From: an uncultured Lentisphaeria bacterium
Lineage (GTDB): Bacteria; Verrucomicrobiota; Lentisphaeria; Victivallales; UBA1829
DNA: 64,000 nt
Assembly (NCBI GenBank): GCA_949287225.1
Contig: CASEFP010000017.1
Coordinates: 1-64,000 of the forward strand
Direction: 5' to 3'
Positions within the stretch are counted from its first letter, which is position 1. Every line of letters starts with the position of its first letter. The translations under genes were made by a program, and so were the position numbers. The notes under the pieces were generated by a model that worked only from the letters and a program-made list of their open reading frames with translations, ran no database searches and was not told the origin of the DNA. Below are positions 1 through 64,000 of this stretch, piece after piece.

Positions 1-155
1 CCAAACAAAAATTTTAATCCGCATCTCTGCAGATCTTTTCTCGTTCTTCAAATTTGAAGCTTGCGGACCTTCCGGTCCGACTTATTTTTTTTCTTCACTA
101 CGATTCCTCAATCTTGCGATCTCAAAATCTGACTCGGGCTCATCGCACTATTCAA

Positions 156-168
156 TTTTCAAAGATCA
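156..168 (-). promoter_or_regulatory. boxA-like rRNA leader antitermination element
   Basis: Read on the minus strand, 168 to 156 gives TGATCTTTGAAAA, followed by TTGAATAG. It resembles the boxA elements (E. coli TGCTCTTTAACAA; Firmicute spacers TTCTTTGAAAA) found in rRNA leaders and 16S-23S spacers. It lies downstream of three leftward promoters and about 155 bp from the left edge. No rRNA sequence is in the window, so the link to an rRNA operon beyond position 1 is an inference. Confidence 0.55.
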
Positions 169-335
169 TTCAAGGCATAAAAAAACAGGGTCCGCTAAAG
201 TCGCCTTTATCAACACCCCGTTAGTAACGGCAGCTCGCCGTCCTTTAACGCCTTGATTTATCAACTTAAACGTGCTCGGCACGCTTAATCTCACACCCGT
301 CAACAGCTCCAGCGGAGCCGGTGACGTAAAAACTC

Positions 336-400
336 AATTTAGCATTGATTTGACGTTTGTCAAATGCTTTTCTAAATTTTTTCTAACTTTTTTGAGAACC
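336..400 (-). promoter_or_regulatory. Leftward promoter, copy 1 (proximal), with A-tract upstream element
   Basis: On the minus strand -35 TTGACA (363-358), a 16-bp spacer and -10 TAAATT (341-336). The 35 bp upstream of -35 are A-rich on the minus strand (phased A runs), as in the UP elements of rRNA promoters. It is the first of three near-identical copies spaced 104 and 111 bp apart. Confidence 0.7.
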
Positions 401-439
401 TTCAGGCCGGACATCAAATGTCGGACAGAATGGAGAAGA

Positions 440-505
440 AATTTAGCAGCGTTTTTTGATTTTTCAAATGCTTTTCTGAATTTTTTCAAACTTTTTTTTA
501 AGAAC
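440..505 (-). promoter_or_regulatory. Leftward promoter, copy 2, with A-tract upstream element
   Basis: Minus strand -35 TTGAAA (467-462), 16-bp spacer, -10 TAAATT (445-440), preceded by an A-rich block (468-505). The motif order and the spacer length match copies 1 and 3 exactly. Confidence 0.65.
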
Positions 506-550
506 CTCATGCCGCCCGCTGTCTCTCAACCTCGAGCAACATGGGGCATT

Positions 551-610
551 AATTTAGCCGATGTTCTGAATTTGTCAAATCAGTTTTTATATTTTTTTCG
601 TTTTTTTATG
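551..610 (-). promoter_or_regulatory. Leftward promoter, copy 3 (distal), with A-tract upstream element
   Basis: Minus strand -35 TTGACA (578-573), 16-bp spacer, -10 TAAATT (556-551), with an A-rich block at 579-610. It begins about 60 bp downstream of the helicase gene stop at 674, so it probably does not serve that gene. An overlapping rightward frame at 272-649 encodes a Phe/Leu-rich peptide that is simply the translation of these T-rich repeats. Confidence 0.68.
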
Positions 611-673
611 AACACCCGCCTCAAATCCTATGATCCGAAGCGGCAATAAGCAGATAATCTCAGGCAATGAGTC

Positions 674-2707
674 TCAGAAATATTCCACGGGACAGCGGGG
701 AATGGAATTCAGGAAAATTCTGCCATAGTATTTGGAAACCATGCGCGGATCAAGCACCACAATGATGCCATGGTCTGTCCGGCTCCGGATCAGGCGCCCG
801 ATCCCCTGGCGGAACATCAGAACCGCGTCCGGGATGGTGTATTCCTCAAAAGGACGGCCGCCGGCTTCCCGGATCCGGTCGCAGCGCGCCTCAATAAGCG
901 GATGGTTCGGTACTGCGAACGGCAGTTTTGTGATGATCACGTTGCTGAGCGCGTCTCCGGGCACGTCCACGCCGGTCCAGAAACTCTGCGCGCCGAAGAT
1001 GACGCCGTTTCTGCTCTGCTTGAACTCGTTGAGCATCGCCGTCCGGGAGAGCGAATCCCCGTGGATCAGAAGCTGATAACCGGCGTTCCGGAACGTCGGT
1101 CCGAGCGCGTCCGCACAGAACCGGAGCATTCCGTAGTTCGTGAACAGCACAAAGGCGTGCCCTTTCGTGAAATCAACGAAATCACGGATCGCGCGCGCCG
1201 CCGCGTCATTGTAGTTCGATTCACTCGGAAGCGGCATCGAACGAGCCAGATACAGCTTCACCTGGCTCCGGAAGTCGAACGGCGTGTCGAGGATCAGATC
1301 CGAGCCGTTGCAGAAGCCGATGCGGCGCTTGAAATAGTCCAGATTCCCGTTCACGGCGAGCGTCGCGCTGGTCAGGACAACGGGATACGTTTGCGTGAAC
1401 AGCGCGCCTTTCAGAATGTCCGGCACGTTCAGCGGGGCGGAATAGAGTTCGACGATGCTGCTGCCAGTGAAGGAACTGCGCTTCTCCTCCGCCCAGTAGA
1501 CATAGTCCGGCTGTTCCTGCGAAATAAAATCGGATATGGCATCGCTCATTGCCAGACACCGGTCGATCTGGGCGCGCAGTTCCGTCTTGAACTCCTCGTT
1601 CTCCTGTTCGTCGGTGTAGCTCCGGAGCACTTTCTCCAGCTCCTTGAACGAACCGGAGAGATTGTCCTCGAACTGCCCGAGGCGGCGGATGCGCATGCAG
1701 TGGTCGGGAAAGCGTTCGAGCGTCTCCTCGAACTGCCCGAAAAATGCGTCGGAGAGCTCATGAATCTTAGAGATGAGTCCACGCATGACCATCGAGGACT
1801 CCCCCGGCTTGACCAGCAGTCCGCGCCCGCTGTTCGGATTGTAGAGCCGGTTCAGGAAGAACCGGACCGACGACGAGGTCAGATGAAGCCCGAGATGTTT
1901 TGCCGCATTGTCCTCCAGGGTATGCGCCTCGTCGAACACAACGGCCGAATAGTCCGGCAGCGGCGTGGTCTCCTGATGCTCCAGCGCACGCATTTTGAGA
2001 TCGACGAAAAACAGCGCATGGTTCGTGACGACGATATCCGCCTTGTCCCATTCCCTTCGCGCCCGCCAGTAGAAGCAGGAACGGAAAAACCGGCAGGAAG
2101 GCCCCCCGCAGGAGGCGGTCTCGCTGCACAGGCAGTTCCAGACACCGCGCTCGAGCTTGAACGGAAGATCGGAATAAAATCCGGTTTCGGAAGTCTCCGC
2201 CCAGCGCGCGACCTGCGCCGCATCCGATTCAAATCCCGCGACAGGCAGAAATTCATCGCGGTGCTCCCCGAGGGCGAGCGCGAGTCTGCGGCGGCAGAGG
2301 TAGTTGGCGCGCCCGACCGCGATCACATAGGAGAAGTTGAGTTTCATGAGATCCTTCAGGAGCGGAAGATCCTTGCGGACGAGCTGCTCCTGCAGATTGA
2401 TCGTTTCGGTCGTGACCAGCACCGGGCGGCGGACGGCAAGCGCATGGTAAATCGCCGGGACAAGGTAGGCGAAACTCTTGCCGACTCCCGTCGGAGCCTC
2501 CACGCAGAGATTGGCGTTCTTCTCGAACGCCTCCGCGACGGCGAACGCCATCTGCTCCTGCTGAACCCTCCGCTCGTAGGGCCGTCCGCCATGGGAAGCG
2601 GCCTCCCGGAGCGGCGTATCCTCCGAAAAGAAGGCGCACGTATTGCTCAGGCAGCAGCTTTTGACTTCCTTGAAAAAAGTTTCCTCGTGTTCGGCAATTT
2701 CAATCAT
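674..2707 (-). CDS. dinG: DinG/XPD-type ATP-dependent DNA helicase
   Basis: A 677-residue superfamily 2 helicase of the DinG/XPD (iron-sulfur) group, expected to unwind DNA with 5'-3' polarity during repair. Visible motifs are Walker A APTGVGKS (about residue 72), a cysteine set between motifs Ia and II (LCRRR and NCLCSETASCGGPSCRFFRSC) suited to a 4Fe-4S cluster, the DEAH box VVFDEAHTLED, and motif VI QGIGRLIRS near the C-terminus. The start is placed at the ATG at 2707 because GGAAGCGGGA precedes it; an upstream in-frame GTG at 2755 has no such site. It is alone or last in a leftward unit, with 116 bp separating it from the membrane gene upstream. The family call is secure; the physiological role is not shown. 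Confidence 0.9.
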   Translation of the reverse strand: MIEIAEHEETFFKEVKSCCLSNTCAFFSEDTPLREAASHGGRPYERRVQQEQMAFAVAEAFEKNANLCVEAPTGVGKSFAYLVPAIYHALAVRRPVLVTTETINLQEQLVRKDLPLLKDLMKLNFSYVIAVGRANYLCRRRLALALGEHRDEFLPVAGFESDAAQVARWAETSETGFYSDLPFKLERGVWNCLCSETASCGGPSCRFFRSCFYWRARREWDKADIVVTNHALFFVDLKMRALEHQETTPLPDYSAVVFDEAHTLEDNAAKHLGLHLTSSSVRFFLNRLYNPNSGRGLLVKPGESSMVMRGLISKIHELSDAFFGQFEETLERFPDHCMRIRRLGQFEDNLSGSFKELEKVLRSYTDEQENEEFKTELRAQIDRCLAMSDAISDFISQEQPDYVYWAEEKRSSFTGSSIVELYSAPLNVPDILKGALFTQTYPVVLTSATLAVNGNLDYFKRRIGFCNGSDLILDTPFDFRSQVKLYLARSMPLPSESNYNDAAARAIRDFVDFTKGHAFVLFTNYGMLRFCADALGPTFRNAGYQLLIHGDSLSRTAMLNEFKQSRNGVIFGAQSFWTGVDVPGDALSNVIITKLPFAVPNHPLIEARCDRIREAGGRPFEEYTIPDAVLMFRQGIGRLIRSRTDHGIIVVLDPRMVSKYYGRIFLNSIPRCPVEYF

Positions 2708-2823
2708 TTCCCGCTTCCGTTGTTTCTCTTGACAGAACGCGGAAAGATAGCGCACAGGAGCCTTTTATTCAAGCGCGTTTCGGAGGAATCGGCAAAGAGT
2801 TTTTTCCCTGTGCGGCGTCCCGG

Positions 2824-3474
2824 TCAGGCTTTCACCAGCGATTTGCGGACAGTCCGGAACGGCCCGTGAAGCAGACGAACGAGAAATCCGACGACGACGG
2901 CGGCGACGAGTGTACCTTCCCGGATTCCGTTGATCGAACCGGCGGTCAGAACGGATACCAGAACGGCCGTCATCACCAGCGTCACGTCAAAACAGATCTT
3001 CACGGTTCCGAAATTCCAGCTGCGCCATGCCGCAAGCGCCTTTACCAGTCCTTCTCCGGGCAGATAGCTTACATTCGCGGCGAGTTCGCAGGCAATGCCG
3101 CTTGCCAGAATCAGGCAGCCGGCCAGCTGTTCCAGCATCCGCAGCGCATAGTTCTGCGGAATGTAGAAGTGCGAACACCACATTCCAAGGTCGATGAAGA
3201 AACCGAACAGACTGACGGAGAGAATCTGAGAGAGCTGATGCAGTTTGAAATCCCTTCCCTGAATGCAGAGCTGTCCGAGCAGAAACAGAAGATTGATGAG
3301 AACGGTCCACATGCCGAAACTCAGCGGTGCGGTGAAGGTCAGCACATAAGGCAGACTCGAAATCGGGCTGGTGCCGAGTTCCGGGCGTGTGCTGAGCGCC
3401 ACTCCGAACCCGCAGAGCGCCATCCCGATTAAAAAGCAGAGGAACCGTTTGCGCTTACTGAACCTGTGTTTCAT
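2824..3474 (-). CDS. YczE/YitT-like integral membrane protein
   Basis: 216 residues with about five hydrophobic membrane segments. It starts with a basic stretch (KHRFSKRKR), followed by a segment rich in Gly/Phe and ALSTRPELGTSPISSLPY, a pattern typical of the YczE/YyaS/YitT membrane family of unknown transport role. ATG at 3474 has a strong Shine-Dalgarno (GGAGG) and starts 1 nt after the stop of the MarR gene, so the two are surely one transcript. The context (MarR plus membrane protein) suggests a regulated efflux or uptake function; the substrate cannot be told. Confidence 0.75.
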   Translation of the reverse strand: MKHRFSKRKRFLCFLIGMALCGFGVALSTRPELGTSPISSLPYVLTFTAPLSFGMWTVLINLLFLLGQLCIQGRDFKLHQLSQILSVSLFGFFIDLGMWCSHFYIPQNYALRMLEQLAGCLILASGIACELAANVSYLPGEGLVKALAAWRSWNFGTVKICFDVTLVMTAVLVSVLTAGSINGIREGTLVAAVVVGFLVRLLHGPFRTVRKSLVKA

Positions 3475-3475
3475 T

Positions 3476-3904
3476 TTACGCCTCCTTCCTCGCGTTATCA
3501 AAAATCGTCCGCAGTGCTTTGGAAAGTGCTGTGCATTCGTTTTTGCGCAGCCCCCGGCAGAGGCGCTGTTCGTTTTCCTCAAAGAGTTCCAGAATTTTTT
3601 CCCCGATCTGTTTTCCTTTTGCCGTGAGGCGGACTGCGGAATTTTTCCTGTTGCCCGGCGTTTTTTTCCGTATGACCAGTCCGGCGCGCTCCATCTTCCG
3701 GAGAATCAGCGAGAGCGTCGGCGGTTCAAGAAGACAGGCGTCCGCGATTTCCCGCTGACAGGCGGACGGTGTCCGCATCAGAAAATCAATGACTTTGGGC
3801 TGTCCGGGAAGAAGATCCGGATACACCCTGTGAATGTGTTTGAGAAATGTCCGCTGAAACAGCGTATGCGCCGCCAGCAGTTGAAAGTGAAGCGTATGAA
3901 TCAC
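3476..3904 (-). CDS. MarR-family transcriptional regulator
   Basis: 142 residues with the winged-helix arrangement of MarR proteins: N-terminal helix region (HTLFQRTFLKHI), recognition region TPSACQREIADACLLEPPTL, then the wing with RMERAGLVIRKK-type sequence and PGNRKNSAVRLTAKG. The proposed start is GTG at 3904, with GAGG 8 nt upstream. The gene lies directly behind a palindrome overlapping its own promoter (3921-3943), so autoregulation is likely. It is followed after 1 nt by the YczE-like membrane gene, which is probably its main target. Confidence 0.85.
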   Translation of the reverse strand: MIHTLHFQLLAAHTLFQRTFLKHIHRVYPDLLPGQPKVIDFLMRTPSACQREIADACLLEPPTLSLILRKMERAGLVIRKKTPGNRKNSAVRLTAKGKQIGEKILELFEENEQRLCRGLRKNECTALSKALRTIFDNARKEA

Positions 3905-3920
3905 AGGAAAACCTCATTTT

Positions 3921-3966
3921 ATTGTTAGCAAGCTAATAATATAGCATGCCGGCACCCGATTTGCAA
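3921..3966 (-). promoter_or_regulatory. MarR promoter with overlapping palindromic operator
   Basis: Minus strand -35 TTGCAA (3966-3961), 17-bp spacer, -10 TATATT (3943-3938). A 20-bp inverted repeat at 3921-3940 centred on TTAGC-AA-GCTAA (one mismatch in 9-bp arms) overlaps the -10 and start-site region. That is where a MarR dimer would block transcription. Confidence 0.6.
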
Positions 3967-3996
3967 ATGGTGCGGAGGTTTTCCCGGATGAAATGC

Positions 3997-6900
3997 CTAC
4001 GGCGCAATCCGGATCACGGATACGAAAGTCCGATGCTCGCCCGGCTTCAGGACCGTTTCGCAGGTCAGCGGTTCAAAAGTGCCCGGGGCACTGCTGTTCC
4101 ACCAGATCAGGAAACCGGCACAGGCCGCCTCGGGAGTAAGGGAGAACCCAAGTTTCGCTTTCCGGTCGCCGAAGGCGGCTGAGAGTGTCGAAGTGCCGCC
4201 TGCGTAACGTTCGGAAAGAATCTCCCCTTTCAGACCGCCGGGCACCTCAGCTGTGCCTCGGGCAAGCACAAGATTATCGGGACGGTTCGAACCGCGGAAG
4301 CAAATCGGGTTCCTGGTGCCCGGAATATCGATCCGCCAGAAGGACGGCAGCGCTTTTCCCGTATTCCATGCCGCGCCGAGCCGCGGATAATTTTTCAGGC
4401 GGAAGCCGGTTTTTATGGCCCGGGCATTTCCTTTTGGATTCTTCAATGTATAGATGGAACGGATGGTCGTGCCGCCGTTTTCCAGGGAGAGGATTTTCTC
4501 GATTTCCAACCCGGCGGGATGCCGGGAATTCGGATCGGCGTTTTCCGAGCTGGGGACAACCGCGGTCATGCGCACGGTCGGGTTGCCGTCTGCGATTTTC
4601 GCTTCCGTGATCCGGAAGGACAGGTTCTCATTAAGGGAATAGAGATGGAATTCATCCAGAACCCCTCTGCTGTCGCCAGCAAGAATGTCTTCCAGATCAT
4701 CAATGCGGCATCCTGTGACAGCCGCATTGACGCTGGGGTCCAGATAGATCGCGCGGTTGCCGAAGGAGAGTTTCAGAAGCGGCCCGCTTCCGCCGGGCAG
4801 AACTCCCCAGCAGAGTGCCGCAGCCCCTTTCCGCAGATTCAAGGCGAGCGCCTCGGAACGATTGTTCGCCCGGAAGGTTGCCAGCTTCTTTTCCAGAAGT
4901 GCCGGATCCATTTCTCCATATCCTTTGACTGAATCTCGTGTAATTTTAAATTGCCGTACGGAATTTGCCGGAACTGCCGCATGAAATCCGGCTTTCGGAT
5001 CGGCTTTCGCGTAACGCTTCCGGTCTTTCAGAGAAAGCACATGCCAGGTGCCGGAAGTCTCCAGGAGCGGCAAGGCGATTTTTGCCACAAGTTCCTGCGA
5101 TGGATGGTAATTGAACACGGTAACCAGGAACGCGGAATCCGTCTTATGGGCGGTGAAGCGCAGATGCGGCGTAAAGTCCGGCACAGTGGCGATCACCTTT
5201 CTGCCGGAATCCTCCACCGGCATCCGGACCACATTTTCCGGTGTCAGGGTTACGGAAGCGTCACAGCGTTCCCCGAAATAACAGGCTTCCCCGTCGGCAA
5301 TGGCCCGGACGCCGTTCGCAATTGCGTGCAGATAGCGTCCGTCGAAGTTGTCGCCCGGCCAGAAACCGATTCCCCGCGCCCCGAGCGCCGCCGCCGCAAC
5401 CATGTTCATTTCGACTCCCTCCGGAGTGTAACGGGTGTAAAACATCTCCATGTTCTCCGTCGGGTCGATCAGCGGATAGTTCGGCGTTTTCAAAGAGGTC
5501 TGATTGAACTGGAGATCATCGTACCAGCGCGCTCCCTGATAATAAGGCATATTCATGAAAAGATCGTAATTCGCGTCGCTCAGGCGGACGTCCACTCCGC
5601 ACCACTCCTGCACATGAGGCGGCGAGAAGTGGAGCGGATCCGTGCAGAGCACGATCTCCTTTCCCGGGAATTTTTCCCTGCACAAAGCGGCAAAGCAGTT
5701 GATGATCCTCGCATTCTGCCCGACCCGGAAGGCAAACCATTCGGCGCTGTGATTCCTGCGGATTTCCTCTGTCGTCAGGAGCCTTCCGGCGTTGATGGAA
5801 TCGGAAAACTTCTTTCGGCAGACGGGGCAGTAGCAGAACTCTTTCGCTCCCGGTTCGATGTCCCAGACGATTCTGTCGGAGGTCGGCAGTTCAGCAAGAT
5901 TTTTCCGGAGCAGCTCCGCGGTATATTCCGTCCAGAACGGCGTGCCGGGCTGTTCCGCATAAGAAGGGCAGGCCCAGTCGATCTTTTTCCCCTTGCTGTC
6001 GAGGATTGTCGGAATCTCCTTCCCGGTGCGTTTTCTCCATCCGGCGAAATTGCCGAGCGGCGTGGTATGGTGAGCCCCGACAAACAGTGCCGTCCGAAAA
6101 TCACGCTGTACCTCTTCGCGGATTTCCGGCGCCAGACGGCCATACCGGAAAACCGTGAACGTTTCGGGTTTTTCCGCCAGATTCCGCCAGTAATCCAGCC
6201 CCGCCTTCCTGAGCACTGGCAGAGGCGCTGTCAGACAGTTGAGGTAGGAGATATGGAGCCCGAACCGACGGAGTCTCTGTTCCGGAAAACGCACCGGGGC
6301 CAGAACGTTGATCTGAAACTCCTGTTCCGGCAGCAGTTCCTTCGCGTCCGCATACAGGCGGAATGCGGCGCGTCCGCCGGAGGATTTCCCCCGCGCCAGC
6401 AGGAAGAGACGGTAATGGTTGCACCAGACGAATGAATCCCGGCGCAGGGTCGATGCGAATTGTGCGTTCAGCGTTGCCCGCCAGGTCCGGAAACCATTGC
6501 CTTTCTTCGAGGGAAAGGAGAGAACCGCATCGTTCGCCGTTTTGGAATTGACAAGATGCCACGGCGATGCCGCTGCCAGTTCGATTCCCGCGGGCAGATC
6601 CAGTTCGATCCGGTAGGAAACATTTTTCCGCGGCTGCAGTCGAAGTTCGCATAAAAGGACGCCCGGCTGGCCTTCCGCCAGATTCCAGACTTTTTTCTGC
6701 CAGCAGACCGGAATCAGTTTTGCGGCGGCAGGAGACCGGGAAAGTTTTTTTTCCTCCTCTTCCAGGCAAATGTTTGAAAAGGAGACACTTCCGCTGCTCT
6801 TCCGCAGAACCAGATAAAGATTGCATGATTTGTCGATTTCATCCGATGTCCGGAAGGAGAAAGAACAGGTTTTCCAGCCGAACGACCCTGTCACCGATTT

Positions 6901-7266
6901 CCAGATTCCCGCGGGACTGCACTCGAAGACGTATTTCCCGCGATGCAGAATCAGAAGCGAGGCGCCGGAACCCTTCGAACCATCGCTTTCGATCTTGTCC
7001 CCCATAATCCGGAAGGAAAGTTTGTAATTCGTGTGCGCTTTCAGGCGGATGCTCTGTTCGACCATCGTTGTCTGCGTCCGATCCGCATTGCGCAGGATCA
7101 GATTTTCGTCCTGAACGAGAAAAGTTCCGGGCTTTTTTATCCAGGTCGTCAGTCTCCAGACCGGATTTTTCCCGGGCTCCGGCCGGCGGACCAGATTTTC
7201 CGCGGAAATTGAGAAAAGACAAAAAAGAGAGAATACCGTCAACAAGAGTTTCATTTGCATCTTCAT
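3997..7266 (-). CDS. Large secreted putative glycoside hydrolase with CYCPVC motif
   Basis: 1089 residues. It has a signal peptide (MKMQMKLLLTVFSLFCLF, cleavage near SAE), then a beta-rich N-terminal region resembling a CBM4/9 jelly roll (about 25-175), a second beta domain, and a TIM-barrel-like central part (about 330-680). The barrel includes WDIEPG followed by CYCPVCRKKF (about residues 467-485); the acidic residues are candidate catalytic groups and the paired cysteines may bind a metal or a disulfide. The C-terminal 350 residues are beta-sandwich-like. It starts 3 nt after the pseudopilin stop, with AAGGA upstream; ATG codons at 7260 and 7254 are alternatives. The 734-residue protein at 40994 shares the CYCPxC block. 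No substrate can be named; secreted glycan degradation is inferred from fold and context. Confidence 0.7.
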   Translation of the reverse strand: MKMQMKLLLTVFSLFCLFSISAENLVRRPEPGKNPVWRLTTWIKKPGTFLVQDENLILRNADRTQTTMVEQSIRLKAHTNYKLSFRIMGDKIESDGSKGSGASLLILHRGKYVFECSPAGIWKSVTGSFGWKTCSFSFRTSDEIDKSCNLYLVLRKSSGSVSFSNICLEEEEKKLSRSPAAAKLIPVCWQKKVWNLAEGQPGVLLCELRLQPRKNVSYRIELDLPAGIELAAASPWHLVNSKTANDAVLSFPSKKGNGFRTWRATLNAQFASTLRRDSFVWCNHYRLFLLARGKSSGGRAAFRLYADAKELLPEQEFQINVLAPVRFPEQRLRRFGLHISYLNCLTAPLPVLRKAGLDYWRNLAEKPETFTVFRYGRLAPEIREEVQRDFRTALFVGAHHTTPLGNFAGWRKRTGKEIPTILDSKGKKIDWACPSYAEQPGTPFWTEYTAELLRKNLAELPTSDRIVWDIEPGAKEFCYCPVCRKKFSDSINAGRLLTTEEIRRNHSAEWFAFRVGQNARIINCFAALCREKFPGKEIVLCTDPLHFSPPHVQEWCGVDVRLSDANYDLFMNMPYYQGARWYDDLQFNQTSLKTPNYPLIDPTENMEMFYTRYTPEGVEMNMVAAAALGARGIGFWPGDNFDGRYLHAIANGVRAIADGEACYFGERCDASVTLTPENVVRMPVEDSGRKVIATVPDFTPHLRFTAHKTDSAFLVTVFNYHPSQELVAKIALPLLETSGTWHVLSLKDRKRYAKADPKAGFHAAVPANSVRQFKITRDSVKGYGEMDPALLEKKLATFRANNRSEALALNLRKGAAALCWGVLPGGSGPLLKLSFGNRAIYLDPSVNAAVTGCRIDDLEDILAGDSRGVLDEFHLYSLNENLSFRITEAKIADGNPTVRMTAVVPSSENADPNSRHPAGLEIEKILSLENGGTTIRSIYTLKNPKGNARAIKTGFRLKNYPRLGAAWNTGKALPSFWRIDIPGTRNPICFRGSNRPDNLVLARGTAEVPGGLKGEILSERYAGGTSTLSAAFGDRKAKLGFSLTPEAACAGFLIWWNSSAPGTFEPLTCETVLKPGEHRTFVSVIRIAP

Positions 7267-7269
7267 TCC

Positions 7270-8040
7270 TTAATCCTTTTGTGCATGCTGCATGAAATAA
7301 TTATACCACGACATTTCGGTGGTGGATGTTGTTCCGTAGAAAATTATGCGGTAACAGCTCAACTGGGTGGAGCTGGGAATCAGTTTCATCCCTTTGAAGG
7401 AACTGACATGACCATCGGCAAAGGCTATGTAAGGGACCTTGTTGTGCGCCGGATAAACGGCTCCGTTCAACGTGCCCTTGTATCCATTCCAGTTTTCATA
7501 GTGCACCTCATAACCTTGTCCGTCCATCGTGATGCCCTTCACAGTTGGATGCGCCAGTGTCCGGAGATTGCCGATGTCGCGAGTCAGCGCATAGGAGGAC
7601 TGATTGCGGTTCCGTTCATTATTGGTTGTTGGATTTTCCGTTATGGGAACCAGCTTGCAGTCCAGAAGACTTCCCGGAGTTGTCCGCAACTTGCGCGGAA
7701 TGTATTTCCCTTGCATGAACGGACTCATACTCGGATCAAACCACGCCCAGCTCCCGCCGATCAGCGGTTTGCAGAAGTTTCCTTTGTTGTCGTCCGCATA
7801 ATTCAAATGCGCCATGCCCAGCTGCTTCTGATTGCCGATGCAGCGCGTATCATATGCTTTCTGCCGCGCCTTGTTCAGAGCCGGCAGAAGCAGAGAAGCC
7901 AGAATCGCAATAATCGCAACAACAACGAGCAACTCGATCAATGTGAAAGATCTCCTCCTTTGCCGGGAGGCCTTCGCTGTTCCGGCGGTTTCCACAGACA
8001 GTTTTTTCCGGGAAATTGTTTTTGTGGGACAAGGGTGCAT
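7270..8040 (-). CDS. Pseudopilin-like protein (H-X9-DG type)
   Basis: 256 residues. A 31-residue basic leader (ending RQRRRS) precedes [17 protein letters not shown], the type IV pilin/type II secretion pseudopilin N-helix with Glu at +5. The helix continues [13 protein letters not shown] and then a cysteine-containing head region. The C-terminal half carries the H-X9-DG signature ([13 protein letters not shown]). Position -1 is Ser, not the usual Gly. Its Shine-Dalgarno (GGGAGG) overlaps the end of the LacI gene, with a 2-nt gap, and the large hydrolase follows 3 nt after its stop. It is membrane anchored by the N-helix; assembly into a pseudopilus is unproven. Confidence 0.85.
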
Positions 8041-8042
8041 TT

Positions 8043-9062
8043 TTATCCTCCCGCCGCTGACGCGGCATACACTTGATCCATATTCCGCTGCACGGCATCG
8101 GAATCTTTCCGTTTTACGGAATCACGTTCAATCAGTCTGTTCGGCAGAATGATCTCGGAATCTGCGACAGAGACATTTTCCAGAAGCACTTTCCTTGCAA
8201 GCAGGACGGCGTTTTCCGCAAGATGTTCAAAATCCTGCGCCACTGTGGTATGCGGAGGCACCATGTAACGAGAGACATAGTAATTTTCGTAACTGACGAT
8301 GGAAATGTTGCCGGGAACATTCAGGCCGAGCATCGCAACCGCATAATTGGCCAGGAAAAGCATGTCCTCCCCGGCAACCAGCAGCGCATCCGGTTTCACG
8401 GAGCGCAGCAGTTTGACGATGCTTTCAAACGGATGCGGCAGGAGAGCAGCTATCATGGAGTCTGGATCCCGGATGCCCGCAGCCGCGGAAAGTTCGCAGA
8501 ATGCCGCGCGGCGCAGGACTACGCTGCTGTTGGAACCCGTGTTCGGAAGCAGCATCGCGATCCGCCGGTGTCCCCTGTTCCGGAGATGGTTGAACGCCAG
8601 CGCAACGCCCTGCTTTTCATCGGAACATACGAGTGCGCATCCGGGAATCCGGTTGTTAACGCTGATGAACTGCGTATAGGGAAAACGCTTCAGGATTTTT
8701 TCCGTCAGAAAATCCTGAAACACAATAGCCGCCCGCAGAAAATTCTCCTCCAGAAGCTCCATATTGGAAACGCCGAAGATTTCCGCCGTTGTATTATGCC
8801 GTTCGCACTGGCAGGTCAGATGAAACAGCATGCTGCTTCCATAGGAGTTCAGCTCGGATTCATGTCGGTCGTTGATGATGATGGCAAGGCGTTTCTTGTC
8901 CGACGGCGTGCGCGGCTGATAGCCCAGACGATGAATCGCGTCAAACACCCGGCCCTGCACTTCACGCGTGACATACGGATGGTTGTTCAGTGTGCGCGAC
9001 ACCGTCGCCGGAGAGACTCCCGCAAGTTTGGCAATCGCAGTAATGTTGTATTTCTTATTCAA
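8043..9062 (-). CDS. LacI-family transcriptional regulator
   Basis: 339 residues from a TTG start. The N-terminal helix-turn-helix reads [20 protein letters not shown], and is followed by a hinge and a periplasmic-binding-protein-like sugar sensor domain (RLAIIIND onward; conserved SIVSYENYY near the end). The start is chosen because GGAG lies 8 nt upstream of the TTG at 9062. The upstream ATG at 9122 falls at the predicted transcription start of a consensus promoter and has no ribosome site. It heads an operon with the pseudopilin and the 1089-residue hydrolase, and is probably an inducer-responsive autorepressor of that unit. Confidence 0.88.
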
Positions 9063-9083
9063 AACAAATACTCCGATGATATT

Positions 9084-9114
9084 TTTTTCACATGAAAGGA
9101 TATTTTGTGAAAAA
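9084..9114. promoter_or_regulatory. Inverted repeat between LacI promoter and start, candidate operator
   Basis: TTTTTCACA (9084-9092) and TGTGAAAAA (9106-9114) form a perfect 9-bp inverted repeat with 13 bp between the arms. It lies just downstream of the -10 box of the LacI-gene promoter, in the 5' leader. The placement fits an autoregulatory operator; a leader hairpin is the alternative. Confidence 0.5.
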
Positions 9115-9128
9115 TTTTTCATATTAAT

Positions 9129-9157
9129 ATTATATGAAATTCTCCCGGATTGTCAAG
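9129..9157 (-). promoter_or_regulatory. Consensus promoter of the LacI-pseudopilin-hydrolase operon
   Basis: On the minus strand TTGACA, a 16-bp spacer and TATAAT, both boxes at full consensus. Transcription would begin near 9122, about 60 nt upstream of the proposed TTG start codon. Confidence 0.7.
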
Positions 9158-9845
9158 GGGGGAACGAAGAAAAAAATCAAAAAAAATGACGCGGAACGGC
9201 GGAATTCCGTATTTCCGGAAGAATGAATTTCTGATTCGAATACGGATTCTGCTAATAGAATTGATGAAGAAAATTTCATAATGCAATACCTGGTCCCCCA
9301 AAAAGACAATCATGTTCCTATCGCTCCTGGTGAAAACGACAGAGCCGTGTAAGTCGGCGCAAAGAAGAAATCCCCGATACAAGCACGTCCTCCGCACCGG
9401 GGTAGTTCATTTGCTTCTCGGAATTGCGCAGGCGGAATGCAAAAGCTCCCCCCAGAAACATCTGGAAAAACAAGAGTGGTTCGCGATGTTCGGAAACCAG
9501 ATCATTGCAGACAGTGTCTTGCTGATCAACAAAAGGTCAATCGGGCAACAGCAGGCATTGCTTCTGCACTCAGGAGTATGAACCACCTAAGGAACGCTAC
9601 GGGAATCTTCCCACGGCCCCAGATCTTTCTGCTTCGGCAGAAGGTCGCCATTCCCGGTTCGGTCATCCAGGCTATTTCTATATTCAAAAAGCCGCTCAGG
9701 ATCAGTTGCCCCTGTTACAGGTTTTCCGACAAGCCCCCTCCCCGGTCATTTTACAAATTCGGCTGCAGCACTCCACCTTTTCCCGAACAAATCAAGATGT
9801 CTGCAGAAGCTGCGGGCTCCAGAACTGCATTCATTTGTCCAACCG
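9158..9845. other. Intergenic stretch without a recognisable gene
   Basis: About 690 bp between the divergent LacI operon and the Gfo/Idh gene. Short overlapping frames exist, but none has a start site, family motif or codon pattern like the neighbours. The only feature seen is a 46-bp block at 9367-9412 that recurs imperfectly at 38441-38486, listed separately. Confidence 0.5.
9367..9412 (+). repeat. Dispersed 46-bp repeat, copy 1
   Basis: The block starting GAAATCCCCGATAC and ending AGTTCATTT matches 38441-38486 at 39 of 46 positions without gaps. Both copies sit in gene-poor spacers, and in one frame both read NPRY..VL.TG.VH. They could be the decayed end of a shared mobile element or coding remnant. 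Confidence 0.45.
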
Positions 9846-9874
9846 GTTGACATTTTTCGCAGATGGGAGTACAT
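9846..9874 (+). promoter_or_regulatory. Promoter of the Gfo/Idh gene
   Basis: TTGACA (9846-9851), a 17-bp spacer and TACATT (9869-9874). Transcription would start about 50 nt before the proposed start codon at 9932. Confidence 0.5.
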
Positions 9875-9931
9875 TACAAGGCATATAGCACATGTTTCAC
9901 TATGGAAATCCAAACAGGAGCGCCTTGCATC

Positions 9932-11464
9932 ATGACAGAAAAAGTGAAAAAGAGCACGGTAAAAACCACGGGGAATTCGACAGCCAAAGCTGCGGAAAAG
10001 ACAGTCAACATCGCTTTCATCGGCTACGGGATTCAAGGGCGCACGGTCCTGGTTCCGAATATCATCAAACAGAACAATGTTGTCGTCAAAGCCGTCTGCG
10101 ACTGCGACAGGGTCCGCCGGGAGGCAGGAGCCAAATACGTCAACGACTATTACAGAAAGAACAAGAAAAGCCAACTTGCCAAGTGCAAAGCTGTTGCTGA
10201 TTTCCGTGACATCATCAAGGACAAAAACATCAACGCGGTTTGCATCGCGACGCCGGATCACTGGCATGCCTACATTTCCTGCGCCGCAATGAAGGCCGGC
10301 AAGGATGTCTACTGCGAAAAACCGCTGACCTATTCGGTGGAGGAGGCGCTTCTGGTCATGCAGGCGCAGAAGAAATTCAAACGCGTTTTCCAGACCGGAG
10401 CCATGCAGCGTTCCTGGCGGGAGTTCCGCACAGCCTGCATGATCGTCCGCAACGGGTTCATCGGCAAGATCAGATATGTCGACTGCAACTACGGCAACGC
10501 ATCCGCGCAGAACAATACGGACATCGCGGATTTCCCTGCCAATCTGGGCGGACCTTCGCATCCGCACCGCTTTTTCTGCCAGTGGGACGGTCCGGCAAAG
10601 AAATTCCAGGATATTGCAACGGAGTCTGCCCCCAACAAAGACGTGGACTGGGATATGTGGCTCGGCCCCGCGCCCTGGTCCCCCTACTCGGATCAGTGCG
10701 CGCCGCGGAAAGTGGCACCATTCTATCCGATGTTCTGGCGCTTTGACGACAATTACGGCACCGGCTACAACGGCGACTGGGGCGCCCATCATCTCGACAT
10801 CGCGCAATGGGGCCTTGACCTTGACAAATCCGGTCCTGTGAAGGTGATCCGTTCCGAAGAACCGTATTCGACAAATCCTCTTCACGGCGGCCGCCGTCAG
10901 TTTGGAATGAAATTCGTCCTGGCCGACGGCTGTATCATTCAGCATAATCCCTTCAGCGTCTGGGGAACGATATTTTACGGCACAAAGGGAATTGTCGCCG
11001 TCAACCGCGGACGAATTGCCGTGTGGCTGGGAAAAGGGGTCAAGCCGACTCCGGAAATCCGGAAAGCCATAGAAGACACCTCGTTCAGCAAAATGAAGAA
11101 GATTGCAGCTTCCGTGGGCGAAGACTACGGTTTCGATCCCTCCCAGAAGAAGGACAACCGCCTTGCAAACTGCCTGGATACGCTTGACAGCTATTTCAAG
11201 CTTGCCGATGCCAAGGTCCAGCTTTACAAGAGTCCGCTGCAGGAACAGAACTTCATCGAGTGCTGCATCACGCGCAAACCCACGATCTCACCGGCGGAGA
11301 CCGGTGCCCGTGCCGCGATACTCTGTCTGCTCTGCAATCTGAGTTATGTCTATGATGCCGGATTCGATTGGGATCCGGTTAAGTGCACGTTCGCCAACGG
11401 CACCGGTGATCCGACCTGGCTGAAACGCCCAGTCAACCGCAACGGCTGGGACATCAAACTCTGA
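9932..11464 (+). CDS. Gfo/Idh/MocA-family oxidoreductase
   Basis: 510 residues. A Rossmann NAD(P)-binding start (VNIAFIGYGIQGR, about residue 25), CIATPDHWHAYIS and the family's Lys motif KDVYCEKPLTYSVEEA (near 120) are followed by a substrate domain containing GDWGAHHLDIAQW, the subgroup pattern with a conserved His pair. These enzymes oxidise or reduce sugars and cyclitols with NAD(P); some subgroup members act as glycoside hydrolases through an oxidation-elimination route. ATG at 9932 has AGGAG 11 nt upstream; 9902 is an alternative. No twin-arginine leader is visible, so it should be cytoplasmic. It is a single-gene transcript with its own promoter and a strong terminator. Confidence 0.9.
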   Translation: MTEKVKKSTVKTTGNSTAKAAEKTVNIAFIGYGIQGRTVLVPNIIKQNNVVVKAVCDCDRVRREAGAKYVNDYYRKNKKSQLAKCKAVADFRDIIKDKNINAVCIATPDHWHAYISCAAMKAGKDVYCEKPLTYSVEEALLVMQAQKKFKRVFQTGAMQRSWREFRTACMIVRNGFIGKIRYVDCNYGNASAQNNTDIADFPANLGGPSHPHRFFCQWDGPAKKFQDIATESAPNKDVDWDMWLGPAPWSPYSDQCAPRKVAPFYPMFWRFDDNYGTGYNGDWGAHHLDIAQWGLDLDKSGPVKVIRSEEPYSTNPLHGGRRQFGMKFVLADGCIIQHNPFSVWGTIFYGTKGIVAVNRGRIAVWLGKGVKPTPEIRKAIEDTSFSKMKKIAASVGEDYGFDPSQKKDNRLANCLDTLDSYFKLADAKVQLYKSPLQEQNFIECCITRKPTISPAETGARAAILCLLCNLSYVYDAGFDWDPVKCTFANGTGDPTWLKRPVNRNGWDIKL

Positions 11465-11493
11465 CCGAAGCCGGAACGAAATCCGTCCGGAAA

Positions 11494-11530
11494 GCACCTT
11501 ATGAAGAAATGCTTCATAAGGTGCATTTTT
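11494..11530 (+). terminator. Rho-independent terminator after the Gfo/Idh gene
   Basis: A perfect 13-bp stem (11494-11506 with 11512-11524, arm GCACCTTATGAAG), a 5-nt loop and a T run at 11526-11531. It lies 30 bp after the stop codon. Confidence 0.9.
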
Positions 11531-12296
11531 TCCTGTATATGCAGAGTTCAGAAACCTCAATGGCATGATCGGCAGCGCCCCAGATAATCAGGGGCGCTTT
11601 CATTTTTTCTGAAAGTCTGTTGTTGCCTGAGCCTTCTGCAAGCCGTTGAAAACGGATACTGGGAAAACAGGATCTCTTCGGTGATCGCTGACGCAGGTGC
11701 GGGAATTTTTCTGGACCCGTGCCCAGTCATCAAGGAGTCGGAGCGTTCGCCCTCCCCTGCCGTACAACCCGTCTCTTATGCCTTGAACATCGAATCTGTT
11801 TCCGGCAATGGCTCGAAGAGGTTCCCCTGGTTTGAGCTCCGCTCCTGCGGGAGAACTGGTTCCGCTGATCCCTCCGAACAGGAAAAATAATCTCCAATTT
11901 TTCCAAACTTCCCTGCCTGCATTTCCGTGATCCATCTGCACGGGAAGGGCCAGGCGGTTCCATAAATACTGCACTCCTTATGGGATCGAAGCGGATGAAC
12001 GCATACGGCTTCAGAGATGGATCGGACACATGAAATTCGGAGAAGATCCTCCCGCTCCTGCTCTTGCCCGGATCCCCTTACCGGGCATCCATCGCCTGCC
12101 GTCCGGAGTGATTATGAGGGCCGGACCTTCCATCTGCCGGAAGAGGCACGTCTGTTCGATTCCGATCATCCGGAAAAATATATTGGCTGATTCAGCAATG
12201 CGCCGGATGCGGACCGTTCCATTCTTGAAAGAGAAATGCGGATCGTGCAAGCCCGGCCGGATATCTATCTTTCATTTCCCGCTCCGGAGACATCCG
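11531..12296 (+). pseudogene. Gene-poor stretch with probable decayed coding remnant
   Basis: About 760 bp without an intact gene. From 12107 the plus strand reads DYEGRTFHLPEEARLFD and on to EKYIG, a TGA at 12188-12190, then in the same frame SNAPDADRSILEREMR. This has the look of real protein broken by a stop. An upstream piece in another frame (EADERIRLQRWIGH, near 11980) may belong to it. The family is not recognised. It runs tail to tail against the stop of the 175-residue secreted protein. Confidence 0.35.
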
Positions 12297-12824
12297 TTAC
12301 TGTGCTGCGCATACCATCTTGAGATCGGAAAGAAAGAGTTCCGAGCCATTGTCCGCGCCGAAGAGCACGGTGATTTTTCCCGTCGGTATCTTTTTGAAAT
12401 CTACGATGCGCAGTTCCACTTTTGCCTCATTCCATTCCTCCTTCAGCGGGAAACGCTGTTTCGGAAATCCGCCGCTCCATTTGCCTGACGCGCTGGTTGC
12501 CTCCACGGTAAACCAGCCGCGGCCTTTTCCTTTGACCTTTGCCGTAATCGTCACACGTTCGCCGGCCTTTGCGGGAATGCGGACGGCGGACTCCCAGCCG
12601 AATCCGTATTTCCCGGCAATGTCGCTGAAATGGAGGATGTTTGCACTGTTTTCACGGAGAATTTCAAATTTCGGCAGGGGCTGATAGTCCTTTGCCCGGA
12701 TGAAGTTCCACCCTTTCGGCACACCGTTTTTCTGTGTTTCAGCGAAATTTCCATACAGATTGATCTCTTTTGCGCCCAGAAGAAGTGCGCCGCAAAGCAT
12801 CAGTGCGGTCAGAAGTTGTTTCAT
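12297..12824 (-). CDS. Small secreted jelly-roll (carbohydrate-binding-like) protein
   Basis: 175 residues: a signal peptide (MKQLLTALMLCGALLLG, cleavage after GA) followed by one beta-sandwich domain like CBM4/9. It is clearly homologous to the N-terminal module of the GH16 protein at 46701: both show NGVP.GW, GK.GFG..SA, GKGR..F and a C-terminal ELFLSDL/ELALRDM pattern. No catalytic domain is attached. ATG at 12824 has AAGGAGGG upstream and lies 19 bp after the stop of the Gfo/Idh gene, so it is the last gene of the GntR unit that starts at 18836. Binding of a glycan at the cell surface is inferred. Confidence 0.7.
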   Translation of the reverse strand: MKQLLTALMLCGALLLGAKEINLYGNFAETQKNGVPKGWNFIRAKDYQPLPKFEILRENSANILHFSDIAGKYGFGWESAVRIPAKAGERVTITAKVKGKGRGWFTVEATSASGKWSGGFPKQRFPLKEEWNEAKVELRIVDFKKIPTGKITVLFGADNGSELFLSDLKMVCAAQ

Positions 12825-12843
12825 GACTGCCCTCCTTTCCTTT

Positions 12844-14211
12844 TCAGTTTTTCTGCTTGTTCGATCCATCCAGAAAATCCCATTCCGGGATCAGCTCGCT
12901 GAGCCGGACAGGACTGCCCGTTGCAATGGAGCGGTTCCCGGCGATACCCGTCATGATGGAACGCACCCCGTCAACATAGCCCGCGCAAAGATGCCGCGGG
13001 TCGTCATCCGCGCCGCGGAACAGATGCCGGAACAGCAGCGGATCGCATCCCTCATGTCCGCCTTTTGCCTTTTCATACGTGATGATCCGCGGCCGTCCCC
13101 ACTGCGGCTGGTAGATAAGTTCGGGAATCAGCGATTCCCCGCGCTGGCTGATTTCCGATTCTGCACCGGGAAGATTGAAAGCCGCGTTGTCGATCTGGTC
13201 CGCCAGAAGGAAGGCGCGGTCCACGGCATGGACTTCCAGACGTCCTCTGGTTCCGGTGAAGCAGATACGGTAGCCTTCATAGGGAGAAAACGCATTCAGG
13301 GAATAGGTCATCAGCGCGCCGGAGTGATAACGCACGAGAAGCGCCATGTTGTCCTCGATGGAAATTCCCTGGCTGAACACGCTAAGATCACGGAAATAGC
13401 CGTCCTCCTCCTCGGGTTTCCCGAAATAGAGTCCGTTCAACGCGGTATCTTCGGGCGTGACGTGCAGCGCCCAGGGATCCTTTGCCGCGATCTTGTTGTT
13501 TTTGCAGCGGTGGTAGAACTGTTTCACGCCGCGCGCCTCGGCGTTTTCCCTCCCGTAGAAGGCCAGATCCCCCTGGGCATAGACGGTGTCCGGATAGGAT
13601 TCCAGCCACCAGTTCACCAGATCGAAGTGATGGCTGGCCTTGTGAACCAGAAGACCGCCGGAATTCTTCTTGTCCCTGTGCCATCTCCGGAAATAATCCG
13701 CCCCGTGGCTGGTGTCGAGGAGCCATTCAAAGTGAACGGTTCTGACCGTCCCGAGGATGCCGGACTGCAGAAGCTCCTTCACACGGGTGTTCCGCGGGAT
13801 ATAGCGGTAATTGAATGCAACGCGCAGTTCTTTCCCGGAGGAGCGGACCGCATTGAGAATCATCCGGCATTTTTCCGTGTCGATTGTCATGGGTTTTTCC
13901 GTAATGACGTCGAATCCGAGTTCCATTGCCCGGCAGATGTACTGGTGATGCGTCCGGTCCATGCTGACGACAAGGACGCAGTCAGGGCGGTGCGTCAGAA
14001 GCATCCGGTCGAATTCCGACGCATCGTAGGCGGGAAGCGCCTGCGCGTGATAGCGACAGACGATTTCGGAATTGTGATACTCCATTCTCGCATGGTTGGT
14101 GTCGCACAGCGCCAGCAGTTCGGCGGCGTCGGCATTTTCCGCGTATATCGCGTGAATAAATGACTGCGCGCGGCTGCCGCAGCCGACAATACAATAGGTT
14201 TTCCGTTTCAT
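12844..14211 (-). CDS. Gfo/Idh/MocA-family oxidoreductase
   Basis: 455 residues. Rossmann start YCIVGCGSRAQSF at residues 5-17, VVSMDRTHHQYICRA, the family motif DVITEKPMTIDTEKCR (near 95), then GGLLVHKASHHFDLVNWW, the second-domain His motif. It is expected to be a cytoplasmic NAD(P)-dependent sugar or sugar-acid dehydrogenase. The ATG at 14211 overlaps the stop of the upstream secreted enzyme as ATGA, with AGGAAAA upstream, so the two are translationally coupled. Its place in an operon with a DUF4091/GH123-like enzyme suggests it oxidises the sugar that enzyme releases (inference). Confidence 0.88.
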   Translation of the reverse strand: MKRKTYCIVGCGSRAQSFIHAIYAENADAAELLALCDTNHARMEYHNSEIVCRYHAQALPAYDASEFDRMLLTHRPDCVLVVSMDRTHHQYICRAMELGFDVITEKPMTIDTEKCRMILNAVRSSGKELRVAFNYRYIPRNTRVKELLQSGILGTVRTVHFEWLLDTSHGADYFRRWHRDKKNSGGLLVHKASHHFDLVNWWLESYPDTVYAQGDLAFYGRENAEARGVKQFYHRCKNNKIAAKDPWALHVTPEDTALNGLYFGKPEEEDGYFRDLSVFSQGISIEDNMALLVRYHSGALMTYSLNAFSPYEGYRICFTGTRGRLEVHAVDRAFLLADQIDNAAFNLPGAESEISQRGESLIPELIYQPQWGRPRIITYEKAKGGHEGCDPLLFRHLFRGADDDPRHLCAGYVDGVRSIMTGIAGNRSIATGSPVRLSELIPEWDFLDGSNKQKN

Positions 14212-16868
14212 TTTTCCTGTTTTCCTTTGCAAAAAACATCAATCACATCAACCGTTCCGGATTTCCGGAAGACGGACCTGCCGTTCTTTAAAATTTCGAT
14301 GCCGAGTGTATGCCTGCCCGGATTGCATTTCCCGAGACCCAGTCCCCCGGAAATGTATTGCGCGGGAGCCAGGCTGACGCGATCCAGAGTCCTGCCCTGC
14401 GCATCGGAAAGCGCAAGAACGATTTCATCACACTGTTCCCGCGGCCCGGCAAGTTCAAAATCCACGGAGAGAAATTGGGTCCGTTTCTCAATTTTTCCGG
14501 CATACCGCAGATTCAGCGGAGCGGGCGTGCGGAAAGCCAGAAGCCGCAGATTCCGGAAGCGGAAATGCAGATCGGCCCTGTCCGAATACTGATTTTCGCT
14601 GATCCCGATCTGAATGCGGACGGCCTCCCGGAGCCGCGCATCCTCCAGCGGCAGGACAAAGGTATGCCATGTCGCCGGCTGCAGAGAAGTGATTTCCCCG
14701 ATAGTCCGGATCGCCCCTTTTGCCACCGCCTGAATCCACATCGGCCAGGATTCGTTTGCCTCTCCGTTGCGATTGGAATCCACCTTGAGTTCGAATGCCA
14801 GATACGGATAGGCATTGAGATCAGTCTTTTGCGGGAAGTCGAAGATCATGCGCGGCCAGCCGCAGAGATATTTCGGGGGAGTTCCCGGTGTGGAAAATCC
14901 ATCCGCGCTGTGATCCACCTGAATACGCAGATGCGTCTCATTGCCCTCCTGCACAAGGGAAGCTTCTCTTTCATGGGCGCGCCAGCGGGTCAGCGGAAAC
15001 ACGGCAAGCGACGATTCATCAAAAGTCCGCTCGGGATTGCGTTTTCCCCGGGTATCGGCCAGAACCGAAGGCACTTCTGCATTCCCGGCATCCTCCGGAT
15101 AAGCGATCAGACGGAGGATGAGATCGGCGAATTCTGCCCGGCGTGCGTCGTATTCCTCATGCGGGAAGACGCTTCCCGCGGAATAATCCGCCCGGACGGG
15201 GATGTCGTCCCATGTTTTCTGTATCAGGGCGCGTGCTCTGCGGATCAGTGCACGGCATCCCGGAATAGCGTTTTTCTCCCGCCTTGCAACGGCACACTGC
15301 AGGGTGTAAAGATAGTTCAGATCATAAATACCCTCTCGGAAACACGCCCAGTAGAGCCCCGGCGCAACCGTCCCGTCCGGCAGCTGGAGATTTCCGCCGC
15401 GGCCCTGAAAATGCCCGTTGCTGTTCGGGAGTCGCCAGACCCACGGCATCAGCTGGTGATATCCGCTTTTCCAGAATCCGAACCCGTAGACCATTCTGCC
15501 GTTCCGGCACATGATTTCCGGATCACTGATCTGGTATGCCACATTGTTGGGATAGGCCCAGTATTCCTTTTTGTCGCCGGAGACCGCCTTTTCATACGGA
15601 TAACGGAAACTGCCGTCCGAGTAGATATCCACTTCTGCGTCCATCTCCTCCCGGACAAAAGGCGGTGCGGAGGTGAATACCGTGCGGCCTCCGAGTTCCC
15701 GGAAAAGGGCATACAGGCGCTTCAGCCAGAAGCGGTTTTCCGTCGCGGGTTCGTCAACAGGGTTGAATACAAACGGAGGATACTGTTTCCGGGCGGCCTC
15801 CTTCATAAAGGCGGCGATTTTCTCCTTCATCTCCCGGAAATACGACTCGGGAAGTTCGGTGATGCCCGGATAGTGCGGGAGGACCTTCTTCCCCGTGTGC
15901 TTTGCAAAGAAATGGTATTCTCCGGACCCTGAAAGCATGAGCGGCTGCCGGAGATCAAAACCCGCCTCCCGGAGTTCTCCGAGCATCTTGTCTATATTCA
16001 TGATGAAAAGTTTGTCATTGTCACTGTCATAGCGCAGCAGCATGCCGGGCGGCCGCGTGAATCCGAAATCCAGAAGCTGGGAATATTCCCGGAGCTGAAG
16101 GCTGTGCAGAAGCTCTTCGTTGTCTTTGTTCCGTTTGTAAAATATCGAATGCTGATCCCGGATGTCATAATAATAGGCGGTGTAATGCTTGTTCGGATCT
16201 TTTTCCAGTCTGATCGGCAGGACCTCAATCTGAAACGGCAGAAGCGCAGCCTTGTCAAAAGTGTCATGAAACACCAGGATCTCTCCATGAACGGTTCCCG
16301 GCTTCTGTTCTTCCGGAATCCGGAAACTCAGGACAAAGCGCTGGGATTCTCCTTTCGGCGCATCGCAGAGTGTCATCGGAATCATGTATTCAGGCATTCT
16401 CCGATACTGTTTTCCAGCATGGGAGTTGTATTTCGGATAGAGCTTCTTCCAGCAGCCGATCCGGGTGATTTCAGGTTGCACGGGAGAGTTCACCCGGACT
16501 TTCAGCTTTTTCAGATCGGCAAGCGGATAGACCGCGAAATTCAGCAATACGAACTGCCCGGGAGCCCCCCATGCGGAAAGCTTTCCGCACCGTTCAAAGG
16601 GTTTCGGACGGGTTTCCGCCCAGACCGGATTCGTCAGTGCGCGGGTAAAGAGGATCATCTGCGCCTCGCGCTCCGTTTTGAGCGGCTCCGGTTCCGGCGA
16701 ATTTTCCCGGTAAGGATTTTCGTGAAATCCGGGAGGCACCTTTTCCGGCTGTTCAAAGGGATAAATTTCCGGAACGGTGTCAACGGGTTTCGGACACCAG
16801 CGCGGCGCTGCGGAAAACAACGGAGCAGAGAGCACTCCCAGTAAAACGATGATACAGTATCTTGCCAT
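14208..16868 (-). CDS. Secreted DUF4091/GH123-like glycosidase
   Basis: 886 residues with a signal peptide (YCIIVLLGVLSAPLFSAA). Two N-terminal beta domains lead into a TIM-barrel catalytic region carrying FNPVDEPATENRF (about residue 370), a DEP motif like that of DUF4091/GH123 enzymes. The family's GLYWACFREGIYDLNYLY block (about residue 520) follows, then a C-terminal beta-sandwich (about 620-885). GH123 members act on beta-N-acetylgalactosaminides, but family membership alone does not fix the substrate here. It lies between a pseudopilin (27 bp upstream) and a Gfo/Idh oxidoreductase (ATGA overlap). A truncated relative of its C-terminal part is found at 26190-26711. Confidence 0.75.
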   Translation of the reverse strand: MARYCIIVLLGVLSAPLFSAAPRWCPKPVDTVPEIYPFEQPEKVPPGFHENPYRENSPEPEPLKTEREAQMILFTRALTNPVWAETRPKPFERCGKLSAWGAPGQFVLLNFAVYPLADLKKLKVRVNSPVQPEITRIGCWKKLYPKYNSHAGKQYRRMPEYMIPMTLCDAPKGESQRFVLSFRIPEEQKPGTVHGEILVFHDTFDKAALLPFQIEVLPIRLEKDPNKHYTAYYYDIRDQHSIFYKRNKDNEELLHSLQLREYSQLLDFGFTRPPGMLLRYDSDNDKLFIMNIDKMLGELREAGFDLRQPLMLSGSGEYHFFAKHTGKKVLPHYPGITELPESYFREMKEKIAAFMKEAARKQYPPFVFNPVDEPATENRFWLKRLYALFRELGGRTVFTSAPPFVREEMDAEVDIYSDGSFRYPYEKAVSGDKKEYWAYPNNVAYQISDPEIMCRNGRMVYGFGFWKSGYHQLMPWVWRLPNSNGHFQGRGGNLQLPDGTVAPGLYWACFREGIYDLNYLYTLQCAVARREKNAIPGCRALIRRARALIQKTWDDIPVRADYSAGSVFPHEEYDARRAEFADLILRLIAYPEDAGNAEVPSVLADTRGKRNPERTFDESSLAVFPLTRWRAHEREASLVQEGNETHLRIQVDHSADGFSTPGTPPKYLCGWPRMIFDFPQKTDLNAYPYLAFELKVDSNRNGEANESWPMWIQAVAKGAIRTIGEITSLQPATWHTFVLPLEDARLREAVRIQIGISENQYSDRADLHFRFRNLRLLAFRTPAPLNLRYAGKIEKRTQFLSVDFELAGPREQCDEIVLALSDAQGRTLDRVSLAPAQYISGGLGLGKCNPGRHTLGIEILKNGRSVFRKSGTVDVIDVFCKGKQEK

Positions 16869-16894
16869 GCGGACTCCTTTATCTTAACTGGTGT

Positions 16895-17623
16895 TCAATA
16901 AAAATTCAGATCCAGATTTCCCGTCACAGACCAGAAGATGCAGAGCCAGGCGTCCGGATGATACCCCGGATAACCGCTTGTAACATGGGGAAACTGACTG
17001 CGGCGCAGGACGACGGCATGACTGTCGGCAAACGCGGTCACGATCCCGGAACCGTGGCGATAGGCGTACTGTTCCCCCGCGGAAGCCGACGGAATGAATT
17101 TATAGGAAAGACGCCCGCTTATGGTTGTTGGCGGAGCTTCGGCAAACAGCATGGTCCGTGTCGGGCGTTTGACCTGGCTGCTCTTGTAGGCGTAAACGCT
17201 TTTCCCGTCATAATCCCACGGACGGAAGAAATATTGATTGTAGCCGATCGACATGGTTCCGGTTCTGCTTTCGGAAGGGCATGCCAGCGGCGAACGGGTT
17301 CCATCCGGACGGATCTGCCCGATATACGGCACATCAATTTCCATTTTCAGATAATCCGAAATCAGCCGGTCGGTCCGTCCGCAGCTCAGAAGACGCATTT
17401 TATTCGGCGCGCTATCGGTTTCGCACGGATAGAAGTCCGCCCAGTCGCCGAGATAAAAGAGAACCGCCTTTCCGACCTGCTGAAAATGATTCAGGCAGGA
17501 AACGGATTTGGCTTTTTCACGCGCCGCGTTCAACGCCGGCAGAAGCATGGCCGCCAGAACGGCAATGATTGCAATCATAATTAAAAGTTCAATCAATGTA
17601 AAACGCTTCACATTTTTACTCAT
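16895..17623 (-). CDS. Pseudopilin-like protein (degenerate H-X9-DG)
   Basis: 242 residues with a short leader (MSKNVKR), then [17 protein letters not shown] with Glu+5 and [17 protein letters not shown]. Position -1 is Arg rather than Gly. The C-terminal signature is [12 protein letters not shown], that is H-X9 followed by Asp-Ser instead of Asp-Gly. ATG at 17623 has GGGAGG upstream; an in-frame ATG at 17653 lies within a putative operator arm and is unlikely. It is the first gene after a consensus promoter framed by a perfect 24-bp inverted repeat, and is followed by the DUF4091/GH123-like gene. Confidence 0.85.
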
Positions 17624-17644
17624 GCCTGTCCCTCCCGGATTCTG

Positions 17645-17789
17645 ATGCCGCATAATGAATCATTCATAACGCCTTTCTGAAAATATCCGATGTAAAATCC
17701 CGTTTTTATATTATATTCCAACAAATTGTCATTGTCAATATCCAAATATAATTTTTTCTCGACATTATGAATGATTCATTATGCGGCAT
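17645..17789. repeat. Perfect 24-bp inverted repeat flanking a promoter, candidate operator pair
   Basis: 17645-17668 and 17766-17789 are exact reverse complements over 24 bp, centre to centre 121 bp. Each arm contains the small palindrome AATGA-A-TCATT. One arm is upstream of the -35 box and the other downstream of the start site of the promoter between them. This fits two operators for the adjacent GntR regulator, possibly with DNA looping. Confidence 0.65.
17710..17738 (-). promoter_or_regulatory. Consensus promoter of the pseudopilin-DUF4091-Gfo operon
   Basis: On the minus strand TTGACA (17738-17733), a 17-bp spacer and TATAAT (17715-17710), an exact sigma-70 consensus. Such a strong promoter needs a repressor, consistent with the flanking inverted repeat. 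Confidence 0.75.
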
Positions 17790-17825
17790 GGTGCACCATT
17801 TCCTCCGGCTGTATTCGAAAAAAGT

Positions 17826-18836
17826 TCAGGAAAGAACCGCCAGAGTATCGCCCTTGACCAGTTCCGGAGTGATGGAAATCCGGATTTCCTTCCTGCGCCC
17901 TTCCAGGATGTCAATCAGCCCCTTGCAGGCGGTATAGCCGAGCTCCTCGGGAAACTGGTTTACGGAAGTGATGGGACGCAGACGCTGATACTCCTCCATA
18001 AAGCCGAATCCGGTGACGGAACACGTTTCCGGAACGGCGATGCGCTGCTCCCCGAAATGAAGGAGCAGACGCATGGCGAGATTGTCCGACGCACACATGA
18101 TGACGCCGGGATCGGGAAAGAATTCCTGAATTTCCTTGCAGACAAGCGACGGATTGAAGGCCAGCGTGGAACCGACGGCAAAAATCTGCCTTTCCTTCAA
18201 AAGAATACCATGTTCCCTCAATTCGTCCCGAATCCCCTGAACAAAAGGATGGTTTTTCTCATGGACGATCAGCACTGGTTGGCGGTGCCCCCGCTGATAT
18301 ACAAGCCCCGTAAGCTCTCTGGCTCCGGCATACATGTCGGAATAAATAACATTACGCTGATCTTCCGGCGGGTTGTTTCCCAGATAGACAACCGGCAGAG
18401 GATATGTTTCCGGAACCGGATCCGCACAATGGGCAAGCAGGCCACTCACCCCCGAGGCACGCATCATTTCCAGCTGGGTTCGACTGTTTCGCCCTGATTC
18501 ATAATACTGGAGGGCATAACCGTTTTCCTCCGCCGCAGCTTGTGCACCGCGGACAATTCTGGCCCCGTAGGTCAGTCCGGAAATCAGAAGAGTCTGAATG
18601 GCAAGCGTTCCCCGGCAGACAGAGGGGGAATTCGTCAGAACACTGCCGGCAGCTCCTCCGCGCCGTTCGACAAGGCCCTGCTGGACAAAGCGGGCAACCG
18701 CTTTGTTGGCAGTGGTCTTATTGACTCCGCAGCGTTTGGCAAGTTCGTATTCGGAGGGAATTTTGTCGCCGGCCTGAAGATTATGCGTCCGGACATACTC
18801 CCTGATGTATCGGATTACCTGTTCTGTTTTTGTCAT
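17826..18836 (-). CDS. GntR-type regulator with LacI-like sensor domain
   Basis: 336 residues. An N-terminal GntR winged helix (KIPSEYELAKRCGVNKTTAN, about residues 22-41, then LVERRGG) is joined to a LacI-type periplasmic-binding sensor domain (RIVRGAQAAAEENGYAL, MCASDNLAMRL, VTGFGFMEEYQRL). ATG at 18836 follows a weak purine stretch; upstream frames lack a ribosome site. A candidate promoter has -35 TTGACA at 18904-18899. It sits directly upstream of, and is transcribed in the same direction as, the operon whose promoter carries the 24-bp inverted repeat, which is its likely target. Confidence 0.85.
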   Translation of the reverse strand: MTKTEQVIRYIREYVRTHNLQAGDKIPSEYELAKRCGVNKTTANKAVARFVQQGLVERRGGAAGSVLTNSPSVCRGTLAIQTLLISGLTYGARIVRGAQAAAEENGYALQYYESGRNSRTQLEMMRASGVSGLLAHCADPVPETYPLPVVYLGNNPPEDQRNVIYSDMYAGARELTGLVYQRGHRQPVLIVHEKNHPFVQGIRDELREHGILLKERQIFAVGSTLAFNPSLVCKEIQEFFPDPGVIMCASDNLAMRLLLHFGEQRIAVPETCSVTGFGFMEEYQRLRPITSVNQFPEELGYTACKGLIDILEGRRKEIRISITPELVKGDTLAVLS

Positions 18837-18904
18837 TCTGATGCCGCCTTTTCTAAAATTCCGCACCCGTCTTTTATTATTTGTATCCAGCATGAAAATG
18901 TCAA

Positions 18905-19550
18905 GGCTGATTGGAAAAGATTTTTTCATTTTTTCAAATTGCGGCAGCAACGAGTTTTGAAACAGGACGAAGCGGTCCTTTTTCAGAACTCGTTTTCATT
19001 GATGATCTCCGATGCAACAAAAGGTCGTTCGTTCCGAGAAAGCGAATTTCATAAAAGCTGAAAAACTCTCTGAACCGGAAAGACCATTGTTACAAATTGT
19101 GCGAAAATGGGGCCGGCCTCTTGGTTTTTCGAACATGTGCCCTCTGCAATGATGTTTTTATTTCATCCATTGACAAAGAAACGGCATCACACCAATACAG
19201 AAGGAGTCAATAATTTGAACCTGTCCTAGCCGCCGGGACGGTCATTTTTAGAAAATCAAGATTTTTTTCAGGGAGATATTCCTGGTTCCCCTTTGACGGA
19301 AATCTTTCAGGCAATTTTCGAAGAAAGCCGGACTTCTGACAACCTTTTTTGCAGGAAGATGTCCAGGGGAGAATATATTCCCACAGAAGATGGACCGGTT
19401 ATTATATATTGTATAAGTATATTATGATAAATATCTTAAAAGCAAGTTGGCTCATAAGAATGCGGAGAAAAAAACCTTTTGCAGTTTTTCCACCTTGAAA
19501 TGAAAAATGGAAAAGCTATTGTTAAAAAAGAATCTGTTCGGAGTGTAACA
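18905..19550. other. Intergenic region between two regulator genes
   Basis: About 650 bp between divergently placed GntR-type regulators. It is AT-rich towards 19400-19440 (TTATTATATATTGTATAAG), where the rightward promoter probably lies. No intact gene, RNA gene or clear repeat was found. Confidence 0.45.
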
Positions 19551-20621
19551 ATGCGCCAGGAAACATCGCGATCCATTTATCTGCAGTCTGTTTTGACCGA
19601 AAGGATTATTTTCGGCAAGTATCCCCTGGGCTCACGTCTGCCGTCTGCGCAAGAACTGATGAAGGAATTCAAAGTCAGCCGCTCCACATTGAAGCGGGGT
19701 CTGGATTATCTGGAGTCCATCCGTCTGATCTCCCGGAAAAACGGATGCAGCCCGACGGTAATTGAGTCTTCCCGGGCAATCCATCGCCGCAGCGAATCGC
19801 AGTATCGGATCGCCTTGATCCGGGATATGGTCCGGGACGGGCTGCGTTTCCCCTTTCATCGTGGGCCATGGACCTGGACGTTGCAGGAACTGCTGCAGCA
19901 GCACCTGCTGGAAAAGCATATTCCAACCGTCATCATCGGCAGCAGTGATATTGAGCGACATGCGGAGCTCCTGAAGAATCTTTCCGGATGCGTCTATCTC
20001 TGCCCGCATTATCTGGAACAAACACATCGGAAACTGGTCTCCCTGGGAATTCGTCATATCACCTTGACCGCTTACTGTGAGAATCCTCCGCCCGCCAACA
20101 TAGTCTGCTATGATTTTGATCATGCAAACGACCGCGCGGCATGTTACCTGCTGCTTCACGGCATGAAAACACTTGATATTATTGCCTCGCCGCAGGAAGA
20201 CGGACGCCTGAATTCCTTCTACCGGCTTCTTCACGAATGGAATTTTCCGGAAGAGGCAATCCACCGCATGGCTCTGGAGACGATTGAGGATCACCTGGAA
20301 ATTGAGGAACGCTATCGGAGCATTCCACCTGAGTGGCAGCTCCCCGCCGGGATCGTCTGCTACCGGGAGCGCCATGCGGTTCTTGTTTTTTCCCTTCTGC
20401 TCCGGCATGGCCTCCGTCCGAAACAGGATTTCCGGCTTTTTTCTCTCGGCAAGGATCTCATGCCGACGGATATGGCAGGAAGTCCGGCAATCAGCGGATA
20501 TTCCTCAAGTCTTCCGGAACTGGCAGATCATGCCATCTCCATGCTCTATGATTTGATTGAGAGCGGCTGCAATCAGCCCAATTATCGCTGCCCCATAGAT
20601 TTCCAGATCTGCGACACCTGA
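19551..20621 (+). CDS. GntR-type regulator with divergent sensor domain
   Basis: 356 residues. The GntR DNA-binding part spans about residues 5-70 (GSRLPSAQELMKEFKVSRST, then GLDYLESIRLISRKNG). A LacI-type sensor follows, with weaker conservation. ATG at 19551 is chosen because GGAG lies 8 nt upstream; an in-frame ATG at 19479 lacks a site. The 1119-residue secreted protein begins 19 bp after the stop, so regulator and target are co-transcribed, implying autoregulation. Confidence 0.82.
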   Translation: MRQETSRSIYLQSVLTERIIFGKYPLGSRLPSAQELMKEFKVSRSTLKRGLDYLESIRLISRKNGCSPTVIESSRAIHRRSESQYRIALIRDMVRDGLRFPFHRGPWTWTLQELLQQHLLEKHIPTVIIGSSDIERHAELLKNLSGCVYLCPHYLEQTHRKLVSLGIRHITLTAYCENPPPANIVCYDFDHANDRAACYLLLHGMKTLDIIASPQEDGRLNSFYRLLHEWNFPEEAIHRMALETIEDHLEIEERYRSIPPEWQLPAGIVCYRERHAVLVFSLLLRHGLRPKQDFRLFSLGKDLMPTDMAGSPAISGYSSSLPELADHAISMLYDLIESGCNQPNYRCPIDFQICDT

Positions 20622-20640
20622 TGGATACAAGGAGAATGCC

Positions 20641-23600
20641 ATGAAATTGATCAGACTGCTTCCGCTTTTTTTTGTTTCCCTGGGCGTCTTTGCCACGGAA
20701 TTCCGTGTTGAGGAACTGTCCGGCGGAAATTTCAGAATCCTTTACGGAAACGAAGTCGTTGTTGATTCTATTCTTACCTTTGTCACAAACAATCCGCCGG
20801 GGGAAAAACGGAAAAACACCCGGACAGCACTCCCCGACGGCGGTCATGCCTGGAATCTCTGGAGCGAGGAACCGCACAGCAGCTTCCGTACGGAGATTGC
20901 CGTGAACGGCAGCGGCAGCGAGGTAGAGATCACATTCATGACCGAGGCTCCCGCATATGCACCGGATGTCACCGCCGGCAAAACCATACAGCTGATTCTG
21001 CCATTTGAATCATGGAAAGGAAAAACCATTGAAGGTTATATCGGACGGGCTACGGCGGAAGTCCGGAAAAAAGGCGTTGTTGCGGACAATACCCCCGACG
21101 GAATGCTTCTCGGCGCAGACTGGCGCTTCCTCAGCGTCACGGATGGAAAAAATCCGGGATTCCTTTTTGACTTCAACCCCGTCGGCCCCGGGGATTTCAT
21201 CAGCATTTACAGGGAGGGCGCTCTGCGCGGACTCTGGAAGGTGCTGCGCAGAAAAAACCAGATTCAGATGATCGGCGGCAGCGTCCTTCTCCCCCACGGC
21301 GGATTCACGGGCGCGAAAATCCGCATCTGCCGCGGGGGGATGAAAGATTACGACCGGCTTCACGCAATGCGTAAATTCTTTTACACCCAGCATCTTGATC
21401 CGGAACTGCTTCTGAGTTTCGGAGCGGACCGCCGCGGAAAGGAGTACACTTCCGCGGATACCGCCGTATGGAAGAAAGGAAAACGGTACGGCTGGGTCTC
21501 AAAATCTCCCCTGAAACGGCGGAACAGCGGAAAGCCGGGCGCTCTTTACAGTGCCGTTTCCGGAGAGGACGGCGTGTTCCGGATCGAAGGACTGCGTCCC
21601 GGCTTCTGGTTCCTTACGCTTTCATCGGGGAACAGCACAGGGACGCCGAATCAGTTCTCCATATCATGCAACGGAAAAACAGCTGTTGAAAAAACAACCG
21701 TCGCTCCCGGAGAGCTCCTCGTCACGACTCTTCCGTTGCATATCGACTCCCGCGGATGCGCAGAGCTGCGCTTTGACGGATCGTTTCTGCTGTCCACCCT
21801 TGCCGCGCAGTTCCTGATGGCGGACGCGGAAGACTTCAGCATCCGCCGGGGCCCCTGGGCAAGTGACGGCTTCGAGCCGTCAGTGCTCTTCAGAAATGAA
21901 CACTACCGCCCCGCACCGGAACTGCGCGCGGTCCAGGAGAGAATCCCGATGCCGGAACAGGGCCGGGAGATGCGTGCTCCCGCCAAAGAGCTTCTTGATC
22001 CCCGTGCAACTCCTCCCGCGGATGCGCCGGGACTGCGTTACCGCTACAATGCCGTCATCGGCAATTGCCTGGGCAACAGCGCCACTCTTGCGGAATACAG
22101 GGACAAGGCTGCGCTGGAAAAATTTCTCGACGAACAGGAGAAAAATCATGTCAATGTCCTAATCGTGAGCGGTCTGCACTCGCGCCACACCTATTTCCGG
22201 CATCTGGAGCGGAGCCGGAATGCCATACGGGAAATCGCGGAACAGGCGCACAAACGGGGAATGAAGGTCATTGACCATCACGATGTGACCCTGCTGTGGA
22301 ATCTGGACGCAGGCTTCCGCCTCATGACCGAACAACCGGACCGGCTGACCCGCACTGTCCGGAACGGTCTTCCCGGATGCCAGTACTGCATTTTGAACCC
22401 CGCAGTAAACCGGGCATATACGGAATATCTTCTGGGACAGGTCCGCGCGGGAATCGACGGCTTCATGATTGATGAAGTCATGTTCTACCCCGAGTGCTGC
22501 GGCTGCTCCTTTTGCAGGAAACAGTTCCATGCCGATACCGGCTGGGAGCTGCCATTGAATGAACTGGATCCCTTTTTCACCTCAAAAACATCCCCGCTCC
22601 GGCAGTACTGGCAGAAATGGCGCATGCAGCAGATCGGAAACTGGTGGGTGCGCCTCCGGGGAAAAATCAATGAAATCAATCCGGATGTCACGCTTTTGAA
22701 TTACACGACACATTATGGCTTCACAAGCCGCTACGCCACCTGCGGCATGGGCGCCGACCTGATTCAGACAGCGCGCGGGGCGGACTTTTTCGGAACGGAA
22801 ATCATGAGCCGCAACATCCTGCGGAGCGCCCGCGCCGTCGCACCATTCCGGAAGGCGCAGAATCTGCTGAAAACAGCATTCGGCACTCCCATCTGGGGTC
22901 TGATCACCACACAGATCAACTGGGATGGCGCGTATTTCGGCTGGGCGCTCAACAACATGCATGCGCAAAGCCCATGGATCAATCAGCCCGTGAACAATAC
23001 AGGGCGCCGGGCCTTTCTCTCGTTTGCGGACCGCAACATGGATTTTCACAAGGCCCGTCCAATCGCAGAAGTCGCGCTGCTCTTCTCCTCTTCGAGCAGG
23101 GACTGGGCTCCCGCCGCCGGATTCCCGGGGGAACTCTTCGGGACGGCGCAGACTCTGGAAACCATGCATCTGCCCTATGAGATCATCGGAGAACAGAGTA
23201 TGAATGCCGATGTCCTGAAGAAATACAAAGTTCTGATTGCCGCAGGCACCCCCTGCCTCTCCGATTCGAATGTGAGGGCGATCCGGGCATTTGCGGCGAA
23301 TGGAGGAAAAGTCTTCCTGACAGGAAACTCCGGGCTTTACGATGAGAACGGAAAGGCGCGTTCCGCATGGCCGTTTGCCGATGTGTTTCCGGTTTCCCCG
23401 GAATGGCGCGCCACGCTGAAGAATGTGATTCCATGCAGTAAACACGGGGAACACCGCCTTGAGAAAATCATGGTTCAGAAACTGCCGGACAATTCCACGG
23501 AAATCCGGCGCAGTGTGTTCGGAAAAGGCGCGTTCTTCTATTCGCCTGTTTTTCTTGCATCGAAGCTCTATGCCGAGGAGGGAACGCCGGGACGGGTCTG

Positions 23601-24000
23601 GACGTTTGAACGGAATTCTTCTCTTGATGCGTGTTACAAGGAGATGCTGCGCGAAATCTGCCGCGGAGCCGAAGTCTGGAAGATTGATGCTCCTGAAATG
23701 GTCCTGACGACTTTGTACAAGCAGGAGGGAGTCTTCTGGATCCACTTTCTCAACGCGACGGGTTCCCGGAACGAAAAGGGAAAACCGATGCCGCAGGCGC
23801 TTCCCGAGCCCGCGTTTCCGCCTCTGGACAAAGACATTGTCATTCAGATTTTCTTCCCGGAAATGAAAAAGGCGCTCGCGGTTTCTCCGGATTTCCCGGG
23901 AGAAAAGCTTCTTTCTTTCCGGAAGGGGAAAAGCGGCATCTGCTCGGTTACGCTTCCCAAAGCGCTTCTGGATGTATACACCATCGTCAAACTGCACTGA
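20641..24000 (+). CDS. Large secreted putative glycosidase (GHL6/beta-galactosidase-like)
   Basis: 1119 residues with a signal peptide (MKLIRLLPLFFVSLGVFA). Beta-rich N-terminal domains reach about residue 420, including a segment FRIEGLRPGFWFLTL. A TIM-barrel region follows from about 500 (HVNVLIVSGLHSR), containing HKRGMKVIDHHDVTLLWN, FMIDEVMFYPECCGC (near 610) and further cysteines (CSFCRKQF). Then comes a Rossmann-like domain resembling the beta-galactosidase trimerisation fold (VLIAAGTPCLSDSNVRAIR and GGKVFLTGNSGLY, about 863-900). This order matches hypothetical glycosyl hydrolase 6-type proteins. AAGGAG precedes the ATG. It is the middle gene of a regulator-enzyme-pseudopilin unit; the substrate is unknown. 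Confidence 0.7.
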   Translation: MKLIRLLPLFFVSLGVFATEFRVEELSGGNFRILYGNEVVVDSILTFVTNNPPGEKRKNTRTALPDGGHAWNLWSEEPHSSFRTEIAVNGSGSEVEITFMTEAPAYAPDVTAGKTIQLILPFESWKGKTIEGYIGRATAEVRKKGVVADNTPDGMLLGADWRFLSVTDGKNPGFLFDFNPVGPGDFISIYREGALRGLWKVLRRKNQIQMIGGSVLLPHGGFTGAKIRICRGGMKDYDRLHAMRKFFYTQHLDPELLLSFGADRRGKEYTSADTAVWKKGKRYGWVSKSPLKRRNSGKPGALYSAVSGEDGVFRIEGLRPGFWFLTLSSGNSTGTPNQFSISCNGKTAVEKTTVAPGELLVTTLPLHIDSRGCAELRFDGSFLLSTLAAQFLMADAEDFSIRRGPWASDGFEPSVLFRNEHYRPAPELRAVQERIPMPEQGREMRAPAKELLDPRATPPADAPGLRYRYNAVIGNCLGNSATLAEYRDKAALEKFLDEQEKNHVNVLIVSGLHSRHTYFRHLERSRNAIREIAEQAHKRGMKVIDHHDVTLLWNLDAGFRLMTEQPDRLTRTVRNGLPGCQYCILNPAVNRAYTEYLLGQVRAGIDGFMIDEVMFYPECCGCSFCRKQFHADTGWELPLNELDPFFTSKTSPLRQYWQKWRMQQIGNWWVRLRGKINEINPDVTLLNYTTHYGFTSRYATCGMGADLIQTARGADFFGTEIMSRNILRSARAVAPFRKAQNLLKTAFGTPIWGLITTQINWDGAYFGWALNNMHAQSPWINQPVNNTGRRAFLSFADRNMDFHKARPIAEVALLFSSSSRDWAPAAGFPGELFGTAQTLETMHLPYEIIGEQSMNADVLKKYKVLIAAGTPCLSDSNVRAIRAFAANGGKVFLTGNSGLYDENGKARSAWPFADVFPVSPEWRATLKNVIPCSKHGEHRLEKIMVQKLPDNSTEIRRSVFGKGAFFYSPVFLASKLYAEEGTPGRVWTFERNSSLDACYKEMLREICRGAEVWKIDAPEMVLTTLYKQEGVFWIHFLNATGSRNEKGKPMPQALPEPAFPPLDKDIVIQIFFPEMKKALAVSPDFPGEKLLSFRKGKSGICSVTLPKALLDVYTIVKLH

Positions 24001-24041
24001 ATTTACGCAGAATTTCGTAACATATACAGGAGGAAGAAAAG

Positions 24042-24827
24042 ATGAAAAGAAGTCTGATTTGCGCACAGAAGGAAGAAAAGAAACGCCGGAGTAATTTACA
24101 TCCGACACAATCACCTGATCATCAAAAGGATATGAATTTTTTCACTCTAATAGAGCTCCTGGTCGTGATTGCGATCATCGCGATTCTGGCAGCCATGCTC
24201 ATGCCCGCGCTGGGCAAGGCACGGGAACGAGCCCGTTCCGTCAGCTGCCTCAACAATCTGAAACAGCAGGGGATCGCGATTTTCTCATATGCATCGGACA
24301 ACAAGGATTATCTGATCTCCTCAAATGTCTACTACAATCAGCAGGCGGACAACACATTGAACAATACCTTCAACAGTTCCAGTGCACGTTCCGGACGGCT
24401 TGTTCTCCTGTTCGACGGATACTTCGGGAAACAGGCGATCCCGAAGAACGGAACCGAGCTGGAAAAACTGCGGAGCAAAATGTATCGCTGTCCGGCGGAC
24501 AAGAACACGTTCAGTTCCGAAAGAGACAGCTATTATCTCCTTTATTACACGGCGGACTGGGTGCCTTACAGCTATCGTTTCGGGAAGCGGGACTATGCCA
24601 GATATCGCCTCAGTGACGTCGGCCATCTCGGCGGACTCATTTCCGCTGATGCCGGCATCTATTCTGTGGACCTGACAAACAACTACATCAATCACAGCAA
24701 TTTCACAAATGCGCTCTGTCTTGGAGGCAATGCCCTGAGCCGCCCCACGAGACTGGCCTATCCCCAGGTTTCCATCATCAATGCTCTGCGCGTGGAAAAC
24801 GGATACGGGAAACTCGACAACCGCTGA
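24042..24827 (+). CDS. Pseudopilin-like protein (degenerate H-X9-DG)
   Basis: 261 residues. A 33-residue, lysine-rich leader precedes [17 protein letters not shown] with Glu+5, then [17 protein letters not shown]. Residue -1 is Phe. At the C-terminus the usual H-X9-DG is [12 protein letters not shown], so the Asp is lost. ATG at 24042 has AGGAGG upstream. It is last in its unit, behind the 1119-residue glycosidase, unlike most other units here where the pseudopilin precedes the enzyme. Confidence 0.83.
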
Positions 24828-24851
24828 ACCTTCTATACTGCGGAGAAACGG

Positions 24852-24889
24852 AAAAATGCGCCTCTTCCACAGAAACTCCTGAGGCGCAT
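24852..24889 (-). terminator. Leftward rho-independent terminator candidate
   Basis: ATGCGCCTC (24856-24864) and GAGGCGCAT (24881-24889) form a 9-bp stem with a 16-nt loop. Read on the minus strand it is followed by TTTTT. It lies 25 bp after the pseudopilin stop but points the other way. It may end a lost leftward gene; the minus strand at 24900-25190 still reads like broken coding sequence (for example IRTFSKAAEVLPSIDTVAWN). Confidence 0.45.
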
Positions 24890-25299
24890 ATGCCTGGGAA
24901 ATCTGTATCCATACGCATGGCAGGGCATTCTCCGCATTTTGTTGTTGAAACCTCACATGGAGACATTGGGCATGTGCGGGAAATGCCGCAATCCCAGAAT
25001 TCCTCCCTCCGGCATAGGGTATCAGCCATTTTCCGAAGCTGATCCGATTGAATCTGATACGCAGTCTTCCTCCATCGGAGCAATGCGTCTTCTGTCTGAG
25101 AAGCGTTCCAGGCAACGGTATCAATACTTGGCAAAACTTCCGCTGCTTTGGAGAAGGTACGTATTGCGTCAGTGAGTAATTTGGATTGGATCGGAAAAAT
25201 TGAAAAAAAAATCAATAAAAGTAAAGATATTATGCTTGTACTTTTGAGAAAGTGTGCTGTCATTTGTGGTAAACAAGTCCCGGAAGCAAGGTTGAGTTG
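24890..25299. other. Spacer with possible decayed leftward coding sequence
   Basis: No intact gene. On the minus strand a stretch reads ALLRWRKTAYQIQSDQLRK and nearby frames keep protein-like composition, but no family is recognised and no start is present. It lies between an intact unit and the IS66-like remnant. Confidence 0.3.
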
Positions 25300-26178
25300 C
25301 ACTGCAGCAGTCATTACAAACGAAAAATATCGATTCTTGAAAATGAGGTGTCGCGGCTGGAAAGTCGAGTTTGTGAAGAGCAGGCAATCAATGCGGAGCT
25401 GTTCAAGAACCTGAAGAATCAGGAAAGAGATTTCCGTAGTTGTATGGAAAAAATAAAGCAGTTCCGGGAAGAGACTTTTTTTCCTTGCGTTTGGAGTTGC
25501 GGTTGGCGAAAATGCGCAATGAGGAATTGAGCAAGGAACTGGAACGGAAAAAAGAATTGGAAACTGCGTTTGTCGAGATTCAGAAACGAAACAGGGAACT
25601 GGAAAAGAAACTGAATCTTCGTCGAGGGGGATGAAGAAGTATTTGGATGAAGCACCCCAAGTTCGAAAAAAGTGTTCAAGGAGAATTCCACAGAGGGAAA
25701 TCAGTCCAGAAAGGGGGGCGGACAGCCCGGAAGAACCGGAAGTTCAATGTTTCTGTCCGAAACTCAGCACTTTATTGAAGAAAGCGATCGGGATGTCCGG
25801 CTCCGGAGACAGTTTGAATTCTTATCGGAAGCGGGCATTGAAAATCAAAGAGCAAATCATGGAAATATGCCGTCGTCCGGCACAGCATCCTGCGGTTCAA
25901 TATTTGCAGAATATTTTCCGTACAAAAAGGAGGACTGCCTTTTCCAATGAATACGATCTCCCCATATCCCTTGCGAAAACAATAATGCCGAACGCGCCCT
26001 GCACCCTCTTGCCGTGACTGGAAAAATTTCATATGGCTCTCAGTCCGAACGCGGAATGAAAACACGTGAAATCCCTGCCTCTGTCCTTCATACCGCCGCC
26101 GCTCGCGGTCTTGAGCCGGCTGCTTTTCTCGAAGCTTTCCTTAATGATTCCAGAAACGCTTCCCTACTTTTCTCATGA
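25300..26178 (+). mobile_element. Decayed IS66-like transposase remnant
   Basis: Pieces of a transposase in several frames. Around 25510-25634 lies a coiled-coil stretch ELSKELERKKELETAFVEIQ ending RELEKKLNLRRGG, like the leader of IS66 TnpC. At 25981-26178 a frame reads NNAERALHPLAV, SERGM and GLEPAAFLEAFLND, matching the IS66 TnpC C-terminal pattern (NN.AER..RPLAV, SERGG, L.P..YL). The region between them is short and frameshifted, so most of the DDE core is missing and it cannot be active. Its right end abuts the truncated DUF4091 gene. Confidence 0.6.
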
Positions 26179-26189
26179 ACCCTCACTGA

Positions 26190-26711
26190 CGCAAGACCGG
26201 ACGCATGCTGCGCGTCAACTTCTGGTTCCTCGGCGCGGGCGCCTATGAAAATGAACAGGGAGCCGTTGCTCCGAACCGCCATTTTGCGGGACTGCTCTTT
26301 TTCAAATCCGGGTTCCCCGTGCATGTTCCCTGGACATACAACTGGGAAATGGGCGAATTCCGCCAGGTCAATGCGTTTGTTTACGCAATGGCCTACCTCC
26401 GTCCAAGGAAAGACCCGAAAGCCGCATACCCGACTCTTCAGCTGGAGGGACTCCGGGAAGGCATTCTCGACTACAAATTCGCCGCGACGCTCCGGGCTCT
26501 GATTGCCGAAGGAAAAAAACGGAAACTGCCGGAAGCGGATCAGGCGCAAAAGGTTCTGGACTGGATTCTCGATGAACAAACCGGATGGAGCTCCACACGC
26601 ATTCCCGCTTACGATGCGCTTTCCCATCGGACCATCGACAATGAAACCCTGGAACGGCTCCGTCTCCTGATGGCAAATGAAATCATGAAACTCAAGAAGG
26701 TGATCCGATGA
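26190..26711 (+). pseudogene. 5'-truncated DUF4091/GH123-like glycosidase
   Basis: The reading frame is open from 26190, with its first ATG at 26205 (168 residues). Its sequence corresponds to the C-terminal part of DUF4091-type enzymes: KTGRMLRVNFWFLG aligns with the NGRMVYGFGFW region of the 886-residue enzyme at 14208, and TLQLEGLREGILDYKF aligns with its REGIYDLNYLYTL block. The signal peptide, N-terminal domains and the catalytic DEP motif are absent. Upstream lies the IS66-like remnant, which probably caused the truncation. The stop overlaps the next gene's ATG (ATGA), a relic of the former operon. Confidence 0.65.
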
Positions 26712-27972
26712 AAGTTTCACTCTCTCTGCTTGCCGCCGCCTCACTCTGCATTCTTGAAGCGGCGGAACTTCCGCCTGTTCCGGAGCTGACACTGCCGGTC
26801 TGCTCCACACCTCCGGAGATCGACGGACATCTCGATGATCCCGCATGGAAAAACGCGGCACTGATTCCGCAGCTTCTGCAGAACAATACGAAATTTCCGA
26901 ACACACATTCGACGCGGATTCTCGCCACATGCGACGCCGAAAACCTCTATGTGGCATTCCGCTGTTACGAACCGGATATGGCCGGACTCCTCCGGAAAAA
27001 AGCAGCGAAGGATTATGACGGACGCGTCTGGCAGGACGACTGTGTGGAAGTCTATCTCGGCGATGCGGAAAATCCGGAACAGTTCTCGCAATACGTCGTC
27101 AACTGGGCGGGCGTTTTGACGGGATTCACCTGCCGGGAAAGGTCGGAAAGCCGATGCAGTTTCACGATCTGCAATGGAAAAGCGCGGTTTCCCGGGGAAA
27201 AGAGGAATGGATTGTCGAATTCGCAATTCCCTTTTCCAATGCAAACATCCACCCTGCCGACCGGACCTTCCGCATCAACTTTTTCCGGGAAAAATATCAT
27301 TCCCCGGGAGAAATGCTGGCCTGGAGCCGGACATACGAGAAAATCTTTGCGATTCCCGCCCGCTTCGGGATTATGCACAAGGCAGTGATGCCGGACAAAG
27401 TGCCATGCTCAATCCGTGTCGACTGGCCGGAGTTCATCGTAAAACCAGCCGCGGATGCCATTGTTTCCCTTTCGGCAGCGAAAAAGGGTAACGGCATACT
27501 GATCGGAGGGTATCAGATCGGTGACCGTGCCCCGCTTGAATTCTTCCGGAAGGAACTTGCTCTTGAAAACGGCAAAGAGCTCCGCGTGAAAGTGCCTCTC
27601 GGCAATGGCCTGAATGTGGAAAAAGCCGCGTTTCTGATCGGCTGGCGCACCGAAGGAAAAACAGACTGGCGCAGTCACCGGACCTTGGAGATCCGGGAAA
27701 ATTTCCGGCTGGAAAAATGCCCCCGGATTGTCATCCATGGCGAAACGGTCTTTGCAAACGCCTTCTTTTCCGAACCGCGGAAGGATGCTTTTCTCCAGTG
27801 CACGATTCTGAAGAAAGACGGAACGGAATGTAAAAAATGGCGTGTCCTTCCGGCAGAGCGCCTGGCAGTGACAATTCCAACGGACACGCTCCGCCCCGGA
27901 ACCTATCGTCTTCGCATGGAAACGCCTTCCGGAAGAGCGGAGCGCATTTTCACGGTCATCTCCGGATTCTGA
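26708..27972 (+). pseudogene. Secreted CBM9-like domain protein, frameshifted
   Basis: Signal peptide (MKVSLSLLAAASLCILEA) and a family 9-like carbohydrate-binding start: PPEIDGHLDDPAWKNAA, then LYVAFRCYEPD and VWQDDCVEVYLG (residues about 35-125). The frame then breaks near 27113-27116, where a run of four T would need five. The downstream frame continues the family pattern (DGIHLPGKVGKP, WIVEFAIPF) to 27972 and ends in a second beta domain. Joined, it would be about 421 residues. Either the gene is broken or a base is missing from the read. It follows the truncated DUF4091 gene with an ATGA overlap, so the whole operon seems to be decaying. Confidence 0.7.
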
Positions 27973-28037
27973 GTCACGCAGGAAAGCATTGTTTTTTCCG
28001 GATCTTCTGTTTCCGGTGTAAAAAAAGAGGGGAAATA

Positions 28038-29099
28038 TCAGATTCTCCGGAATGAGGCTCCCGTCATGATTTTCTTCTCCGCGCGCAGTGTATATCCGGG
28101 CATCCCGTCCATGGAATCGCGCATCAGCTGCCACCCCTGGACCGCGATCTCTTCCGGCGAATTCGTAATGCTGGTCAGCTGCGGGTTCATTTTTCTGGAA
28201 AGCACATCACAGCTGATCAGCGAGAGATCGCGTCCGATCCGGATATCTTCCTGTTTCGCATACTCATACATCTGCACAACAAAAGAACCGGATATGACAA
28301 CGGCTCCGGGAGGACGCCGGCAGTGCATCATTTTTCCGCAGTTCTCCTGAAAGGTGTGCCTGTTGTCATAACCGGAAAAAACCCATTCCGGTTCAACGGG
28401 AAGCCCGTGGGCGGTCATCGTGCGGTAATAATCCAGCAGGCGGTTCGTCTGATTCGGCATGAAATAGACATTGTTTTCCTCATCCGGCAGAAGATTATGC
28501 ACATAGGCGATTCTTTCATGTCCGAGCCGGATGGCGTATTCCAGCTGTTCCATACTCATTCCCAGCGAGTCCAGAACGGCAAATCCGCCGCAGGGTGGAT
28601 GTCTGGGCAGAATCAGAACGGTGTGCGGACAGTGCCGCATGACAAGTCTGGACATGGACATCTCAAGTGCCGACAGAAAAAAACAGTGCCGAATTCCCAG
28701 TTCCCGGGCAATCCGGGGAAATTGTTCAAGCAGCGGATCGGATACGGCGAGATAGTCGGTTTTCATGCCGTGACGTTTGCCGATATTCTCCAGCGCCGTC
28801 AGAAGATTCTGCATGAATCCATCCGCTTTCTGCAATGCCGTTCTGCCGGCAAGCACGAAGACGGTTTCCTCTTTTTTTCCGTGCCGTCTCCGGTATATTC
28901 CGCTTTTCGGCAGAATCCGGATCTGCTTTTCCTGTGCGAGCCGTCGGAGTTCCGACTCAAGAACGGTCCGCTTCAAACCGGAAAGGCGGATCAGTGCCGA
29001 AAGGGACGGCATGCGTTCCCCGGGAGAAAGAGGGTTGAGCACTCCCCGGAGAAAACGTTCCGCCTGCAAATGTTTCTGTTCGTTTCTGCTGCTCATCAT
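28038..29099 (-). CDS. GntR/LacI-type hybrid regulator
   Basis: 353 residues. The N-terminal winged helix is divergent (ERMPSLSALIRLSGLKRTVL, then RILPKSGIYRR). The rest is a LacI-type sensor with AIRLGHERIAYVHN, PPGAVVISGSFVVQM and LTSITNSPEEIAVQGWQL, the usual C-terminal pattern. ATG at 29099 or 29096 is likely; the ribosome site is weak. It is divergent from the GH130 gene, and the shared spacer contains a 16-bp palindrome with flanking direct repeats, its probable operator. The adjacent convergent CBM9-like gene belongs to another unit. Confidence 0.8.
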   Translation of the reverse strand: MMSSRNEQKHLQAERFLRGVLNPLSPGERMPSLSALIRLSGLKRTVLESELRRLAQEKQIRILPKSGIYRRRHGKKEETVFVLAGRTALQKADGFMQNLLTALENIGKRHGMKTDYLAVSDPLLEQFPRIARELGIRHCFFLSALEMSMSRLVMRHCPHTVLILPRHPPCGGFAVLDSLGMSMEQLEYAIRLGHERIAYVHNLLPDEENNVYFMPNQTNRLLDYYRTMTAHGLPVEPEWVFSGYDNRHTFQENCGKMMHCRRPPGAVVISGSFVVQMYEYAKQEDIRIGRDLSLISCDVLSRKMNPQLTSITNSPEEIAVQGWQLMRDSMDGMPGYTLRAEKKIMTGASFRRI

Positions 29100-29149
29100 A
29101 TCTTTTTCTATGGAAAAATACAGGAAAAACATAAATTTTCAAGCAGAAG

Positions 29150-29178
29150 TATGCTGTTTTTTATAAAAAACTATGCTG
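29150..29178. promoter_or_regulatory. Palindrome with flanking direct repeats, candidate operator
   Basis: GTTTTTTATAAAAAAC at 29156-29171 is a perfect 16-bp palindrome, and TATGCTG occurs on both sides (29150-29156 and 29172-29178, 22 bp apart). It lies in the divergent spacer between the regulator and the GH130 gene. Confidence 0.5.
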
Positions 29179-29225
29179 TTCTGTCAGAAACTTGATTTTT
29201 CGTGAATGGATTTTTCCGGATTCCA

Positions 29226-29253
29226 TTGTCATTTTTCGCGGATTCCGTATAAT
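29226..29253 (+). promoter_or_regulatory. Promoter of the GH130 unit
   Basis: TTGTCA (29226-29231), a 16-bp spacer and TATAAT (29248-29253). The start site would be near 29260, about 40 nt before the GH130 start codon. Confidence 0.6.
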
Positions 29254-29301
29254 ATAAAAGCAGAAACAAAGATCTGCATCATGCAAAAAGGAAAAGGAAA
29301 A

Positions 29302-30363
29302 ATGATCTTGCAAAATGATCCCTTCCGCGGTCCGAAAGCGGTTGGAGAACTTCACAGCAGCCCCATTATGCGGCGTTATGCGGGCAATCCCATTCTGACC
29401 GCGCAGGATGCACCGTATCCTGCAAGCTATCTCTTCAACGCCGGTGTAACAAGATATCGGGGGAGATATTATATCGCTCCCCGGATTGATCTGCTGCCGG
29501 AGAACGGCAAAGCCCCGATGCAGTCCATCTGCACAGGATTCGGGACAAGCGATGACGGAATTCATTTTACACTGGAAAAGGAGCCGCTGAAGGTGTTTTA
29601 CCGGGGGAAGGCGCTTCCCTGGGTCTGCGATGCCCGTCTTACGGTTCTGGAAGAGGAACTTTATCTGGCCTTCTGTTTTGAGAACTGCCATTCGGAACGG
29701 CCCGGAATCGCCCGCTGGGAAGGCGGAACGGATTTCCGCGTTGTCACGCTCGGGATTCCGCAGCAGCGGAACATGGTTCTGTTTCCGGAAAAGATCAACG
29801 GCAGATACATGCGTCTGGAGCGGCCCGCAGTGCAGTATGGGGACCGTTTTCACATCTGGTACAGCTTTTCCCCCGATTTGCGCTACTGGGGCGAATCGGA
29901 TCTGCTTCTCGGATGCGAGGATGTTCCTTTTGCCAATGTCAAGATCGGCGCAGGTCCCGCTCCGGTCAGGACGGAACGGGGCTGGCTTCTTATTTTCCAT
30001 GCGGTTGACGACGATCCGAAGCGTGCCGCTCCGCTTCCCCGCGGGACAATGTGGTCGAGGCGTTATACTTTCGGAGCGGCACTGTTCGATTCCGATGATC
30101 CGACCCGGCTGACCGCAATTACCAGGACGCCTCTGATGGTTGCGGAAAAAGATTATGAAACCGGAAGTGGAGGGTATGAGATCTGGGTCCGCGACACCCT
30201 GTTTCCCTGCGGAGCCGTTCTCGAAGAGGACGGACGTCTCCGCATCTATTACGGCGCGGGAGACAGCTGCGTCTGTCTTGCGGAGACGACACTCTCCGAA
30301 TTATGGAGTGTCATGACTCCTGCCTCCCGCCTTGCGGATACCGCCACGGTTCCATTCCGCTGA
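29302..30363 (+). CDS. GH130-family beta-mannoside phosphorylase/hydrolase
   Basis: 353 residues without a signal peptide, so cytoplasmic. The five-bladed propeller pattern of GH130 is visible: [13 protein letters not shown] near the N-terminus, [37 protein letters not shown] (the region of the general-acid Asp), [19 protein letters not shown], then [20 protein letters not shown]. Family members cleave or phosphorolyse beta-1,4- or beta-1,2-mannosides. The start at 29302 has AAGGAAAAGG upstream; 29281 is an alternative. It leads a unit with a pseudopilin (59 bp later) and a 916-residue secreted protein, so the unit may handle mannose-containing oligosaccharides. Confidence 0.82.
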
Positions 30364-30422
30364 TCGGCAGTGAGACGCTCAATGAGATTCTGGAAAAGGA
30401 AAAATGTGTGAGGAGATTCTTA

Positions 30423-31193
30423 ATGGAAAACAGGAGACAAGAAAAGATTGGATGGGGAAATTTCACATTAGTGGAGCTCCTGGTCGTCATAGCGATCATC
30501 GCAATTCTGGCATCCATGCTGCTCCCCGCCTTGAATCAGGCCAGGGAAAAGGCGAAAGCCGTCACATGTCTTTCCAACGAACGGCAGCTGGGAATGGGAT
30601 TTCAAGCCTATTTCTCCGACAGCAATGATTTCACCGTTCCCGGGGTGCTAGATCCCTCCTATTCCGGGACCGGATACATCGGCTACTGGCCGCAGCTGCT
30701 CGGATACCGGAATGCCTATGTCAATCCGGAAATCATGCGCTGTGCTGACACGCCCCGTCAGGAGTATGTCCGGGAAGGCATTGCCAATACCCGGGAAAAA
30801 GGCCTCAGCTGCAGCCGGGGACATCTGCTCAGTTACGGCTACAATTATCAGTATCTGGGAGGAAACACGGACGGTGTGACTTTCAAAGTCGGCTTTTCCA
30901 CACAGAAAGTCACACGATTCCCGTCTCCGAGCAAAACCCTTCTGGGAAGCGAAACCATTCTTTCCACCACACTGGACATGGGGAATGTTCTGATGGCGGA
31001 TTCCGTCTCCCGCGCCCGGAGCAATCAGGTCGGCATGATCGCGCCGCTTCACGACGGCACGGTCAATCTCTTCTGGCTTGACGGCCATGCCGGACAGGAG
31101 AGGGGAAACGGCGCAAGCCTGACATTGAAAAGCGATTCCGTCTATGTGCGCCTGAAAAACAAGTTCAACTGTCTGACTGGCGGAAAACTCTGA
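30423..31193 (+). CDS. Pseudopilin-like protein (H-X9-DG type)
   Basis: 256 residues. A 13-residue leader ([13 protein letters not shown]) precedes [17 protein letters not shown] with Glu+5, then [18 protein letters not shown]. Residue -1 is Asn. The C-terminal motif is [13 protein letters not shown], an exact H-X9-DG. ATG at 30423 has GGAG 8 nt upstream; the frame is open further upstream, through the end of the GH130 gene, without another good site. It lies between the GH130 gene and the 916-residue secreted enzyme, on one transcript. Confidence 0.85.
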
Positions 31194-31242
31194 TTCCAGT
31201 TAGAAAAGAATACTCCAACTATACAAAGGAAAGGATGCTGCA

Positions 31243-33993
31243 ATGTGGAGGTATTTCATTCTTATTCTTCTCTCGGCACCACTGTTTGGAACGGAACTGC
31301 TGCGGAACGGCAGCTTCCGGGATCTTGACGATTCCGGAAACTTCAGTTTCTGGCGGAAACGCGGGGAGGCTCAGGTCGAACGCGCTGAAGAGGGCGTCCG
31401 GATCCGCCTGTCGCCGGGTAAGACGCAATGCTTTCTGATTCAGGACAAACTGCCGCTGCAGGCAAAGGCGGAATACCGCTTTCAGGCGGAGATTCAGGGT
31501 GAAGGAGAGGATCTGCAGTATGCGGTTTATCTGGAATATCTGGATGCCGAAAGAAAAATCCGCGGAATCCGGAATTTCTACAGTCCGCTGAAAAACGGAA
31601 AAGGAAGTGTGTCGCAGACCTTCCGGTATCCGGAAAACGGCTCCAATCCCTATTTCGTAATTGCCGCAAAAGGAAAGAACGGCACGGTCCGCTTCCGGAA
31701 TGTTTCCCTGAGTTCAACGGAAACATTGCCTCAGTCCGCCTGGAAGGGGGGAAAACTCTCAAATGAAAACGGGGAGACCGTCCTGCGGATCGCCGGAAAG
31801 GAAACCGTTTCCCGCAGCGCAAGTGTCGTCCCCGGAAAATCTTATGCACTGAACCTGGAGGTCAGAGGTCTGACGGCGGATGCCACAACAGGGTTTTCCG
31901 CCTACCGGATCGAAATCAAAAACGGTGCAAAGACGATTGCCGCATTTTCCGGAGATGCCCTGAAAAGCGTTTTCCACTCCCGGAAACTGATGTTTTCCGC
32001 CCCTGAAAGCGGAACAGTCCAAATCTTCCTGAAAGGGGAAGACGCCATTGCCGTCAAAGGTTTTTCCCTGCGTGAGATTTCTCCGGAAGAACGCGCGGGC
32101 ATCCATATTTCCCTTGCTTTTCCCGCATTCCGGAATCAATTCTATCCCGTCGGTACAAAACGGATTGCGGGCAATCTATCTTTCACGCCTCCGATCCGTC
32201 GGGCAGCCATTGCGCTGTCCGGCGTGGACGGTCGTATTCTGGCTGAGACGTCAAGTTCCGGCGGCGGATTCGATCTGCTTCTTCCCGGGGAGTTGAAGAG
32301 CGGGGAGTACTGCCTGAGTGTATCTGCACAGCCCGCCGGATCATCCGGCGGTGCGAACATACGCAAAACAATCAAGGTTGTTCCCGAAGTTCCGTATTCC
32401 GTCATACCCGCAGGCGAAAAGCTGATGATTCAAAAAAAAACATTTTTTGCCGTTGGCATCTGGGAAGGACTGGAAACGGAAGCGCAGGCCTATGCGCTTT
32501 CCAGGAGTGGCGTCAACACGCTTATGGTTTCTGCCGGAAATGCCGGAGAACTTGCGCAGAAACTCAATCTTGCGCAGAAATACGGAATCCGTCTGGTGCT
32601 TGATACAGCGATGGATGCGTTCCGCAAACACGATCCCGGAGCTTATCAGAACAAATGGCAGGCGCGGATGAAAGCCCTTCTTCCGCCTGAGAACCGGGAA
32701 CACAAGGCCTTGCTCGCTTATTTCCTTGCGGATGAACCGGCATGGACCGGCACAGCAGTGGATGAAGTGCGCAAAGGATATGAATTCCTGAAGAATCTGG
32801 ACCCATATCATCCCGTCTGGATCAATGAGGCGCCGCGGGGCTCCATTCCGGAAATCGCACGTTATGGCGAGCAATGCGATATTTTCGGCGTGGATATTTA
32901 TCCGGTGCCCCCCAGCAGCCACTCCGCTCTTCCGGATAAGAATGCATCTGCCGTCGGCGCATATGCGCAGAGAATGCGCGAATCCGTGCATTTTCAGAAA
33001 CCCGTCTGGATGTTTCTGCAGGGTTTTTCCTGGGGGGAGATCCATGAGAAATCGTCGAAAATATACCCGACTCCCGGTGAACTCCGCTTCATGATCTTCG
33101 ATGCCATGCTCCACGGCGCAAATGGAATTGTCTTCTGGGGGGTGCACTATAACACCAGCCAAACCTTTTATCAGAATCTTCTGCATGCCTGTGCCGAGGC
33201 AGGGAAACTCTCCGCATTCTGGCGGAATGTCTCCGGAATTCCGTTCCCGGAGGGAAAAAACTGCGCACTTTTTGAAACGGAGATTCAGGGGCGCAACTAT
33301 GCCTGCATCATCAATCGGAGCGGGGAAGAAGCCGCGCTTCCGGAAAAGCTGAAAAACATGTATGAGCTGCCCGCCGGAGAAAAAACAGCGGATTTTCTCC
33401 TCAAACCCTTTACGGCAAGGTTTTTTGCCGACACGCGGGAATATCCGGAAGGCGACTCGGCATTGACACCTTTTAACGCAGAACTGGAACAGCAGTTCAA
33501 GTCCGCATTGTCCATCCGTTATGACAGGAACATTCCGTATCGCGGGAAAGCCATGTGGATCTGGAAACCGAACGGACAGACCGCCTATGCAAAGACCGAA
33601 GTGAAGCGCCGTGTGAAAATCAACAGTCTGAAAGACGGAAAAGCCGTCGCAAAATTTGCCTGCGACAATACCGGGGAACTCTATGTAAACGGGCGGAAAG
33701 CCGCCGGAAACTCTCTTTGGAACATCATGATGACGCTTGACATCACACCTTATCTGAAAGAGGGGGAAAACGAGATCCTGATCAAAGCGGCCGATACCGG
33801 AGCGGCCCCCTGCGGCGTTCTCGCGGAAATCACCATCCGAACCCTTTCCGGTACAGAAACAATCCTCAGCGACGCTTCCTGGCTTGCCCTCGGAAATGAC
33901 GGAAAATGGCAGCCCGCTGAAGTCATTGCGCCGAACGGAGCCGGCGCATGGGGGCGGCGCGTGTTTGAAAAGCAGAGAACGGGAAAACAGTAA
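31243..33993 (+). CDS. Multidomain secreted putative glycosidase with DEP motif
   Basis: 916 residues with a signal peptide (WRYFILILLSAPLFG). Two jelly-roll-like domains (about 20-155 and 160-285) and an Ig-like linker lead to a TIM barrel (about 395-690) with FFAVGIWEG, YGIRLVLDTAMDAF, LAYFLADEPAW (near 494) and IFGVDIYPVPPSS. The DEP acid/base pattern resembles GH2/GH5-clan proteins. A C-terminal galactose-binding-like domain (about 765-905) reads MWIWKPNGQTAY, ELYVNGRKA and DITPYLKEGENEI. AAAGGA precedes the ATG. As the last gene of the GH130 unit it may release the oligosaccharide that the GH130 enzyme processes (inference). Confidence 0.7.
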   Translation: MWRYFILILLSAPLFGTELLRNGSFRDLDDSGNFSFWRKRGEAQVERAEEGVRIRLSPGKTQCFLIQDKLPLQAKAEYRFQAEIQGEGEDLQYAVYLEYLDAERKIRGIRNFYSPLKNGKGSVSQTFRYPENGSNPYFVIAAKGKNGTVRFRNVSLSSTETLPQSAWKGGKLSNENGETVLRIAGKETVSRSASVVPGKSYALNLEVRGLTADATTGFSAYRIEIKNGAKTIAAFSGDALKSVFHSRKLMFSAPESGTVQIFLKGEDAIAVKGFSLREISPEERAGIHISLAFPAFRNQFYPVGTKRIAGNLSFTPPIRRAAIALSGVDGRILAETSSSGGGFDLLLPGELKSGEYCLSVSAQPAGSSGGANIRKTIKVVPEVPYSVIPAGEKLMIQKKTFFAVGIWEGLETEAQAYALSRSGVNTLMVSAGNAGELAQKLNLAQKYGIRLVLDTAMDAFRKHDPGAYQNKWQARMKALLPPENREHKALLAYFLADEPAWTGTAVDEVRKGYEFLKNLDPYHPVWINEAPRGSIPEIARYGEQCDIFGVDIYPVPPSSHSALPDKNASAVGAYAQRMRESVHFQKPVWMFLQGFSWGEIHEKSSKIYPTPGELRFMIFDAMLHGANGIVFWGVHYNTSQTFYQNLLHACAEAGKLSAFWRNVSGIPFPEGKNCALFETEIQGRNYACIINRSGEEAALPEKLKNMYELPAGEKTADFLLKPFTARFFADTREYPEGDSALTPFNAELEQQFKSALSIRYDRNIPYRGKAMWIWKPNGQTAYAKTEVKRRVKINSLKDGKAVAKFACDNTGELYVNGRKAAGNSLWNIMMTLDITPYLKEGENEILIKAADTGAAPCGVLAEITIRTLSGTETILSDASWLALGNDGKWQPAEVIAPNGAGAWGRRVFEKQRTGKQ

Positions 33994-34031
33994 AACTCCG
34001 CGATTTTTTTGATTTTTTTGCTTGACGCCCC

Positions 34032-34059
34032 TTGCAATTGATCTATTTTGATCTATAAT
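34032..34059 (+). promoter_or_regulatory. Promoter with 10-bp direct repeat in spacer
   Basis: TTGCAA (34032-34037), a 16-bp spacer and TATAAT (34054-34059). The spacer and -10 contain GATCTAT twice with a 10-bp period (34040-34046 and 34050-34056), and AATTGAT/ATCAATT (34036-34042, 34075-34081) form a wider inverted repeat. Binding by the following GntR protein is plausible. Confidence 0.5.
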
Positions 34060-34094
34060 ATAATATCAGAATAAATCAATTAAAAAGGTGCTTC

Positions 34095-35135
34095 ATGCCT
34101 GAACCGCGAAAAGCAAAAGGAATGATTGATTTTCTGCGGGAGCAGATCATCAGCGGGCAAATCCCGCCCGGAGGAAGAGTGCCGCCTCTGCGCAGCCTGA
34201 TGACGCAGTTCACCCTTTCCTTCAATACCGTGAAGCGCGGGATTGATTATCTTGAGGAAATCGGTCTTGTGGAAACCCGTGCGCAGAGCGGCGTCTATGT
34301 CAGAAACGGCGGCAGCGGAAAGTCCGCGCGATCCGCCGGAAAAATCGCCGTGTTTCTCGCACCCGAGGCGCAGAGCGGGCTGGCGGGAATTTTTACAACG
34401 GCATTTCTCGGGATTCAGAAGGCCGCGCAGGAGCTGAACTGGGCGCTGGAACTGCACTTTGTTTCCATTCCGGAAATCTCGCAGCGGAAGATTGACGCCG
34501 TTGCCGCCGAAGCGGACGGAATCATCCTTCTTGCGGAATATGATTCCACTCTGACGGAATTGAATGTCGGCATTCCTGTTGTCGGACTCTGCATGCGGAA
34601 TAATTACAATGGCAGAATTTCCCTGCTCGACGTGGATGCCTTTCAGGCCGCGGAACTGGCTGTCGGATATTTTCTCCGTCACAGATTGAAAAAAGTGATT
34701 GCCGTGATTGATCCGCAGCGCCGCCCGGCCTATTGCCAGAGAGCCGCCCTGTTTGTTTCCGCATGGCAGAGCGCGGGAGGAAAGGCGGAAATTCAGCTCG
34801 AACCGGCATCGTTCCAGGAGCATGTCGGCTACTGGTTTGCCACAGGGTCGCTGCTTCAGGAGGCGCTGGTGAATTATCGGAAGAAGAATCCGCGGAAATC
34901 CCTGGTGGAGAAGCATATCGTCCTGAGCGTGGATGGAAAATGTCTGCATGTCCCTGATTTTGAAAAGGTTCCGACACTGGCCGCGGATTGGCAGAGTATC
35001 GGCCGCTATGCGTTTCAGGAGTGTCTTTTCCGCATGGAGCATCCCGGAGAGATTCCCAGACGCATCCTGCTGCCTGTCCGTCTTGTCGAACAGCGGGAAT
35101 CTCATGGGGGCGCGGCGAGCAGTTCCTGTATTTGA
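34095..35135 (+). CDS. GntR-type regulator with LacI-like sensor domain
   Basis: 346 residues. GntR winged helix in the first 75 residues (GGRVPPLRSLMTQFTLSFNT, then GIDYLEEIGLVETRAQSGVY), followed by a LacI-type sensor (IAVFLAPEAQSG, AADGIILLAEYDST-like core, RHRLKKVIAVIDPQRRP). AAAGGTG precedes the ATG. Downstream, after 136 bp that hold a separate promoter, come a pseudopilin and a 592-residue secreted protein, its probable targets. Confidence 0.83.
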   Translation: MPEPRKAKGMIDFLREQIISGQIPPGGRVPPLRSLMTQFTLSFNTVKRGIDYLEEIGLVETRAQSGVYVRNGGSGKSARSAGKIAVFLAPEAQSGLAGIFTTAFLGIQKAAQELNWALELHFVSIPEISQRKIDAVAAEADGIILLAEYDSTLTELNVGIPVVGLCMRNNYNGRISLLDVDAFQAAELAVGYFLRHRLKKVIAVIDPQRRPAYCQRAALFVSAWQSAGGKAEIQLEPASFQEHVGYWFATGSLLQEALVNYRKKNPRKSLVEKHIVLSVDGKCLHVPDFEKVPTLAADWQSIGRYAFQECLFRMEHPGEIPRRILLPVRLVEQRESHGGAASSSCI

Positions 35136-35148
35136 AAAAACGGGGAAT

Positions 35149-35177
35149 TTGCACTGAGAGATGTATGTGGTTAAATT
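35149..35177 (+). promoter_or_regulatory. Promoter of pseudopilin/secreted protein pair
   Basis: TTGCAC (35149-35154), a 17-bp spacer and TAAATT (35172-35177), placed between the regulator stop and the pseudopilin start. Confidence 0.45.
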
Positions 35178-35271
35178 GCAGATCATATGCAGAAGCGGGG
35201 AATGAGCCCCGTTTCCACAATGATTTATGTCGGTTGGACTCTTGTGAAACTGTGAAAAAAGGAGACGGGTC

Positions 35272-36081
35272 ATGAAAGAGGAGAGCGTCTGGCTGAGATG
35301 CCCGAATATTGATGTGCGGAAAAGTGAACAACCTTTGCAGGCACTGAAACCGGAAGAGGAAAGATGCCGGAAGAAGCAGCGGTTTCCGCATGTGGAAAGA
35401 TTCACATTGATCGAACTTTTAACTGTAATATCAATTATCATCATTCTGGTTGGTCTGCTGCTGCCGGCGCTCGGGAGGGGGCGGGAACTTGCCAAACGGA
35501 TCAAATGCGGCGGCAACCTGAAAAATCTGGCCATGATCTGTTCGCTTTATGCCGATGACAACAAAGGATATTATCCCTATGACCGTCAGGAAGGCAGCGT
35601 CACACCCGTCCTTATGACGAACTGGGTGGAAATCACTGCCTCTTATCTGGGGGACAAGAGTGTTTCCGGCAGCGGGAAAAAATCCGTTCATGTCTGCCCG
35701 GCGATGCCCGTCACGAATATCACCGGGAACTCAACGCATTACGGACTGAATGCCAATATTGCGTGCAGGGTTGTCACACAGGCAAAGCAGCCGTCCGCGA
35801 CCATGCTCCTGATGGACGGCGGAAGACGAATCGAGGAAGCAGCCTGTTACACCTTCCACAATCCCCTGTATATCAAGACATATCCGCAGATTCAAAAAGA
35901 TATGATGCGCCATCGGCAGGCCATTGAAACGGCTTATCTTGACGGTCATGTCGACAGTCCGTCCCCGGTGCGGGTCATTGCAATCTCCCTGGTTTTTGCA
36001 GGGCGGGACAGTCTTGATCTCAGCTCCCACCACTCCTATCTGTTCTGGAGCCTTGTCGGCACCAGACAGCTCAATAATTGA
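35272..36081 (+). CDS. Pseudopilin-like protein (H-X9-DG type)
   Basis: 269 residues with an unusually long 43-residue charged leader ending HVER, then FTLIELLTVISIIIILVG with Glu+5 and LLLPALGRGRELAKR. Residue -1 is Arg. Its helix deviates most from the AIIAILA consensus seen in the other copies. The C-terminal motif is H-RQAIETAYL-DGH. AAAGGAGA precedes the ATG at 35272. The secreted partner starts 26 bp after the stop. Confidence 0.84.
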   Translation: MKEESVWLRCPNIDVRKSEQPLQALKPEEERCRKKQRFPHVERFTLIELLTVISIIIILVGLLLPALGRGRELAKRIKCGGNLKNLAMICSLYADDNKGYYPYDRQEGSVTPVLMTNWVEITASYLGDKSVSGSGKKSVHVCPAMPVTNITGNSTHYGLNANIACRVVTQAKQPSATMLLMDGGRRIEEAACYTFHNPLYIKTYPQIQKDMMRHRQAIETAYLDGHVDSPSPVRVIAISLVFAGRDSLDLSSHHSYLFWSLVGTRQLNN

Positions 36082-36107
36082 CAATTCAACAACGAGGACA
36101 CATTTCC

Positions 36108-37886
36108 ATGAAGAAAATAAATTCCCCGATGACCGTACTGCTGGCTTTTTTCATGCTGGTGCCATTTTCCGTGACGGCGGACAACAATTTTTCCCGTGAG
36201 CTGTTGAAACAGAAGCCCGTGGAGGGAAGTGTTACCTTCCGCAATCCCCGTGACGGCTGGGTCTTTTTCAAAAGCGGCATGGATTCGCGCGATTTGCCTC
36301 TGGAAGGAAGGGAAAAACGCACGGTGCGGCTTGTCCGGGGCGAAGGGTTCGCCGAACTTCCGGCAGGAACATATCAGGTTCGGAATCTGTCCCCTTCGGA
36401 AACCATGATAAGAACCGCGCCGGCGCTGCTGTTTTATTTTTTCGCCGGAGATTTCGAGCGGCCGCGCGACTCCGTTCTGACAGTGACCCATGATACGAAA
36501 TACGGACGGACCGGCATGTACATCTATCACTGGAAATACCTGCGTGAAAACATTCTGCCGAATTTCAACATGCTCATCAGCGCCGGGTCTCATCCCGAAC
36601 TCGACACATGGCGCGGGGAAGGCAGAAAGCTCATTGTCTCGATTCCGATGAATCCGAAAGCGGAAACACGGGAAGCCGCATGGACGAAAAAATTGACCGC
36701 TTCACGGAATGACGGAATCATCGTGGATGAATTCATTCTCCCGACCGGAGTCTCCACGCATGACGGCGGGGAATTCGGATATACCTCTCCGGGATTGGGA
36801 TTCGACGCGCTCACACTTGCCGCGGTCCGTTCCGTCGGCCGCCTGGCAAGGAAACGATCCGGAAACTTCTATGCCTGGCTGGGAATACCTTGGGATTCCA
36901 GAACCGAGGATGTCAAACCGCTGCTGGAAGCATTGCGCGCGGAAAACGGGTATCTTTTATGGGAGGCATATGCTTTTTCCCGAAACTATCAGCAGGAAAT
37001 GAAAATCCGTCTTCTGAACCGGACCGCCGGTTTTCTCCACGCCGACAAACAGGCTTTTGAATCCATCCTGATTGCGCCGTCAACCATGGAGTTTTCCGAC
37101 AATAATGCGGAAATCGACTTTAAGGTCTGGCTGGAAAAACAGGTGAATGCGATTGCGGTCAATCCGGAATTTTCAGGAATCCGCGGACTCTCCATGTATG
37201 TAGCGCATTATACAACACCGGAAATCCTCCGCTGGTACAGCGCGCTGCTGCGTCATTATGCCCTGGAAGGGCGGACGGAAATGCTCTCCGAACAGTATGG
37301 CTATCAGCTCAAACCCGGAATTCTGGAAAATCCCGAATGGCGCGATCAGCTTAATCACTGGACGGTTGATCCCGCCATGCCCGGATCTATTTCCATACTG
37401 GAAAAGTCGGAATGGGGATTCCGGAGAGGATACTTTCCGAAGTCGGAAAACACACTGCTCCGTATGAAAAGAGTCCGCGGAAAAGTGAATGCCGTCAGCC
37501 AGGAACTGAAAAATCTTCAGGAGGGAAAACTTTATTCTCTGCGGATTCTGGTTACGGCTCCCGCACGCACGGCGGAGGAAAAATATCTGTTCAGCGTCGC
37601 CTTGAACAGCTGTGAGATTCTGGAAAACCGCTTCCGGCTTCTGCGCGATTATCCTCCGGACAGAACCAACCGGCAGTGCTGGAATGCCTGTGATCTGGTT
37701 TTCCGATATCTTGGAGGAACACCGGCACTTCTGACAATCCGCGATGTTACCGCACCTGAAAGCGCCGGACCGGGACGCGGAACTGTAAGCCCGGAGGAGA
37801 TTCTGATTGATTCAATCCGCATCGCACCTTATTTTCCCGCCGGAATGGAGGAAAGAAACTCGAATACGGAACTTCACAGGTTGTGA
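36108..37886 (+). CDS. Secreted protein of unknown function, TIM-barrel-like with C-terminal beta domain
   Basis: 592 residues with a signal peptide (NSPMTVLLAFFMLVPFSVTA). After a short beta region come strands and helices in TIM-barrel order: FNMLISAGSHPELDTWRGEG, KLIVSIPMN, NDGIIVDEFILPTGVS (near 215; DE is a possible acidic pair), NFYAWLGIPWDS, YLLWEAYAFSR. A jelly-roll-like C-terminal domain (about 430-580) closes with ILIDSIRIAPYF, typical of CBM-like modules. GAGG precedes the ATG at 36108. No family is recognised with confidence; a glycan-active enzyme is inferred from its place behind a pseudopilin and GntR regulator. Confidence 0.6.
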   Translation: MKKINSPMTVLLAFFMLVPFSVTADNNFSRELLKQKPVEGSVTFRNPRDGWVFFKSGMDSRDLPLEGREKRTVRLVRGEGFAELPAGTYQVRNLSPSETMIRTAPALLFYFFAGDFERPRDSVLTVTHDTKYGRTGMYIYHWKYLRENILPNFNMLISAGSHPELDTWRGEGRKLIVSIPMNPKAETREAAWTKKLTASRNDGIIVDEFILPTGVSTHDGGEFGYTSPGLGFDALTLAAVRSVGRLARKRSGNFYAWLGIPWDSRTEDVKPLLEALRAENGYLLWEAYAFSRNYQQEMKIRLLNRTAGFLHADKQAFESILIAPSTMEFSDNNAEIDFKVWLEKQVNAIAVNPEFSGIRGLSMYVAHYTTPEILRWYSALLRHYALEGRTEMLSEQYGYQLKPGILENPEWRDQLNHWTVDPAMPGSISILEKSEWGFRRGYFPKSENTLLRMKRVRGKVNAVSQELKNLQEGKLYSLRILVTAPARTAEEKYLFSVALNSCEILENRFRLLRDYPPDRTNRQCWNACDLVFRYLGGTPALLTIRDVTAPESAGPGRGTVSPEEILIDSIRIAPYFPAGMEERNSNTELHRL

Positions 37887-38768
37887 ACAAACGAAATCTG
37901 TCCGACATGCGGCTTTGCAATGGCACTTGTGAAGGGTCTGCGCAATATGTTCGAACCGCATCATCTGGAAGGAGAAAAGTCTCATGATGTCGCCCCGAGC
38001 TCTTCTGACAAGGGACCCAATATTTTCTACAGTGCTGCCGCAGCAGAGCCTGAAATGATAATTCCTGTCGGATGAAATTCGATCCGGATCATCTCCGGTG
38101 CCACAGGGAAAATGTTTTTCACCGGTTTGTCCAGGTCCAGCGGCACTGCTCAGGATAATTCTTGAAGCACTGAGCTCGCTCTCTGTGATTTTCGCGGCGG
38201 AATCACGGCATTTGTGTCAGGCATGACCACCGAAGGAAACATCGCGAGAGAATCCGGCGGATATTTCTACTGCGCGGCCTGAAATTGTGGCCGGGAATGA
38301 CCGAGCAGAAAAAGGGAGGGGGAATCATTTACAGAAAAAAATTTGGTTAAGCGTGCGATGCTCTCTGCATCGCAAAAATTGCATCGCATTCTCAAGTCAG
38401 TCCTGCTTCGGTTCAGCTGAATCAGCCGGTCGGAGCAGACGAAATCCCCGATACGAGCGCGTGCTCTGCACCGGAAGAGTTCATTTCCCATTCGGGTGTC
38501 CCCCTCGGGAGAAATGAAGTTACCTTTTGTGAAACACCATCAGAACATGCGTCATCCCCCTATATGACAAGTATCGCTTTTGAAGTTCAGGCGGATCTGG
38601 AAAAAATTGCAGAATTTGCACGAGTTAAGAATAGAATTCCACATGAAAAAAAGTCCCAATCCGGCATTACTGCCTTGAAGTTGAAGTATTTCATCTTAGC
38701 CGTGCACCGGATAATATTGAAATGTTTTTGTCACATTATAAAAAAAGGAGTTTTTTTTATATTATCTA
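37887..38768 (+). other. Gene-poor stretch with decayed coding remnants
   Basis: About 880 bp without an intact gene. 37890-38074 reads EICPTCGFAMALVKGLRN and on to a stop, without a proper start site. 38190-38281 reads DFRGGITAFVSGMTTEGN and ends FYCAA. Both look like pieces of lost proteins. 38441-38486 is the second copy of the dispersed 46-bp repeat. The rest is AT-rich and unremarkable. Confidence 0.4.
38441..38486 (+). repeat. Dispersed 46-bp repeat, copy 2
   Basis: Matches 9367-9412 at 39 of 46 positions without gaps; same orientation. Confidence 0.45.
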
Positions 38769-38796
38769 TTGTTTTTTTTCTGAAAAAGCTTATAAT
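38769..38796 (+). promoter_or_regulatory. Promoter of the GntR/solute-binding-fusion unit
   Basis: TTGTTT (38769-38774), a 16-bp spacer and TATAAT (38791-38796), about 50 bp upstream of the start codon. Confidence 0.5.
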
Positions 38797-38848
38797 TAAT
38801 GAATAGAATGAATGATTTGTATGAATTATATCTTTACGGGGATCTGGA

Positions 38849-40216
38849 ATGGCGGCATATCTTGCGGAAACATTATACAGAAAAATGCGGTCAGACCTTG
38901 AACAGCGTTTGATTCTGACGGATGAAAAGCGTCTGATGACGGAGCCGGTGCTGAGCAAATATTACGGAGTTGCGGTTGGCACTGTCCGGAAGGCGGTGTC
39001 GCGTCTTGTCGAGGAAAATCTGCTGGAACGGATTCAAGGGAGTGGAACATTTCTGAAAGCAGATCGAAGTGAAGTGCCGCTTTCTGTTTCCCCCCTGCGC
39101 TATTCCGCTGTTTTCAAGCTGCACTGCCAGACCGAAATCGACAACTGCATTCTGGACTCCGCCGTATCTTGCCGCACTCATTGTTTTTACGGCACTTCCG
39201 CGGAATCTCTGGAAAAAGAGATGCGGGAAAAAGATCTGCTTTTCTTTTCTCCGCTTCAGATTTTCCAGACGAAACAGGATGACGCTTTTGTGCCGATGCC
39301 CGCATCATTCCGAAAAAAAGTCGAGGCGGACTTTGCTCCGGAAATTCTGGACTGTTTCCGTTCCACCGCCATCGGCGAACTGTTTGCGGTTCCGATCATT
39401 GCCAATCCCGAGGTCATTTATCTGAATACCGCGCTTCTGCATGAGCATCACATTGAACCGCCGCCGCATGACTGGACATGGAATGATTTCCTGGAGTTTT
39501 CCCGTCAGCTGAAAGGTGCCGGAATCCTTCCGCTTCTGGTGCTGCCGGTCCCACCTGCATTTCTGGAGCCGTTCCTGAAACAGGCAGGCGGAACTCTTTT
39601 CAACCGTTACGGAAAGATCGGTTTTGAGAAAGAGCCTTTCCATGACTTCCATCAGTTTTTCCGCTGCTTCTTTGAAGAGGATATGATCGCGAATGCCTAC
39701 CTTCTTCCACGGAGTTATCCTCTGGAGTTTGGAGACCGGGCGGCGGCAATGACAGTCTGCCACCCCTATCTCGGGACCCATCTGCCCAGGGAGCGGATTT
39801 CCGAATGGAGCTACTGGGAACTGCCGCGCCATAAGGAAGCCGGCGGGGTCATGCCGTGCTTCGGACTCGGAGTTCCCTGCGGGGCCAGGGATCCGGAAGC
39901 CGCATGGCGCTACATCGAGACTGTTGTCTATGAGCGAATGTCGGGACTTGCCGGAGTAAACGGTGTTTTCCCTGCGCGCCGCAGGGAACAGTTGTTGTGG
40001 AAAGGTGCCGGGCTCGCGAATGCCGGAGCCGTATTCAAGGAAGTTCAGCGCGCTTCGATTCTGCCATATAAATGTGGGGAATACTATAAGAAATATCCCT
40101 TATATCAACGGCTTTTCGCACATTTTGAAGCGGGAACGGAGCCTGAGAAGGTCAGGCAGGAATTGATCCGGCAGCTTCGTTCCGCAATATTGTCGGAATC
40201 ACACACGCGTGAATAA
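38849..40216 (+). CDS. GntR winged helix fused to an ABC solute-binding-protein-like domain
   Basis: 455 residues. Residues 1-75 form a GntR winged helix ([20 protein letters not shown], then [15 protein letters not shown]). The rest resembles a family 1 extracellular sugar-binding protein rather than a LacI-type domain: [50 protein letters not shown], and near the end [13 protein letters not shown]. These blocks match the order in ABC sugar-binding lipoproteins (PxxWxEF, N-terminal-to-C-terminal hinge), but there is no signal peptide or lipobox. It is therefore likely a cytoplasmic sugar sensor. The pseudopilin gene follows after 20 bp. Confidence 0.75.
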
Positions 40217-40236
40217 AACCGGGAAAGGATGGTCTT

Positions 40237-40962
40237 ATGACGCCAAACAGGAGAGCGAAGGTGCCCATATGGGCAGGAGGAGATTCTGTTTCAGAATTCA
40301 CGAACAGTTTCACACTGATAGAACTTCTTGTCGTTATTGCGATCATCGCGATTCTGGCAGGAATGCTGCTGCCGGCTTTGAACAGGGCGCGCGAAACAGC
40401 ACGCTCGACATCCTGTGTCAACAATCTGAAACACATGGGACTGGCTCATCAATATTATCAGGATGAGTACAAGGAATATATCCGTGCGATTGAGTGCGAT
40501 CAGACAGGAGGCCGCTGGTATAACCTGGAGCTGAACGGGAAAAAGATTTCGCAGCAGAAACTTGTCCAGTGTCCGAGTGATAAGGATCTCGTCCGCGGAG
40601 TAAGGGAGTTTTCCTATGGCAGGAACTACGCTTCCGGCGCATCGCATTCCGTCTGCGACGGGACATGGCATTTCAAATGTGGGGAGATCAAATATCCTTC
40701 AAGTTTTTTCCTGATGACGGATTCCGGCGGCGGAACAAAAACCATCCTCCGTATTGTCCTGATTCAGACCGCCGGCGGTTTTTTCCCGACGATGACCAAT
40801 ACCTTTGCGGATCCGAAACCGGTGCACCGGCATGGCAACAATCTGAATGTGCTTTATTTTGACGGTCATGTGAGTGCGCATTACTGGCGTTTTCCCATAA
40901 CCAATGGGGAAAACTGCGGTATGATGTGGTTCCGCAACGGAAAAACTGAAAGCGGAAACTGA
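40237..40962 (+). CDS. Pseudopilin-like protein (H-X9-DG type)
   Basis: 241 residues. A 24-residue leader ends FTNS; then [18 protein letters not shown] with Glu+5 and [18 protein letters not shown]. Residue -1 is Ser. The C-terminal motif is [13 protein letters not shown], a textbook H-X9-DG. AAAGGATG precedes the ATG. It lies between the GntR fusion regulator and the 734-residue secreted enzyme on one transcript. Confidence 0.86.
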
Positions 40963-40993
40963 TGAAAGAATAAAACTCAAAAAGAAAGTGAAA

Positions 40994-43198
40994 ATGAAAA
41001 TACTTGCATTATTTTCCAGTATTGTCTTTTTCCTGTCCTGTCAGGCAAAGGAAGCCATCCGGATTTATGCTTATCCCGCCTCCATTTATGATGATGCGAA
41101 ATGTTCCATTTATCAGGATTTCCAGACGGATCTGACATTCACATTCCACTATGAGGGAGGAAAAATTACAGATCTGAGGAGCGGCGGAACAAAGTTCTTT
41201 GTGGAACTTCCGGAAGAACTGAAACTTCTGGAAGCCAGTCTGATGGACGGATGGAAGAAGCCCAATGAACATTACAGCAAGTTTCCCGCGTTTCCGTTGG
41301 AACGTGACGGCAGGAAGTATCTCCGCTATGAACTGCCGATTCCGGAATCAGTGCTTCAGCCCGCACTGACAAAACCGCTGCCGGGAGGAATGTTCGGCGG
41401 CACGACAAACAATCTGGTGGTCCTCATGATCAAACCGGATAAACCCATGGAGGGAACCGCAAAGGTCTATTGGGAAACACTCGGGCAGTATCCATATAAA
41501 GGCGAGTTCAGCGTTTATTCTGTGCGCCTGCCCGAAGGGAAACTGCCCCGGACACGCATTGCACTGCAGTCCCAGACTCACCTGCCGAATCTGGGATACA
41601 GCGACAACGCGATAAGGGAACAGATCCGCCTGTTTCAGAAACTGAACATCTCCGCCGTCAATGCGCAGATGCCTTCCGGCCCGAATCAGGGAAGAAAAGA
41701 GCTCTGGAAAAATGCCGGATTCTCTTTTTACGGCGGCGCGTCCCTGATGCATGTTTTCTGGTCGGACGGGAAGGACAAGGATGCCGCAGGAAAGGCGGAG
41801 GAGTCCGATTATCTTGTCGGTCTTGACGGCATTCGCTCCAAAGGTGTGGACCGCCGCGCCTATCACATGCGCACATTCTGCCCCCAGGCGATCATCACAC
41901 CGGGACGCTATCCCTACCGGAAACTGATCCGGCTCGGACGGGAGGCTGCGGAGGCGGGTTCCATGTTCCTTGACATTGACATTGAAGCGGATCTCTGCGC
42001 CATGTGTTACTGTCCGGCGTGTCTGGATGCGTTTTTCCGCTTCAGCAAACTTCCGGAGGAAAAACTTCCGCCGGAACAGCTTGTGAGGAAGTATCCGGAA
42101 CAGTGGTATCGTTTCCGTTCCGAACAGACCAGGCTGCTTTATCAGACGCTGCGCGATGAACTGAAGAAAGATTATCCGGAACTCAGGATCGGCGCAAATA
42201 CCGTTCTGCACCGTTTCGGACAGGATCTCGGCAGTTTGAAATACGGAATCTGCGAGTTCGGGGAGGATCCGCGTCTGATGAAGGATTCCCTGGATTTCAT
42301 TATGGCCGACACCCTGGTCGGGGGCCTGTATGACGCGGTCTCTGTGGATGCGCTGGCACTTTCCTGTTCCATACCCGTGATTGCCATTCCCGGCTCCTCG
42401 TATTGTGTCGGCTATTCCCCCTTCAACTTTCCCGGACGCCGCCAGACTGCGGAAATGACCGGTGACACTTACGGGTATGGACAGCGCTATGAATATCATA
42501 AACTGGGAATGCTGCATCTGGCGGCGAACGGAGCTTCGGCATTGCGTTACAACATAGACGAGGCATGTGTGGCGAAAGCAAGCGCGGAAGCATTGCTGCT
42601 ACTGTCGAAGGTGGAGGATTTTTACCTGGACGGGAAAAGGGCCGACAAGCAGCTTCTGGCTGCGGATCTGACACGCGGCGCCAGTTTCTGGCAGCTGGAC
42701 TCTTCCCGTGTCCGCGGAGGGATCTGGAAACATTACTACGACGCCTACTGCGGCAAGGTCCAGAGCAGGACACATCAGCTTGACGGCGAATATCTGACGG
42801 GGCTCTACAACTACGATCCCTTCCAGTCGAAAACGTGGCATCTGAGCATGAAAGAGCTTCCGCCGGGCAAATGGTATCTGACCGACTTGGTTTCCAATAC
42901 CCGTTTTACCGTAGAAGGCAGGGAACAGTGGAGTTCGGAGGAACTGGGAAAAGGGTTTGCACTTGCCATACCGAAAGCCTCGTGCCGTCTGCTTCGCTTT
43001 TCCCGGAAGGCACTGCCATGCGGCAGGACGGAAGATCTGAAGTGTGAGGCATCCGGAAAACCGGTCTACAATCAGTATGCGTGGCGCCGGAAGGAACAGC
43101 TGGATATCGGAGCATTCATGGCGGAAAAACTCAAACGGCCCCTTGCGCTGATCCGGCGTTACGGCGGGCGGAAAAATGAATATAATACAGAAAGGTGA
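40994..43198 (+). CDS. Secreted putative glycoside hydrolase with CYCPAC motif
   Basis: 734 residues with a signal peptide (KILALFSSIVFFLSCQA). A beta-rich N-terminal part (about 20-190) leads to a TIM barrel with QTHLPNLGYSDNA, MFLDIDIEADLCAMCYCPAC (about 325-345), WYRFRSEQTRLLY, FIMADTLVGGLYD and GASALRYNIDEACV. It shares the acidic-pair plus CYCPxC arrangement with the 1089-residue protein at 3997 (WDIEPG...CYCPVC), so the two form a paralogous set. The start could also be the GTG at 40988. It ends 3 bp before the next ATG. A C-terminal Cys may be a lipobox remnant only by chance; the signal peptide has SCQA, so lipidation at that Cys is possible but lacks a full lipobox. Confidence 0.68.
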   Translation: MKILALFSSIVFFLSCQAKEAIRIYAYPASIYDDAKCSIYQDFQTDLTFTFHYEGGKITDLRSGGTKFFVELPEELKLLEASLMDGWKKPNEHYSKFPAFPLERDGRKYLRYELPIPESVLQPALTKPLPGGMFGGTTNNLVVLMIKPDKPMEGTAKVYWETLGQYPYKGEFSVYSVRLPEGKLPRTRIALQSQTHLPNLGYSDNAIREQIRLFQKLNISAVNAQMPSGPNQGRKELWKNAGFSFYGGASLMHVFWSDGKDKDAAGKAEESDYLVGLDGIRSKGVDRRAYHMRTFCPQAIITPGRYPYRKLIRLGREAAEAGSMFLDIDIEADLCAMCYCPACLDAFFRFSKLPEEKLPPEQLVRKYPEQWYRFRSEQTRLLYQTLRDELKKDYPELRIGANTVLHRFGQDLGSLKYGICEFGEDPRLMKDSLDFIMADTLVGGLYDAVSVDALALSCSIPVIAIPGSSYCVGYSPFNFPGRRQTAEMTGDTYGYGQRYEYHKLGMLHLAANGASALRYNIDEACVAKASAEALLLLSKVEDFYLDGKRADKQLLAADLTRGASFWQLDSSRVRGGIWKHYYDAYCGKVQSRTHQLDGEYLTGLYNYDPFQSKTWHLSMKELPPGKWYLTDLVSNTRFTVEGREQWSSEELGKGFALAIPKASCRLLRFSRKALPCGRTEDLKCEASGKPVYNQYAWRRKEQLDIGAFMAEKLKRPLALIRRYGGRKNEYNTER

Positions 43199-43201
43199 AA
43201 A

Positions 43202-44668
43202 ATGAAAAACACATTGATTCTGACGGGAGCATTGATGATGCTCGGACTTTCAGCTCTTGAGCTGCCTTATGTCTCCGATTTCGGGAAAGCGGACAAGGAT
43301 GTGTCCGCAACGGTGGAGAATGGATGTCTTGTGAGCGGGGGAAAATACAATTTCGCACTCTTGAAACTTCCACCTTCCGACCAGAATCTGGAAGTGACAA
43401 TCACAGTTTCAGGCAAAGACGGGGCGCGCTTCGGAGCCGGACTCTATGACACGGCAGTCAAGAAACGCCTTCTTCTGCCTGCATGGGAGAGAAAGATCAG
43501 TGCGGAGGAGAGCGTTCGCTTCATTATCCCGGCGGAAAAACTGAAGGAAGAGGTAAAACTGCTGCTGTATAATACAGCCAAAAAAGGTTCTCTTTCTGTG
43601 TCAGCCGTCCGGATTGCAAAAACGGAAAAAAGCGCCTTGCCGGGGAAAAATCCGGCAAAAAGAAATACCTGTGTGACAATCCCGTTCAAATCTGATTTTT
43701 CCAAAAAGCAGGAAGGGCTTTCCACATGGAATAATATTGCAGACGGGAAATTGTGTTCCGGAGCGAAATACGCATTCGCGGCTTTGAATGTGCCCGCGTG
43801 GGATCAGCTGAAATTATGTGTTGTAAAAATCACGCATTCCACGGAATATCATATCCCGTATGAACATTATCATCCGAACTTCTATGAACTGGTAATTGTT
43901 TATAACGGAAGCGGAATTCATCTGTTTGATGGCAGGGAGCTTCCGATTCAGGCAGGCAATGTATTCCTGGTTCCTCCAAGAATGAGACACTGTTATGCAA
44001 AACCTGCCCCGTTGAGCATTTATAATATTTTGTTCGGGGAGGATGTTCTGCCTTCCTTCTGGAACGATCTGATGGGCCTGCCGGGTTTTCAGCTGCTGTT
44101 CAACACTTCCTCAATCATGCGCAATATGGGAGAGATCCTGCATATTGAGCCTCAGTATTTTCCTGATGCCGTCAAGGTGATTGAGGAAATGGAGTATTTT
44201 CAGGGTATCATTCAGCCGGGAGCCCGTACAATGCTTTTCAGCAACTTTCTCCGTCTGCTTTATCTGCTTGCTCTCAACTGTCAGATCAATGAAAAAAGAA
44301 AAGGGGTTTCTTATGCACCCAGAATCAGCCATCTTCTAACGCTGCTCAGCTCCCGTTATGGAGAAGCGTGGACGCTTAAAAAGATGCTTGCTGCCACCAA
44401 TATGTCCGCAAGTTCATTTTGTCATCAGTTCAAACAAATCACGGGAAAATCCCCCATTGATTATCTTCTGAAGCTCAGGCTTCAGAACGCAGCATCGCTT
44501 TTGATGCTTCAGGAGTTGTCAATTACGGAAATCGCCTCCCGGTGCGGTTTTTCGGACAGCAATTATTTTTCACGCCAATTCAAAAAGATGTTTTCCAGAA
44601 GTCCTCAACAATTCAGACTGCATAATGGATCGCATACGGTTTCGGAAAATTCAGCTCCCTGGGGATGA
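43202..44668 (+). CDS. Chimera: secreted beta-sandwich domain fused to AraC regulator
   Basis: 488 residues. Residues 1-19 look like a signal peptide (MKNTLILTGALMMLGLSALE). A jelly-roll domain follows (about 20-145), then a second copy starts (PFKSDFSKKQEGLS, AKYAFAALNVPAWDQLKL) but breaks off after about 45 residues. At about 205 it switches to an AraC-type cupin (HYHPNFYELVIVYNGSG, IQAGNVFLVPPRMRHCY), and it ends in a double HTH (TLKKMLAATNMSASSFCHQF and ITEIASRCGFSDSNYFSRQF). A DNA-binding protein with an export signal is odd, and a deletion fusion of two genes is the simplest reading. GGTGAAAA precedes the ATG, 3 bp after the enzyme stop. An IS3 remnant lies directly downstream. Confidence 0.75.
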   Translation: MKNTLILTGALMMLGLSALELPYVSDFGKADKDVSATVENGCLVSGGKYNFALLKLPPSDQNLEVTITVSGKDGARFGAGLYDTAVKKRLLLPAWERKISAEESVRFIIPAEKLKEEVKLLLYNTAKKGSLSVSAVRIAKTEKSALPGKNPAKRNTCVTIPFKSDFSKKQEGLSTWNNIADGKLCSGAKYAFAALNVPAWDQLKLCVVKITHSTEYHIPYEHYHPNFYELVIVYNGSGIHLFDGRELPIQAGNVFLVPPRMRHCYAKPAPLSIYNILFGEDVLPSFWNDLMGLPGFQLLFNTSSIMRNMGEILHIEPQYFPDAVKVIEEMEYFQGIIQPGARTMLFSNFLRLLYLLALNCQINEKRKGVSYAPRISHLLTLLSSRYGEAWTLKKMLAATNMSASSFCHQFKQITGKSPIDYLLKLRLQNAASLLMLQELSITEIASRCGFSDSNYFSRQFKKMFSRSPQQFRLHNGSHTVSENSAPWG

Positions 44669-44767
44669 GCTCAGCAACCAGCCAAAACGATGTTCTGCAA
44701 ACGCGCATCTATATGCGCGACCTCAAAAACCGAACAACTTGCGTCTCTCCCCCAGATTGGGCAACTT

Positions 44768-45517
44768 TTATGAGAAGATTGGTGTAAAGACCCTTGGTTT
44801 ACTATTTGCAATTGCCTGCTGATTACAAGTTCCGAAATAGACTTCATCCGGCGTCCGATATTGGAGTGCCGAATGAATTCGCCTGGAGTTGTAAAAATTC
44901 CCATAATACTGCACCCCGAAGCAGAGCTGCGGCATGCTGACATACTTTTTGATTTTGATGTCCTCATATTTCAACGCCCACCAGAAACACTGCATTTTTT
45001 GCATTATCCAAACATCGTTCCCAACCGTCCATGCTGATCAGAATGCCATAGGTCCGGAGTTTCGCAACAAATACCGAGCTGGTGAATTGGTTTCCTTGAT
45101 CTGAATTAAAATTTCTGGGACTCCATAGGAATCCGCAGCTTGTAATAAAAGCTTGAATGGGGAACACGAAGCAGCTTCAATTGACGATATCGCTTAAATC
45201 CGGATTCTGATCGCTTATTTGAGCTTTTCTGGATTCAAGCCGCAGAAGGTGGACACACTTCGTAAAAAGTCATTCTCGATTTCAAGGCTTCCGATTTTCC
45301 TCATCAGATCGTCTTCGGTATCCGGCTTGCGTTCTTTCCGCTCTGCCTTCTTGAACTGGAAAATCTCGGAAGCTCCCTCCATGAGTTTCCTTTTCCTCTG
45401 CTGGACTTGATTCGGATGAACCTGGTATTTCCCCGCGATCTCGGCCACGGTCAGTTCCCCGCGCAGCGCTTCCAATGCCACACGGCCTTTGAATTTGGAG
45501 TCATGCGACTTTTTCAT
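44768..45517 (-). mobile_element. IS3-family element, internally deleted and frameshifted
   Basis: Minus strand 45517-45215 is an intact IS3-type OrfA of 100 residues (SHDSKFKGRVALEALRGELT, YQVHPNQVQQRKRKLMEGA, coiled-coil tail). Downstream, 45167-44768 carries the C-terminal part of OrfB in two frames: FNSDQGNQFTSSVFVAKL, GILISMDGWERCLDNA, then WALKYEDIKIK, YNSRRIHSALQYRTPDEVYF. The first two-thirds of OrfB, including the first catalytic Asp region, is missing. It is therefore a non-functional deletion derivative. Terminal inverted repeats could not be identified by eye. Confidence 0.8.
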
Positions 45518-45848
45518 AAAACGCCCTCCCCTTCCAGGGGTTCATGAGGAAGTGGTTTGCGAATTGGAGAAATCCATTGGAGAAACTCCGCGGAGTGGCT
45601 GCAAAATGGTAATCGCACGTTAAATGGATGATGCTCCGGACTATATGCAGCATGTATTTCTGCGCATTCTGGGAAAAGCGTCCGGGGCAGGACGGTAAAA
45701 GGCCATATTCAATCATATGGATTTCTTTCGATGCGGATGCAGGAAAGACAGGTAACCCTCCATCCTGAGAAAATAACCGGCGCGAAAGCTCCGGCAGACC
45801 GGATGCTCCCGCGAAAGAAAACAGACGGGCTCACTCCACTCTGTTCAC
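45518..45848. other. Intergenic stretch without recognisable gene
   Basis: About 330 bp between the IS3 OrfA and the end of the leftward pseudopilin gene. It contains a short imperfect tandem (ATTGGAGAAATCC then ATTGGAGAAACTCC, about 45563-45590) and nothing else identifiable. Confidence 0.4.
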
Positions 45849-46619
45849 TCACGGGAAAACCGGTGTCCCGACGCCAGACTGACCATTCGTCCATTCCAGG
45901 CCATCCTTCAGGGGGAGGTCTGCCCAGCGGGCGCGCATTGTCATGCCGGATACGCTCTCGGCATGACCGTCTACAAACAGCAGACTGGATTTTCCGCCGC
46001 CGAGGGTGGAGATGTCGCTGCGGCCCCGCGCGTTGTGCCGGTAGCCGAATTCATAGGAGGATTTTGTATAAAACTGATTCTTTTTGGAACTGTCCATGCA
46101 GAAGAGGGTTTGCGCGGGCTGTTTGAGACGGGTGATTTTCGTCCAGAAGTTGTCGCAGTATTCGGAAGTTGAGTAAGGCCGTCCGGTCAGGTAGGCATTG
46201 ACGAAATAATGGGTGTAGGCGTATTGAACCAGAGTTCCGTTTTCCTTGCCCCATCCAAATGGCGTATCTTCGCTCGGACAAGCAAAAGTGCCCGTCGTCG
46301 TCGCAGGACTGATCCCCTTGAAAAGCGCGCCGTGCACGGCAAGAAGCTCAAACCAGTAGTCACCTGGATTGATCAGCTGGGCAGGGACAATCCAGTCGTG
46401 ATTCGTCAGGATGTATCCAGCGTTCGCGATTCCGATCTGTTTCATGTTGTTGATGCATCCGATGGAACGCGCCGTTGCGCGCGCCTGTTTGAGCGCGGGC
46501 AGCAGCAATCCGGTCAGAATTGCGATGATCGCAATCACGATGAGGAGCTCGATCAATGTAAAAAATGACCTGCGGGAATCTCTTTGCCCGCACCGGAGAA
46601 ATACCATCGAATCTTTCAT
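45849..46619 (-). CDS. Pseudopilin-like protein (H-...-DG type)
   Basis: 256 residues. A 19-residue leader ends SRRSF; then [18 protein letters not shown] with Glu+5 and [18 protein letters not shown]. Residue -1 is Phe. The C-terminus has [16 protein letters not shown], with the His displaced by an insertion ([12 protein letters not shown]) compared with the strict H-X9-DG spacing. AAGGAAAAAG precedes the ATG. It is the last gene of the GntR-GH16 unit, 81 bp behind the GH16 gene. Confidence 0.84.
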
Positions 46620-46700
46620 CTCTTTTTCCTTATTTTATTGTTTTTCATTTGGAAACACAATCAGGTGCAGAAATGCCGCAGCCGGATCATTTCCGCAGAA

Positions 46701-49700
46701 TCACCCTCTTTTTTCTGTTTTCGTCGTTCCCGCCGGAAGAAATTCGAGTGTGGAAAAGTTGAACAGCCCCATGGGAACCAGCACGATACGATGCCTTCCA
46801 GCCGGAAGTGATACTCCGGAAACTTTCACAAACGTATCACATCCCCAGTGGGACGAAGCATGCGGTTCAATCCGGAATACCGCGACAGGATCGGCGGTTC
46901 CGTCGAGAAACATCAGAAGCCGGTGTTCCCGGCCTCGTACCGGCGTTCCGCATTTCAGCGAGATATCATAGTTTCCCGTCTGTGCAATCTCCACCGTGTA
47001 CTTGAGCCATTCTCCCGCAATAACGCGCCCGATCACCTCTCCCGCGGTATCGACATCTTCACCGGGCCGGAACGGTTTATCGCCCGGCTTGTTGAAAAAA
47101 TTCCCCCGGTCGTCAAGATAGGCGGCTCCGTTACCGCCCTCGTCATAAAAGGCGGGATTGAGTTTTCCGGGAATTCGCTGCGCCCTGCCGAGATAGGGTG
47201 TCGTGGGTTTGTCCGGAACGACAAGCACAAAGGCGGGCGGCATCGCGCAGGATGCCATTCCGTTCGCATCCAGAGCCAGCGCGGAAAATCCGTGCAGGCC
47301 GTCGAGTGACGGACGGATGCCGCTGCGTCCCGGAATCATATAGGGCGTGTTTTCGTAATGCAGCGGATCAATCGCAAGCTGGAAACGGCAGGAGGGTTTC
47401 TTGCTGTGCGCTATGATCGCGCCGGTGTCCATCAGGTATACCCCCTGAACCGGTGAGCCTGTCCGGGCGGAGGGACGCGCTTCAAATTCAAATGCGAAAT
47501 CCGCTCCCGGACGGACGATCCGCAACGTGGATGCAGGTGTTTTTTTCCACCGCACAACCGGAGCCAGTTCCGCCGGATACTCGTAAAAGCGGAAACGGTC
47601 GATGAGGAAATGCTCCGGGAAGTGCCCGTCCGCCGGATTGCTCCAGCTGCTGCCCCATGCGTTCGGCTTCATGATGATCCCGCTGAAAATGGCATTGAGT
47701 TCCGCAGGGCCGCCGCCGTGCGAAAAAGGATCGAACACGACACCGTCATAGCTGCTGTGATTCGCCTGCGAGGAGATCAGTTTTCCATCAAGATAAAACG
47801 AAATTTCAAACGGGGTGCGTTTGCAGGCGATGGTATGGAAATCCTCAAATTCCGAAGCCTTGATTTTTGACAGATAGTTCCAGCTTTTCTGAACATTGCC
47901 GACAAAGGTATGCAGATTGTGGTCAAGGACAAAATCAGTACCGTCCTTTGTTTTTCTGGTGTAATAATCCTCAAACACGTCAATCTCGATTCCATCCAGC
48001 ATCGGATGGTGTCCGGTGCCCCAGAGCCAGAACGACGCCCACCAGCCGGGCTGACGCGTGAATTTCAATCTGGCCTCATAATAGCCATAGCCGAAAAACC
48101 TCCGGCTGGTCACGTTCGACGAGCGCAGCCGGCCCTTCTGGTCGAATGCCGCGGTGATCACCAGATTGCCTTTCCCGTCTGTTTTCGCGTATTCCGGAAA
48201 TGAACAGTTCCAGTTCGACGAATCCAGTTCCGCTCCGTTGAAATCATCTTCAAATACCAGCTTCCAGCCGGCCTTGACCGGATCAAACTCACGCGCGGGT
48301 GACAAACGGAACGGAAATGATTTCGTGCGCCCCTCCGGAACGGCAAGTCCGGCGTAAAGCTGATCCACAGTTGCCGAACCGGAGCCTTCGGCAAGAGCCA
48401 GAACGGCGAATGGGGGAAGCTCAATTGAACCGGAGGCATCGCACTGCGAACTGTCCGCAAGGCTTTTCATGCGCAGGGAACACTGTCCGTCCGATCCGAT
48501 GGTGAACAGGATGTCCGCAGGCAGCTGCTCCATGGAAAGCGGCAGGGAAAAAACTCTTTTTTTCCCTGTTTTCAGCAGAGCCGTAATTCTTTCCGTTGTC
48601 CGGCCGAAGGAAAGTTCGGACGCGCCGAGACGGCAGAGCAGTTCCCCGTCCAGCGCATACAGGCGAAATCCCAATGCGAACCGGGCCTCGGAAAGAGAGT
48701 CCGGAATCCGGACTTCCTGTTCCGGAATCAGCACGGAGCCTGCCCGGTAGACCCCCTGCCGGGTCTCCACCAGCAGGCCGGGAGAGAGTATGCCGCTGAT
48801 GATCCGGGGCGAACCGGCGCGCGATGGATCCGGGCGTTCAAAATCATCTGCAAAGAAATGCTTCACAATCTTATACGCGTTTTTCCCCGTAAAGTCATCC
48901 GGACCGCCGAGATGGATTTTCGAAGAACCCTTTCCCGTCACATAGCGGACGGCGATCACATTTTTCCCCTTCCGCAGCAGGGCGGTCGCAACATGATTCG
49001 TGATGGAAAGATTGCCTGTCCGGTTTCCAGACTCCGCTGTATCTATCAGCAGTTTTCCGTTGACATAAACACTGACCCACCAGTCCGCTCCGGCACCGAT
49101 CGTGAATTCGCTTACAGCCGGCGCCTCCACTTCCGTAAACAGCCATGCACAGTTCCCCGCCTTCTGCGAACCGAAGCGTTCTGCCAGATCAAACAGCGTC
49201 CCATCCGGATGCACGGTTTCCGCCTTGCCGCCGCCAAAGGTTTCCGGAACGGCAAGGAGGAGTTCCGCTCCGGGGATGAATTCTCGCGCCACAGGCAGAA
49301 ACAGTTTCCAGGAGCGCGACAGCGACCCCTTGCCCGCGACATACCGCCCCGGCAGAAATTCCACTCTCATATCCCGGAGCGCCAGTTCACACCCGATTCC
49401 CGTCCCCAGCATGATCTTTGCCTTTGCGGAAACCGCGCCGGGCTTCAGATTGGTTACGGAGAATTCCATTTCAACCTTCTGCCACTGATCGGAAAGCGGG
49501 AAAAAATGTGAAGGCGTCATCCCGAACCATTCTCCACCGGCCCCCAGCAGATGAAGACGGAAATACGCGCGTCCTTTTCCCCGCAGGTCGACAGAGACAC
49601 GAACCTTGCCGCCGGGCTGCACGTCAAACAGGGCGGAATTGAATCCGAATCCCTCCTTTCCGCGCACATTGGCAAAGTGTACGACTCCCGCGTCCACCTT

Positions 49701-49856
49701 CACGGCCGGGTACGGCCGGTGTCCCTGATAAGGATTGAACACCCATCCTTCGGGAACTCCATTGCGCCCTTTTTTCGAAAAATCTCCATGAATCGCAACT
49801 TCCGCGGCATTCGCGGTAAGACAAAGCACAAGAGCCACTGCAAAAATTGTCCGCAT
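46701..49856 (-). CDS. Secreted GH16-family beta-glucanase/galactanase-like enzyme with CBM6
   Basis: 1051 residues. Signal peptide (MRTIFAVALVLCLTANAA). Residues 20-160 are a jelly roll homologous to the stand-alone protein at 12297, and about 170-330 a galactose-binding-like domain (WWVSVYVNGKLL, LRKGKNVIAVRY). GH16 spans about 540-800: WKLVFEDDFNGAELDSSNW, GWWASFWLW and the catalytic motif DGIEIDVFED (about 617-626; E-x-D-x-x-E with nucleophile and acid/base Glu). The C-terminal CBM6 (about 930-1045) has DVDTAGEVIGRVIAGEWLKY. GH16 enzymes cleave beta-1,3/1,4-glucans or galactans. ATG at 49856 has AAGGAGG upstream; a start at 50129 would overlap the regulator gene and is rejected. Confidence 0.88.
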   Translation of the reverse strand: MRTIFAVALVLCLTANAAEVAIHGDFSKKGRNGVPEGWVFNPYQGHRPYPAVKVDAGVVHFANVRGKEGFGFNSALFDVQPGGKVRVSVDLRGKGRAYFRLHLLGAGGEWFGMTPSHFFPLSDQWQKVEMEFSVTNLKPGAVSAKAKIMLGTGIGCELALRDMRVEFLPGRYVAGKGSLSRSWKLFLPVAREFIPGAELLLAVPETFGGGKAETVHPDGTLFDLAERFGSQKAGNCAWLFTEVEAPAVSEFTIGAGADWWVSVYVNGKLLIDTAESGNRTGNLSITNHVATALLRKGKNVIAVRYVTGKGSSKIHLGGPDDFTGKNAYKIVKHFFADDFERPDPSRAGSPRIISGILSPGLLVETRQGVYRAGSVLIPEQEVRIPDSLSEARFALGFRLYALDGELLCRLGASELSFGRTTERITALLKTGKKRVFSLPLSMEQLPADILFTIGSDGQCSLRMKSLADSSQCDASGSIELPPFAVLALAEGSGSATVDQLYAGLAVPEGRTKSFPFRLSPAREFDPVKAGWKLVFEDDFNGAELDSSNWNCSFPEYAKTDGKGNLVITAAFDQKGRLRSSNVTSRRFFGYGYYEARLKFTRQPGWWASFWLWGTGHHPMLDGIEIDVFEDYYTRKTKDGTDFVLDHNLHTFVGNVQKSWNYLSKIKASEFEDFHTIACKRTPFEISFYLDGKLISSQANHSSYDGVVFDPFSHGGGPAELNAIFSGIIMKPNAWGSSWSNPADGHFPEHFLIDRFRFYEYPAELAPVVRWKKTPASTLRIVRPGADFAFEFEARPSARTGSPVQGVYLMDTGAIIAHSKKPSCRFQLAIDPLHYENTPYMIPGRSGIRPSLDGLHGFSALALDANGMASCAMPPAFVLVVPDKPTTPYLGRAQRIPGKLNPAFYDEGGNGAAYLDDRGNFFNKPGDKPFRPGEDVDTAGEVIGRVIAGEWLKYTVEIAQTGNYDISLKCGTPVRGREHRLLMFLDGTADPVAVFRIEPHASSHWGCDTFVKVSGVSLPAGRHRIVLVPMGLFNFSTLEFLPAGTTKTEKRG

Positions 49857-49869
49857 AGTCTCTTCCTCC

Positions 49870-51060
49870 TTATTTGAATTTGAAAGATGATCCCGGCAGG
49901 GGAAATGAGTTCTGCGGATTCTCCGCAGAGTCCCTGCGCGAAGAGTCCATGAACGGATAGCGGCAGCTCTTCCGGATGACCAGCTCCCCGGGCAGCCATG
50001 TGATGGAGTTCTCCTGGGGGATACTGGAAAAAGCGCGAAAGACATGTTCGGCGGCAGTATAACCAAGCGCCCAGATCGGCTCGCGGAACACGGAAACATC
50101 CCGGAATTTCGGATCACGGCTGTCTTCATCCAGCGAGATCAGGGAGACATCGCCGGGAATGCTCCGTCCGGATTCGGCAACCACCTCCATCACGATATCC
50201 GTGAGGGTCCGGATTGTGAAGAATGCTTCGATTTCCAGATGATTCCGGTAGTATTCCTGAAAGCGTTTCTTCGGATTTCGTCCCGTTGCGCAGGAAAAGA
50301 GATGCTCCTCGGGAGAAGCAACGCCATGCCGTGCAAGTTCCTTGATAAAGCACTCTTTCCGGCGGTGAAAAAGCGGTTCGGCCACCTGCATGTCGACAAA
50401 ACAGATTTCCGAAAGTCCCATCCCGAAGAAAAAGTCAAGGACCTGCCGGACCGCATCTTCATGATCAACATACAGTGCCGGAACTCCCGCAGCGGTACGG
50501 TTGATCGTGACCTGCGGAATACCGGCCTGCGCAAGTTCCTCGATCAGCGGAATGGTTCCGGATTCCGGACGGTCATGAATCAGAGCATCATATTTGAGAG
50601 CACGGTAATTGGCAATCATGCGCGGTGCGCTCATCTGTCTGCTGTCAATGATGTCTAGCTTCGTATGATGCACAAAGGTATAATCCAGAATTCCCGAGAT
50701 CAGGCGCTGCACATAATAATCGCTCTGCGTCCATGCCGTCGCCAGGAGAATATGCCGCAGACAAACCTTGTCCGCCGGCCGTTCTCCCGGTGGAACGACA
50801 AAGGTTCCAAATCCGGTTTTGCGCTGCAGCAGCCCTTCATTCTGAAGTTTCTGGAGCACCTTCCGGATCGTGTTCCGGCTGAGATGATAGTTCTCCGCAA
50901 GCTGCTGTTCTGTAAAAAGCGGTTCATCGAAATTCTTCCTGCAGCTCAGGATCAGGCGGCGGAGATCATCTTCCAGCATCGTGCGGCGAAATGCAGGTTT
51001 CCCGATGCCGCACATCATTTTTTCATGGAAGTCCACCATAAAAACGCCACATTTGTTCAT
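49870..51060 (-). CDS. GntR-type regulator with LacI-like sensor domain
   Basis: 396 residues. The winged helix (about 40-95) reads PLFTEQQLAENYHLSRNTIR, then LLQRKTGFGTFVVPPGE. The sensor domain follows, with LRHILLATAWTQSDYYVQRL, EDAVRQVLDFFFGMGLSEI and DVSLISLDEDSRDPKFRDVS, the LacI C-terminal pattern. ATG at 51060 is proposed; 51039 and 51015 are alternatives. The GH16 gene starts 13 bp after the stop, so regulator, GH16 enzyme and pseudopilin form one leftward operon with likely autoregulation. Confidence 0.84.
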   Translation of the reverse strand: MNKCGVFMVDFHEKMMCGIGKPAFRRTMLEDDLRRLILSCRKNFDEPLFTEQQLAENYHLSRNTIRKVLQKLQNEGLLQRKTGFGTFVVPPGERPADKVCLRHILLATAWTQSDYYVQRLISGILDYTFVHHTKLDIIDSRQMSAPRMIANYRALKYDALIHDRPESGTIPLIEELAQAGIPQVTINRTAAGVPALYVDHEDAVRQVLDFFFGMGLSEICFVDMQVAEPLFHRRKECFIKELARHGVASPEEHLFSCATGRNPKKRFQEYYRNHLEIEAFFTIRTLTDIVMEVVAESGRSIPGDVSLISLDEDSRDPKFRDVSVFREPIWALGYTAAEHVFRAFSSIPQENSITWLPGELVIRKSCRYPFMDSSRRDSAENPQNSFPLPGSSFKFK

Positions 51061-51251
51061 GATTGTTCTTTTTTTAAAACTAACATCGGAAAATGTGGAA
51101 ATCAAGTCTGAGGAAAGAAAAAATATAAAAATCTTTCACAGGCGTCTCATAAATCTTTGAAATTGTCACATGTGCTAAGCTGCGGGAAAATGGTCTGAAG
51201 AGTGTGTAAAAAAGAATAACACCTTTCTCTGAACAAGAAGGAAGGTGTGAA

Positions 51252-51911
51252 ATGAAAGAAACACCTGGAAAAGTGCCGAATCGGAATGGGCTCCGCTATT
51301 CGGCGGCCGGCAAGCTCAAGGCAGTGAAACTCTGCCTTGAGGAAGCTTATCAGGTCAAAGCCATCGAGCGGGAACTCGGGATCGGGAAAAGTTCCCTCGG
51401 CGAATGGCTCCGGGAATACCGGGAAAAGGGTTCTGCTCCGTTCCTGTCAGTAGCGGAGAAAAGTGCTTCGGAATTTGAAAGGCGCCCCCAATGAATTGAG
51501 GTGCACCGGCGTGATGTATTTCGTCTTCTGAAGAAACAGCAACTGCGCGGTAATTGCCATCGTCTGAGCGCAGTTTCCGCTTTACAAATCTTCGCTGTGA
51601 TTCCCTTCAACAGTCCGCCTGGATTTCCGCAGTTCAACGGGGTGATGGAGCGAAGCCAGAGGAAAATCAAACGTTATTTGCATGCGATTCTGAAAGATAA
51701 GGAGGAGTTCAATTCATTCGCCGTGGCGGTACATTTGTCTGTCGAACGGGCCAATCGGCACAGACGCGCAGTGCTGGCGGGAAAGTGCGCATGGGAACGC
51801 AGGGAAGAGGAGTTTACGCTCTTCTCCAGGCGGGAACGGGAAAGCATTTATCTGGAAATCAAGCGTTTGGCGAAATGGATTCTGGAGACATTTCCAAGAA
51901 AAAACGACTGA
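51252..51911 (+). mobile_element. Integrase-type transposase remnant with internal deletion
   Basis: 51252-51494 encodes an 80-residue HTH piece (KLKAVKLCLEEAYQVKAIER, LGIGKSSLGEWLREYREKG). After a stop the plus strand continues with the C-terminal part of a DDE integrase: FPQFNGVMERSQRKIKRYLH, ANRHRRAVLAGK and REEEFTLFSRRERESIYLEI, ending at 51911. The catalytic core between them is missing, so it is inactive. The ATG at 51252 keeps AAGGAAGG upstream, and ACACCTT/AAGGTGT arms lie just before it (about 51219-51248). Confidence 0.65.
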
Positions 51912-52328
51912 GGAAAGGCGCGAACGCCCATGCCTGGAGAATCGCGATACCGCGTTATCTGTCATCAGGCTTTTCCGTCACGGCAGGGAATTACATTAAT
52001 CGAAGGCTTATTCCCGCGTTCACTCCGTCCTACGGGTACTTCCGGCATTTCCGGATCGCGTTTCCTTGAAAGCAGATCTTCCAACGTCGCTCAATTTTAA
52101 TCCGTCATTCAAATATTCTTGATTTGCAATCAGATTTATTCATGCTATTTGATTCTTATTGACAGAATAAGATTTATTGTTGCATCTTATTGATTGTCAA
52201 TTGATTATCCAGGAGAAAAGTGTTACCTGTTTTTTACTGAAAAACAGAACCATTTATTCTCGCACATGACATCTTCTCAGGATTCATTTTATTTGTCATG
52301 ATTAAAGACGTAATAGTGTAAACAGACT
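51912..52328. other. AT-rich intergenic region
   Basis: About 415 bp between the transposase remnant and the SDR stop. A short inverted repeat AATAAGAT/ATCTTATT (52166-52191) is present without a clear T run. No gene is seen. Confidence 0.4.
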
Positions 52329-53078
52329 CTAGAATATACGAGCAAGTTTTCTCTGCACTCCTCCGTCAATTGCAATATCAGCACCATTGATGAATGAAGA
52401 GTCCTCCGACGCAAGGAAAAGGCAGAGAGCCGCCACGTCGGCAGGCGTTCCGTAACGACCGAGCGGGATTCCAGTATTTTCAGCCGGAACAGCCCCCCTC
52501 CCTGTGATATCAATGTAACCGGGCAGAATATTGTTCACCCGGATGCCTTCCGCTCCCGCCTCAATGGCAAGCTGGCCGGTCATGGCGTGAATCGCCCCCT
52601 TGCTGGCGGCATAGAGAGTTCTCCCCGGAACGGAACTGTCCTGATGCACGGAACCGATATTGACAATGCTTCCCGGATGCCCCCGCATCAGACGGATTTC
52701 ATTCAGACAGCAGAACAGCGTTCCCTTGATATTGATATCAGTCAGACGATAATACAATTCGGAGTCGATTTCGTCCAGAGAACGGGGAGGATGGTTCCAT
52801 CCGGCGTTGTTGACCGCACAGTCCAGTCCTCCAAACTCTTTTCTTATTGCGGCAAACATTCCGGCAAGCTGTCCGTCGTTGCTCAAATCGGCCCGGAACA
52901 GGTGAATTTCCCCTGCAAGTTCAGAAGCGACCCGTTCGGCAAGTTCCGGATCGGAACGGTAATGGAAAAAAATCCGTGCACCGGCTTTTGAAAAGGCCCG
53001 GACAATTCCTTCGCCGATTCCACGGGAGGCTCCCGTGACAAGAACCCGTTTCCCTCGTAAATCGTCATACTGTCCCAT
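52329..53078 (-). CDS. Short-chain dehydrogenase/reductase (SDR)
   Basis: 249 residues, classical SDR. NAD(P)-binding GASRGIGEGIV (about residues 14-24), VNNAGWNHPP, the active-site set with Ser in VNIGSVHQDSS, and YAASK with Tyr and Lys, then RVNNILPGYIDI. The C-terminal SFINGADIAIDGG is standard. ATG at 53078 with AGGAAGGA upstream; longer starts have no site and overlap the preceding gene too far. It is the last gene of the leftward operon that begins at 57740 and overlaps the unknown gene by 14 bp. It probably reduces a keto intermediate of that pathway (inference). Confidence 0.9.
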   Translation of the reverse strand: MGQYDDLRGKRVLVTGASRGIGEGIVRAFSKAGARIFFHYRSDPELAERVASELAGEIHLFRADLSNDGQLAGMFAAIRKEFGGLDCAVNNAGWNHPPRSLDEIDSELYYRLTDINIKGTLFCCLNEIRLMRGHPGSIVNIGSVHQDSSVPGRTLYAASKGAIHAMTGQLAIEAGAEGIRVNNILPGYIDITGRGAVPAENTGIPLGRYGTPADVAALCLFLASEDSSFINGADIAIDGGVQRKLARIF

Positions 53079-53502
53079 GGATTCCTTCCTCTCTGAACTC
53101 TCCGCGGAGTTCTTTATACAGGATTTCAAAAACTGATTCATTAAACGGACCGGATCGAAAAGATGGAACGCGGCAGTCGCCACGGCGGTTCACCCCTCTC
53201 TGCTTTAAGAACCGTTCTCCAGAAAAGAGGATCCTCTCAGCATTCCTGCGGATGTGATTCCGCGTATCGGCAAGGATGCAGACGACACGCTTGCACCGAC
53301 AGATTTGCACAGGGATGTCCATCAGCTTTTCCTCTTTCTTTCCGGACGGAGTATCATTGATCCCCCCATTTCCAGATAAAGCGGGAGTGTCGGTTTCGAG
53401 CGCAATCACGGCCTCACAGCGGAACTTGCAGCCGTCCGGTGCCGGGGTGCCGCGTTTATCGGCCCCACCTGGAAGGACCGGGCTGATTCCTTTGATTTCC
53501 AT
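53065..53502 (-). CDS. Unknown 145-residue protein in the amidohydrolase operon
   Basis: No family recognised. It fills exactly the gap between the deacylase stop (24 bp upstream of its ATG) and the SDR start (14-bp overlap), and the minus-strand frame is open throughout. It is soluble, with several cysteines (CKFRCEAV, QICRCKRVVC) and a basic C-terminal half (ADTRNHIRRNAERIL). The first residues MEIKGISPVL recall FucU/RbsD-type starts, but the rest does not fit that family. Codon choice is less GC3-biased than its neighbours, so it may be foreign, diverged or partly decayed. Confidence 0.5.
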   Translation of the reverse strand: MEIKGISPVLPGGADKRGTPAPDGCKFRCEAVIALETDTPALSGNGGINDTPSGKKEEKLMDIPVQICRCKRVVCILADTRNHIRRNAERILFSGERFLKQRGVNRRGDCRVPSFRSGPFNESVFEILYKELRGEFREEGIHGTV

Positions 53503-53526
53503 CCTGCGTTCTCTCTGTGCGGGAAG

Positions 53527-55083
53527 TTATTTTCCTCTCCGGAGCGGACGCCCGGCAAGAATTCCGGTCGGCCGGCCGTTTCTGACGGCAATTTTTCCGT
53601 TGACAACGACCAGCTGCATGCCGGAAGCCGTTTGACGGGGGTTGGAAAATACCGCCCTGTCAATGACCTCACCATGCCGGAACACGCAGAGGTCGGCAAA
53701 ATATTTCTCTTCCAGAATTCCGCGGTTGCGCAGCCCGAAAAGCTGACAGGGCCTGGCCGAAGCGTTTTGCGCGAATGTCGAAAGCGGCACACTTTTCCGG
53801 AAGGCCAGGCGCAGGAGCCGGGCAAAGGTCCCGTAACTCCTGGGATGTGGAAACGCATACCCCGGCAGGGTATCCGAGCCGAACATATAACAGGGGTTCC
53901 GCATCAGTTCGGCAAAATCGCTTTCCAGCATCCCGGGGAGTTCGTCCGGAGCATCCATCCCCGGGCGGAACGCCAGGCAGAGTTTTTCTTCCGCCAGAAG
54001 ATCAAGCAGCATTTCGGGCAGCTCCTGACCGCGCATCCGCGCGATTTCACGATAGGTCCGATTCCAATAGTCCGGGTGACGGGGCGCGTGAAGAACGACT
54101 CCTTCCGCCGCCAGTTTTTCCGGATGTTTCCGCCATTCCTCCAGAATCTGCTTCTGCCACCCGGCATCCCGGAGACGTTCCAGAATACGGGCGCAGCCTC
54201 CTTCCATCACACGCATCGGCAGATTGACCGCCGCATATCCCGCACCGACAGGATACGGATAGAAATCGGCCGTTACACGGAGCCCTTCGGCGATTCCCCG
54301 CTCTATCGGCTCAAGCAGACCGGCCAGCTGCCCGGCGCTTTTCAGGTTGGTCCGATAGTGGGAGAAATGGACACAGGCACCACTTTTTCTCGCAAATTCG
54401 AGAACCTCTTCCCTGGGATCAAAACCTTGAACTCCTTCCCGCAGGGCGGTCCGCTGATGCACACAGACAGGAGCGTCAAATTCCGCGGCGACCCTGCTGA
54501 GCGCTATGACCTCCTCCGTATCGCTGAACGAAGCGGGATAATAAGCCAGTCCGGTGGAAAATGCGCATGCCCCTTCCCGGAAGGCCTGCCGGGCCAGTTC
54601 CCGCGCCTGTTTTTCCGGAAGCGGCACATCCCGGAAACCGCAAAGCGCGCATCGGAGGGAAGAGTGCGCCAGATGAACCGCAGCATTCACGCCGGTTTCA
54701 GGAAGAGAATCCAGATACGCGGCGCAGGAGGAGAAGAGGCGCGGAACCGTACCGAAAATTCCGGCCATCACATGGCCGTAATCCGATTTTTTCAGCGGGA
54801 AGAGAGCGATTCCGCAGGCTCCGGCGATTTCCGTTGTAATCCCCTGGCAGAGAGCTTCCGCGCGCTCCGGTTTCCGCATCAGATTCCAGTCGGAGTGCGT
54901 ATGGACATCGACAAAGCCGGGAGTGACCGCCATGCCGGTTGCGTCGAAAGTCTCTCTGGCCGGGCATCCGGTCAAAATGCCGACGGCGGCGATTCTGTCC
55001 GCCTGCACGGCAATGTCTTTCCTGACGGGGACTCCTCCGCGCCCGTCATAGACCATTCCTCCGGCAATCAGCAGATCGAACAT
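53527..55083 (-). CDS. N-acyl-D-amino-acid deacylase-like amidohydrolase
   Basis: 518 residues, amidohydrolase superfamily of the D-aminoacylase group. Beta-sandwich N-terminus (DLLIAGGMVYDGRGG), metal motif PGFVDVHTHSDWNL (about 55-68), VHLAHSSLRCAL, VHFSHYRTN, and the family's C-terminal signature FGSDTLPGYAFPHPRSYGTF (about 405-424). Such enzymes remove acyl groups from N-acyl-D-amino acids or related sugar acids. ATG at 55083 lies 4 bp after the RidA stop. Its neighbours suggest the substrate is an N-acylated amino sugar acid, which is an inference. Confidence 0.85.
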   Translation of the reverse strand: MFDLLIAGGMVYDGRGGVPVRKDIAVQADRIAAVGILTGCPARETFDATGMAVTPGFVDVHTHSDWNLMRKPERAEALCQGITTEIAGACGIALFPLKKSDYGHVMAGIFGTVPRLFSSCAAYLDSLPETGVNAAVHLAHSSLRCALCGFRDVPLPEKQARELARQAFREGACAFSTGLAYYPASFSDTEEVIALSRVAAEFDAPVCVHQRTALREGVQGFDPREEVLEFARKSGACVHFSHYRTNLKSAGQLAGLLEPIERGIAEGLRVTADFYPYPVGAGYAAVNLPMRVMEGGCARILERLRDAGWQKQILEEWRKHPEKLAAEGVVLHAPRHPDYWNRTYREIARMRGQELPEMLLDLLAEEKLCLAFRPGMDAPDELPGMLESDFAELMRNPCYMFGSDTLPGYAFPHPRSYGTFARLLRLAFRKSVPLSTFAQNASARPCQLFGLRNRGILEEKYFADLCVFRHGEVIDRAVFSNPRQTASGMQLVVVNGKIAVRNGRPTGILAGRPLRRGK

Positions 55084-55087
55084 GAAA

Positions 55088-55531
55088 TCACTCGAGTTCG
55101 ACGATCATTTCCACTTCGACGGCGATTCCGTTCGGCAGCGATCCCATGCCGACCGCGGAGCGCGCATGGCTTCCGATCGTTTCTCCGAATGCTTCCAGAA
55201 GCAGTTCGGAAACGCCGTTCAGCACTTGGGGATGTTCCGTAAAAGTCTCGACCGCGTTGACCATGCCGAAGACCTTGACAAAACTGCGGACTTTGTCCAG
55301 GTCACCGCAGTGCAGCTTGATCGCCTCAAGGCAATGAACTGCCGCTTCCCTGGCCGCCGCATAGCCGTCGGCAGTGCTCAGCGAAGCGCCGACTTTGCCC
55401 CTGATCTTTGTACCGTGCCCGGAAACAAACAGAAGCTTTCCCGTCTGTTTGCTGTGCAGAATAGGATGGCTGCACGGACCGGGAAGAACAAGCTCGATTC
55501 CCATTTCCGCAAGTTTCATTTCAATTTTCAT
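55088..55531 (-). CDS. ridA: RidA-family (YjgF/L-PSP) protein
   Basis: 147 residues; this is a RidA-type trimeric enamine/imine deaminase by sequence (FVSGHGTKIRGKVGASLSTA, AAREAAVHCLEAIKLHCGDL, LEAFGETIGSHARSAVGMG with the conserved Arg, then EVEMIVELE). RidA proteins hydrolyse reactive 2-aminoacrylate or related imines made by PLP enzymes. It starts with GGAGG upstream and overlaps the SelA-like PLP gene as ATGA. That is exactly the partner expected for a beta-eliminating PLP enzyme. Confidence 0.88.
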   Translation of the reverse strand: MKIEMKLAEMGIELVLPGPCSHPILHSKQTGKLLFVSGHGTKIRGKVGASLSTADGYAAAREAAVHCLEAIKLHCGDLDKVRSFVKVFGMVNAVETFTEHPQVLNGVSELLLEAFGETIGSHARSAVGMGSLPNGIAVEVEMIVELE

Positions 55532-56679
55532 ATTGCATTTCCTCCTTTTTCCAAAATATGATCCAGTTCAAGAAAACGATTTGCGATTTGCTCCATTTCC
55601 CCTTCGGCAAGGCACATCGGATTCACATAGACGCCCGGGCGGTTTTCCGAATAACAGATGATGGACGGGGTCCCCTCCTCCAGCATTCTGCGCAGCTCAG
55701 AGGGGGAAAGAGAGGTGTTCCGCAAGGCCACAAATGCGCGCGGCAGGGGCTGTCCGGCCTGATTGGGCCAGGTCCGTTCCGCGGAAAAATGTTTTGTGCA
55801 GTGAAGTGCGTCAAGGAGTTTCCTGACCTCGTTTTCACACCATTGCAGCCGTGCATCTTCATCCGCGGCGACATATTGCCGGATCGCACTGTAAAGGGCA
55901 ATGATTTCCTCGCGCCCGATCTTCATGAGCCTGCCGCAGCCGTATTTCGGAAATCCCAGGGAAGCGACGATGTCGAGATACTCTTTTTTCCCCACAAGCA
56001 GCCCGCTCGCCTGAGGGCCGGCAAGATCCTTCCCGCCGGAGAAACATGCCATGTCACATCCCATATCTCGTGTAAAATGCCAAAGGTTCGACTTCGGAGG
56101 CAGCTGGGCGGCTCCATCGACCAGAACAGGCACGCCGGCGCGATGTGCTACATCCCGGAAGACGGCAAGATTCATGCACTCCTCCCCGTAATATCCCGAA
56201 GGGGTGCGCGAGGCGAAATAGCAGCATATCGTATGCTCGTGAAACGCCTCCTCCAGAATTCGTCTGTCGAAAGGGGCCTCCATATTCGGGTATCCGAGAA
56301 AGCAGAGTTTGACGCCGAGCTGTTCAATGGCGTGGTCGTAGGGAATGTGCTGCCCCCAGAGCGCGATCACCTCGCATTTGCCGATTTCTTCCGGCGAAAG
56401 ATTCCCGAAACTGCGTCCGTAATGCCGTGCGGCACATGCCGCGATCGCCAGATAAATCGCCGTGCTGCATGAGTTGCACAGGAAAGCCGACTCATTGCAG
56501 GTCAGTTCCGCCACGCGTCTGTGAACGGCTTCCTGAAGACGTTCAAGTGTGACGTAACTGCGGGCAGCTTCGCACATCGCCGCCAGGGTTTCCTCCGACA
56601 TACGGGATGCACCGATGACGGTATAAGTTCCCGCCGCATTGATCAGCGTCGGCACCCCCAGTTCTTCGTAAATGGTCAT
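55528..56679 (-). CDS. SelA-like PLP-dependent lyase
   Basis: 383 residues of the SelA/aminotransferase V-like group. GVPTLINAAGTYTVIGASRM at the start, a phosphate-binding stretch ESAFLCNSCSTAIYLAIAAC, Asp in VLVDGAAQLPP, and the PLP lysine in MACFSGGKDLAGPQASGLL (about residues 208-226). This pattern is shared with D-glucosaminate-6-phosphate ammonia-lyase and related COG1921 enzymes more than with true selenocysteine synthases. ATG at 56679 overlaps the Gfo/Idh stop (ATGA); longer in-frame starts lie inside that gene. It is likely to eliminate ammonia from an amino sugar acid, next to RidA. Confidence 0.8.
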   Translation of the reverse strand: MTIYEELGVPTLINAAGTYTVIGASRMSEETLAAMCEAARSYVTLERLQEAVHRRVAELTCNESAFLCNSCSTAIYLAIAACAARHYGRSFGNLSPEEIGKCEVIALWGQHIPYDHAIEQLGVKLCFLGYPNMEAPFDRRILEEAFHEHTICCYFASRTPSGYYGEECMNLAVFRDVAHRAGVPVLVDGAAQLPPKSNLWHFTRDMGCDMACFSGGKDLAGPQASGLLVGKKEYLDIVASLGFPKYGCGRLMKIGREEIIALYSAIRQYVAADEDARLQWCENEVRKLLDALHCTKHFSAERTWPNQAGQPLPRAFVALRNTSLSPSELRRMLEEGTPSIICYSENRPGVYVNPMCLAEGEMEQIANRFLELDHILEKGGNAI

Positions 56680-57740
56680 TCCGCAGGAAGCTCTTCGCCG
56701 ATGATGGAACGATACCACTTCCCGGTTTCGACCACTCGTTTTTCCAGTGCCGCCATCGGAATCATCACACTGGAGAGGATGCGTTCCTGCCAGCGGGGTC
56801 TCCTTTCTCCGGAATCCACATAATCCAGAAATCCGCGAAGAGTGAGGAGATCCGCGCCGCAATGGCCGCCGTCGGTCAGATTCGGTGCCGACACCATTTC
56901 CGAAACTCCGCTGGTGGTGCGGACCTCAATTTCCGTACCATGAATCTCCGCAAGCATTTCACCTTTTGTTCCGAAGATATGGAGATTCCGTTTATAGGCG
57001 GTTCCGCAGCTGGTCAGCGTCTGGGTGAACATCGTTCCGCTGTGGAGGACGCCGGCAATGACGGCGGTGTCGTCGGTCATCGGTTCCTCTCCGTGTCTGC
57101 GCCACAGAAAATTTCTGACTGTTCCCCAGACCGTTTCCGCATAGGAGTCTGCGAGATATTGCAGGAGATCCGTATCATGTGTCAGCTTGGCGGTAATGAA
57201 ACTGCCGCGTTTGCAGGAAAATTTATTGAGGAGAAAATTCCGCGCGAAATTCTGTCCCACATCACAGGCGCTCCGGATCATGGTCAGATCTCCGATGGTC
57301 TTTGCCTCGATCAGCTGCTTGAGCTTGAGTGCGACAGGAAAATTCGGAAGATTCAGCCCGATCTGGAAGAAGCATTCGCGCGAAGTCACAAAACGATAGA
57401 GTTCCTCCGCCTGTTCCAGATTCGGAACAATCGGCTTTTCACAGTAGACCGCCTTGCCGGCTTCGATCGCGTCTTTGATAATTTTGACATGAGTGTCTTC
57501 GTATGTCGAGACAATAACGGTGTCAATTTCAGGCATTTTCAGAAGATCACGGTAGTCCGTGAAAAAGGGAATGTCCGGACAACGGAAGGAAAAAAGCGGT
57601 GAAACCACAGGCTTTTCCCGCAGGTCGGCAACTGCGGCGGGACACCCGTATTCTGGAAGCTGATTGATCAGGGTTTCCGCGAGCTGCTGCCCTCGCTGCC
57701 CGAATGCGATAAATCCGACTCGATGATACGTCTGGGACAT
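56676..57740 (-). CDS. Gfo/Idh/MocA-family oxidoreductase
   Basis: 354 residues. Rossmann start HRVGFIAFGQRGQQLAETL, VIVSTYEDTHVKIIKDAI, the family motif KAVYCEKPIVPNLEQAEEL (about 90-108), CFFQIGLNLPNFP, then a beta-sheet domain with FITAKLTHDTDLLQYL. It is expected to oxidise a sugar or sugar derivative with NAD(P). ATG at 57740 has AAAGGA upstream. It is the first gene of the leftward operon (to 52329) and is divergent from an AraC regulator at 58079, which probably controls it. Confidence 0.88.
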   Translation of the reverse strand: MSQTYHRVGFIAFGQRGQQLAETLINQLPEYGCPAAVADLREKPVVSPLFSFRCPDIPFFTDYRDLLKMPEIDTVIVSTYEDTHVKIIKDAIEAGKAVYCEKPIVPNLEQAEELYRFVTSRECFFQIGLNLPNFPVALKLKQLIEAKTIGDLTMIRSACDVGQNFARNFLLNKFSCKRGSFITAKLTHDTDLLQYLADSYAETVWGTVRNFLWRRHGEEPMTDDTAVIAGVLHSGTMFTQTLTSCGTAYKRNLHIFGTKGEMLAEIHGTEIEVRTTSGVSEMVSAPNLTDGGHCGADLLTLRGFLDYVDSGERRPRWQERILSSVMIPMAALEKRVVETGKWYRSIIGEELPAE

Positions 57741-58078
57741 TTTGATTCCTTTTTGTTGTTGTATTTTTCTGGCGAGATAATCCAATTTCAAAAAACGACC
57801 TCTCTATCGCGAGCCATGCAGTCCACGACGCAGGAAGAGGAACATGCCTTTTCCAGAAAACGTGAAAATTTCCTCCGTCTGTATTATGGAATTATTTCCG
57901 ATTTCTCCTTTCCAGTCTTGAAAAAACTCAGAGGAAGCTGTAATGTATCCGGCAAACAGACCGCTCCAGTTTTTCTTTCTCCGCCGGACAGACGTTTCAT
58001 TTGTTCCCGAAATACTTTTTCAAGATGAAATTCTTGAATTTTTCTTTTATATTATACTTGAAACAGGACGGAAATGGA
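57741..58078. other. Divergent spacer between Gfo/Idh operon and AraC gene
   Basis: 338 bp without a gene. A short inverted repeat CAAGA/TCTTG (58021-58036) and an AT-rich TATATTATA (58048-58056) lie just before the AraC gene. On the minus strand TTGAAA followed by AT-rich sequence near 57800-57770 is a weak promoter candidate. Regulatory sites for the AraC protein are likely here, but none is certain. Confidence 0.4.
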
Positions 58079-58981
58079 ATGGCAGAAAAAGACAAAAATA
58101 TGGCATTAGCCCACATCATGCAGGCCATCGGGAGCAACTCGCTCAAACCTCCGCACACTCTTTTTTCCGGGGGGCTCTCTTCCGACGCGCCTTTTTTTCC
58201 GGAAGACATCCTTGTCTGGAAATCTTCTTCGGATCAGACGGTCACGGATGTGGCGATTCATCAGAGAATGATCTTGAAAATCATTCTTTCCGGAGAGCTC
58301 GTTTCCATCGTTGACGGTTTGCAGATTCCCATGAAAGCAGGGGATATGATCCTGTTTTTCCCCTATCAGTTTCATTCCGCCAGGCTGCTTTGCGCCCCGT
58401 CCGACTATTCCTTTCTTGCTGTGACATTCACTGAAAAAACAAGGAACTATTCCCCGCTTCTCCCGCTGAAAAACCATCTGCTGACGCCGGATGCGGATGA
58501 TGCGCGGAATATTGTCGCCATCATCCGCGCCTATCTGCAGAGAGACCGTTATTCCCCGGAAAGCGGAATCTTGTCCCTGATGGAAATTCTTTTTGCTCAG
58601 CGACGGAAGATTCTCCATGCGGAAATGGGAAATCGGACATCTGCTTCTTTTCCCCGGGATACCGCGGATCGGATTTCAGACTATTTCCGGAATCATTTCA
58701 ATGAGCAGATCTCCCTGAAAACCGTTGCATCCGAGTTCGGGATCAGCGAAGAAACCATTCGCCGGATTTTTCACCGGAGTTACGGAGAAATCACTCCGGG
58801 AAAACTGATACGCCGCCTGAGAATGCAGTTCGCTGTTGAAATGCTTGAACATACGGAAGAACCGATCGCACGGATTGCGGAAAAATGCGGATATGCGGAC
58901 ACTTTTGTATTCAGCAAGGCGTTCCGGCGTCTGACCGGCTTATCGCCGCAGAAATACCGGAAAAACCATCGGGAAACCTGA
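58079..58981 (+). CDS. AraC-family transcriptional regulator
   Basis: 300 residues. The N-terminal cupin sensor contains HQRMILKIILSG, IQIPMKAGDMILFFPYQFHS-like sequence and a jelly-roll pattern. The C-terminal double HTH (about 205-298) reads ISLKTVASEFGISEETIRRI and PIARIAEKCGYADTFVFSKA, ending TGLSPQKYRKNHR. ATG at 58079 has AGGACGGA upstream. It faces away from the Gfo/SelA-like/RidA operon and is its most likely activator. The gene at 59129-59995 is a tail-to-tail paralogue. Confidence 0.88.
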   Translation: MAEKDKNMALAHIMQAIGSNSLKPPHTLFSGGLSSDAPFFPEDILVWKSSSDQTVTDVAIHQRMILKIILSGELVSIVDGLQIPMKAGDMILFFPYQFHSARLLCAPSDYSFLAVTFTEKTRNYSPLLPLKNHLLTPDADDARNIVAIIRAYLQRDRYSPESGILSLMEILFAQRRKILHAEMGNRTSASFPRDTADRISDYFRNHFNEQISLKTVASEFGISEETIRRIFHRSYGEITPGKLIRRLRMQFAVEMLEHTEEPIARIAEKCGYADTFVFSKAFRRLTGLSPQKYRKNHRET

Positions 58982-59128
58982 CGGCCTGAAAAAATTCCCT
59001 GCATATTCCGTCCCGCTCATTTTCATGTTGTTTCCTCTGGAATTGCGATCGGAACCGGAGACCCTGATAAAAGCCATGCGGCATATCAACTGGCGCGGAC
59101 ACGCGCACGGACTCCCGGTGCGGCAGCT

Positions 59129-59995
59129 TCAGCGGAGCGGCCGGGAGCGGTACTCCCTCGGAGAAAAACCCGTCGATTTCCTGAATGCCTTGGAAAAAGT
59201 AAAGGGATTGGAAAAAAGAGACCTCTCCGCAATCTCGGCGATGCTCAGCGTGGTTTGCGTCAAAAGTTCTCCCGCGCGGACCAGGCGCTGCTCCCGAAGC
59301 AGCCTGCCCGGCGAACCGCCCGGAAGAGAGTGACGGAAGATCCGCCGGACCGTCTGGGGAGAAAGTTCAAAAGCGGCGGCAATGGTTTTGAGGGAAATCG
59401 GTTCCATGCAATGTTCCTGAATATATCCGCTGATCATCCGGAAGCGCGGATCTCCTGCCGGCGTGAGGGAAGTGACCCCCGCATTGCCCGCAGCTTCCGC
59501 CAGCGCCAGCCCGAGCAGGTAGACCGCCTTCTCCGGAAGATCCCCGGAAAAGCAGGATTCCGCCGCAAGAAGAATTTTCCGTAAATCCAGGCGGAAAACC
59601 CGGTTTTTCAGGGGGGCCAGCGCTGCCGCATCGCCAACTCCCGCGATAAAGGAAAGTGCGAGATATTCAATGCTGTCATTTTCCTTATATTTTTCCGTGG
59701 AATGGGTCTGGTAAGGAAAATAGAGCACCGCGTCTCCCGGCAGAATCCGGAAGCGGATCCCTTCGATATTGGTGGAAACGGTTCCCTTCAGAAGAATTTT
59801 CAGAATCATGCGGTGATGACAGAAGGCCCGGTGAAAATAATCCGTGTCAGTCCCTTTCCAGACGGAGATGTTTTTCGGCAGGAACAGAACCGGCCGGCGG
59901 CCGTTCCGATCCCCGCCGGCCACAGTTCCGAGCGGCAGTGCCAGCAATTTCCTTTGGATGGACGAAAGTGATATGTTATTGATTTTTTTTGACAT
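59129..59995 (-). CDS. AraC-family transcriptional regulator (paralogue)
   Basis: 288 residues. The cupin domain aligns with its neighbour at 58079: SVWKGTDTD, HHRMILKILLKG, GDAVLYFPYQTHS and LAPLKNRVFRLD. The C-terminal HTH pair reads ISLKTIAAAFELSPQTVRRI and SIAEIAERSLFSNPFTFSKA, ending TGFSPREYRSRP. ATG at 59995 has GGGGAGA upstream and a promoter at 60052-60024. It is divergent from the QueG-like/U32-like pair, its probable target, and convergent with the other AraC gene, 147 bp apart. Confidence 0.88.
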   Translation of the reverse strand: MSKKINNISLSSIQRKLLALPLGTVAGGDRNGRRPVLFLPKNISVWKGTDTDYFHRAFCHHRMILKILLKGTVSTNIEGIRFRILPGDAVLYFPYQTHSTEKYKENDSIEYLALSFIAGVGDAAALAPLKNRVFRLDLRKILLAAESCFSGDLPEKAVYLLGLALAEAAGNAGVTSLTPAGDPRFRMISGYIQEHCMEPISLKTIAAAFELSPQTVRRIFRHSLPGGSPGRLLREQRLVRAGELLTQTTLSIAEIAERSLFSNPFTFSKAFRKSTGFSPREYRSRPLR

Positions 59996-60023
59996 GTAAA
60001 ACAGGATCTCCCCGGTATATGGT

Positions 60024-60052
60024 ATTATAGTTTCAAAACTGGGAAAATACAA
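60024..60052 (-). promoter_or_regulatory. Promoter of the leftward AraC gene
   Basis: On the minus strand TTGTAT (60052-60047), a 17-bp spacer and TATAAT (60029-60024), 28 bp before the start codon. Confidence 0.55.
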
Positions 60053-60066
60053 ACCGGGAGGTAAAA

Positions 60067-61059
60067 ATGTTGACTGCCAGTGCTGTAAAAAAGTTTGCAA
60101 AAGCGTGCGGAGCGGATATCTGCCGGATCGGTTCCATGGACGGCTGGGAGGGAGCACCCAAACAGATGGATCCCCGCTATATTTTTCCGGATGCCAAACG
60201 GATTATCGGGCTGGGATTCCGGATTCCCAGAGGCTATCTGCGCGGAATTGAGGAAGGCACTTTTTTCTCGGTCTACGAGTTTATGGGATATTCCGGCATG
60301 AACTGGCGTTATATGCCCCATGTTCTGCGGCAGGTGGTCTGCTTCATCGAGGATCACGGCTATGAGGCGGTTCCGCTTCCGAACTGGGATGCCTTCAGCC
60401 ATGAAGGCTATACGGATTACCGCCATCCGAGAACAGACCGGCCCTTTGCAAGCCGTCCTGTGGCCCCGGGACTGCCTGCCCCGGATGTGACCATCAGTTT
60501 CCGGGTCGCCGCCGTAGTATCCAATCTCGGGGAAATCGGCTGGAGCAAAATGATTCTGACACCGGAATTCGGTCCGATGGTCCGGGTGGTTTTCCTGATT
60601 ACGGAAGCCGAACTGGAATGTGATCCGCCCATTCCTCCGGGAACCTTGTGCGACCGCTGCAAATGCTGTGCAAGGATGTGCTCCGGCAATGCGATTCCGG
60701 AGGACAAAAGCGTGAAGTTCAAAGTCGGAGACATGACCGTGGAGCACTGCGATCTGGATCTCGCGCGCTGCTCCAATGCATACAGCGGAGGGGTCAGGAA
60801 ATACAATCCTTTCTGGAATCCCGACTATCAGCTGCCGGAGGAAAAATTCATGAATCAATACCTGTCGCCGGAATATTACGGGTCCCCGCGTGGAAACGGA
60901 GGTCCCTGCCCCCACATCATGCATGCAAGAAACAATCCCGCCATTGAAGGCGCACGCGGCTGCATTCGGGCCTGTTACGCCCATCTGGAGGCGCAGGGCA
61001 AACTGACGCATAAATTTTACAAGCCTTTCAAGCGGCATAAAGAATGGAAAATGGATTAA
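60067..61059 (+). CDS. QueG/reductive-dehalogenase-like iron-sulfur protein
   Basis: 330 residues. The first 190 residues resemble the cobalamin-binding-type fold of epoxyqueuosine reductase and reductive dehalogenases (FAKACGADICRIG, RIIGLGFRIPRG, RVAAVVSNLGEIGWSKMILT). Then comes a ferredoxin-type CDRCKCCARMCSGNAIP (C-x2-C-x2-C-x3-C, about residue 195). A later cysteine set (CDLDLARC, CPHIM, GCIRACY) could complete a second cluster, though it is not the normal CxxCxxCxxxCP. No Tat signal is visible. AGGAGG-like GGGAGG precedes the ATG. The U32-like gene starts at the next base. The reaction is unknown; it is not necessarily tRNA related. Confidence 0.65.
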   Translation: MLTASAVKKFAKACGADICRIGSMDGWEGAPKQMDPRYIFPDAKRIIGLGFRIPRGYLRGIEEGTFFSVYEFMGYSGMNWRYMPHVLRQVVCFIEDHGYEAVPLPNWDAFSHEGYTDYRHPRTDRPFASRPVAPGLPAPDVTISFRVAAVVSNLGEIGWSKMILTPEFGPMVRVVFLITEAELECDPPIPPGTLCDRCKCCARMCSGNAIPEDKSVKFKVGDMTVEHCDLDLARCSNAYSGGVRKYNPFWNPDYQLPEEKFMNQYLSPEYYGSPRGNGGPCPHIMHARNNPAIEGARGCIRACYAHLEAQGKLTHKFYKPFKRHKEWKMD

Positions 61060-62097
61060 ATGAATTTCACTGTAGGATATCAGTATCCGGATGAAGAGGA
61101 CGGGACAAGGTTTCCGGAAATTGTCAGGGATTACATTCCCGCTGTGGATGAAGTTTATTTTGCGGCTGGAAACGATCCCGGAGCGCGTTCTCCCGCCGCG
61201 ATTGCTTCCGGACTGGAAGCGGACGAGGCGGAAAAAATTCTTCTGGAGGACCTGAACGGACTGAAGCATCTGGGAATCAGGCTGAATCTGCTGCTGAATG
61301 CCAACTGCTACGGAGCGGGATGTATCAGCATCGCGTTGGAAAAACAGGTTCTGGAGCGGGCGGCTTTCTTCCTGGAACGCGGTCTGCTGGATGGAGTGAC
61401 TACGGCTTCCTTCTTCATTGCAGAGGTATTGAAAAAGCATTTCCCGGAACTGCCTCTTCGCAGTTCCGTCAATATGAAACTGGGATCACTGGATGCGCTC
61501 GAATATGCGGGAGAGTTGTTTGACGGCTTCTGCCTTCAGCGGGACTTGAATTATTGTCCGGATCAGCTCCGGATTCTCGCGGCGCGGGCGAAGGAGGACG
61601 GAAAATCCGTCTGTCTTCTGGCAAACAGCGGCTGCCTCCGGAACTGCGCCGCGCAGATTTTTCATGACAATCTGGTCGCGCACATGGGGGAAATGGATTT
61701 CAAGGCATGCGCCCGAAACACGGATCCCGTCTTCTGCAGAAGGTTTTTCCGGGACAAGTCCAGGCGCCAGGATTATCTTGCCTATTCCACATTGATCCGT
61801 CCGGAGGATCTGGTTCATTATGAGGATATCACTTCCCGGATCAAGCTGGCGACGCGGACCCACTGCAATCCCAGACTGGTCATGGAGGCCTACTGTTCGG
61901 GACATTTCCGCGGGAACCTGTTTGACCTGACCGAACCGGGACACGGAATTCTGTTCCGCGGATGTGTGCTTGACAACACGCGGATTCCAGCAGACTACTG
62001 GCTCCGCCGCTCTTCCTGTTCCGGAGACTGCCGGACTTGCGGCTTCTGCCGGAAAATTATGGCAGACAGTCTTGTATCCTGTGAGGAAATCATATAA
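61060..62097 (+). CDS. U32-peptidase-like TIM-barrel protein with cysteine clusters
   Basis: 345 residues. The order of strands (VDEVYFAAGNDPG, LGIRLNLLLNANCYGAG, LLDGVTTASFFIAEVLK, LRSSVNMKLGSLDALEYAG) and the central NSGCLRNCAAQIFHDN resemble the U32/UbiU-UbiV group, in which four Cys bind a 4Fe-4S cluster. Here additional Cys occur at the end (SCSGDCRTCGFCRKIM). It begins directly at the base after the QueG-like stop, so the two must be made together. A joint redox function, possibly an oxygen-independent modification or reduction, is inferred. The family call is moderate. Confidence 0.55.
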   Translation: MNFTVGYQYPDEEDGTRFPEIVRDYIPAVDEVYFAAGNDPGARSPAAIASGLEADEAEKILLEDLNGLKHLGIRLNLLLNANCYGAGCISIALEKQVLERAAFFLERGLLDGVTTASFFIAEVLKKHFPELPLRSSVNMKLGSLDALEYAGELFDGFCLQRDLNYCPDQLRILAARAKEDGKSVCLLANSGCLRNCAAQIFHDNLVAHMGEMDFKACARNTDPVFCRRFFRDKSRRQDYLAYSTLIRPEDLVHYEDITSRIKLATRTHCNPRLVMEAYCSGHFRGNLFDLTEPGHGILFRGCVLDNTRIPADYWLRRSSCSGDCRTCGFCRKIMADSLVSCEEII

Positions 62098-62150
62098 ACG
62101 GAGAACAGGATCAGGCAACACTCTGCAATCATCGAGGAGCAGAGGAATCC

Positions 62151-62179
62151 CGGAAGGCGGAAGATCTTCCCGCCTTCCG
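62151..62179. terminator. Strong hairpin between convergent genes
   Basis: CGGAAGGCGG (62151-62160) pairs with CCGCCTTCCG (62170-62179), loop 9 nt. It lies between the rightward U32-like gene and the leftward glycosidase. There is no long T run, so terminator function is a guess. Confidence 0.45.
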
Positions 62180-62219
62180 AGCCATCACCCGTTTCTGCGT
62201 CTGAACATGCGTCCGGCAC

Positions 62220-64000
62220 TCAATGAGCGGCCTTCCCGGTTACTGCGATTCCCAGATTGCGGATATTGTCCCAGCATCGTTTCCCGCACCAGTTCAGAGC
62301 GATGTTATTGCGGCGGTCTGGTTCACCGGCATTGACACTCTGGAGGTTAAAGCCGATGATTTTCCCCTCATAGAGCTTTTCTTTCATGGGAAACCTGATT
62401 TCGATGACATACCCTTCTGAAGTTTTTGAATATGCGCATTGAACCGCATTGGGGTCAAAACACCGGAAGTCGCGGAATTCTCCTTCAATGCCGTCCCGGT
62501 CGAACACAATCCTCGGAGGCGAGGACGGCGCGATGACCGCCCGGATTGCCGAAGAGTGATATTTTGTCGCAAAGATGCTTTTCTCAGGAGCGAAATCGAA
62601 ATACAGTTCCACGGAGTCGCCAGTATATATCGGCTTGCCGGAAGGGGCCGGACGCAGCATGCTGTCTTTCACGGTAACGGCAAAACACAAGGAATCCGCT
62701 GTCCAGGCGGCATGAAGATTTGCGGCAAATTTCGGGTGTTCCATGGAAATAACCGGAGAACCATATTCCCCGGGACTGATTTTCCCGTCAACGGAAACCG
62801 GATTGCGGAGTGCCGGAAAGACAACCACCGGCTTTGTGGTGACAAGCGGATTCTTTTCACTTACGGTAATGGTCGCACTGTTCCCTTTTGCGGAAACAAG
62901 CGGGGAAGCTTCCGTCTGAATTTTCAACGGCGCAACTGAACCAAACCGCAGAACGGAATCCCCCTGAAAAGCGCCGGATGTTTTCACCCTGCATTGCGGG
63001 GGAAGAAGGTTTTGGCTCGTCAGATTGCGCAAGCCGAGAAACACAGCAGGTTTCCCGGACGGCAGATTCCCGAAGCCGGTGCGCAGTTCATACTGCACGG
63101 TTCCGGTGATTTTTGCTTTGGAAAACATCTCTGCAACTTCAGCGGGCGAAGATTCCGAGACGAAATAACATGGAGTGGATGCCAGAAGACATGCATTGTT
63201 CTGAATGCGGACTTCGTTGCCCATGACATCATAAAGGGCAGCTGTTCCGCGTTTTTCCGGCAGGACAAGCGCTGCCGTCCCTTTGTTTTCAAGATTGAAA
63301 TTCCAGTACGCCGCAACAGTTTTCTTCCCCTTCCGGAAAATGAGAACCCACGTATCGGCGCCGAGAACGATTTTCCGATAGAAGCTGCTTCCGTCCAGGA
63401 AGCGCGCGAATGCCGCATGTGCCGGAATTCCCGGCCGCGGCGTCATGTCGTTGTTGACCAAATTCAAGCAGTGGTAGGGAATATTGAGAAAAAAGACGAA
63501 ATAAAAATGTCTTTTTATCCCTAAACTCATCCGAATGATTCCCCAGCGGACCATTCGCCCGAGTGCGACTTCCGGAGTATACCAGTCATACTCCGCTTCC
63601 AGGGGGCATTTCATCCACGGGGCTGTCGAGTTGAATATCGTGCCGCTTTCTGTATCCCAGAGGGGTTTTTCCCCATACTCGGAATAGAATTTCCGGATTT
63701 GAGCTTGAAGCATTTCGGGACGTGTTCCCCATCTGCCGCAGAGATGCGCTTCCGGGGCTTCCCTGGCAATGCGAGTGAGACTGATTCCATGTCCCTGCAG
63801 ATAGGGATGGATATCCAGTACATCAATATACTTTGTGAATCCTTTTTTGAGCAGCCTGGTGATGAATGTCTGATCCGGTCCGTCGGGAAATGGGAGATTG
63901 TTGGCAGGATAACCGGGCCCCATTACAATCGTCTCCGGGGCTTTTTTCTTCACCGCGGGATAAATTTCCCTGATCAGCTCATAATATTCGTCCGGACCGT
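62220..64000 (-). CDS. Secreted-type glycosidase with CBM9-like C-terminal domain, 5' end off the window
   Basis: At least 592 residues; the frame is open to the right edge (GPDEYYELIREIYPAVKKKA), so the start is missing. The visible part begins inside a TIM barrel: IVMGPGYPANNLPF, FTKYIDVLDIHPYLQGHGIS and KPLWDTESGTIF, where Glu in WDTE is placed like the nucleophile of clan-A retaining glycosidases such as GH39. After a beta domain (about 190-360) follows a family 9-like domain: NPVSVDGKISPGEYGSPV, LCFAVTVKDSM, GDSVELYFDF, YVIEIRFPMKE. It ends the window, convergent with the U32-like gene. Substrate and localisation signals cannot be seen. Confidence 0.7.
   Translation of the reverse strand, partial: GPDEYYELIREIYPAVKKKAPETIVMGPGYPANNLPFPDGPDQTFITRLLKKGFTKYIDVLDIHPYLQGHGISLTRIAREAPEAHLCGRWGTRPEMLQAQIRKFYSEYGEKPLWDTESGTIFNSTAPWMKCPLEAEYDWYTPEVALGRMVRWGIIRMSLGIKRHFYFVFFLNIPYHCLNLVNNDMTPRPGIPAHAAFARFLDGSSFYRKIVLGADTWVLIFRKGKKTVAAYWNFNLENKGTAALVLPEKRGTAALYDVMGNEVRIQNNACLLASTPCYFVSESSPAEVAEMFSKAKITGTVQYELRTGFGNLPSGKPAVFLGLRNLTSQNLLPPQCRVKTSGAFQGDSVLRFGSVAPLKIQTEASPLVSAKGNSATITVSEKNPLVTTKPVVVFPALRNPVSVDGKISPGEYGSPVISMEHPKFAANLHAAWTADSLCFAVTVKDSMLRPAPSGKPIYTGDSVELYFDFAPEKSIFATKYHSSAIRAVIAPSSPPRIVFDRDGIEGEFRDFRCFDPNAVQCAYSKTSEGYVIEIRFPMKEKLYEGKIIGFNLQSVNAGEPDRRNNIALNWCGKRCWDNIRNLGIAVTGKAAH

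Follow-up and report, generated by a model that had tools for sequence, protein, structure and literature searches.

Two perfect inverted arms that surround a full-consensus promoter in the genome of an uncultured Lentisphaeria bacterium are very probably paired operators for the adjacent GntR/LacI-hybrid regulator, which would repress a pseudopilin/oxidoreductase operon by looping the DNA between them. The sequences support three elements of this reading: the predicted operator motif of the regulator's clade lies in the arms, candidate sites of this type occur in pairs, and the distances within the pairs appear to be quantized by the DNA helix. We infer from these elements which protein binds the arms, that it represses rather than activates, that a loop forms, and that an effector controls it. 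The features of the locus, in coordinates of the window (the whole 64,000-nucleotide stretch analyzed), are as follows.

12844..14232, minus strand: Gfo/Idh/MocA oxidoreductase of 462 aa, third gene of the apparent operon, overlapping the end of the second gene.
14208..16868, minus strand: 886-aa protein, second gene of the apparent operon, an ORF with no match in the family search.
16895..17623, minus strand: pseudopilin-like protein with a prepilin N terminus, first gene of the apparent operon; GspG/prepilin models match below cut-off.
17645..17669, minus strand: downstream, promoter-proximal arm, candidate operator O1, with the 17-bp TTATGAATGATTCATTA at 17653-17669 (centre 17661, about +43).
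17710..17738, minus strand: consensus sigma-70-type promoter, TTGACA-N17-TATAAT, between the candidate operators.
17765..17789, plus strand: upstream arm, candidate operator O2, with the 17-bp TTATGAATGATTCATTA at 17765-17781 (centre 17773, about -70).
17829..18836, minus strand: regulator gene, 336 aa, GntR-type winged helix-turn-helix plus LacI/PurR-type sensor (AraR architecture, from domain matches).
18890..18906, minus strand: CCTTGACATTTTCATGC, a TGA-N5-TCA site that may be a weak operator and overlaps the -35 element of the promoter of the regulator gene.

The inverted repeat is perfect, as the initial annotation had it, with arms of 25 bp rather than the 24 bp given there; the arms are 100% complementary and lie either side of a 95-bp, AT-rich gap. 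Their centres are 120 bp apart (121 bp in that annotation), and the dyad centres within them are 112 bp apart. The promoter reported inside the arms was recovered on the minus strand, from 17738 to 17710, matching the consensus at 12/12 positions and reading left, toward the pseudopilin gene, whose start at 17623 is preceded by GGGAGGG. Its predicted transcription start site, near 17703 on the minus strand, would place the dyad centres at about -70 and +43. A scan of the 64-kb window for inverted repeats with arms of at least 15 bp within 300 bp returned this pair and no other, and a search of 397 kb of the genome revealed no perfect inverted repeat of at least 17 bp within 400 bp. The genome-wide search for further copies of the arm, proposed as a check on a repeat family, found none in the 4.27-Mb draft genome; the arm is a single locus. 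Perfect terminal-type repeats around a 95-bp AT-rich segment might also mark the remnant of a MITE, a small transposable element, with 25-bp terminal inverted repeats, but we give this origin next to no credence: the element would be present in a single copy, direct reading of the flanks revealed no evident target-site duplication, and the segment holds the operon promoter together with the regulator's operator motif.

The gene upstream of the arms was correctly described as GntR type. Its product carries a GntR winged helix-turn-helix at residues 4-62 (PF00392, E = 9.6e-13, above cut-off) and, at the C terminus, a LacI-type sensor at residues 180-331 (PF13377, E = 4.1e-18), which resembles LacI/PurR structures in sequence comparison. 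It appears to have its own promoter, TTGACA-17-AATAAT at 18904-18876 on the minus strand; the possible operator that overlaps this promoter scores under the threshold of the position weight matrix (PWM) described below. On the other side of the arms, the pseudopilin, 886-aa protein, and Gfo/Idh genes form one apparent operon, in which the 886-aa product is a probable secreted carbohydrate-related protein.

GntR-type regulators are numerous in this organism, with 112 GntR-type DNA-binding domains at E ≤ 1e-3 in the 4.27-Mb genome (105 over cut-off), at least 6 of them inside the window, a striking regulator expansion. Only 2 of the 112 belong to the class studied here, defined by the recognition-helix motif N-K-x-T-A-N-K and the close form N/H-K-M-T-A-N. 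A second GntR/LacI-hybrid regulator (19479-20621, plus strand) heads a cluster, with genes at 20641-24000 and 24042-24827 on the plus strand, that encodes a GHL10-like 1,119-aa protein and another pseudopilin (DUF1559), and the combination of regulator, pseudopilin, and carbohydrate gene thus occurs twice within 12 kb. Elsewhere in the window, a 34-bp AT-rich direct repeat with 2 mismatches (360-393 and 464-497, 104 bp apart) is possibly another paired regulatory site.

Each arm contains an odd-centred dyad, ATGAAT-S-ATTCAT, with the core TGA-N5-TCA and 7/8 pairs over 17 bp. The initial annotation had singled out the palindrome AATGAATCATT; the relevant palindrome is instead the 13-bp ATGAATSATTCAT, at 17655-17667 and 17767-17779. 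With 0 mismatches allowed, ATGAATSATTCAT has no genome copy beyond the two arms, and exact TGAATSATTCA has three further genome copies, about chance level. The identity between the arms runs 8 bp past the 17-bp dyad on the ATGCCGCA side, asymmetrically and in mirror orientation. Such an extension is absent from the other homologue pairs described below and is not required for operator function; the simplest idea is that one operator was recently copied in inverted orientation, or converted, to give the putative second one. A 13-mer in the operon leader, GCGGCATCAGAAT (17639-17651, minus strand), covers the outer portion of O1 and recurs at 18835-18847 on the minus strand, just before the regulator start codon. 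It was rejected as a genome-wide leader element because its three other copies lie in apparent coding stretches.

A promoter enclosed by perfect inverted repeats is the hallmark of an inverton, and the possibility that the arms are recombination sites, across which the 95-bp promoter segment flips and subjects the pseudopilin operon to phase variation, deserves respect for that reason. The 25-bp arms fit the published definition of 10- to 40-nt inverted repeats (PMC11892184), invertons are numerous in related Verrucomicrobiota (PMC13343947), the arm identity reaches past the operator, and seven tyrosine recombinases in the genome score over the family cut-off. All seven, however, are on other contigs, the window's contig carries no recombinase, and a search of the genome for serine recombinases found none. 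Neither a sister site with the same arm in the genome nor a further promoter bracketed by inverted repeats in the 397 kb sampled was detected. Moreover, the core of the arm is the dyad found before the regulator's homologues, where it often occurs in imperfect pairs unsuited to recombination. We consider an invertible promoter improbable here, and much less likely than repression by looping.

Homologues of the regulator were gathered from GTDB genomes and order-level relatives; a scan with the single regulator as query gave no relatives, and an alignment-based scan recovered them. In 41 nonduplicate 200-bp upstream regions, with the window excluded, we tested the dyads that each of the 64 trinucleotides can form at 13 spacings. 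TGA-N5-TCA ranked first, occurring in 17 regions against 2.73 expected from dinucleotide shuffles, with a z score of 8.9 against a maximum of 8.2 in 500 shuffles. The exact core TGAATSATTCA occurred three times in the same regions (L145, L160, and L167) against 0.014 expected. Most homologues of this set share the recognition-helix motif N-K-x-T-A-N-K. The enrichment depends on the larger sample, since in an earlier test on 16 collapsed homologue groups TGA-N5-TCA was not ranked. L016, the closest match in another genome, lacks a TGA-N5-TCA site. That the dyad most enriched before homologous regulators is also the core of the arms supports the earlier proposal that the arms are operators, and we regard this core as the predicted operator motif of the clade, with the 336-aa regulator as its presumptive cognate protein.

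Two further observations concern upstream sites in relatives. Close to the start of the regulator, five loci whose proteins have an N-K-M-T-x-N-K helix (L298, L299, L339, L353, and L354) carry TTGACTSATACACTT, a variant site that is probably a subclass-specific operator. At L034, a perfect 66-bp tandem duplication (2533-2664) containing the palindrome TAAAAAACTTTTTTA precedes a homologous regulator, with a spacing of 66 bp.

Paired sites were sought with a symmetric PWM derived from 12 sites, at distances of 25 to 220 bp and with no spacing preference. Since most second sites are degenerate, a strict search of the homologues for pairs of near-identical palindromes found almost none, and the PWM was required. 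A site pair was detected in 20 of 74 nonredundant homologous loci, and no pair was detectable in the other 54. With leave-one-out PWMs 19 paired loci were retained, whereas column-permuted PWMs yielded 0.32 on average and never more than 9. No pairs were found before 100 GntR genes from the window's genome that belong to other classes. A harder null, in which the strongest site was kept and the flanks were shuffled, gave second sites in 5.4 of 34 loci on average and in 14 at most, so a minority of the homologue pairs may be accidental.

The spacings in the 20 loci were 42, 85, 89 (two loci), 90 (four), 91 (two), 92, 99, 101 (three), 102 (two), and 111 bp (three), and thus fall mainly into clusters at 89 to 92 bp (nine loci), 99 to 102 bp (six), and 111 bp (three); the 112 bp of the window fits this ladder. 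The best period was 10.6 to 10.7 bp (R = 0.77 to 0.78), a value reached in 0 of 5,000 uniform simulations. Loci seen only after the motif had been fixed, with spacings of 89, 90, 91, 92, 111, 111, and 111 bp, gave a P value of 0.023 alone. Because protein-bridged loops need whole turns and independent sites do not, the phasing points to looping, and the geometry of looping repression suggested earlier for the arms thereby gains support from predicted site pairs in homologues.

The most serious rival is a roadblock without a loop, in which the same regulator binds two operators, O1 at +43 obstructs the polymerase, and O2 raises the local repressor concentration or acts as an independent site. 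O1 does lie within the transcribed leader, single sites are also present in homologues, and the identity of the cognate operator would be the same as in the looping model. Yet such an arrangement fails to account for the phased spacing, since independent sites have no reason to be separated by whole turns (89 to 92, 99 to 102, and 111 to 112 bp, unmatched in the 5,000 uniform simulations), and in the gal system a roadblock by GalR at O_I is overridden by transcription in vitro (PMC4693257). We judge the roadblock unlikely. The homologue pairs bear as well on a proposal at the RNA level, that read-through from the regulator gene pairs the arms into a long hairpin acting as a terminator or RNase III site. 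In minus-strand RNA the arms can pair perfectly into a long stem (-54.2 kcal/mol, z = -8.1), and no intrinsic terminator was found after the regulator on that strand. The same fold, however, is expected of any 25-bp inverted repeat, and a transcript from the main promoter, which sits between the arms, has one arm only. The homologue pairs are imperfect and often self-palindromic, so conservation tracks the dyad and not arm-arm pairing, which leaves the hairpin very improbable as an explanation of the repeat.

The position of the paired sites relative to promoters varies among homologues. In many, the promoter of the regulator gene itself has a -35 hexamer that includes the TTGA of the proximal site, and about 90 to 111 bp upstream of that site is the distal one, an arrangement suggestive of looped autoregulation. 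Since the proximal operator often overlaps a -35 element, the promoter-flanking geometry of the window is not universal. It recurs, with the promoter between the sites, at L017 (-66/+45) and L139 (-42/+59), compared with -70/+43 in the window; L017, the second-best homologue match at 38% identity, has its sites 111 bp apart. L146 matches the window's order of regulator, then site-promoter-site, then next gene: a TTGACA-N17-TATTAT promoter is flanked by a pair 97 bp apart (-78/+19), and an additional pair precedes the regulator itself. Two related species (L157/L028 and L159) have near-identical TTGACCCACTCAAGA sites exactly 90 to 91 bp apart, the second of which doubles as a -35 element. A 25-bp, GC-rich inverted repeat with 1 mismatch and a 273-bp gap was also seen at L118 (18490-18514 and 18788-18812).

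In the looping model that we favor, a regulator dimer would occupy each 17-bp dyad, with its TGA-N5-TCA core, when the effector, probably a sugar, is absent; one protein is thus presumed to bind both dyads. Contact between the two bound dimers would close a loop of about 112 bp enclosing the promoter at 17738-17710, which would switch off the operon for the pseudopilin, the 886-aa protein, and the Gfo/Idh oxidoreductase. Binding of the effector would release the loop. Fucose and other deoxy-sugars are the first candidate effectors, since ORF translations show probable GH29-type genes next to the homologues L016 and L017.

Several known systems offer parallels. AraR of Bacillus subtilis binds cooperatively to two in-phase boxes and forms a small DNA loop (PMC4218819, PMC4494728); like the 336-aa regulator, it joins an N-terminal GntR winged helix to a C-terminal GalR/LacI-type sensor, and its boxes are palindromic. 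The regulator shares the architecture of AraR but is not AraR. The two are weakly similar in overall sequence (E = 1.7e-6 to the AraR sensor structure 3tb6), and the operators differ. AraR recognizes an even palindrome of 16 bp, AT(T/A)TGTACGTACAA(A/T)T, a consensus that the odd-centred arm core ATGAATSATTCAT does not match; the window site is 17 bp and odd, with TGA-N5-TCA. AraR has a Firmicutes host, and the spacings in the Lentisphaeria clade are about 90, 101, and 112 bp. In the E. coli gal system, GalR represses through a loop between two 16-bp operators, one at -60.5 and the other at +53.5, a separation of 113 bp or about 11 turns (PMC4693257). The gal and window loci thus share operators of 16 to 17 bp on either side of a promoter and nearly the same separation, 113 bp against 112 bp. 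The 336-aa regulator also resembles GalR in that a LacI-type tetramerization tail is not evident, the protein ending soon after the sensor. GalR binds DNA through a LacI-type helix-turn-helix, in contrast to the GntR winged helix here; gal is also transcribed from two promoters, and in vitro its loop forms only with HU and supercoiling. At lac, the strength of loop repression by LacI follows the helical phasing of the operators, with a fitted in vivo repeat of 11.1 to 11.6 bp (PMC1762422), compared with the best period of 10.6 to 10.7 bp in the homologous loci. LacI, by contrast, is a tetramer.

No described operator for the GntR/LacI-hybrid group was found in the literature searched (open-licence papers). 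We lean, somewhat more than evenly, toward a broader proposal for the Lentisphaeria clade of these regulators: that its members form short loops through a TGA-N5-TCA operator, which was not found described in that literature, that the spacing evolves by whole turns (90, 101, and 112 bp), and that the 25-bp arms of the window are a freshly copied operator. An odd single inverted repeat thereby leads to a rule that can be tested, namely that spacings are whole numbers of helical turns, and to a predicted operator motif and looping geometry for an entire clade of regulators in bacteria known mostly from metagenomes. Few comparative signatures of DNA looping that can be had without experiment are cleaner than whole-turn spacing. 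If the proposal is true, the perfect arms of the window would be a snapshot of how such loops arise, and comparative genomics alone would record the in vivo loop geometry of uncultured bacteria.
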